Assembly (NCBI GenBank): GCA_022574295.1
Contig: JACZSJ010000012.1
Location: 1 to 34,984 of the forward strand
Origin: Pseudomonadota bacterium
GTDB taxonomy: Bacteria > Pseudomonadota > Gammaproteobacteria > Eutrophobiales > Eutrophobiaceae
DNA length: 34,984 nt
Reading direction: 5' to 3'
The notes below the pieces were generated by a model that was not told the DNA's origin, ran no database searches, and saw only the letters and a list, made by a program, of their open reading frames with translations. Shown one piece after another: positions 1 to 34,984 of the stretch. Each line of letters starts with the position of its first letter. Position 1 is the stretch's first letter. The translations under genes and the position numbers were made by a program.

Positions 1-220
1 GATATTCTTCGCCAGCCGTGTCCTGCAATACATAGACAAGATCGTTGGGAACCTCGTCCAGGTAGTGTCCGAAATATTCAAAACCCTCTGGCGATCCATC
101 AAACAGGTACGAGCTACCGAGATTATTATTGACCCAGTGATAAACTGCCAGTTTATCTGAACTGACAAGCAGTGCTCTTCTTGTAGAAGAGCTAAATTTT
201 GATTTTAGTGATGAGATCAT
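1..220 (-). CDS. Partial CDS downstream of mshG, probable pilus-locus-linked hypothetical protein (C-terminus outside window)
   Basis: Open frame from ATG at 218-220 (minus) to the window edge: MISSLKSKFSSSTRRALLVSSDKLAVYHWVNNNLGSSYLFDGSPEGFEYFGHYLDEVPNDLVYVLQDTAGEEY. It overlaps the mshG 3' end and is absent from the ORF track because it has no stop in the window. Confidence 0.6.
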   Translation of the reverse strand, partial: MISSLKSKFSSSTRRALLVSSDKLAVYHWVNNNLGSSYLFDGSPEGFEYFGHYLDEVPNDLVYVLQDTAGEEY

Positions 221-1397
221 AAATTGGGCCTAGCACTGAAAACATCACCCAGGCAATAATACTCCCAAGAATCACCGTCATCCCTGGCTCAATCATCGTC
301 TGTAAACGCTCGATTGATTCTTTCACGTCCCGGGTATAAAAATAATTAATATTCTGCAGCGCAACCTCCAGTGCTCCAGTACTTTCACCAACACGTATCA
401 TTCTTAAAACCAAAGGTGGAAACAACTTGGCAGATTCAAAACTATTACTTAGCGTTACACCATCAGCAATCTGCACACCCACATGATGTACCGCTGCTTC
501 CATTGCCTTATTTCCAACAATCTTTTCTCCCGTCTTTATACAATCAACGATAGTGATTCCTGATGCATACATTATCGCAAAAAAACCCGCGAGTCTCGCC
601 AGCATTATTTTCCTGAGTATCGGCCCTACAAGCGGAATTTTAAGCTTGAATGCATCCACCTGGTAGTGAATTCTCGGACTGACTTTAATGCCGATAGACA
701 GCGCTACTACAAATATTGTTGGAATTCCAATTATCAGGTACCAGTAATGAACAAATGTATTCGACACATAAATAAGTACTTTTGTATGCACGGGGATCTC
801 CTGCCCCATGTTCCGAATAAAGCTTAATAATTCGGGGACCAGATAAATCATCAGAAAAAATATTACCCCTGTCACGACTGTACCAACAAAGAGTGGATAC
901 ATAAGCAATTTTTTTGTCATTGCTGCCTGCTCATCCTGCCATTTAAGGTTCTCACCTAATTCAAAAAATACAGTGCCAATTTCACCGGATTCCTCCCCTG
1001 CTTCTACCAGGGCCGTGAACACTTCAGAGAAAACCGATGGATAAGTACTCATGGCTTGTGAAAGTGTCTGGCCACCCTCAATCGCTTCATACATTGCTGA
1101 TAGCACTTCACGGAGTCTTGGGTTATCACTACTATCCCTGAGATCCGCAAGACTTTCTAATATTGGCACACCTGCCTTTGCTGTTTGTTCCAGATGGAAA
1201 CAAAGCGTAATCAGGTCTCTTCGCTTGACGCCACCGGCACTGGCTTTTAGTCCTGTCACCCCCAAATCCTTGCAGTTAACAAGATCAAGATCCATCTTTT
1301 GCAAACGCATTTCCAGATCAGCAACATTTACTGCGTCCATTCTGCCAGCATTTATTCTGCCTTTACTATCAATCCCTTTGTACCGAAAAGTATTCAT
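192..1397 (-). CDS. mshG: Type II secretion/type IV pilus inner membrane platform protein (GspF/PilC family), MshG-like
   Basis: 401 aa; GspF-domain features (LITLCFHLEQTAKAGVPILESL, GEESGEIGTVFFELGENLKWQ, second repeat FAIMYASGITIVDCI), adjacent to the MshE-like ATPase. Confidence 0.88.
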   Translation of the reverse strand: MNTFRYKGIDSKGRINAGRMDAVNVADLEMRLQKMDLDLVNCKDLGVTGLKASAGGVKRRDLITLCFHLEQTAKAGVPILESLADLRDSSDNPRLREVLSAMYEAIEGGQTLSQAMSTYPSVFSEVFTALVEAGEESGEIGTVFFELGENLKWQDEQAAMTKKLLMYPLFVGTVVTGVIFFLMIYLVPELLSFIRNMGQEIPVHTKVLIYVSNTFVHYWYLIIGIPTIFVVALSIGIKVSPRIHYQVDAFKLKIPLVGPILRKIMLARLAGFFAIMYASGITIVDCIKTGEKIVGNKAMEAAVHHVGVQIADGVTLSNSFESAKLFPPLVLRMIRVGESTGALEVALQNINYFYTRDVKESIERLQTMIEPGMTVILGSIIAWVMFSVLGPIYDLITKIKI

Positions 1398-1404
1398 GAC
1401 TTCA

Positions 1405-3120
1405 TCAAGACTGCTTTAACCTTGTGGAAAGATCAACCACTCTTGTTATTTCTTCAAGACTGGAAGTACCGTCGAGAACACGTTCCGTACCGACTTCGAT
1501 TAATCTTTTAAAACCTTTGGATAAGGCAATGCGTAGTAATTCACTCTGGCTCCCTTTTCTGGCAAGTACTTCATCCATATCACTGTCAAACGTCAGGATC
1601 TCTACCAGGGCCATCCTGCCTTTATAGCCCGCTCCATCACAGGCCTTACATCCTTTTGATCGATAGATGGGCTGCTGTCTATCTGTTGCCTTTAAACCAA
1701 GTAAAGTCCTTTCCATACTTCCGATTTCGTAAGACTCACGGCATTTCTCACACAGCTTTCTCGCCAGACGCTGAGCGATTACACCGATCAGGTTCCCTGC
1801 AAGAATTTCGGCTTTGACACCAATATCCAGCAATCTTGGTATGACACCGATAGCAGAATTTGTATGTAGTGTTGAAAAAACCTGGTGACCGGTCATTGCT
1901 GCACGTAATGCCATACTTGCTGTATCTTCGTCACGAATTTCTCCCACCAGAATAATATCCGGATCCTGGCGCATCAATGAACGGATGCCACTGGCAAAAT
2001 CCAGTCTTGAAGTTTCGCTGATTGATGTTTGCCGAATTAAATTTGTTGGATATTCCACCGGATCTTCGAGCGTCATGATGTTCACTGACTCGGTATTCAG
2101 ATAGTTTAATATTGAATAAAGTGTTGTTGTCTTACCACTGCCTGTGGGCCCGGTCACCAGGATGATCCCTTCCGGTCTTGCCACCATCAATCTTAATGAT
2201 TCCATCGCATCATCGCGTATTCCCAGTTGATCCAGGCTGACAATCCCCTTCTGCCTGTCAAGTACACGCAATACAATATTCTCACCATGTATAGTAGGTA
2301 ATGTCGATACGCGAAAATCAACCTGCCTGCCTGAGAAAGTAAGAGAAATACGGCCATCTTGTGGGGCACGTACTTCTGCAATATCCATTCCAGACATGAC
2401 CTTTACCCGGACAGCAATTGCCGACCAGTAGCTCTTATGTAGACTACGTATCTGTTTCAATACGCCATCGATTCGATAGCGAAACCTGAGGAACCCTTCT
2501 TCAGGTTCAAAATGTATATCGGAAGCACCACGCTTTACCGCATCTGACAATAATGCATTCACAAGACGTACCACCGGCTGACTGTATTCATCGCTTGTTG
2601 CATCAAGGCTTTGGTAATCTATCTCGCCTGTTTCAATCTCATGTAAAATACCATCAACAGATAGTTCGAATCCGTAAAACAGATCAATCGCTTTTTCTAT
2701 CTCTGCTTCACCGGCAAGTAACGGCATGATTTCAATATCCTGTCCAATCTGGGCAGCAATTTTATCAATCAGGACAACATTCAATGTGTCCGTCATGGCA
2801 ACAGTAAGCTCATTCACACTGCGATCAAAGGTCAATGGCAAGATACGTAATTGACGTGCCATCTCCTTCGAAATCAGGGAAATCGCATCACTGTCCGGGA
2901 TCGCCCGGTCAAGGTTGATACTTTCCTGGCCAATTGCACCACCAATCACATCACGAATGATTGATTCTGTTGCGAATCCAAGGCGCACCAGAATTTTGCC
3001 CAGCAACTCTTTGCTCTTTTTTTGCTCGGTCAGTGCAATCTCTATCTGATCATGTGTCGTGACACCCTGTTTAACGAGGATCTCACCTAACCGAAGCGCT
3101 TTACTATGCGAACCTGTCAC
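1405..3120 (-). CDS. mshE: GspE/PilB-family ATPase, MSHA biogenesis MshE-like
   Basis: 571 aa; Walker A GPTGSGKTTTLYSIL, LVGEIRDEDTA, STLHTN, CxxC-type zinc motif (CEKCRES...CKACDGAGYKGR), N-terminal MshEN-like domain. Confidence 0.92.
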   Translation of the reverse strand: MTGSHSKALRLGEILVKQGVTTHDQIEIALTEQKKSKELLGKILVRLGFATESIIRDVIGGAIGQESINLDRAIPDSDAISLISKEMARQLRILPLTFDRSVNELTVAMTDTLNVVLIDKIAAQIGQDIEIMPLLAGEAEIEKAIDLFYGFELSVDGILHEIETGEIDYQSLDATSDEYSQPVVRLVNALLSDAVKRGASDIHFEPEEGFLRFRYRIDGVLKQIRSLHKSYWSAIAVRVKVMSGMDIAEVRAPQDGRISLTFSGRQVDFRVSTLPTIHGENIVLRVLDRQKGIVSLDQLGIRDDAMESLRLMVARPEGIILVTGPTGSGKTTTLYSILNYLNTESVNIMTLEDPVEYPTNLIRQTSISETSRLDFASGIRSLMRQDPDIILVGEIRDEDTASMALRAAMTGHQVFSTLHTNSAIGVIPRLLDIGVKAEILAGNLIGVIAQRLARKLCEKCRESYEIGSMERTLLGLKATDRQQPIYRSKGCKACDGAGYKGRMALVEILTFDSDMDEVLARKGSQSELLRIALSKGFKRLIEVGTERVLDGTSSLEEITRVVDLSTRLKQS

Positions 3121-3135
3121 TATTTGTGCTTGTCT

Positions 3136-4839
3136 CTACTGTAAATCGGCCAAGCTAGACAATGCATTGATGCGGGAAATAATAACGGCCCTGTCAAAAC
3201 TGATGGAAGCAGAACCACCGCTAGATTGATTTGCCAGTTCCAGAGCTGCATTGTAATAATCGATTGCTGATTGCTGTTGACCAATATGGTCAAGGCTGAC
3301 TGCCAGGTTAAAAGCATAATCCGGGTTTGAAGTTTCTATGTTGTATGCATTAAAAAATGATTGCTGTGCCTCAGGCCATCTTGTCTGTACAGCATAAAGA
3401 CGTCCCAGTGAGTAATACAAAAAAGAATTATCTGGCTCTCTCTGGATAAATGTCTTGAGGATGCTTTCATTCCTCGCGTAATCCCCATCACGTTGATAAT
3501 TAATCAATGCTGCTTCAGCAACACTATCGCCGGGGTATAATCTCAATACTTCCAGGTAATTGTCATAGGCCTGGCGAAGTTGACCTTTGCGACTCAATAT
3601 CGCTGCAAGCCCGAGTAAAGCGTCTCGATTTTCAGGCAACTCTTTTAAAACGTTGCGATAACTTACCTCGGCTGAGTCATAGTCACCGACAAGATATTCC
3701 TGAAAGGCCTCATTAATCAATACACCGTGTTTATCGATGGATTTGCTACGACTGATTTTAATCAATCCTGGCTCAAGTATTATTTTTTCGGGTAATGTTT
3801 CAGCAATTGTTTCGACGACCACTGCTGCTGCATCACCAGTTACATCATCTTCTGATGGAGTCCAGATTTTTTCCTGATCCATTCCCTCCTTGACAATAAT
3901 TTCCCGACTACGCTCACCATCGGCAATGCCCTCCGCTGAAAATTCTGTCTGCCCTTCTCCAACAACCAATTCGTTTTCTTGCTCGATGACATCTGTAATC
4001 TCACCAGTGAACAAGCTGCTATCGACGTCCACACTTGACACCAATTCTTCAGGTAGCTCGATTATTAGTAAGGGCTCGGATTGACTTTCAATATCCCTGG
4101 CAACTAATGGGGACTTTATTGAGCGTTCAACCGGAACCGTGTAGTTAAATACAAATAATGATAACGAGACGGCAATGACAAGACACAGAACAGCAAAAAC
4201 ACCCCATTGCAAAACCTGATTACCGGGCTGAGAAGAAGATGCCGCAAATACCGTATGTGCAGCAACCGGTGTCGGACTGCCTCCCCCGATATCCTCTGCC
4301 AATTGTGCGGCAGAAACCGTTGCGCTGAAATATTCATCGCTCGCATCAGATAATGTCTCTGAGTCATACGGTTGCTCAGTCTGGAGGGTATCCTCTGCCT
4401 GATCCTCTGCCTGTTCAGCAGCCACCTCCTCGACTTGTAAATCATTCAGGGCAAATGTTTTATCCAGTTTTGGTGAGTGTTCGGATTCAGCGCTTTCACT
4501 GATTTTCAATTCAGTTTCGTCGGTTGTTGATAACTTACCATTAACTTCAATATTTTCACGGGTTAACTGCGGATCTGTCACTGGAGACAATGACAAGCCT
4601 TCTATTTCAGCCGTAGCATCCGGGGCTGACTCGCTAGTGGGCCGGGCTGAATCAACTGAATCATCCTCAATGCTTAACTCTTGCGTCAGTGTTCTGCCAT
4701 CCAGAGAATGATCCTGGTCTTGTTCCCGAGACTGTTCCTGAGACTGTTCCTGAGATTGTTCCTGCGCCTCCCTCAAGCGCTTCGCCGCCGCCTTTTTCTC
4801 CTGCTCCGCCTTTTTCAAGGCGTCCATCAACAGGCTCAC
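3136..4839 (-). CDS. mshN: TPR-containing MSHA biogenesis protein MshN-like
   Basis: 567 aa; N-terminal MSLLMDALKKAEQEKKAAAKRLREA motif, single TM segment, C-terminal TPR repeats; sits between the secretin and the ATPase. Confidence 0.75.
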   Translation of the reverse strand: MSLLMDALKKAEQEKKAAAKRLREAQEQSQEQSQEQSREQDQDHSLDGRTLTQELSIEDDSVDSARPTSESAPDATAEIEGLSLSPVTDPQLTRENIEVNGKLSTTDETELKISESAESEHSPKLDKTFALNDLQVEEVAAEQAEDQAEDTLQTEQPYDSETLSDASDEYFSATVSAAQLAEDIGGGSPTPVAAHTVFAASSSQPGNQVLQWGVFAVLCLVIAVSLSLFVFNYTVPVERSIKSPLVARDIESQSEPLLIIELPEELVSSVDVDSSLFTGEITDVIEQENELVVGEGQTEFSAEGIADGERSREIIVKEGMDQEKIWTPSEDDVTGDAAAVVVETIAETLPEKIILEPGLIKISRSKSIDKHGVLINEAFQEYLVGDYDSAEVSYRNVLKELPENRDALLGLAAILSRKGQLRQAYDNYLEVLRLYPGDSVAEAALINYQRDGDYARNESILKTFIQREPDNSFLYYSLGRLYAVQTRWPEAQQSFFNAYNIETSNPDYAFNLAVSLDHIGQQQSAIDYYNAALELANQSSGGSASISFDRAVIISRINALSSLADLQ

Positions 4840-6503
4840 AAGCCACCTTCTCCTTGCTCTAAGTTACTGCTCAATGGATGATAATCTTTGGATAGATATT
4901 TTTTGTACTCTTGTAAATCACCCTCGAGACTGGGGTTTCGAATAATTGTCGGCCGCAGGAAGATAACCAGTTCTGTTTTAGTGTATTGTGCAGAAGTTGA
5001 TTTGAACAGATTACCGAAAAAACCCAGATCTTTAACACCTGGAAGTCCGGCATCGTTATCCCGTGTTGAATCTTGCATCAACCCACCTAATACCCCTATC
5101 TGCCCATCATTCAGCTTTAATACGGATTCCATTTCCCTGACAGCAATTTCTGGCACCGGGTTTGTTACTGTTGTTACCAAACCAGTCACTGGATTCGTAA
5201 CAAAAAGATTTGGATTTGGATCATTTACAAATCGAAGGACTCTTGAGATCGTTGGCCGCACATTTAACGATATCTCCCCATTCTCACTAATTTGTGGTGT
5301 CAGCGACATGACAATACCAACAGGAACTGTCTTAACAGTTGTATCTATCGTCGTTATCGCTGCACCACCCAGTGTACCCGGGGTAGTTTCTGCATCTATC
5401 TCAAAATAAACAATATTATCAACAACCTTCAACAAAGCAGTGTGGTTATTCAAGACCATGATCTGTGGGCTGGATAAAATTTTGGTATCTCCAAATTCAT
5501 CCAATAGGGTTATTGTTGCCGTTAAACTTCTCTCACTTGTAGGTTTATCATCAACTCGTGCTTGTAACACAAATGAACTCAATACGGCGGGGACAAGAGG
5601 CACACCCGCCAATGTCGTCGAAATTAAATCAATGCCGGTAAGATTTCGATCTATAAATGACCAATCAATTCCTGCCTGATAATCTTGATTTAGTGTTACT
5701 TCAACAATGGTTGTCTGGATAAGTACCTGGCGTTTTGCGCTGACAAGCACCTGGTCGATAAAAGATTGTATCTGTTCATGTTGCGAAGCCGTAGCTCTGA
5801 CAGTGAGAATACCTGATTCAGGATTAGGGATGACTGTTGTGGTGACCGGTACTTGTCCACCGGAGACACCCGTTGTTTCTTCTCCTAATATTGCCGAAAT
5901 ATTAGACACCAGCCTGGCCCAGAAGTAATGGGCTGAATTTGTACTTACATCAGTCGTTGAAGTATTCCCGCCACCACCAGTGGACTCAACATCGCCACCA
6001 CTGGTTGAAGCAATTTGGGTTGAGACAGTATTGGTACTTGTCGTGTTCCGGGATAGATTAACGTAGTCAATGGTATACGTTCTCAAAAATGGATTGTCTG
6101 GTTGAATATAAAGGTTGTCTCCAGATGATTCATACCTCAAATCTACCTGACGCGCGATGCGATCAAGGATTTGAGGAAATGTTTGGTCAATCGCATTAAT
6201 CGTCACCACACCTTCAATCGCCGGATGAATATCGACATTGATCTGGGCATCTCGGGCCAGGGCGAACAACAATTCCTTAACCGGCACTTCATTGACCACA
6301 ACCGTGTATTTTTCAAGTTCGACTGCGGGTGCGGGTGCGGCTAGAATTGGTGCCTGCGTGACCAGCTCCGGGATTTCTCCAGCAGCCTTAGTTTCTGCAT
6401 CAATATGTCCAGATGAGGGAACAAATGGTTTAGGTTCGATTTCTGCACAAGCTGTCAGAAATGAAACCAGAATGATGCTACTGATTAATATAAATTTTCT
6501 CAT
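4836..6503 (-). CDS. mshL: MSHA-type pilus secretin (MshL-like)
   Basis: 555 aa; lipoprotein-type signal (ISSIILVSFLTACAE), STN-like domain, secretin signatures (VPVGIVMSLTPQISENGEISLNVRPTISR, GQIGVLGGLMQDSTRDNDAGLPGVKDLGFFGNLFKS). Confidence 0.9.
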   Translation of the reverse strand: MRKFILISSIILVSFLTACAEIEPKPFVPSSGHIDAETKAAGEIPELVTQAPILAAPAPAVELEKYTVVVNEVPVKELLFALARDAQINVDIHPAIEGVVTINAIDQTFPQILDRIARQVDLRYESSGDNLYIQPDNPFLRTYTIDYVNLSRNTTSTNTVSTQIASTSGGDVESTGGGGNTSTTDVSTNSAHYFWARLVSNISAILGEETTGVSGGQVPVTTTVIPNPESGILTVRATASQHEQIQSFIDQVLVSAKRQVLIQTTIVEVTLNQDYQAGIDWSFIDRNLTGIDLISTTLAGVPLVPAVLSSFVLQARVDDKPTSERSLTATITLLDEFGDTKILSSPQIMVLNNHTALLKVVDNIVYFEIDAETTPGTLGGAAITTIDTTVKTVPVGIVMSLTPQISENGEISLNVRPTISRVLRFVNDPNPNLFVTNPVTGLVTTVTNPVPEIAVREMESVLKLNDGQIGVLGGLMQDSTRDNDAGLPGVKDLGFFGNLFKSTSAQYTKTELVIFLRPTIIRNPSLEGDLQEYKKYLSKDYHPLSSNLEQGEGGL

Positions 6504-6603
6504 GCTTTATTGTCCACGATCTCAGCAAAAATACAGACTTGTACCTAGTATAAACCAAAAGATTATAATATTTCTATAACTACTTAATATTAAATAGATT
6601 TTC

Positions 6604-8022
6604 TCAATTCATTCTTGGTCTGTATATGAAGGATGCGCATTTTTCACATACTCGCCCTGATGTGACCTCCAATTTAACCTCCGGGGGAATCTCCAGCAAT
6701 TGTTGTTTAAAACGTTCGAACTCCCTGTCGGTCAAGCCAATCGCGATGGGCCCTGACAGCGCCAATGATACTTCTTCTTCCGCTACGTTGATACTTTCTG
6801 CCGCGCTCTGGTGCTGAAACAACGTGTCTACGCTGGACAGTGGTTTGATTTCACTAATCATTTTCAATCCGCCTTGGTCGAATTTACCCAGACCCGATAT
6901 GCCCAGCTCCAGTAATTGACTGCCTTCGAACCCCGCAACGACTAATTGACCTTCTTGCGCTATCTCATCAGTGGACAGACTCTCACCATCCTGAGGCAAA
7001 TATATTGTTTCAGCCTGTACTTCTTGAGGCCTGTTTTCTGACATTTGTCCTTTAACAACCTGAGCATTGCCTGACTTTGCATTGGTATCAAATGCACTCT
7101 GAATAGCATGTATTCCCTGATTGATTTTTCCCGGAAAAACCAGGCTTCCAAATAACACCAGCAGTATTAAGGCAGTTGTGGCGGCCAGAGCAGGTGTCAG
7201 AATTGATCTATTTTTAATAAATTCACTATCTCGTGCCGCTAATTTTACATGACTCGATGTCACCTGATGGGTGTTCCCTGCATAAGCCGCAAGCAAAGAC
7301 TTGTCCGCAAGGATATTAATCCGCCTGATCAAACCTTTTGAATATTTGGTGATGGCCCTGACTGCGGATGTTGAGAAAACATCGGCCGAACGATAACCGC
7401 ATGTCCGCAGGCGTGAATTCAAATAATCCTTAACATCATTTGTCTTAAATGGTGTTAATTGAAAACTGTAGGTAATTCTTTCTTTGAGCTGCCTGATCTC
7501 TCGTGTCGAAATCATCTGGTCGAGTTCAGGTTGGCCAAACAGTACAATCTGTAACAACTTGTGCTGGCTGGTCTCCAGATTACTGAGCAAGCGGATTTCC
7601 TCCAGTGTAGCAATGGGCATTCCCTGTGCTTCCTCGACAAACACGACTATCTGTTTATTTTCAGCATGTCTTTCGAGTAAATATTTTTGCAATTCATTCA
7701 TCACTTTCAAGCGATTGTCTTTTTCTGTGACATTCAGTTTCAGTTCAAAAGCAATCGCATGCAGGATATTCTCTGGAGACAGACTGGGGTTGGCGAGATA
7801 AACGATTTCGACATTGTCAGGTAACTCAACTTCCAGCATCCTGCAAAGCATGGTTTTCCCGGCACCCACTTCACCAACGACTTTGACAATACCTTCGCCC
7901 TGTGTGACGGCATAAATGAGTGCCTGAAGTACAGCACCACGGTTTCCACCCGGGAAAAACAGGCTGGTATCCGGCGTAATTTTGAAGGGCGGCTGTTTCA
8001 GGCCAAAATATTCGTAGTACAC
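6604..8022 (-). CDS. mshM: AAA ATPase, ExeA/MshM-like
   Basis: 472 aa; MYYEYFGLKQPPFKITPDTSLFFPGG and Walker A VGEVGAGKTMLCRML; GTG start immediately after the upstream TAA. Confidence 0.85.
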   Translation of the reverse strand: MYYEYFGLKQPPFKITPDTSLFFPGGNRGAVLQALIYAVTQGEGIVKVVGEVGAGKTMLCRMLEVELPDNVEIVYLANPSLSPENILHAIAFELKLNVTEKDNRLKVMNELQKYLLERHAENKQIVVFVEEAQGMPIATLEEIRLLSNLETSQHKLLQIVLFGQPELDQMISTREIRQLKERITYSFQLTPFKTNDVKDYLNSRLRTCGYRSADVFSTSAVRAITKYSKGLIRRINILADKSLLAAYAGNTHQVTSSHVKLAARDSEFIKNRSILTPALAATTALILLVLFGSLVFPGKINQGIHAIQSAFDTNAKSGNAQVVKGQMSENRPQEVQAETIYLPQDGESLSTDEIAQEGQLVVAGFEGSQLLELGISGLGKFDQGGLKMISEIKPLSSVDTLFQHQSAAESINVAEEEVSLALSGPIAIGLTDREFERFKQQLLEIPPEVKLEVTSGRVCEKCASFIYRPRMN

Positions 8023-9552
8023 TTAGTATGTTGCCTCGTCGTCGATCCCCAGTCGCTGCATCCTGCTGTAAAGTGTCGTGCGATTTATCCCAAGCCGTCG
8101 CGCGGCCTTGCTCAAGTTGCCTCCGCTTAGTCGCATCGCTCCAAGAATATACTTCTTCTCACGTTCGCTCAGTACCTCATCCAGTTGAAAAGAATTGTCT
8201 GATAATGCCTGTTCGATACGTGTTTGCTCATTGTTTACATCTGCACTGGGCATTATCAGGATATTTTCTTCTAACTCGGCCTGCAGCTGTTTAACATCGA
8301 CTTTTTTACCCGGATACTTTGCCCCCAATCGAATGACGATATTACGCAGTTCCCTGACATTCCCCGGGAATGAATATCCCACCAGTAACTTCTCAGCAGC
8401 AGATGTTAACGAGAATGAATCAGCACCTGTCGAGTAGAGTTTACGAAAATGACTTAATAAAAGCAGACAGTCCCTTTCTCTTTCCCTCAGGGGCGGGACA
8501 TTCACGGTCAGAACACTGATCCGATGATATAAATCCTGACGAAACTCACCTGCGCGAACTGCCTCTTTCAGGTCTTTGTTTGACGCAGCAATAATTCTCG
8601 CCCTGGATACTCTGGTACTGGTTTCACCCAAACGATAATACTCACCATTCTCCAGCACCCTTAATAGTTTTGCTTGAAGATTCAGAGGCAGCTCACCAAT
8701 CTCATCCAGAAATAAACTGCCTTCTCCTGCATCTTCAAAAAATCCCGCCCGGTTTGTGGTCGCGCCTGTGAAGGCTCCCTTCACATAACCAAACAGCTGT
8801 GCTTCCAGTAATTCAGCGGTGAATGCCGCGCAGTTGATGATTAGAAAAGGTGCTTCAGAACGCGCACTATTTTTATGTGTGTATTGTGCTACGAGTTCCT
8901 TGCCGCTACCCGATTCCCCCTCAATAAGGACCGGGAAAGGTGTGTCAGAAAACTGATCAATCAATTGGTGTAATGTCACTATCGCGGGACTTTCACCAAG
9001 CAAACCGCTCTCACTTTGGCTCTGTTCATCTTCTGTCAACTCTGCTTCAAGCATCATCATCTGATGATTTAGTCTTGCCCGTAATAAATTGACATCGCAA
9101 GGTTTGGACACAAAGTCGACAGCACCAAGCGTCAGTGCGTGCCGTATATTAGCTTTTTCGCTCTGCCCGGAGAGAACGAGGATTTTCATATTGTAATTGA
9201 AGGCCTGTAATTCATCGATTAATGCAAAACCTTCGTCAGGTAAATGTTGTGCAGGAGGCAGGCCCAGATCAACCAATGCCAGAGAGGGAGTTTCAGTCAT
9301 TTTTTGCAGGAGAGATTTCGCCTGTGCACGACTTTCAGCGACGACTACCTGATAGTCTTCCTCAAGTGCAAGCGCCAGGGATTCTGCTATCAGCGGATCA
9401 TCATCAACCAGGAGTAACAGGGGTTTATGCCCCGTGACCTGATCTACCATTTTTTCCTGATCTAAGTGGGCAGTGCTTTTTTTTGCCAAAACGCTTCCCC
9501 TCTGCGGGATTCGAGTAGACTTGAACATACAGGCTTGGCCATATTTCGGCAA
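8023..9552 (-). CDS. Sigma-54-dependent response regulator (receiver + AAA+ + Fis-type HTH)
   Basis: LLLVDDDPLIAESLALAL...LVDLGLPP receiver; GESGSGKE Walker A, GAFTGA loop, LFLDEIGELP; C-terminal LSKAARRLGINRTTLYSRMQRLGI. The true start may lie downstream of the annotated one. Confidence 0.9.
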   Translation of the reverse strand: MPKYGQACMFKSTRIPQRGSVLAKKSTAHLDQEKMVDQVTGHKPLLLLVDDDPLIAESLALALEEDYQVVVAESRAQAKSLLQKMTETPSLALVDLGLPPAQHLPDEGFALIDELQAFNYNMKILVLSGQSEKANIRHALTLGAVDFVSKPCDVNLLRARLNHQMMMLEAELTEDEQSQSESGLLGESPAIVTLHQLIDQFSDTPFPVLIEGESGSGKELVAQYTHKNSARSEAPFLIINCAAFTAELLEAQLFGYVKGAFTGATTNRAGFFEDAGEGSLFLDEIGELPLNLQAKLLRVLENGEYYRLGETSTRVSRARIIAASNKDLKEAVRAGEFRQDLYHRISVLTVNVPPLRERERDCLLLLSHFRKLYSTGADSFSLTSAAEKLLVGYSFPGNVRELRNIVIRLGAKYPGKKVDVKQLQAELEENILIMPSADVNNEQTRIEQALSDNSFQLDEVLSEREKKYILGAMRLSGGNLSKAARRLGINRTTLYSRMQRLGIDDEATY

Positions 9553-9590
9553 GCCTGAACGTTTATATAACCTTCATTAAATCATCACTT

Positions 9591-10463
9591 CTAATCCTGA
9601 TTTCGATTAATGTCGCTCAGGTTCAGGTTGTTCCAGATTGTTTCCACTGCCGTAGATTGATTCATGGTATAAAAATGAATCCCGGGTGCACCATTTGACA
9701 ACAAGTGGTCACACAGCTCCGTGGTCACATCAATACCAAATTCACGTATCGCCTTTCTGTCATCACCAAATTCCTGTAATCGTTTTAAAATCCAGCGCGG
9801 AATCTCGGCACCACAGGCGTCAGAGAAACGACATAACTGCGTGCATGTCACAATTGGCATGATGCCAGGGACGATCGGAACATCCATCCCCATTTTTTCA
9901 CAACTATCGATAAACCGATAATAAGCATCTGGGTTATAAAAATATTGGGTAATGCCCGCATCTGCTCCCACATCTATCTTATGTTTGAAATTCTCAATAT
10001 CTTTTTGCGCGCTCAGGGCCTGTGGATGAAACTCGGGATAGGCCGCGACTTCAATATGAAAATGATCGCCGGTTTCCTTGCGGATAAATTCTACCAATTC
10101 ACTGGCATAACGCAGGGGTCCACCACCTATAGAACCCGATGGCAAATCTCCTCGTAGGGCAACGACTTTATTTATCCCCGCATCCATGTAAGTTTTAAGA
10201 ACATTCTGAATCTCTTCTGCGGTACTGCCAATGCAGGAAACATGTGGCACACCATCAATACCTGTCTTTTGGTAGATATCCATGACTGTTTCAAAGGTAC
10301 GCTCGCGCGTACTGCCGCCAGCGCCAAAGGTCACCGAAAAGAAATCAGGCTTAAGCCTGGCCAAATGTTCCTGAGTCGTCTGTAGCTTCCCCACTGCTTC
10401 AAGCGTCTTCGGTGGGAAAAATTCAAAGCTGAATTTTTTTGTAAATTTATTTTGTGATTCCAT
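9591..10463 (-). CDS. metF: Methylenetetrahydrofolate reductase
   Basis: 290 aa; FSFEFFPPKT, FSVTFGAGGSTRERT, ALRGDLP, EVAAYPEFHP, GITQYFYN. Confidence 0.96.
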   Translation of the reverse strand: MESQNKFTKKFSFEFFPPKTLEAVGKLQTTQEHLARLKPDFFSVTFGAGGSTRERTFETVMDIYQKTGIDGVPHVSCIGSTAEEIQNVLKTYMDAGINKVVALRGDLPSGSIGGGPLRYASELVEFIRKETGDHFHIEVAAYPEFHPQALSAQKDIENFKHKIDVGADAGITQYFYNPDAYYRFIDSCEKMGMDVPIVPGIMPIVTCTQLCRFSDACGAEIPRWILKRLQEFGDDRKAIREFGIDVTTELCDHLLSNGAPGIHFYTMNQSTAVETIWNNLNLSDINRNQD

Positions 10464-10518
10464 AATTTAAAATCTCGTGAAAAGTTAAAAGTGAAAGGTG
10501 AAAAATTATTGCCAAAAT

Positions 10519-10655
10519 TAAGGAACCTATTGATTAAGTTGACTTTGTCATTTCGAGCACAGCGAGAAATCTTATAATTAGCTGGTTTTATTTGACTTTT
10601 TAAACACAGATTTCTCCCGTTGGTCGAAATGACAACTTAATTACAGGTACCTTAA
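10519..10655. repeat. MITE-like inverted-repeat element (tgtcatttcgag... family)
   Basis: Inner arms TCATTTCGA...GAGAAATCT / AGATTTCTC...TCGAAATGA; outer imperfect arms aaggaacctattgattaagttg / caacttaattacaggtacctt. Confidence 0.6.
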
Positions 10656-10738
10656 TAATCTCGACACTTCAAATTTCACGCTTCACCCACAACGTTTTTA
10701 ATTTCTTAAGTTTAATTCCCCACTGCTTACAATATGTT

Positions 10739-10800
10739 GTCATTCCCGCGAAAGCGGGAATCCAGTAGTTTAACTAGACCCCAGCTTTCGCGGGAGTGAC
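10739..10800. repeat. Palindromic repeat, GTCATTCCCGCGAAAGCGGGAATCCAG type (resembles dRS3-like repeats)
   Basis: GTCATTCCCGCGAAAGCGGGAATCCAG and the inverted arm CCCCAGCTTTCGCGGGAGTGAC; lies immediately 3' of ahcY and may double as a terminator. Confidence 0.7.
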
Positions 10801-10833
10801 GATCAATATCTCGTCAGTTCGCTACGGAGTTAT

Positions 10834-12249
10834 TTAGTAACGATAATGTTCGGGTTTGTAAGGCCCGTCGACAGTAACATTAATGTAATCAGCCTGGGTC
10901 TGGGTCAACTGAGTCAATTTTGCGCCAACACGATCCAGATGTAACCTGGCGACCTTTTCATCAAGATGTTTCGGCAATACATACACATCCTTTCCGTACT
11001 TGTCACCCTTTGTAAATAGTTCTATCTGGGCGAGCACCTGATTGGTAAAAGAATTGGACATAACAAAACTTGGGTGGCCTGTTGCACAACCCAGATTCAC
11101 CAAACGACCTTTGGCTAACAAAATTATACGTTTACCATCAGGGAAAATAACATGATCAACCTGTGGTTTGATCTCTTCCCACTCATATTTTTCAAGGCCG
11201 GCAACATCGATCTCATTATCAAAGTGGCCGATATTACAAACGATGGCCTCATTCTTCATCCTGACCATATGATCATGTTGAATCACACCAAAGTTACCGG
11301 TTGCGGTGACAAAGATATCTACCTGATCACAAACTTCATCCATACGCACCACACGATAACCTTCCATGGATGCCTGCAACGCACATATCGGATCAATTTC
11401 TGTCACCCATACGGTTGCACCCAGACCACGAAGCGATTGTGCACAGCCCTTACCAACATCACCATAACCCAGAACCAGAACAACCTTGCCGGCAATCATG
11501 ACGTCGGTAGCACGCTTGATACCATCGACCAGAGATTCCCGACAGCCATATAAATTATCAAACTTGGATTTAGTCACAGAATCATTGACGTTAATGGCAG
11601 GGAAAGGTAATTCATCCGTCTTGACCATTTGATATAAACGCTGAACGCCGGTCGTGGTTTCTTCCGTCACACCTTGTATGTTCGCCAGTGTGCGGGAATA
11701 AAAATCACTGTCCTCAGACATTTTTTTCTTGATGGCTGCAAACATCACCGTCTCTTCTTCAGAACCGGGGTTATCAAGGACGGAAATATCTTTTTCAGCC
11801 CTGGTTCCCAGGATCAGTAACATGGTCGCATCACCACCATCATCCAGGATCATGTTTGGCGAGCCACCATCACCCCATAACATCATACGGTGAGTGTAAT
11901 CCCAATATTCTTCCAGAGTTTCACCCTTAACAGCGAAGACCGGGATCTTTTGATCCGCAATGGCCGCAGCCGCGTGATCCTGTGTGGAGAAAATATTACA
12001 TGAGACCCAACGCACTTCTGCACCCAGTGCCACCAGCGTCTCGATGAGTACGGCGGTTTGAATGGTCATATGCAAAGACCCGGCAATGCGCGCACCTTTT
12101 AAAGGCTGGGCATCGGCAAATTCCTGTCGAATCGATACCAGACCCGGCATCTCAGTTTCGGCAATACGAATTTCTTTATGGCCCCATTCGGACAGTGATA
12201 GATCAGCAACAAAATAATCAGAAAATACATCGGAAGCAGCTACGCTCAT
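10834..12249 (-). CDS. ahcY: Adenosylhomocysteinase (S-adenosyl-L-homocysteine hydrolase)
   Basis: 471 aa; [42 protein letters not shown]-terminal [11 protein letters not shown]. Confidence 0.97.
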
Positions 12250-12267
12250 CTGGTTTTACTCCAAATC

Positions 12268-12338
12268 AAGCGAGCACCGTTTGAAAATGCTATCTCCCAA
12301 GCCTGGCGGTTGAATTCGTCGCAGTGCTCCTCGGGGGA
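12268..12338 (-). ncRNA. SAH (S-adenosylhomocysteine) riboswitch in the ahcY leader
   Basis: Minus strand reads CCCCCGAGGAGCACTGCGACGAATTCAACCGCCAGGCTTGGGAGATAGCATTTTCAAACGGTGCTCGCTTGATT. It has the CCGAGGAGC(R)CUGCGAC start, CCAGGCUUGG and closing AACGGUGCUCG (GAGCAC/GUGCUC pairing) of the ahcY-associated SAH riboswitch, just upstream of the GGAG ribosome-binding site. Confidence 0.92.
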
Positions 12339-12354
12339 TAGTTGTACTGTTTAT

Positions 12355-12381
12355 CCTTTAGTAATCAGAGATTCCTAAAGG
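12355..12381 (-). promoter_or_regulatory. 5'-terminal mRNA stem-loop upstream of the SAH riboswitch
   Basis: CCTTTAG-t-AATC-aga-GATT-c-CTAAAGG inverted repeat lying directly at the predicted transcription start. Confidence 0.5.
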
Positions 12382-12389
12382 GGGCGGGA

Positions 12390-12417
12390 ATTATAGCGCC
12401 ATGATTCTGTTAATCAA
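12390..12417 (-). promoter_or_regulatory. Sigma70-type promoter for ahcY
   Basis: Minus strand TTGATT-N16-TATAAT (-35 at 12412-12417, -10 at 12390-12395). Confidence 0.7.
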
Positions 12418-12492
12418 GTTAGCTTTGGCCTGATTTGGAGTAAATTTGATAATTCACAGTAATCTCTTAGATTTGGTTTTGCCTGATGGCAA

Positions 12493-12526
12493 GTACCTTT
12501 CTCTTGCGTGCCCAAGAGAAAGGTAC
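12493..12526. repeat. Palindromic repeat, GTACCTTTCTCTT...AAGAGAAAGGTAC
   Basis: 13-bp perfect inverted repeat with 8-nt loop; same family as 14511-14545. Confidence 0.7.
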
Positions 12527-12779
12527 GAAAGAGAAGGGCACCCTAATGCCTTGGTCTAACGGCTCCCCGAACTGCTCACCATCGCCAACGCGTCGTTCAA
12601 ATTCGCATCCATGCTCAGTTGAACTAAAAATTACATCCCTGTAATTTTTACGCTACCGATGGCAATCAGTCCGGCAAGGCAAAACGGGAGCAAAAAACTG
12701 CAGAACATTTACGACAGTGGAATGATTATAAAAATCGATCTATCCTGAGCAATAGTTTCTCAGACCTAAAGGAATAGAG

Positions 12780-12917
12780 ATGAAAATACCTCATATCAAT
12801 AATCTACTTGAAAGAAGAGCGCGCTTTACCCCTTTAATATCCAATATACGCGCTAGTCTAGCTCACTATATAAGAAAAATAAGCGGACGCTCTAGTATCC
12901 GCTTATCAACAAGTTAG
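12780..12917 (+). CDS. Small ORF (45 aa, basic) preceding the first cassette boundary
   Basis: AAAGGAA-tagag-ATG; translation MKIPHINNLLERRARFTPLISNIRASLAHYIRKISGRSSIRLSTS*. The TAG stop falls in the GTTAG recombination core. Shorter than the ORF-track cutoff. Confidence 0.35.
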   Translation: MKIPHINNLLERRARFTPLISNIRASLAHYIRKISGRSSIRLSTS

Positions 12918-12922
12918 CAAGC
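12857..12922 (+). other. Degenerate attC-like site (right end of a preceding cassette)
   Basis: 9-bp perfect hairpin ATAAGCGGA/TCCGCTTAT (12879-12906) followed by caacaaG|TTAGCAAGC core; the left core GTCTAGC is one base off RYYYAAC. Confidence 0.4.
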
Positions 12923-12933
12923 TAGATAAATAA

Positions 12934-13242
12934 ATGAGTCTAATAGAAAGATCAAAAATTGTTTATGTTTATACGTTCCTAGCGATAGTAATGTTCGGAT
13001 ATTTTATGGGTTACTTAATTTTTTCGAGTGATCCTCGAATGTCTAATCATGCTTTAGAAGTTGAAAAAGCTTACTTATGGGAAATTATTTTATTAGTTGT
13101 TGGTTTATTAAGTACATTTGTAATTTTATTATCGTCCTTATCACATTCTTTAAAAACAAAAAGAATGAAATGGAGAACATTAATGATTTTTATATTTCCA
13201 TTATCGTTTGTTTACGCATGGATACACGGTAGAAAGGCTTAA
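12934..13242 (+). CDS. Cassette-encoded hypothetical membrane protein (about 3 TM segments)
   Basis: 102 aa; hydrophobic segments VYVYTFLAIVMFGYFMGYLIF, IILLVVGLLSTFVILLSSL, LMIFIFPLSFVYAW. It lies 20 nt after the cassette boundary and 13 nt before an attC. Confidence 0.7.
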   Translation: MSLIERSKIVYVYTFLAIVMFGYFMGYLIFSSDPRMSNHALEVEKAYLWEIILLVVGLLSTFVILLSSLSHSLKTKRMKWRTLMIFIFPLSFVYAWIHGRKA

Positions 13243-13255
13243 AAATTATTATGAC

Positions 13256-13325
13256 GCTTGCTAACAAGTCACTCCATACGGACGCGCGAAAAAGCCCGCG
13301 CGCCCGTGAGTTCAAACGTTATGAG
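13256..13325 (+). other. attC: attC site (integron cassette recombination site) of cassette 1
   Basis: GCTTGCTAACAAGTCACTCCATACGGACGCGCGAAAAAGCCCGCGCGCCCGTGAGTTCAAACGTTATGAG. R'' GCTTGCTAAC is the exact reverse complement of the cassette 5' start GTTAGCAAGC at 12913-12922; layout closely resembles the aadA attC. Confidence 0.87.
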
Positions 13326-13446
13326 ATGATGTAGATAAAGGAATGGTTTAGCATAATGAAAGCAGATAAAATCATACAAAAAAATAAGAAAAAGGATAGT
13401 AAACATCAAAGATAACTGTTTTCAATAGCAATTAAATGAGGTCGAT

Positions 13447-13668
13447 ATGAGCGAAAAAATTAATGACGCAGCTTTGAAGGCACTAAAGATTGCCTTTAGC
13501 TACATGCCCAAAGCAATAGAAGTGACCAAATATGAATATGGCGATCGCTACCAAAAAGTGCTTGAGCATATTGAAACAGTCAAAGAAACCTTACTCATCA
13601 ACGATGTGGATCCCGAGGAAGTATATGGCGAGATAAATCCCGAAAATACACCTCATTCGACCTATTAA
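13447..13668 (+). CDS. Cassette-region hypothetical small protein (73 aa)
   Basis: ATGAGG-tcgat-ATG context; MSEKINDAALKALKIAFSYMPKAIEVTKYEYGDRYQKVLEHIETVKETLLINDVDPEEVYGEINPENTPHSTY. Confidence 0.65.
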   Translation: MSEKINDAALKALKIAFSYMPKAIEVTKYEYGDRYQKVLEHIETVKETLLINDVDPEEVYGEINPENTPHSTY

Positions 13669-13739
13669 TAAATTAGTAGTATTCGAGATCACTGTAGATG
13701 AAATTAAATTCGGTAGGCAATACAGCGGCGTTAAATGCT

Positions 13740-14204
13740 ATGAAAACAATAAATACGTTGATACTCCTTGGCGTTGTCGCGATCGTCGCTTCTTGTGATT
13801 CTCCACAAAGCATGGCATCCGTGACACAAGAGTCTTCCGATCTCCCCAAAAACACGGTCCTCGTGACGTACGAGTGGATCCGAGATCTGATCACAGTGAC
13901 CCAGAAAACGATGCTAGATGCAAGAAAACAACCTGGCAAGAACTACTTTATCGGATGGAAAAACGACGATGATGTGGTCACCGAAATCATCTTATTCAGA
14001 GATCATCCTCAACCTGAACCTGAAGTCATCGTGCAGGACTACGCCGGGTTAAAAAAAGCAATTCGTCAACTCCCCTCTGGATCTTTCGTCAGTTACACGT
14101 TTTCAGACTTCAGGAAAGACCTTTTGAATTACCAGCAGATCAAGGAACTGCACGACTTGTGTGCGAAGAATGGGATGCACTTCCTTCTTCACATGGGAGG
14201 ATAA
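13740..14204 (+). CDS. Cassette-encoded hypothetical lipoprotein
   Basis: Lipoprotein signal MKTINTLILLGVVAIVASC (lipobox VASC). The ORF-track start at 13698 would cross the cassette boundary; ATG at 13740 is 9 nt inside it. Confidence 0.7.
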   Translation: MKTINTLILLGVVAIVASCDSPQSMASVTQESSDLPKNTVLVTYEWIRDLITVTQKTMLDARKQPGKNYFIGWKNDDDVVTEIILFRDHPQPEPEVIVQDYAGLKKAIRQLPSGSFVSYTFSDFRKDLLNYQQIKELHDLCAKNGMHFLLHMGG

Positions 14205-14205
14205 A

Positions 14206-14280
14206 GCATTTAACAACACCATGCACACAGACAAAAATTCCGTTGCGCTCCACTTTTGCCGGTGATAGCAAACGTTAAGA
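14206..14280 (+). other. attC: attC site of cassette 3
   Basis: GCATTTAACAACACCATGCACACAGACAAAAATTCCGTTGCGCTCCACTTTTGCCGGTGATAGCAAACGTTAAGA. R'' GCATTTAAC is the exact reverse complement of GTTAAATGC at 13730-13738 (cassette start). Confidence 0.9.
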
Positions 14281-14510
14281 ACAACGAAGGGATCAATTCC
14301 CCTTTTATCAAGCCGAGGAAAGAAGTAGTGATAGGGGCAGATGTACAGGAAGTACAGGTGAGCGGCTCCATGACAGGATGTCATGTAGGCGTGTACCCGT
14401 TAGCACTACTGCCTGACGAGGGAAGCCGGAGGCCATGTCATCGGGGGCGATTTTGATGTGCAGGATGCACGAATGTCGCGGGTGCATGGATGCACAGGAG
14501 CGACCTTTTC

Positions 14511-14563
14511 GTACCTTTTCTTTCGTTCGTACAAAGAAAAGGTACACGCCGCTAAAAGGCGGA
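14511..14563. repeat. Palindromic repeat GTACCTTTTCTTT...AAAGAAAAGGTAC followed by the GCCGCTAAAAGGCGG hairpin
   Basis: 13-bp inverted repeat (14511-14523/14533-14545); 14516-14563 recurs in inverted orientation at 34937-34984 with about 2 mismatches over 48 nt. Confidence 0.75.
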
Positions 14564-14632
14564 ACCAAAGCTTATGATAAACGTGAGATCTTACGGATAA
14601 ATAAAGTTCGCCTTTCAGGCGGTATGTTTTTA

Positions 14633-14660
14633 CTGGATTCCCGCCTGCGCGAGAATGACG
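14633..14660. repeat. GGATTCCCGC...GAGAATGAC half-copy of the repeat seen at 10739-10800
   Basis: ctGGATTCCCGCCTGCGCGAGAATGACg, immediately 3' of metK. Confidence 0.55.
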
Positions 14661-14671
14661 AATTGTGAAAG

Positions 14672-15829
14672 CTACCCCAATTCCGATTTCAAAGCGTCAG
14701 CTTTATCCACACTCTCCCACGGTAAATCAATATCCGTTCGACCAAAATGACCATAGGCCGCTGTTTGTTTATAAATCGGTTGCAGCAGATCCAACATACT
14801 AATAATGCCCTTAGGCCTCAGATCAAAATGCTCTCTAACCGCAGCGATCAATTGAGATTCATCAACAGTCCCCGTACCAAAAGTCTCAATACCGATCGAA
14901 GTTGGTTCAGCCACACCAATTGCATAAGACACCTGCACCTCACATTTTGAAGCCAGCCCGGCAGCAACGATATTCTTTGCTACATACCGTGCGGCATAGG
15001 ATGCGGAACGATCCACCTTGGAAGGATCTTTGCCCGAGAAGGCACCGCCGCCATGACGTGCCATGCCACCATAGGTATCGACAATGATCTTGCGACCCGT
15101 CAAACCACAATCCCCAGCGGGTCCACCAATGACAAAACGTCCAGTTGGATTAATGTGATACAGGGTGTTTTCATGTAACCATTTTTCAGGCAGTACAAGT
15201 TTAATAATTTCTTCCATTACGGCTTCGCGCAGATCTTCTGTACTAATATCATCTGTGTGCTGTGTAGATAAAACCACTGCATCAATCGCTACTGGCTGGC
15301 CATCTTCATAACGGAATGTTACCTGACTCTTGGCATCGGGTCGCAACCAGCTTAATTTACCATTCTTCCTGATCTCGGCCTGCTTGCGCACCAGTCGATG
15401 GGCATAATCAATCGGAGCCGGCATCAAAGTATCAGTTTCATTGCACGCGTAACCAAACATCAGGCCCTGATCCCCTGCTCCCTGTTCTTTCTCATCACCT
15501 TCATCAACACCCATGGCGATATCATCAGACTGTTTGTCCAACGTAACATTGACATTGCAGCTCCTGGCATCAAAACCGATGTCCGGATCGGTATACCCAA
15601 TCTCGCTGATGGTCTGTCGAACGATGGATTCTATATCTACATTTGCCTCGCTCGTCACTTCCCCGGCAATCACAACAAGACCTGTAGTCACAAGGGTTTC
15701 ACAGGCAATTCTTGATTTGGGATCCTGCGCAATCAGCGCATCCACAATCGAATCGGAAATCTGATCTGCAACCTTGTCCGGATGACCCTCCGAGACGGAC
15801 TCTGAAGTAAATAAATAATCCTTTGCCAT
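14672..15829 (-). CDS. metK: S-adenosylmethionine synthetase
   Basis: 385 aa; [64 protein letters not shown]. Confidence 0.98.
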
Positions 15830-15983
15830 GTGTTTAAACCCTAAAATTTAATCGCTTGTTTTGAATTGTAAGAATACTGCGAAACTAAAATGAGCGGCGC
15901 AGTTTAACCGATTCCTGTACGCTTGACGATGCTATACTGAACACCTGCCAGTAAATGATTTAAAAAAGGAAATATCACAATAA

Positions 15984-16541
15984 ATGGTATTAACAAAAAC
16001 ACCTGTATGTGACTTTGGCCAGGCAGCAATAGACTTCAAGCTGCCTGACACTAATGGAAAACTGTGGACACTCGCAGACTGTCAAGGCGAAAACGGCACC
16101 CTGGTGATGTTCATCTGTAATCATTGTCCTTATGTAAAAGCAATTCAGGAGCGTCTTGCCCGTGATACCCGTGAGCTACTGAACGTCGGTGTAAAAAGCG
16201 TTGCCATTATGTCTAACGATACCAGCGATTACCCGGAAGATTCTCTAGAGAATATGCAAAAAATTGCCAGCCGATTTCAGTATCCCTTTCCTTATCTACT
16301 GGACGAAACTCAGGAAATTGCCAAAGCTTATGGTGCGGTCTGTACACCGGATTTTTTCGGCTATAACTCTGATCTGGGACTGCAATATCGTGGTCGTCTG
16401 GATGCCAGCCGCTCGGAGCCTGCGGCAAGCAATGCGCCCCGGGAATTATTTGCAGCCATGAAATCAATTGCCGCTTCAGGCAAAGGGCCTGAAGATCAAA
16501 TCACGGGGCTGGGCTGTTCTATAAAATGGAAAAGCAATTAA
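15984..16541 (+). CDS. Thioredoxin-fold AhpC/TSA (redoxin) family protein
   Basis: 185 aa; DFKLPDTNGKLWTLADC, VMFICNHCPYVKAIQERL. Confidence 0.85.
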   Translation: MVLTKTPVCDFGQAAIDFKLPDTNGKLWTLADCQGENGTLVMFICNHCPYVKAIQERLARDTRELLNVGVKSVAIMSNDTSDYPEDSLENMQKIASRFQYPFPYLLDETQEIAKAYGAVCTPDFFGYNSDLGLQYRGRLDASRSEPAASNAPRELFAAMKSIAASGKGPEDQITGLGCSIKWKSN

Positions 16542-16601
16542 ATTTGAAAATAGGAAGCTGATCCGAAACAGGTATCTCAACCTAGTAACCCTGATAATGT
16601 A

Positions 16602-16743
16602 AGGGTGCCCCTATTAATTCGGATTTTTTCGTGAGTGCAAGGAAGTACCGCGCGGAAGACCGCAGTGTATATGGAATACACGAGGATCTGAGCACGGAAC
16701 TGACGCCGCAATCGTGGGAAAAGACAATTAATAGGTGTGCCCT
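16602..16743. repeat. Intergenic inverted-repeat-bounded element upstream of tkt, MITE-like or structured
   Basis: Ends AGGGTGCCCCTATTAATT / AATTAATAGGTGTGCCCT (imperfect inverted arms); internal hairpins GTGTATatgGAATACAC-type and GCGCGGaagacCGC. Confidence 0.6.
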
Positions 16744-16958
16744 CAGAAAAAGCATCAAATTTGCCGCATCCCCTTGCCCGAAAACCGTGCCTGAGAGACA
16801 ATGCGCGGCCTGAGAAAACTTCTTCCAGATGGTTACAGACAATTAACAAAAATTAGGCACACACAGGCCTGGAAAAGATAAATCTGGAAAAGCCTGCGCA
16901 GATTGACAGCAGCAGCTCAGACAATATTCAAAAATCAACTAACTCTCAGGAGATTTCT

Positions 16959-18959
16959 ATGCCTTCAAGGCGTGAACTTGCCAATGCGATCCGTGCACTG
17001 AGTATGGATGCTGTACAAAAAGCCAATTCTGGCCATCCGGGTGCACCGATGGGCATGGCGGATATTGCCGAGGTGCTGTGGAACGATTTTCTTCAGCACA
17101 ACCCGGCCAATCCAGACTGGCCCGATCGAGATCGTTTTGTGATGTCTAATGGTCACGGCTCGATGCTACTGTATTCCCTGCTACACCTGAGTGGTTATGA
17201 TCTCTCCATTGAAGACATCAAGCAGTTTCGTCAATTACATTCAAAAACACCGGGCCATCCTGAGTATGGTGACACCCCTGGCATTGAAACAACCACAGGC
17301 CCACTGGGTCAGGGCGTTGCCAATGCGGTCGGCATGGCCATTGCGGAACGTGCGCTGGCTGCGAAATTTAATCAAGATGGACTGGATATCGTCGATCACT
17401 ACACCTATTTCTCCGTTGGTGATGGCTGCCTGATGGAAGGTATCTCACATGAAGCCTGTTCCCTGGCGGGCACATTGAAACTTGGCAAGCTCATAGGCAT
17501 TTATGATAGCAACAAAATTTCCATTGATGGCGATATAGTAGGCTGGTTTACCGACGACTCCGCCAGCCGCTTCGAATCTTATGGCTGGCATGTAATTCGC
17601 GACGTCGATGGCCATGATGCGGATCAAATTATTGCCGCATTTAACGAGGCACGCTCAATCACTGACAAACCTTCCTTGCTCTGCTGTACAACAGTCATTG
17701 GATGGGGCTCGCCAAACAAACAGGGCAAGGGATCGTGTCATGGTGCGCCACTGGGCGATGATGAAATTGCGCTGACAAGAGAAAAAATAGGCTGGGTTCA
17801 TGATGCTTTTGTTATTCCTGATGAATATTATGCGGGCTGGGATGCCAAAGAACGTGGTGCACAACTGGAAACAGAATGGAACGAAAAATTCAGTGTCTAT
17901 CAGGAAAAATATCCAGAACTAGCCGCAGAGTTTCAACGCCGCATCGAAGGAAAGCTTCCTGATAACTGGTCTGAGACATCCGCTAAATACATCAGGGACA
18001 TTGCCGAAACCGGGGAAGATATGGCTTCTCGACAGGCCTCACAAAAAGCACTGAATGCGTATGGTCCGCTGTTACCCGAGCTTATTGGCGGCTCAGCGGA
18101 TCTGGCCGGTTCCAATCTGACTATCTGGTCAGGTTCCAAAAGCATCGGTGGTGAGTCTGGGGCAGGAAATTATCTCTATTACGGTGTACGTGAATTTGCC
18201 ATGTTCGCGATTAATAGTGGTATTGCGCTACATGGCGGCTTCATCCCTTACGGTGCGACCTTCCTTATATTCTCGGATTACGCACGTAATGCGCTACGCA
18301 TGGCTGCGCTGATGAAACAACGCAACATCTTTGTATTCACACATGACTCGATTGGTCTGGGTGAAGATGGCCCAACGCATCAGGCTGTTGAACAGGCAGC
18401 CACTTTACGTTTGATCCCAAATATGACGGTGTGGCGTCCCTGTGATGCTGTTGAGTCCGCGGTTGCCTGGCAGATGGCGATAGAGAGAACCACTGGCCCT
18501 TCTTCATTACTTTTTTCTCGGCAAAAACTGGCGCATATACCTCGCTCACCCGAGCAAATTGAGTGCATCAGGAAAGGCGCCTATGTCCTGCTGGATTGCG
18601 AAGGCGAGCCTGACGTCATCGTCATTGCCACTGGCTCTGAAGTTGAACTGGCCATGCATGCCGCAGGCAAACTCAATGCAGCCGGCCACAAGATCCGTGT
18701 TGTTTCCATGCCCGCTACCAATCTTTTTGATGCCCAGGATCAGTCTTATCGTGATTCGGTATTGCCGCCTGCTTGCCGACAACGTATCTCGGTAGAGGCA
18801 GGCGTGACTGATTACTGGCGGAAATATGTGGGCCTGGATGGCAAGGTATTGGGTGTTGACAGTTTCGGTGAATCTGCCCCGGCCAATGATGTTTTCGAGC
18901 ACTTCGGTCTGACTGCAGAGAAATTAGAAGCAATGATCAAAGATCTGACAACCGCATAA
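16959..18959 (+). CDS. tkt: Transketolase
   Basis: 666 aa; [50 protein letters not shown]. Confidence 0.98.
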
Positions 18960-18999
18960 TTATGTAATTATTATTTAAGACGAATACGGAGAATTAAAG

Positions 19000-20013
19000 A
19001 TGACAATTAAAGTTGGTATAAACGGTTATGGGCGTATTGGGCGTAATATCCTGCGTGCTCTATATGAATCCGGACGGTCAGATGAAATCCAGATCGTCGC
19101 CATTAATGATCTTGGCGATGCCAACACCAACGCACATTTGACCCAGTACGATACAGCCCACGGTAAATTCCCGGGTGAAATCTCTGTTGAAGGCGACTAC
19201 ATGATTGTCAACGGCGACAAGATCAGGGTGCTATCAGAACGCGATCCAGCCAAGCTGCCATGGGGGGAACTCGGTATTGATGTGGTGCATGAATCAACGG
19301 GGTTCTTTGCCAGCAAGAAAAAAGCTAGCGCGCATCTCGTGGGCGGCGCAAAAAAAGTCATCATCTCGGCGCCTGGTGGAAATGATGTCGATGCAACGAT
19401 TGTCTACGGCGTCAACCACAATATCTTAAAGGCATCAGATACCGTGATTTCCAATGCTTCCTGCACAACCAATTGTCTCGCACCGCTGGTTAAGGTGTTA
19501 CACGAAAATATCGGTGTTGAACAGGGGACGATGACAACCATTCATGCCTACACCAATGATCAGGTGTTAACCGACGTCTACCACACAGATTTGCGTCGGG
19601 CACGTTCGGCCACCATGTCCATGATCCCGACAACAACAGGGGCGGCGGCGGCGGTTGGTCTGGTGTTACCTGAACTCAATGGAAAACTGGATGGCTACTC
19701 CATGCGCGTACCAACCATCAATGTTTCAGTCGTTGATTTAACGATTATTGCAGCAAGGGAAACAACCGTTGACGAAATCAATTCCTTGATGAAAACGGCG
19801 GCCGACGGTGAGATGAAAGGGGTATTGGCCTATAATGATAAACCACTGGTATCCATTGATTTTAATCATGACCCGGCATCTTCAACTTACGATTCGACAC
19901 AGACCAGAGTGTTGGGAGGCAAACTTGTGAAAGTGATTGCCTGGTATGACAATGAGTGGGGCTTTTCAAACCGCATGCTGGATACCACAGTTGCATTAAT
20001 GAACGCGAGCTAG
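19000..20013 (+). CDS. gap: Glyceraldehyde-3-phosphate dehydrogenase (type I)
   Basis: 337 aa; [47 protein letters not shown]. Confidence 0.98.
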
Positions 20014-20048
20014 CATACGAAATTTAGACAATATTGTGACCATCTCTG

Positions 20049-20179
20049 AACCTGGATTCCGCAGTTGACCGCTACGAGTTATAAATAACATAATGAAAAT
20101 TGTAACGTCATTGCCTTTATTTAAATTCACCCAGATGGTGAGGATGCCATCGGTCCAGTTCAACTGCGGAATCCAGGTT
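20049..20179. repeat. 131-bp MITE-like element between gap and pgk
   Basis: 20-bp perfect terminal inverted repeats AACCTGGATTCCGCAGTTGA / TCAACTGCGGAATCCAGGTT; the right end is 2 nt from the pgk ATG. Confidence 0.75.
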
Positions 20180-20181
20180 AA

Positions 20182-21393
20182 ATGACTATTTTGGTAAAAA
20201 TTGCAGATCTTGACCTGAGTGGAAAGCGGGTGCTCGTGCGCGAAGACTATAATGTCCCTATCAAGGATGGAGAGATTGAGGATGACACGCGCATCTACGC
20301 CAGCTTATTGACCCTCAATAAGATTCTGGATACAGGCGCAAAAGTCATGATCATGTCGCACCTGGGGCGGCCAAAGGAGGGAGAATTCGATGAGGCGTTC
20401 AGCCTGGCCCCCATAGCCAAATGTTTATCTTCGCTACTTGATAGAAAAGTGCCGCTGGTGAAAGACTGGCTGGATGAGATTGACATGGAAAATAGAGAGA
20501 TCGTCCTGTGTGAAAATGTACGCTTCGAGACAGGCGAAATAGCCAACGAAGACGAACTGGCCAGAAAAATGGCAGCCCTGTGCAATGTCTATGTGAATGA
20601 CGCCTTTGCCACAGCGCATAGAGTACAAGCGTCTACACATGGTGTTGCCAAATATGCGCCTGTCTCTGCAGCAGGTCCGTTATTAATTACAGAATTAAAG
20701 ACCTTATCCAGGGCGCTGAAGGATCCAGCAAAACCTATGGTCGCCGTTGTGGGTGGTTCCAAGGTTTCTTCGAAACTAACCATCCTCGAATCGCTTTCAA
20801 AAAAAGTGGATCAGTTGATCGTCGGTGGGGGTATCGCCAATACCTTCCTGAAAGCAGCAGGCTACAATGTTGGGAAGTCACTTTACGAAGAAGGTCTGGT
20901 TGAAAAAGCGAAAAAAATAATGGCGGCGGCAAAGGAAAGTGGCGGAGAAATCCCCCTGCCTGTCGATGTGGTGTGTGCGAAAGAATTCAGTGCGCATGCA
21001 GATGCAAGTATCAAGGGCATCGAAAATATAGAAGATGACGATATGATTCTGGATGTGGGACCTGAAACTATCGCAAGATTCACAGACATACTGGGACAGG
21101 CACAAACCATCGTATGGAATGGACCACTTGGTGTATTTGAATTCGATCGTTTTAGTGCCGGGACAAGAGCCCTGGCAGAAAGTATTGCGATTAGTGACGC
21201 TTTCTCTATTGCTGGCGGTGGCGACACTCTTTCTGCGATTACAAAGTTTGGTGTGTCAAACAAGATCTCCTATATCTCCACGGGTGGCGGTGCTTTTCTG
21301 GAATTTCTTGGAGGCAAAAAATTACCTGCTGTTGCCATACTGGAAGAGTCGGCTCGTGCGTGGGCAGCAATGGAACGGGGACGTGAATATTAG
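20182..21393 (+). CDS. pgk: Phosphoglycerate kinase
   Basis: 403 aa; [59 protein letters not shown]. Confidence 0.98.
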
Positions 21394-21420
21394 TACTCTT
21401 TCAAGCTGACGAATCTTATG

Positions 21421-21585
21421 CTAGTACTCCGTCCAGCTGATATTGTCGAGTTCAGCGTTGCCATGGTGTTTCGCAGCAAGGCGCAGTGCGCCGACAATGG
21501 TACTTCCTTGTCAAGAGGGTCAACGCAGTCCATGGGCATTGACAAGCTAACTGAACCCGGCAATATCAGCTGGACGGAGTACTAG
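21421..21585. repeat. 165-bp MITE-like element between pgk and pyk
   Basis: 35-bp terminal inverted repeats, 2 mismatches: CTAGTACTCCGTCCAGCTGATATTGTCGAGTTCAG / CTGAACCCGGCAATATCAGCTGGACGGAGTACTAG. Confidence 0.8.
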
Positions 21586-21616
21586 TACAACTCAAGAGGT
21601 TATAACTGTAGTTTAA

Positions 21617-23059
21617 ATGAGAAGAACAAAAATAATAGCAACATTAGGTCCGGCAACGGATGAACCGGGTATTTTAGAAGACCTTTTTAAGGCGGGTGTC
21701 GATGTATTCCGTCTTAATTACTCCCATCAGACCCATGCCCATCACGAGAGAAGACTGAAAGAGATCCGCACACTATCAAAAAAATACACGCGTGCTGTTG
21801 GCGTTATGGCTGATCTACAAGGACCAAAAATCCGCATCGAACATTTTAATGGTGGCAAGGTTCAGCTTGTTGAAGGTGCAGAATTCATTATTGATACTGA
21901 TCTGGACAGCGAAGCGGGTGACGAAAAACACGTTGGCGTGAGTTATAAGAATTTGCCCAGGGATGTGCGTGCCGGTGACACGCTCCTGATTGACGATGGC
22001 CGTATCGTCATGCGTGTTAAAGACGTCGGAGAACATAATGTCAGATGTGAAGTATTAACCGGTGGTGAACTCTCGAATAACAAAGGGCTTAATCTTCAGG
22101 GGGGTGGACTTTCAGCGAGCGCCCTGACTGATAAAGACAAACACGATCTGAAACACGCCGTCAGTATCGGTGTTGATTTTGTTGCTGTATCCTTCCCGCG
22201 TGTCGCTTCTGACATTACCCAAACACGCGAGCTACTTGAACAATTAGACAGTAACGCGCTAATCATTGCCAAGATAGAAAGAGCCGAGGCGCTCGACGAT
22301 ATTGAGGCCATTATAGAAGCATCGGACGCCATCATGATTGCTCGAGGTGATCTTGGCGTTGAGATTGGCGATGCAAGTCTGCCGCCCGTGCAAAAAAGAC
22401 TGACCAAGATGGCCCGGGGAATGGATCGTGCCGTCATTATCGCAACACAAATGATGGAATCCATGATTGAGCACCAGATCCCGACACGCGCCGAGGTATT
22501 TGATGTTGCAAATGCTGTCATCGATGGTACGGATGCCGTGATGTTGTCAGCAGAGACAAGCGTTGGGCATTTTCCAGTCAAGGCCGTTGCATCCATGTCA
22601 AATATTTGCGAAGAGGCAGAGAAACAAAAAAGTGTGACCGTTTCAGATCATCGTATCAACAGACGTTTTGAATCTATCAATGAAGCTATCGCCATGTCTA
22701 CTATGTATGCAGCTAACCATATTGGCGCAAAAGCTATTGCTGCCCTCACGGAAACAGGTGGGACCTGCTTATGGATGTCGCGAATTAAATCGGGCATCCC
22801 GATCTTTGCATTCACTCGCCATTCGTCTACCCGTCGACGGGTTTCCTTGTATCGTGGTGTTTATCCGATGAAGTTCGACATCACGCATACGGATCCGTTG
22901 GAGGCCAATAAGGAAATTATTGAAGAACTCATGAAGCATAATTTCGTGAAAGAGGGTGACTACATCATCATTACCAAAGGTGACCTGCGCGGTCGTCGTG
23001 GGGGAACGAATAACATGAAGCTTCTTCGTGTCGGAGAGGCAACAGAGCATACCATCTAA
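21617..23059 (+). CDS. pyk: Pyruvate kinase
   Basis: 480 aa; RRTKIIATLGPATDEP, MIARGDLGVEIG, IIATQMMESMI, GTDAVMLSAETSVG. Confidence 0.97.
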   Translation: MRRTKIIATLGPATDEPGILEDLFKAGVDVFRLNYSHQTHAHHERRLKEIRTLSKKYTRAVGVMADLQGPKIRIEHFNGGKVQLVEGAEFIIDTDLDSEAGDEKHVGVSYKNLPRDVRAGDTLLIDDGRIVMRVKDVGEHNVRCEVLTGGELSNNKGLNLQGGGLSASALTDKDKHDLKHAVSIGVDFVAVSFPRVASDITQTRELLEQLDSNALIIAKIERAEALDDIEAIIEASDAIMIARGDLGVEIGDASLPPVQKRLTKMARGMDRAVIIATQMMESMIEHQIPTRAEVFDVANAVIDGTDAVMLSAETSVGHFPVKAVASMSNICEEAEKQKSVTVSDHRINRRFESINEAIAMSTMYAANHIGAKAIAALTETGGTCLWMSRIKSGIPIFAFTRHSSTRRRVSLYRGVYPMKFDITHTDPLEANKEIIEELMKHNFVKEGDYIIITKGDLRGRRGGTNNMKLLRVGEATEHTI

Positions 23060-23117
23060 TCTAACTGTTGCTAGCGGCATTTAAATTAATTATTTTGACT
23101 TTAAACTGGGACCAAAT

Positions 23118-24137
23118 ATGAGCACGAAAGAACTGGAACAAACAGCTGAGGCAATGGTTGCCGAAGGCAAAGGTATACTCGCAATTGATGAAAGTTTCCC
23201 AACGATTAAAAATCGTTTTGATGATATCAATACTGAATCAACAGAAGCATCCCGCAGGGCCTATCGTGATCTTTTGATCACCAATCCAGGCGCAAATGAA
23301 TATATCAGTGGAATAATTTTGTTTGATGAAACTATCAGGCAATTTACTGCGGATGGAACCCCATTCTCGGAGACCCTCATTAAGCAGGGCATTATGCCCG
23401 GCATCAAAGTTGATACGGGGGCCAAGGATCTGGCAGGTCATCCCGGCGAAAAAGTCACCGAAGGCCTGGATGGTTTGCGCGACCGTCTGGCCGAATATAA
23501 GCAACTTGGCGCCAAATTTGCCAAATGGCGAGCAGTGATCACGATAGGAGAAGGCACTCCGAGCATGGGTTGTATCGAAGCCAATGTCCATGCACTTGCA
23601 CGCTATGCTGCACTTTGTCAGGAGGCAGGGATAGTACCGATGGTGGAGCCAGAAGTACTGATGGATGGAGACCATACCAATGAACTTTGTTATGACGTCA
23701 CTGAAGCAACACTCAAGGCATTGTTTAATGAACTTTATAAACAGAACGTCGCCTTAGAGCACACCATACTCAAGGTCAACATGGTCGTTTCAGGAAAGGG
23801 CTGCCCAACACAGGCCAGTGTTGATGATGTTGCGGCACTCACTGTTAATTGTCTGTTGAATACTGTGCCCGCAGCCATACCAGGCATTGTATTCCTTTCC
23901 GGGGGACAGTCAGCTGAGATGGCCACCGTACACTTGAATGAAATGAATGCAAATTACGCTCCTTTACCCTGGCCATTGAGCTTTTCCTATGGACGTGCAC
24001 TTCAGGCACCTTGCCTGGATGCCTGGCAGGGTAAAGAAGAAAATGTCATCAAAGCACAGGCAATTCTTCTCCACCGGGAAAAATGCAATAGTCAGGCAAC
24101 GCTCGGGAAATATTCTGCGGAAGATGATGCTGCATAA
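23118..24137 (+). CDS. Fructose-bisphosphate aldolase class I
   Basis: 339 aa; MVAEGKGILAIDES, FAKWRAVI, LEHTILKVNMV, PGIVFLSGGQSAEMATVHLNEMN. Confidence 0.94.
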   Translation: MSTKELEQTAEAMVAEGKGILAIDESFPTIKNRFDDINTESTEASRRAYRDLLITNPGANEYISGIILFDETIRQFTADGTPFSETLIKQGIMPGIKVDTGAKDLAGHPGEKVTEGLDGLRDRLAEYKQLGAKFAKWRAVITIGEGTPSMGCIEANVHALARYAALCQEAGIVPMVEPEVLMDGDHTNELCYDVTEATLKALFNELYKQNVALEHTILKVNMVVSGKGCPTQASVDDVAALTVNCLLNTVPAAIPGIVFLSGGQSAEMATVHLNEMNANYAPLPWPLSFSYGRALQAPCLDAWQGKEENVIKAQAILLHREKCNSQATLGKYSAEDDAA

Positions 24138-24143
24138 ACCGCA

Positions 24144-24416
24144 GTGACGGAAACAAGCGAGAACGAACTCTCTGCTATCGCCCAGGCAGCATGGGAAGCC
24201 TACCTGCGTATGTCTGAAACCAAGAATACCTATTACGAGTTCATGCAATCACTCGAACAGAAATACGATAAAGGGGAAACACCTTCAGAGGAAGAGAACC
24301 AGCAACTTGAAGTCATGTTGAAAGCCCACAGCGTAACCGTCGCTGAGTTTAATGAGGCAATGCGTGCGGTGGTTGATCCAGACGACAGGGAGTTGCTATT
24401 CAATAAGATGGGTTAA
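24144..24416 (+). CDS. Hypothetical protein (90 aa)
   Basis: GTG start 6 nt after the aldolase stop, strongly charged soluble protein, likely translationally coupled. Confidence 0.65.
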   Translation: MTETSENELSAIAQAAWEAYLRMSETKNTYYEFMQSLEQKYDKGETPSEEENQQLEVMLKAHSVTVAEFNEAMRAVVDPDDRELLFNKMG

Positions 24417-24501
24417 TAGCCTTTGATAGAAATGATCACTTTACTGTCAAGCAGCATCGAGACACCGTCAAGCGGCACCGAGGACTTCTATAAAACAAGC
24501 C

Positions 24502-24750
24502 TTGTTTTTACATGGTAAATTTTTTTATGAGGGCCATTTGGGCGAAACGAATTGCAAACGCGCCTATTCGCATCTGTCACAGGCAGCAAAAATGCACTAT
24601 GAGGGACAAGGGATGAATAAAGAACCCTTGCAAGCTGAAACCATTCTGTTAGATGGCATTGGCGCAGGAGATGAATTGTCGATAACCTTACTGATTGAAT
24701 ATTATAATGACAAACAAAGGCCTTTATATCCCCCCCTGAGAAAAAAATGA
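24502..24750 (+). CDS. Hypothetical protein with Sel1-like character, possibly a remnant
   Basis: TTG-start ORF: FLHGKFFYEGHLGETNCKRAYSHLSQAAKMHYEGQGMNKEPLQAETILLDGI; no clear ribosome-binding site. Confidence 0.35.
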   Translation: MFLHGKFFYEGHLGETNCKRAYSHLSQAAKMHYEGQGMNKEPLQAETILLDGIGAGDELSITLLIEYYNDKQRPLYPPLRKK

Positions 24751-24816
24751 AACTGCAAAAAGCAGAACAATTACAATAAAAATTATTAAACATTTTTAAT
24801 TATCTGGAGAAAAATC

Positions 24817-25098
24817 ATGCCTACAGCACAAGCAAGCCATATACTGGTTGATACCAAAGAAAAATGTGAAAAATTGAAACAAAAAATTGCTGATGGTGAA
24901 GATTTTGCGGATATTGCCAAAGAACACTCAAGCTGTCCCTCAGGCAAACAGGGTGGGGATTTAGGCGAATTCGGTCCGGGCCAGATGGTCAAGGAATTCG
25001 ATGAAGTTGTATTCAGTGGTGAAGTAAACGTTGTTCATGGACCGGTGAAAACTCAGTTTGGTTATCATTTGCTGAAAATCACCAGTCGTACTGATTGA
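24817..25098 (+). CDS. Parvulin-type peptidyl-prolyl cis-trans isomerase
   Basis: 93 aa; ASHILVDTKEKCEKLKQKIADGEDFADIAKEHSSCPSGKQGGDLGEFGPGQMVKEFDEVVF; GGAGAA-like leader (ctggagaaaaatcATG). Confidence 0.94.
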   Translation: MPTAQASHILVDTKEKCEKLKQKIADGEDFADIAKEHSSCPSGKQGGDLGEFGPGQMVKEFDEVVFSGEVNVVHGPVKTQFGYHLLKITSRTD

Positions 25099-25125
25099 TT
25101 ATCTAAATTTTTATTATGTGATGGT

Positions 25126-25335
25126 TTACTGAGCTTGCGCTTCAATAGCCTGGCGCTGTTTCTCGGCAACATCTTGCAATAATCCTTCTACCTCTTTGGC
25201 TTTGTCTATTGTCTCTGTTTGTTCTTTCCAGACATGATCGCCACTCAATTTACGTTCAGACGATCCCTGTTCATCATCGGAACATGCGGAAGCCAACATG
25301 AGAGCTGAAGCTAAAAAAATAAACATCTTGACCAT
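25126..25335 (-). CDS. Small hypothetical lipoprotein
   Basis: 69 aa; MFIFLASALMLASAC lipobox, then a charged helical tail. Confidence 0.65.
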   Translation of the reverse strand: MVKMFIFLASALMLASACSDDEQGSSERKLSGDHVWKEQTETIDKAKEVEGLLQDVAEKQRQAIEAQAQ

Positions 25336-25357
25336 TTTCTTACCTCTTAATTGATAA

Positions 25358-25993
25358 TCAACAAATAGATGAAAAAGAACCCTCTTTCTGGTTCAGCTCA
25401 AACAAAATACCCTTTTCAATTTCAAAATACCAGCCATGCACATCCAGTTTACCAGCATCGACCCGAGACTTGATCCATGGGAATGATAATAAATTCTTAA
25501 CGGATACCTCAATAACAGCCTGTTCACAGATCTGACACTGTTCCTCAAATGATTTTTCGCTATGTTCTTTAAGAATCTTCCCGCGTGCAGGTACTGCTGT
25601 ACTCATCCATGGGTCAATAAAACTCCCTTTCTCTAAACCCACACCACCTGCCATCAAACTCTTGATACCACCACACTGACCATGACCAAACACAATGATA
25701 TGTTCGACCTTGAGATGTTTGACGCCATATTCTATTGCGGCACTTGTACCATGAGATTTCCCATCATTTTCGAAAGGTGGAACCAGGTTGGCCACATTAC
25801 GTACCACAAAAATGTCACCCGGATTAGTGTTCAAGACTTGAGCAGGATGTACACGGGAATCACAACAAGCAATCACCAGAATTTTTGGTGTTTGCCCCCT
25901 GTCGACCAGTTTTGCATACAATTCAGGTTCAGCAATATAATAACGCTGTTTGAATTGCTTAAAACCTTCAAGCAGTTTATCCAACGACCCCAC
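25358..25993 (-). CDS. Beta-class carbonic anhydrase
   Basis: 211 aa; ACCDSRVHPAQVLNTNPGDIFVVRNVANLVPP, VFGHGQCGGIKSL. Confidence 0.95.
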   Translation of the reverse strand: MGSLDKLLEGFKQFKQRYYIAEPELYAKLVDRGQTPKILVIACCDSRVHPAQVLNTNPGDIFVVRNVANLVPPFENDGKSHGTSAAIEYGVKHLKVEHIIVFGHGQCGGIKSLMAGGVGLEKGSFIDPWMSTAVPARGKILKEHSEKSFEEQCQICEQAVIEVSVKNLLSFPWIKSRVDAGKLDVHGWYFEIEKGILFELNQKEGSFSSIC

Positions 25994-26027
25994 TTCACTC
26001 TCCCCGGTCTAATTTATTAATTGATCT

Positions 26028-26972
26028 CTAATTTATCAGGCGATCCCTGGCCTCCCGATATTTATCACCCGTCCGCTGAATGACCTCTTCTGGCAAACAC
26101 GGCCCCGGGTCGGTTTTATCCCAGTCCAGCGTCTCCAGATAATCCCGTACATATTGCTTGTCAAAGCTTGGTGGACTTTGGCCCACCTGGTAAGCATCTA
26201 CTGGCCAAAATCGCGATGAATCCGGTGTCAATACTTCATCAATCAAAACCAGCCCACCGTTTTTATCCGTACCAAATTCAAACTTGGTATCAGCAATAAT
26301 AATCCCCCTTTCCAGGGCATATTCTGCTGCTTCCTGATAAAGCTTTAAACTGACGTCCCGCATCTGCTCGGCAATGTCCTGACCTAATAGGCCGACAGTT
26401 TTTTCAAAACTGATATTTTCATCATGATCACCAACCTCAGCCTTGGTGGATGGGGTAAAAATAGTCTCGGGTAGTTGCTGTGCCTGTCGTAGTCCTGCAG
26501 GCAAGGCAATACCGCATACCGTCCCTGTCTTTTGGTAGTCACTCCAGGCAGAACCGATGAGATATCCTCGAACAACGGCCTCGACAGGCAACGGTTTCAG
26601 CTTACGTACCACAATACCACGACCTTCGATCATGTTGCGTTCTGCTTCATCGGGTAATACTTCAGCCAGGGATTTATCACTCAGGTGGTTGGGGATAATA
26701 TGCCTCGTCCTGTCAAACCAGAAATTTGATACTGTCGTCAGGATCGCACCCTTGCCAGGGATGGCATCGGGCAGGACCACATCGAAAGCAGACAATCGAT
26801 CAGTGGTCACAATCAACATATGATCTTCGTCAACATCATATATATCACGCACCTTGCCTCGACTTAGCAAGGGTAAACTTTTGAGTTCAGATTGATGCAA
26901 AGCAGCTACTGGATCATTCATGGGTTTGCTCATTTCAAAATTGTTTTTAATGACTACCGTTTCTTTGACCAT
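26028..26972 (-). CDS. purC: Phosphoribosylaminoimidazole-succinocarboxamide synthase
   Basis: [65 protein letters not shown]; the real start may be the internal ATG at about 26933. Confidence 0.96.
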
Positions 26973-28639
26973 GAATCCCTTAAGGGAATCGTTCTATTAA
27001 AGACCGGCTTGCCCGCTTTGGAATTTTTTGACTCTACATTAAAATATCCCAGACGTTCAAACTGAAATTGATCGCCTGCTTTTGCTTTTGAAAGACTGGG
27101 TTCTAACTTGGCATTATCCAGGATTTCTATGGACTCCGGATTTAAAAATTCTTTCCAGTCCCTATCATGTTGATTACTGTCTGGTTCAGGATCATTAAAC
27201 AAACGATCATAAACGCGCACCTCTGCATCCAGCGCGTGTTCTGCAGAAACCCAGTGAATCGTTCCCCTGACCTTTCTACCATCCGGTGCATTACCCCCTT
27301 TTGTTTCAGGATCATAAGTGCAGCGTAATTCAACCACATCACCATGCTCATCTTTGATAATTTCATTACAGGTAATGAAATAAGCGTAGCGCAAACGTAC
27401 TTCTCGTCCCGGTCCAAGGCGGAAAAATTTCCTTGGCGGTTCTTCCATGAAATCATCATGCTCTACATAGATGACTTTTGAGAAAGGCACTATTCGACTT
27501 CCCATGTCCGGATCATTTGGATGATACGGTGCATCCAGTTCTTCACTTTGATCATCAGGATAATTTTCAATCACCACACGTAACGGTTTAAGGACACCCA
27601 TGACTCTTCGTGTTGTTTTATCAAGATCTTCCCGAACACAATTTTCCAGGACAGACATATCTATAATGGTGTCATTTTTGGTCACGCCGATGCGCTCACA
27701 AAAATCTCTGATGGCCGCTGCAGTGTAACCACGTCGACGCATACCGGCGATGGTTAACATACGGGGGTCATCCCAACCATCGACATAATCACCCGTCACT
27801 AACTCATTTAATTTTCGTTTACTGGTCACTGTATAGCTCAGATTAAGGCGTGAGAATTCTATTTGTTGTGGATGACATGGAATGGGCAATTGTTCCAGAA
27901 ACCAGTCATAAAGAGGACGATGATCCTCAAACTCCAGAGTACAGAGAGAATGCGTGATGCCTTCAAGAGCATCAGAAATACCATGAGTGAAATCGTACAT
28001 GGGATAAATACACCATTCATTTCCAGTACGATAATGATGAGCCTTCTTAATACGATAAATGGCAGGATCACGAAGATTCATGTTAGGTGAAGCCATATCA
28101 ATCTTCGCACGCAATATATATTTTCCATCTTCAAATTCACCTGCACGCATGCGCTCAAACAAATCGATATTTTCTTCAATAGAACGACCACGATCAGGAC
28201 TTGCCTTGCCGGGCTGCTTCAGTGTTCCCCGATATTCACGAATCTCCTCAAGACTCAAGCTCTCCACATAAGCCTTTCCAGCCTTGATAAGCATCACGGC
28301 ATAATCATAAAGTTGCTGGTAATAGTCTGATGCAAAAAATAATCTGTCCTGCCAATCAAACCCAAGCCAGCGAACATCTTCCTTGATGGCTTCTACATAT
28401 TCGAGGTCTTCTTTTTCCGGGTTTGAATCATCAAAACGTAAATTACACAGCCCACCTTCATGCTCTTCAGCAATACCGAAATTCAAGCAAATGGATTTAG
28501 CATGACCAATATGCAGATAACCATTCGGTTCGGGGGGGAAACGCGTATGTACACGGCCTTCATTTTTATTTTGTTTCAAATCATCCGCAATGATGTTGCG
28601 AATAAAATTTGATGACAATATTTTCTCTTCGTTACTCAT
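26954..28639 (-). CDS. glnS: Glutaminyl-tRNA synthetase
   Basis: 561 aa; [57 protein letters not shown]. Confidence 0.97.
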
Positions 28640-28726
28640 TACATCCGATCTCTGGCATCAATCTCTGGACACATCTTCTGGCCACGACTAAATAAGGCGG
28701 GCATTGTACCCGAATAAGGATAAACG

Positions 28727-28773
28727 TATACCCAAACTGCTTGGAAACGCAGGTTTCAAGCAGTTTGGGTATA
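28727..28773. repeat. Long palindrome between ubiI-like gene and glnS
   Basis: TATACCCAAACTGCTTGGAAAC-gcag-GTTTC-AAGCAGTTTGGGTATA: 17-bp perfect outer stem, 5-bp inner stem, one bulge. Confidence 0.75.
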
Positions 28774-28800
28774 AATGCCAGAAATTTGGATCAGACGTGA

Positions 28801-30039
28801 TTAAAAATGACTGCGGGCGAGATCGGGTAAATCTCCCGCCAGACCCATCGCACGTTTCATCACTTCATGTTTAATGGGTTTAATTGAGTCAAACATATCC
28901 ATCCCTACATTACGTAACCAGGATAATCCTGTTGTTTTATTCTCAAATAAATATTTAAACCCTTCCATGGTCATCATCATGGTTCTGTTTTCACCCTTGC
29001 GCCAGCGCTCATATTTGCGGAGGACAGAAAATGCACCGATGTCTCTGCCTTTCTCTCTTGCCTGCAAAATAATCTCGGCCAGACTGGCCACATCCAGTAA
29101 ACCCATATTTGCCCCCTGGCCTGCCAGGGGGTGAATTCGATGTGCTGCATCTCCTACCAGGGCAAGACGCGGTCGACAATATTCGTCTGCCTGGGCACGA
29201 GCCAACGGAAATGTTGTACGTGAATCGGTATGAATAATTTCACCTGCATGATATGCAAATGCTTCAGCCAGGACTTTATTAAATACTTTTTCATCGAGGT
29301 TTTTTAATTCTGCTGCATGTTCTGGTGTTGTTGACCAGACAATCCCGCATTGATTGGGCTGCGCCATGGGCAGAAAAGCCAGAGGCCCACGAGTTAAGAA
29401 TCTTTGACAGGCAACTTCCTGATGTGGCAATTCTGTTTCAACCACACATGCCAGGGCATGTTGATGATAATCATGGATTTTAAAATTAATGCCCGCCAAT
29501 CTTCTAATTGTGGATGACTGGCCATCGGCTGCCACCAACAGGCTGGCCGATAATTGCCGACCATCATCCAGTCCCACATAAATTTTATCTTTTTCGGTCC
29601 TGAGTATTTTTACTTCTGCGGGGCGATACCAGCTGACATGATCGGACTTGTTTAATGCGGTTTCCAGTGCCTGCTCAAGAATCCTTTGCTCAACGATATA
29701 ACCCATGACAGGCTCATACAAATCGGCACTGTCAAAATTCACTTCCCCCAGGCCATTCTCATCCCAGATATGCATCTTGCGGAAACAAGCAAGACGATCT
29801 TTGGGTATTTTATCCCAGGCCCCGATTGACTGGAGAATATTTTTCGAGGCGATGGTGATCGCCAGTGCTCTCGGATCAGTGCGACTTTGGTCGCCGGTGT
29901 CTTGATCTTTGTCGGCTGGATTTGCTTCGACTAAAGCACACGTGACACCACTATTTTTCAGGAGAGCTGTCAGACTTGCACCTGCGACACCCGCGCCAAT
30001 AATAATGACATCCACATGAATATGCCCGGAAGTATTCAA
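28801..30039 (-). CDS. ubiI: UbiH/UbiF/VisC-family FAD-dependent hydroxylase (UbiI-like)
   Basis: 412 aa; VIIIGAGVAGASLTALL, LVGDAAHRIHPLAGQGANMGLLDVASLAEI; the start appears to be TTG directly after the ubiH stop. Confidence 0.85.
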   Translation of the reverse strand: MNTSGHIHVDVIIIGAGVAGASLTALLKNSGVTCALVEANPADKDQDTGDQSRTDPRALAITIASKNILQSIGAWDKIPKDRLACFRKMHIWDENGLGEVNFDSADLYEPVMGYIVEQRILEQALETALNKSDHVSWYRPAEVKILRTEKDKIYVGLDDGRQLSASLLVAADGQSSTIRRLAGINFKIHDYHQHALACVVETELPHQEVACQRFLTRGPLAFLPMAQPNQCGIVWSTTPEHAAELKNLDEKVFNKVLAEAFAYHAGEIIHTDSRTTFPLARAQADEYCRPRLALVGDAAHRIHPLAGQGANMGLLDVASLAEIILQAREKGRDIGAFSVLRKYERWRKGENRTMMMTMEGFKYLFENKTTGLSWLRNVGMDMFDSIKPIKHEVMKRAMGLAGDLPDLARSHF

Positions 30040-31308
30040 CTATGCGGACTCCTGCCCAGGCAACAAAAACGATTTGCACACCAGGGACGGCTGATGACCC
30101 CAAAAGCCCATGGCGCATCGAGCAAATCGATGCTTCAGTGGTGGGACTAAGTCAGTTGCCAGCATGACAAGATCTCGCGCAATGATCTTGACTACCTGTC
30201 TGTTATAAAAACTTTCGGCCAGCCTGTCTGTGAAACGCAACACACGCTGCTGGTCATCTTTTCTGGATTCCAGATAGGATGACAACAGTGTGAGTTCACC
30301 GATATCCAGATTCTTTTCCTGGGCCTCGATTAATTTTTCAGCAAGTGCTGCTGCATCACGTAAACCAAGATTGAATCCCTGCGCACCATTCGGATGGACT
30401 GCATGTGCAGCATTCCCCAGAATAACTGCACGATGTTTTACCTGTTCTTCCACTTGCAACATTTTTAACGGATAACTTTTCCGCTGACCTAACTTTGAAA
30501 AATTGCCCAGACGACGACCAAAACGTTGCAACAAAACATCCAGAAAACCCTGTTCCTCCAACTGCAAATATTTTTCCGCATCAGCTGCGGCGACAGTAAA
30601 TACCAGGATACAACGTTGTTGTGTGTATGGTAACAAAGCTAAGGGGCCGCTCTCGGTAAAGCGTTCATATGCCGTATCGTTATGGGGCCTTTCCGGGATA
30701 ACATTGCTGACAATTGCGACCTGTTTATAATCCTTAACACTCGTTTCTATACCTAGCATGCCTCTTGTCCTGGATTCTGTGCCATCAGCCGCCACTAATA
30801 AGCTACTGGTGATTGTCTTTTCTGTCCCATCAATATTCACTTTGACGCTGGCCGTAGAATCCGATATTTCCACATCAGTAACAGATGCAGGGCACAATAA
30901 ATCTATATTATCTGACGCCTCAATGCATTGCATAAATGCCTTGCCCAGTTCGCGGGCCAATACCACGTAACCGAGTGCCGATACCCCCATTGATGCTGCA
31001 TCCAACCTGACGAACCCAAAATGATGCTGATCAGACACATGTATATTTTTGATAGGGTTTGCGTGGAGAGAAATATTCTGCCAAAGCCCAAGATTATCGA
31101 GAATGTTTTTTGATGACAAAGAAATTGATAAACCTCTGTCATCATAACTGGGCTGAATATCAGCCTTTGCTGATACCGCCTCAATGACGGCTATCTTGAG
31201 ACTGCTGCTGCTATTGTTATTGCTTAGAGCACAGGCCAATGCCGCACCCACTGCGCCACCACCGATGATAATAATGTCATAGTCATGGTTCATAATTAAG
31301 TTTTGCAA
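30040..31308 (-). CDS. ubiH: 2-octaprenyl-6-methoxyphenyl hydroxylase (UbiH-like)
   Basis: 422 aa; YDIIIIGGGAVGAALACAL, LLVAADGTESRTR, ILGNAAHAVHPNGAQGFNLGLRDAAALAE. Confidence 0.88.
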   Translation of the reverse strand: MQNLIMNHDYDIIIIGGGAVGAALACALSNNNSSSSLKIAVIEAVSAKADIQPSYDDRGLSISLSSKNILDNLGLWQNISLHANPIKNIHVSDQHHFGFVRLDAASMGVSALGYVVLARELGKAFMQCIEASDNIDLLCPASVTDVEISDSTASVKVNIDGTEKTITSSLLVAADGTESRTRGMLGIETSVKDYKQVAIVSNVIPERPHNDTAYERFTESGPLALLPYTQQRCILVFTVAAADAEKYLQLEEQGFLDVLLQRFGRRLGNFSKLGQRKSYPLKMLQVEEQVKHRAVILGNAAHAVHPNGAQGFNLGLRDAAALAEKLIEAQEKNLDIGELTLLSSYLESRKDDQQRVLRFTDRLAESFYNRQVVKIIARDLVMLATDLVPPLKHRFARCAMGFWGHQPSLVCKSFLLPGQESA

Positions 31309-31349
31309 CCCTGGGATGATATTCTTAGAGGCAACATCCTGAATCAGGC

Positions 31350-32663
31350 TCAGTCAACATTCGCCATTAACGTTTCTATCTCGGCAACTGTTTTTGGTAT
31401 ATCTTTGCTAAGCACATCATGACCACCTTTAGTCACCAGAACATCGTCCTCGATTCTGACACCGATATTCCACCATTTTTTTGCCAAGCCTTTTGAACCG
31501 GCCGGTAAATACAATCCCGGTTCAACTGTCAAGACCATGCCCGGTTCCAACATTCGCCAGTCGCCACCCACTTTGTAATCGCCAACATCATGTACATCCA
31601 TACCCAGCCAGTGACCGGTACGATGCATATAATATTTAGCGTAGGCGCGATCCTTAATCAGCGTACTCACCCTGCCCTTGAGAATACCCAGGGCAAGCAG
31701 TCCCTCAGTAATCACTTGTATCGCAGCTTCGTGGGGATCATTCCAGTGATTGCCCGGTCTTACCTGCTCTATGGCAGCCAACTGTGCACTCAAAACAACC
31801 TCATAGATCTCTTTTTGTGCCCTGGTAAATTTTCCATTAACAGGGAATGTACGCGAAATATCACTTGCATAGCCTTCATATTCAGCGCCAGCATCTATCA
31901 GTAAAATATCACCGTCTCTGAGCTCATCCTGATTGTCTGTGTAGTGAAGAATACAGCTATTTGCCCCGCCACCAACAATCGAAGGATAGGCAGAAAACCT
32001 GGCCCCCTGTTGCATAAATTTATAAACAATTTCGGCTTCAAGTTGATATTCCATCAAACCCGGCTGGCATGCCTGCATTGCACTTTTATGTGCAACAGCC
32101 GAGATCCTGGCCGCTTTACGCATTGCTGAAATCTCCTGACGGCTTTTATAAAGTCGCATGTCATGCAGAATATGCGTTAGTGAGATGAACTCATCCGGCG
32201 CATTGATTCCTGTACGCGCCTTATCCCGAACCTCATTCACCCAGCTCAGGACGCGCTGGTCAAAAACTGCATCATGCCCCATGGTGTAAAATATACGCTC
32301 TCTATCTTCAAGCATATTGGGCAAGATATCATCCATATCTTCTATCGGAAAAGCATCATCTGCACCATAAATCTTACAGGCCCCTTCCAGGCCGGCACGC
32401 TTGCCATCCCAGGTTTCTTTTTTCGGATCACGCTCCCGACAAAATAAAATATATTCGCCATGTGGTCGATCAGGAACGATAACGGCCACCGCCTCAGGTT
32501 CTGGATAGGCTGTCAGGTAATAAAAATCACTATCAGGTCGAAATGGAAATTCAACATCATTATTTCTGATGTGTACCGAGGCTGTCGGCAAGATAGCAAC
32601 ACTTTCGTTGCCCATCATATCCATTAAACGCTTACGACGACGCTTAAACTCCTTTGCATCCAC
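31350..32663 (-). CDS. pepP: Xaa-Pro aminopeptidase
   Basis: 437 aa; FKRRRKRLMDMMG, NSCILHYTDNQDELRDGDILLIDAGAEYEGYASDISRTFP, HRTGHWLGMDVHDVG. Confidence 0.95.
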   Translation of the reverse strand: MDAKEFKRRRKRLMDMMGNESVAILPTASVHIRNNDVEFPFRPDSDFYYLTAYPEPEAVAVIVPDRPHGEYILFCRERDPKKETWDGKRAGLEGACKIYGADDAFPIEDMDDILPNMLEDRERIFYTMGHDAVFDQRVLSWVNEVRDKARTGINAPDEFISLTHILHDMRLYKSRQEISAMRKAARISAVAHKSAMQACQPGLMEYQLEAEIVYKFMQQGARFSAYPSIVGGGANSCILHYTDNQDELRDGDILLIDAGAEYEGYASDISRTFPVNGKFTRAQKEIYEVVLSAQLAAIEQVRPGNHWNDPHEAAIQVITEGLLALGILKGRVSTLIKDRAYAKYYMHRTGHWLGMDVHDVGDYKVGGDWRMLEPGMVLTVEPGLYLPAGSKGLAKKWWNIGVRIEDDVLVTKGGHDVLSKDIPKTVAEIETLMANVD

Positions 32664-33235
32664 TAATGTAGTACCTCTGGTGCTTGTTTTTCCGGCTTGT
32701 CCGCAGAATCTGTATTGTCCTGCAAGTCTTCAAATATAAACAGGGTTCCCATCCGCACATATTCAGTCAGCTCCATCAGGGCGAAGTCATTCCCCCGATC
32801 TGATCCATCTTCGTTGTCGGTATCCAAACGGGCTATTTTGTAAAAATCATCAATTAATTCCTTTGCTTCAGAGGGAATTTGCCCCTGATTTACCCCAGAC
32901 AAACCGAGACCACTCATAAATCCCTGACACCATTCGGCAAGTGAACGACTTCTCTCTGCCAACGAGTCATCTTCGTTCGCAAGTAACAGCGCTAACTCGA
33001 GATCGGATGAGTACATCTGCGTTTCAATCTCTTCAGCCAACGCCTTTAATTGGATAAAACATTCCTCCGGATTAACGATTTCATCAGTATTGAGCAAAAA
33101 ATAGTCCCTTAATTGTTGTTCCTGAACCTGCCCATTGCCACAAACCAACGCACATAGAAAACCATGGCATTCTGATGCGTGAATCCCGGCCCCTGAGGCG
33201 ATTAATATTTCATTTAACGCATCATAATCTTGCAT
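32663..33235 (-). CDS. UPF0149 family protein (YgfB-like)
   Basis: 190 aa; SECHGFLCALVCG, EWCQGFMSGLG; overlaps the pepP start and is upstream of pepP as in other gammaproteobacteria. Confidence 0.9.
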   Translation of the reverse strand: MQDYDALNEILIASGAGIHASECHGFLCALVCGNGQVQEQQLRDYFLLNTDEIVNPEECFIQLKALAEEIETQMYSSDLELALLLANEDDSLAERSRSLAEWCQGFMSGLGLSGVNQGQIPSEAKELIDDFYKIARLDTDNEDGSDRGNDFALMELTEYVRMGTLFIFEDLQDNTDSADKPEKQAPEVLH

Positions 33236-33472
33236 GATATCAATAATTTCGGAATACCTAAGCTTAGATTCACAGGATGAACCAAATTTTAATGGGAAAT
33301 CCGGTGAATCTACTTCTAAATTTATAGTACCTATACTGCTTTTACCGTGTATATACCTTGTATATCTTGACCGCTACCACCGGTCGCTCTATATTGGGTG
33401 AGTGATGCATGAATAATAACAAATAATCAGGGATTTTTGACCACAGACAGGCACAATTTTTCGGGATAAATC

Positions 33473-33697
33473 ATGACAGATCAAAACAACGAAACGGTAG
33501 ATCTTAAAGCACTGGAAACTCGTGTTGATGAATTAATCAGCACAGTCGGTAAATTAACATCAGAAAACACCGCCCTGCGTAGCCAGCAGAATAATCTGGT
33601 CACTGAACGTGCTGTGCTGATAGAAAAAACAGAACTGGCCAGAACCCGAATTGAATCAATGATTTCCAGACTACGTTCCATGGAAACGCGTCCGTGA
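33473..33697 (+). CDS. ZapB-like coiled-coil protein (TIGR02449-type)
   Basis: 74 aa coiled coil: LKALETRVDELISTVGKLTSENTALRSQQNNLVTERAVLIEKTELARTRIESMISRLRSME; 4-bp GTGA overlap with zapA. Confidence 0.85.
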   Translation: MTDQNNETVDLKALETRVDELISTVGKLTSENTALRSQQNNLVTERAVLIEKTELARTRIESMISRLRSMETRP

Positions 33698-34005
33698 GTG
33701 AAACAAAGCCTGCCAGCGTCACCATCCTTGATAAAGAATACCTCATTGCATGTAGCGATGAGGAGCGAGAGCTGTTAGATGACGCAGCAAGCCTGCTTAA
33801 TGACAAAATGCAGGAGGTAAAAATCTCGGGGAAAGTCATCGGTAGTGAACGGATTGCGGTGCTGGCAGCATTAAATATCGCACATGAAATGCTTGCATAC
33901 AAAATTAAAAACGAGAGCTATACTTCGAATGTAGACGGTTTGATCCGTCGCTTACAGAATAAAATAGACGATGCCCTGATGAAGGGTAATCAGATAGGAA
34001 TTTAA
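33694..34005 (+). CDS. zapA: Cell division protein ZapA
   Basis: 103 aa; VTILDKEYLIACSDEERELLDDAASLLNDKMQEVK, IAVLAALNIAHEML. Confidence 0.93.
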   Translation: MSETKPASVTILDKEYLIACSDEERELLDDAASLLNDKMQEVKISGKVIGSERIAVLAALNIAHEMLAYKIKNESYTSNVDGLIRRLQNKIDDALMKGNQIGI

Positions 34006-34050
34006 AAGTTTAACGACGCTGAATTGTAGTAGCGACGAGCAGTTATGGGT

Positions 34051-34228
34051 ATCTTCTGCAGTGTTCGCCAACAGGCTGGTGGTAACTTGAGCCTACTCTA
34101 CATTACCAGGGGACATTATTTGTGACGTTGTGTGCATGTCCATTCGTGGGAAGCCTGATATGTCAAAATTCGTTCCCACTTGAACTCACGGTTCAAGTTC
34201 TGAGGTTTGTAGCGGCACTGCGGTTGAT
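34051..34228 (+). ncRNA. ssrS: 6S RNA
   Basis: Directly 3' of zapA; the 3' part cCACTTGAACtcacgGTTCAAGttctgaggtttgtaGCGGCACTGCGG matches the 6S hairpin and terminal region; terminal stem atc..CTGCAGTG / CACTGCgG..gat closes a 178-nt RNA. Confidence 0.9.
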
Positions 34229-34325
34229 ATCCGCCTAATTTTTCTTGTATTTTTCCTTTCTCGTAGCATTCATTTACATGGGTTTTTAGTTTTTCGCTTC
34301 GTTTCAGGCTGGTTTCGCTGGCTGC

Positions 34326-34592
34326 TTATGCTGCGTTTTCGTGTTTAATGTCCCAATTAGGAAAAACCAAGACCGCAGGATGGCACTTAAGTGCGCGGGC
34401 AAGGTGCTTGGCACGCTCAACACCGAGATTCACTCGATCATTTTCAATCGCAGAGATAGTAGATTGGGGGATCCCCGCAATTTTTGCTAAATCATTCTGG
34501 CTCATCTCCTGTAATTCTCGGATGATACGGACGGACTCTCCAACAGAGACATTGATTTGTTTTTTCGCAATTTTATAATCTTTCATATTCAT
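34326..34592 (-). CDS. XRE-family HTH antitoxin (HigA-like)
   Basis: 88 aa; RELQEMSQNDLAKIAGIPQSTISAIENDRVNLGVERAKHLARAL. Confidence 0.9.
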   Translation of the reverse strand: MNMKDYKIAKKQINVSVGESVRIIRELQEMSQNDLAKIAGIPQSTISAIENDRVNLGVERAKHLARALKCHPAVLVFPNWDIKHENAA

Positions 34593-34869
34593 TTCTTCGA
34601 TAATCGTGGGCAGTAATATTTACGATCTGCACTAGTACTTGACCCCGTACGATTTTATAAATGACTCGATACTTCAATCCTAATCGTGATGATCGGCAAC
34701 CCTTCCATTCACCACGAAGAGATTCATCGTGAAATCCTTTAATTAAGCGTAATCCTTCAGGGCCGGAAACGGTAACGAGATCTTTCCATTTTTCATATCT
34801 CTTCAATATTTCGTCTGGTATTGAGCTTAATTGCCGAGAAACACGGCGGTGTTCATAAATGAGCCACAT
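34573..34869 (-). CDS. RelE/HigB-superfamily toxin
   Basis: 98 aa; MWLIYEHRRVSRQLSSIPDEILKRYEKWKDLV, GFHDESLRGEWKGCRSSRLGLKYRVIYKI, VNITAHDYRR; toxin-first order overlapping the antitoxin by 20 bp. Confidence 0.9.
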   Translation of the reverse strand: MWLIYEHRRVSRQLSSIPDEILKRYEKWKDLVTVSGPEGLRLIKGFHDESLRGEWKGCRSSRLGLKYRVIYKIVRGQVLVQIVNITAHDYRRNEYERL

Positions 34870-34878
34870 ACCATATAA

Positions 34879-34906
34879 AGTATATATATCATATTTAGTA
34901 TGTCAA
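34879..34906 (-). promoter_or_regulatory. Sigma70-type promoter of the toxin-antitoxin module
   Basis: Minus strand TTGACA-N16-TATACT, with a G9/C9 tract (34907-34915) abutting the -35. Confidence 0.65.
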
Positions 34907-34936
34907 GGGGGGGGGTTAGCTTCGATTAAGTAGTGA

Positions 34937-34984
34937 TTCCGCCTTTTAGCGGCGTGTACCTTTTCTTTGTGCAAACGAAAGAAA
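34937..34984. repeat. Inverted copy of the 14516-14563 repeat (truncated by the window end)
   Basis: TTCCGCCTTTTAGCGGCGTGTACCTTTTCTTTGTGCAAACGAAAGAAA; about 46/48 identity to the reverse complement of 14516-14563. Confidence 0.85.

Follow-up and report, generated by a model that had tools for sequence, protein, structure and literature searches.

The DNA between metK and ahcY at positions 12475-14572 of the window, by which we mean the whole analysed stretch of 34,984 nucleotides from the genome termed G000, is bounded on either side by a structured RNA-like module of the TwoAYGGAY type, the two copies being inverted relative to each other. These copies enclose an inward-directed promoter, a leader open reading frame, an attI-like site and gene cassettes, and a gene for an integron integrase (intI) was not found in the window. 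This region probably represents a single copy of a MITE-like carrier that is dispersed through the genome; the integron platforms that it carries lack intI and would be acted upon by an integrase supplied in trans. The most economical reading for the genus is that the cargo of such carriers often consists of promoter, leader, attI, cassette and attC without intI. The parts of the window element are as follows:

12475-12536 (-): outer half of the left module, with hairpin GTACCTTTCTCTTG..CAAGAGAAAGGTAC and terminal hairpin TTGCCATCAGGCAAAACCAAAT
12537-12689 (-): left structured module, TwoAYGGAY-type, pointing away from the cargo (model R1, 139.6 bits)
12718-12746 (+): Pc-like promoter, TGGAAT-17 nt-TATCCT, directed into the cassettes
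12780-12917 (+): leader open reading frame of 45 amino acids, MKIPHINNLLERRARFTPLISNIRASLAHYIRKISGRSSIRLSTS, extending into the first cassette
12809-12914 (+): attI-like site, crossover CAACAAG^TT at 12913/12914, from alignment to intI-adjacent DNA of G001
12914-13318 (+): cassette 1, defined by G^TT boundaries and 10-nt complementarity between start and R''
12934-13242: reading frame of cassette 1, membrane protein of 102 amino acids without Pfam family
13257-13325 (-): attC of cassette 1, folded bottom strand (model R2, 34.2 bits, E 3.4e-7; folding z -3.5)
13319-13730 (+): cassette 2, attC lost, with the core-like GTTAAATGC alone at its end; reading frame 13447-13668 (73 amino acids)
13731-14274 (+): cassette 3, defined by G^TT boundaries and 10-nt complementarity
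13740-14204: most likely reading frame of cassette 3, lipoprotein with lipobox IVASC (from the translation)
14206-14281 (-): attC of cassette 3, weak (model R2, 18.3 bits, E 0.0095)
14274-14302 (+): A-end, attC R' followed by AACGAAGGGATCAATTCCCC, linking the cassettes to the right module
14298-14450 (+): right structured module, TwoAYGGAY-type, pointing away from the cargo (model R1, 125 bits), with loops ACAGGA[C/T/A]GT and the loop sequence ACAGGATGT
14451-14572 (+): outer half of the right module, with two extra hairpins GTGCAGGATGCAC and GTGCATGGATGCAC

The initial annotation had divided the region into three cassettes by means of three recombination cores, and the cores were found with the positions and sequences it gave. 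Cassettes 1 and 3 are complete, whereas the middle one is without attC: its end carries the G^TT core, the R''/L'' half is absent, and the scan of the window with R2 detected no attC at its 3' end. The start of cassette 1 (GTTAGCAAGC, 12913) and GCTTGCTAAC, which ends at 13265, are exact complements; the same is true of the start of cassette 3 (GTTAAATGCT, 13730) and the R'' that ends at 14214, over 10 nt rather than the 9 claimed before. An exact 10-nt complement starting with GTT and located 150-1500 bp upstream is a property of just 3 of the 560 AAC sites on the plus strand, two of which are the attC sites of the window. Both sites were also recovered by R2, an attC covariance model built from 11 sites of G000 and two sister genomes with the window sites excluded, which placed them at the top of its list for the 35 kb window, the attC of cassette 1 ahead of that of cassette 3; the third-best match had an E value of 0.44. 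The training alignment supports both stems, R and L, together with the extra-helical base that stays unpaired (86.8% of cells paired as compared with 31-41% in slid alignments); the calibration of our home-made models is rough. On bottom-strand folding the second site (z +0.3) is no better than shuffled DNA and is therefore regarded as weak, its score resting partly on an R' flank common to the training sites. As the training sites stem mostly from module edges, the closeness of attC sites to modules is not readable as a rate. The weakness of the second attC and the loss of attC from cassette 2 indicate that the window copy may be decaying. A hand-written finder scoring attC stems and boundaries gave mostly noise outside contig C145, and the covariance model was used instead.

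The cassette proteins match no family in Pfam, NCBIfam or PADLOC. Plasmid homologues of the cassette 1 and cassette 3 proteins and a viral homologue of the cassette 3 protein were searched for and not found. Elsewhere in G000, where the initial annotation had suggested looking for other arrays, a separate and normal array of five attC sites is present on C3 (L332, 7605-10295), the reading frames of which resemble, by eye, toxin-antitoxin pairs and small proteins. On C10 (L109, 8601-9848) a cassette R'' (CACATAAC) abuts a module directly, as if the CCCGTTATGCC edge of the module had been substituted for the remainder of the attC.

Both flanks of the cassettes (12500-12870 on the left and 14262-14680 on the right) are repeated through the genome and adopt one fold in opposite orientation; the idea that the left flank is plain host intergenic DNA was dropped when this flank proved repeated. 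The structure of the modules is conserved. Consensus and covariation both reveal an outer stem that encloses two hairpins, the loops of which are conserved and (A)YGGAY-like; double changes are present in 36 of the 45 predicted pairs among 21 copies, and the covariation score for 83 copies is 0.661 as compared with 0.205 after shuffling and at most 0.12 after sliding, in an alignment that was fitted to the structure. Co-changing stems of the outer half are paired likewise beside most of 82 modules, and it is also at 12475-12536 that the likeness to the flank in G001 begins. While the stems of the modules vary, the loops stay constant and, for example at 14360-14400 of the window, read ACAGGA[C/T/A]GT, resembling the CAGGA repeats bound by CsrA.

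At gathering thresholds, the only Rfam matches in the window are a SAH riboswitch (RF01057, 43.3 bits) at 12265-12338 (-) and a 6S RNA (RF00013, 92.2 bits) at 34050-34230 (+). The riboswitch lies between the element and ahcY, and metK is separated by the element from the riboswitch-controlled ahcY. Relaxed thresholds are needed for TwoAYGGAY (RF01731; PMC2864571): the left module is a partial match with 39.5 bits (12588-12655) and the right module reaches 30.1 bits (14332-14408), both under the family gathering cut-off of 43. Full-length matches elsewhere in the same genome, on C145 (54.2 bits), C49 (51.8 bits) and C155 (44.5 bits), exceed it. Since the window copies fall short of the cut-off and these siblings lie above it, the former are filed as TwoAYGGAY-type and not as members of the family.

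Copies of the module occur in 14 of 60 near-relative genomes, with 23 in G000, 19 and 14 in two sister genomes and fewer in eleven others. All positive genomes of this sample belong to the same family, and the sample's other families have none; in a class-wide sample, modules are present in 17 of 291 gammaproteobacterial genomes. The assemblies used are fragmented, with contigs ending at module repeats, and several are incomplete. Many contig breaks of G000 coincide with such repeats, and the end of the window contig itself (34934-34984) falls inside a copy of the outer palindrome of the module.

Of the 25 pairs of neighbouring modules less than 3 kb apart in the whole-genome list for the 60 relatives, 23 are divergent (left -, right +), two are tandem and none is convergent, while random orientation would yield about a quarter of divergent pairs. 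Another 11 strong pairs in other families are divergent without exception (11/11). The cargo between paired modules measures 47-1790 bp. In these pairs, inverted terminal repeats bracket cargo other than a transposase, as in a MITE. Six of the 11, in the genome G126, have modules ~80 bp apart and one palindromic sequence in common; these nearly empty palindromic pairs look like an empty MITE-like element. The six similar palindromes (L359-L364) can be described as the empty form of the element. No target-site duplication is evident at the six copies, the element ends of which are not resolved to the base. A transposase could not be tied to the modules, and no pair enclosing one was noticed among the pairs inspected. 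In other genera, modules bracket single genes without attC (HNH, DpnII-like, DUF4238). One such gene, on C7 of G008 (L268, 1408-2328), encodes a DpnII/MboI-type nuclease domain (PF18742) and is matched by the 'Aga_Helical-REase' models of PADLOC; it is possibly a defence gene.

That the metK-ahcY spacer has received an insertion, as proposed in the initial annotation, is borne out by its length of 2.42 kb as compared with ~100-310 bp at the empty site in 10 other genera of the family (distances taken from alignment ends). In three relatives from other families the spacer measures 40-185 bp, and in the family genera G003 and G006 the gap is ~1.2 kb with ahcY more distant. The gap amounts to 1.39 kb in G001, the sister species (public record QNEM01000073.1, isolate B40_G6, scaffold name Guay6). 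On its left side the G001 spacer can be aligned with the window as far as 12852 (79%); on its right side the similarity resumes at the G^TT core that follows the last attC. The metK-ahcY flank is 82% identical between the two, but the cassettes are unrelated, that of G001 being a different one with its own attC; hence the frame is common and the content has been exchanged. Neither of the two observations named beforehand as contradicting the initial annotation, namely a failure of the attC model at both sites and vertical conservation of the same reading frames and spacers in relatives devoid of attC, was made. A similar picture emerges for a tesA-like gene, which adjoins a platform on C63 of G001 and C54 of G002 and lies beside a module and an attC on C103 of G000. 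Here, the flanks are 73-86% identical and the cargo is unrelated (436 nt of the C103 cargo are assembled). The contigs with tesA orthologues from six other genera yielded no module match. Sequence comparison of orthologous platforms thus shows replacement of cassettes at fixed sites.

The inner edges of the modules are of two kinds, a promoter type and an attC type. A promoter-like box (TGGMAT/TGGACA, 16-18 nt, TATNNT) faces inward at 17 of 82 inner edges and outward at 2 of 82; its frequency in random 120-mers is 0.3%. At edges of the attC type, the last attC is followed by AACGAAGGGATNAATCCC and then by the module, and the A-end junction of the window recurs at the attC-side module on C145 of G000, on C73, C87, C63, C135 and C245 of G001 and on C54 and C102 of G002. 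The succession of promoter, leader open reading frame and attI-like region is found in the window, on C87, C73 and C46 of G001, on C54 of G002 and on C86 of G000. The leaders are similar on C87 and C46 of G001, C54 of G002 and C86 of G000, and also resemble an open reading frame spanning the attI of G001. Local alignment to the intI-adjacent DNA of G001 yields scores of 59 for the window, 61 for C86 of G000, 64 for C87 of G001 and 49 for C54 of G002, as compared with shuffled maxima of 28 in one run and 33 in another. In a separate DNA search, window positions 12700-12914 matched G001:C129:5788-5850, beside intI, with an E value of 3e-6. The crossovers agree, with CAACAAG^TT in the window and AACAAG^TT or close variants in other platforms.

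A second type of platform, represented by C102 of G002, matches the promoter, leader and attI beside the intI gene of G041 over 143 bp (score 91, shuffled at most 28) and is in part also present on C10 of G000, C1 of G013 and C27 of G002. Furthermore, edges in G008, on C242 of G001 and in G031 match the promoter, leader and attI beside the intI gene of G031. The occurrence of two unrelated attI types in one frame argues against coincidence. Promoter, leader and attI of the platforms are therefore, as judged from these alignments, homologous to regions beside true intI genes. The window platform shares with complete integrons an attI homologous to one linked to intI, but intI is not adjacent and a module stands upstream of Pc in its place. 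Paired elements without attI or attC also exist. On C134 of G004, a toxin-antitoxin-like cassette and an attC come directly after an attI-like site (L375, 4774-4806), and the 2.8 kb inspected there contain no module and no intI.

The initial annotation had noted the absence of an integrase gene and proposed a search for one elsewhere. Indeed, there is none near the attC sites, and the only full-length intI of G000 resides on another contig (G000:C117:25314-26243, 402 bits), at the contig end. The encoded protein is 45% identical to the integrase of G001. BLAST of the platform leaders against the DNA upstream of the C117 intI produced nothing convincing; the match came from the sister genome. 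Since the C117 integrase is divergent and its upstream region unlike the leader, G000 may have no cognate integrase for this type of attI, or the gene may have escaped assembly: either the assembly, which is 96.5% complete, lacks a second integrase, or such platforms are no longer served. As no matching integrase was identified in G000, the action in trans is something that we infer.

On the basis of the carrier proposed here, an integron integrase produced elsewhere in the cell would insert and remove the platform cassettes in trans. The promoter would drive the first cassette and the leader open reading frame would feed translation into it. The module pair would act as a non-autonomous, MITE-like carrier that spreads the platform round the chromosome by means of a transposase.

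Other explanations have to be weighed against this carrier. The region had been classified as an orphan CALIN, and by count the term applies: R2 finds two clustered attC sites, an integrase is lacking beside them and on the contig, and this is the rule of IntegronFinder (PMC9024848). A CALIN in the sense of lacking an integron, however, would have neither Pc nor attI, and here the cassettes follow a promoter, a leader and an attI-like site. The label orphan is likewise only half right, as the genome has an intI gene and a five-attC array, and the unit lies between inverted dispersed modules. A mere remnant of a complete integron, or scattered array cassettes flanked by repeats through coincidence, would be in line with the cassette that has lost its attC and with the normal array on C3 of the same genome, but the bracketed layout recurs at further loci and in further genomes, and orthologous platforms hold different cassettes, which makes this reading improbable. 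IntegronFinder does not find attI outside class 1 and would therefore call a platform of this kind a CALIN. Still less probable is entry of the cassettes into a pre-existing repeat at a chance GTT by attG-like secondary-site recombination, with local DNA serving as leader. While genomic attG sites can receive cassettes through IntI, as mentioned in PMC12901181, and the site on C134 of G004 has cassettes with neither module nor intI nearby, several platforms share the same junction (CAACAAG^TT or close variants) together with the leader, and each of the two leader types matches an attI beside a true intI. Faulty assembly or binning that joined an integron contig to metK-ahcY might be considered, given that the window makes up one entire contig of a genome in 175 contigs, but is hardly credible: the independently assembled record QNEM01000073.1 has the same flanks, modules and junctions with a different cassette, and for the flanks the artefact is refuted by this sister genome.

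The modules could also be regulatory RNAs of the host, bound by CsrA or forming transcript 3' ends, that insulate accessory genes against transcription from their neighbours and are not mobile ends; cassettes would then accumulate between them since islands of this kind are tolerated. A role in CsrA binding has been proposed for TwoAYGGAY RNA (PMC4333381), the loops read ACAGGA[C/T/A]GT or CATGGATG, and modules are in sense only in transcripts that exit the element. On the other hand, a mobile repeat is suggested by the nearly empty palindromes of G126 and other genomes, which resemble one another, by the patchy distribution and by the many copies per genome. We consider a solely regulatory role unlikely, albeit the strongest of these alternatives. 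A regulatory function of the module RNA would be compatible with its function in a carrier, and both roles could hold.

When compared with known systems, the element resembles the integron mobilization unit (Poirel 2009, as cited in PMC11616780) and the class 1 integrons bracketed by a 439-bp MITE in Acinetobacter (PMC3934969), in which a truncated integron with cassettes is likewise bracketed by short non-autonomous repeats. These structures from clinical bacteria are the nearest published design. In contrast to them, the cargo described here runs from promoter to attC, including attI and leaving out intI, and there are many chromosomal copies, inverted TwoAYGGAY-type ends, two attI types and no known parent transposon. 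With a CALIN the window element shares its two attC sites and the lack of a nearby integrase; it differs by its promoter, attI-like site and repeated bracket, and by the exchange of cassettes at one fixed position. Chromosomal integrons (intI-Pc-attI-attC array) in the same genus and family have homologous Pc, leader, attI and attC, yet in the present case intI is absent, each genome has several copies and each copy one or a few cassettes. Mobile insertion cassettes are elements without a transposase whose ends flank passenger genes, the known cases having IS ends. The element likewise has passengers between transposase-less ends, but these are long structured repeats and some of the passengers are integron platforms. 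The term itself is used in PMC5444012. Divergent pairing of TwoAYGGAY round cassettes was not found in the open-access papers searched on TwoAYGGAY, CALIN and attI without integrase.

Integrons are conventionally seen as one attI beside one integrase, and intI-less clusters of attC sites as wreckage. The intI-less clusters described here still have a promoter and an attI, exist in multiple copies and exchange cassettes at fixed sites. A bacterium may therefore hold many cassette-capture sites in its chromosome rather than one. Tentatively, and with less confidence than we have in the carrier itself, this bears the possibility of a distributed integron, in which one integrase serves many scattered attI platforms that each have a promoter, are spread by a transposon-like module pair and would capture and express a cassette independently. 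If this is true, a cell could express several first-position cassettes at once, and some CALINs would be working platforms that are overlooked because the tools ignore attI outside class 1. For TwoAYGGAY, an RNA motif of unknown function proposed to bind CsrA, we know of no genomic context of this kind, and its occurrence as the paired ends of cargo elements offers a testable lead on its role.
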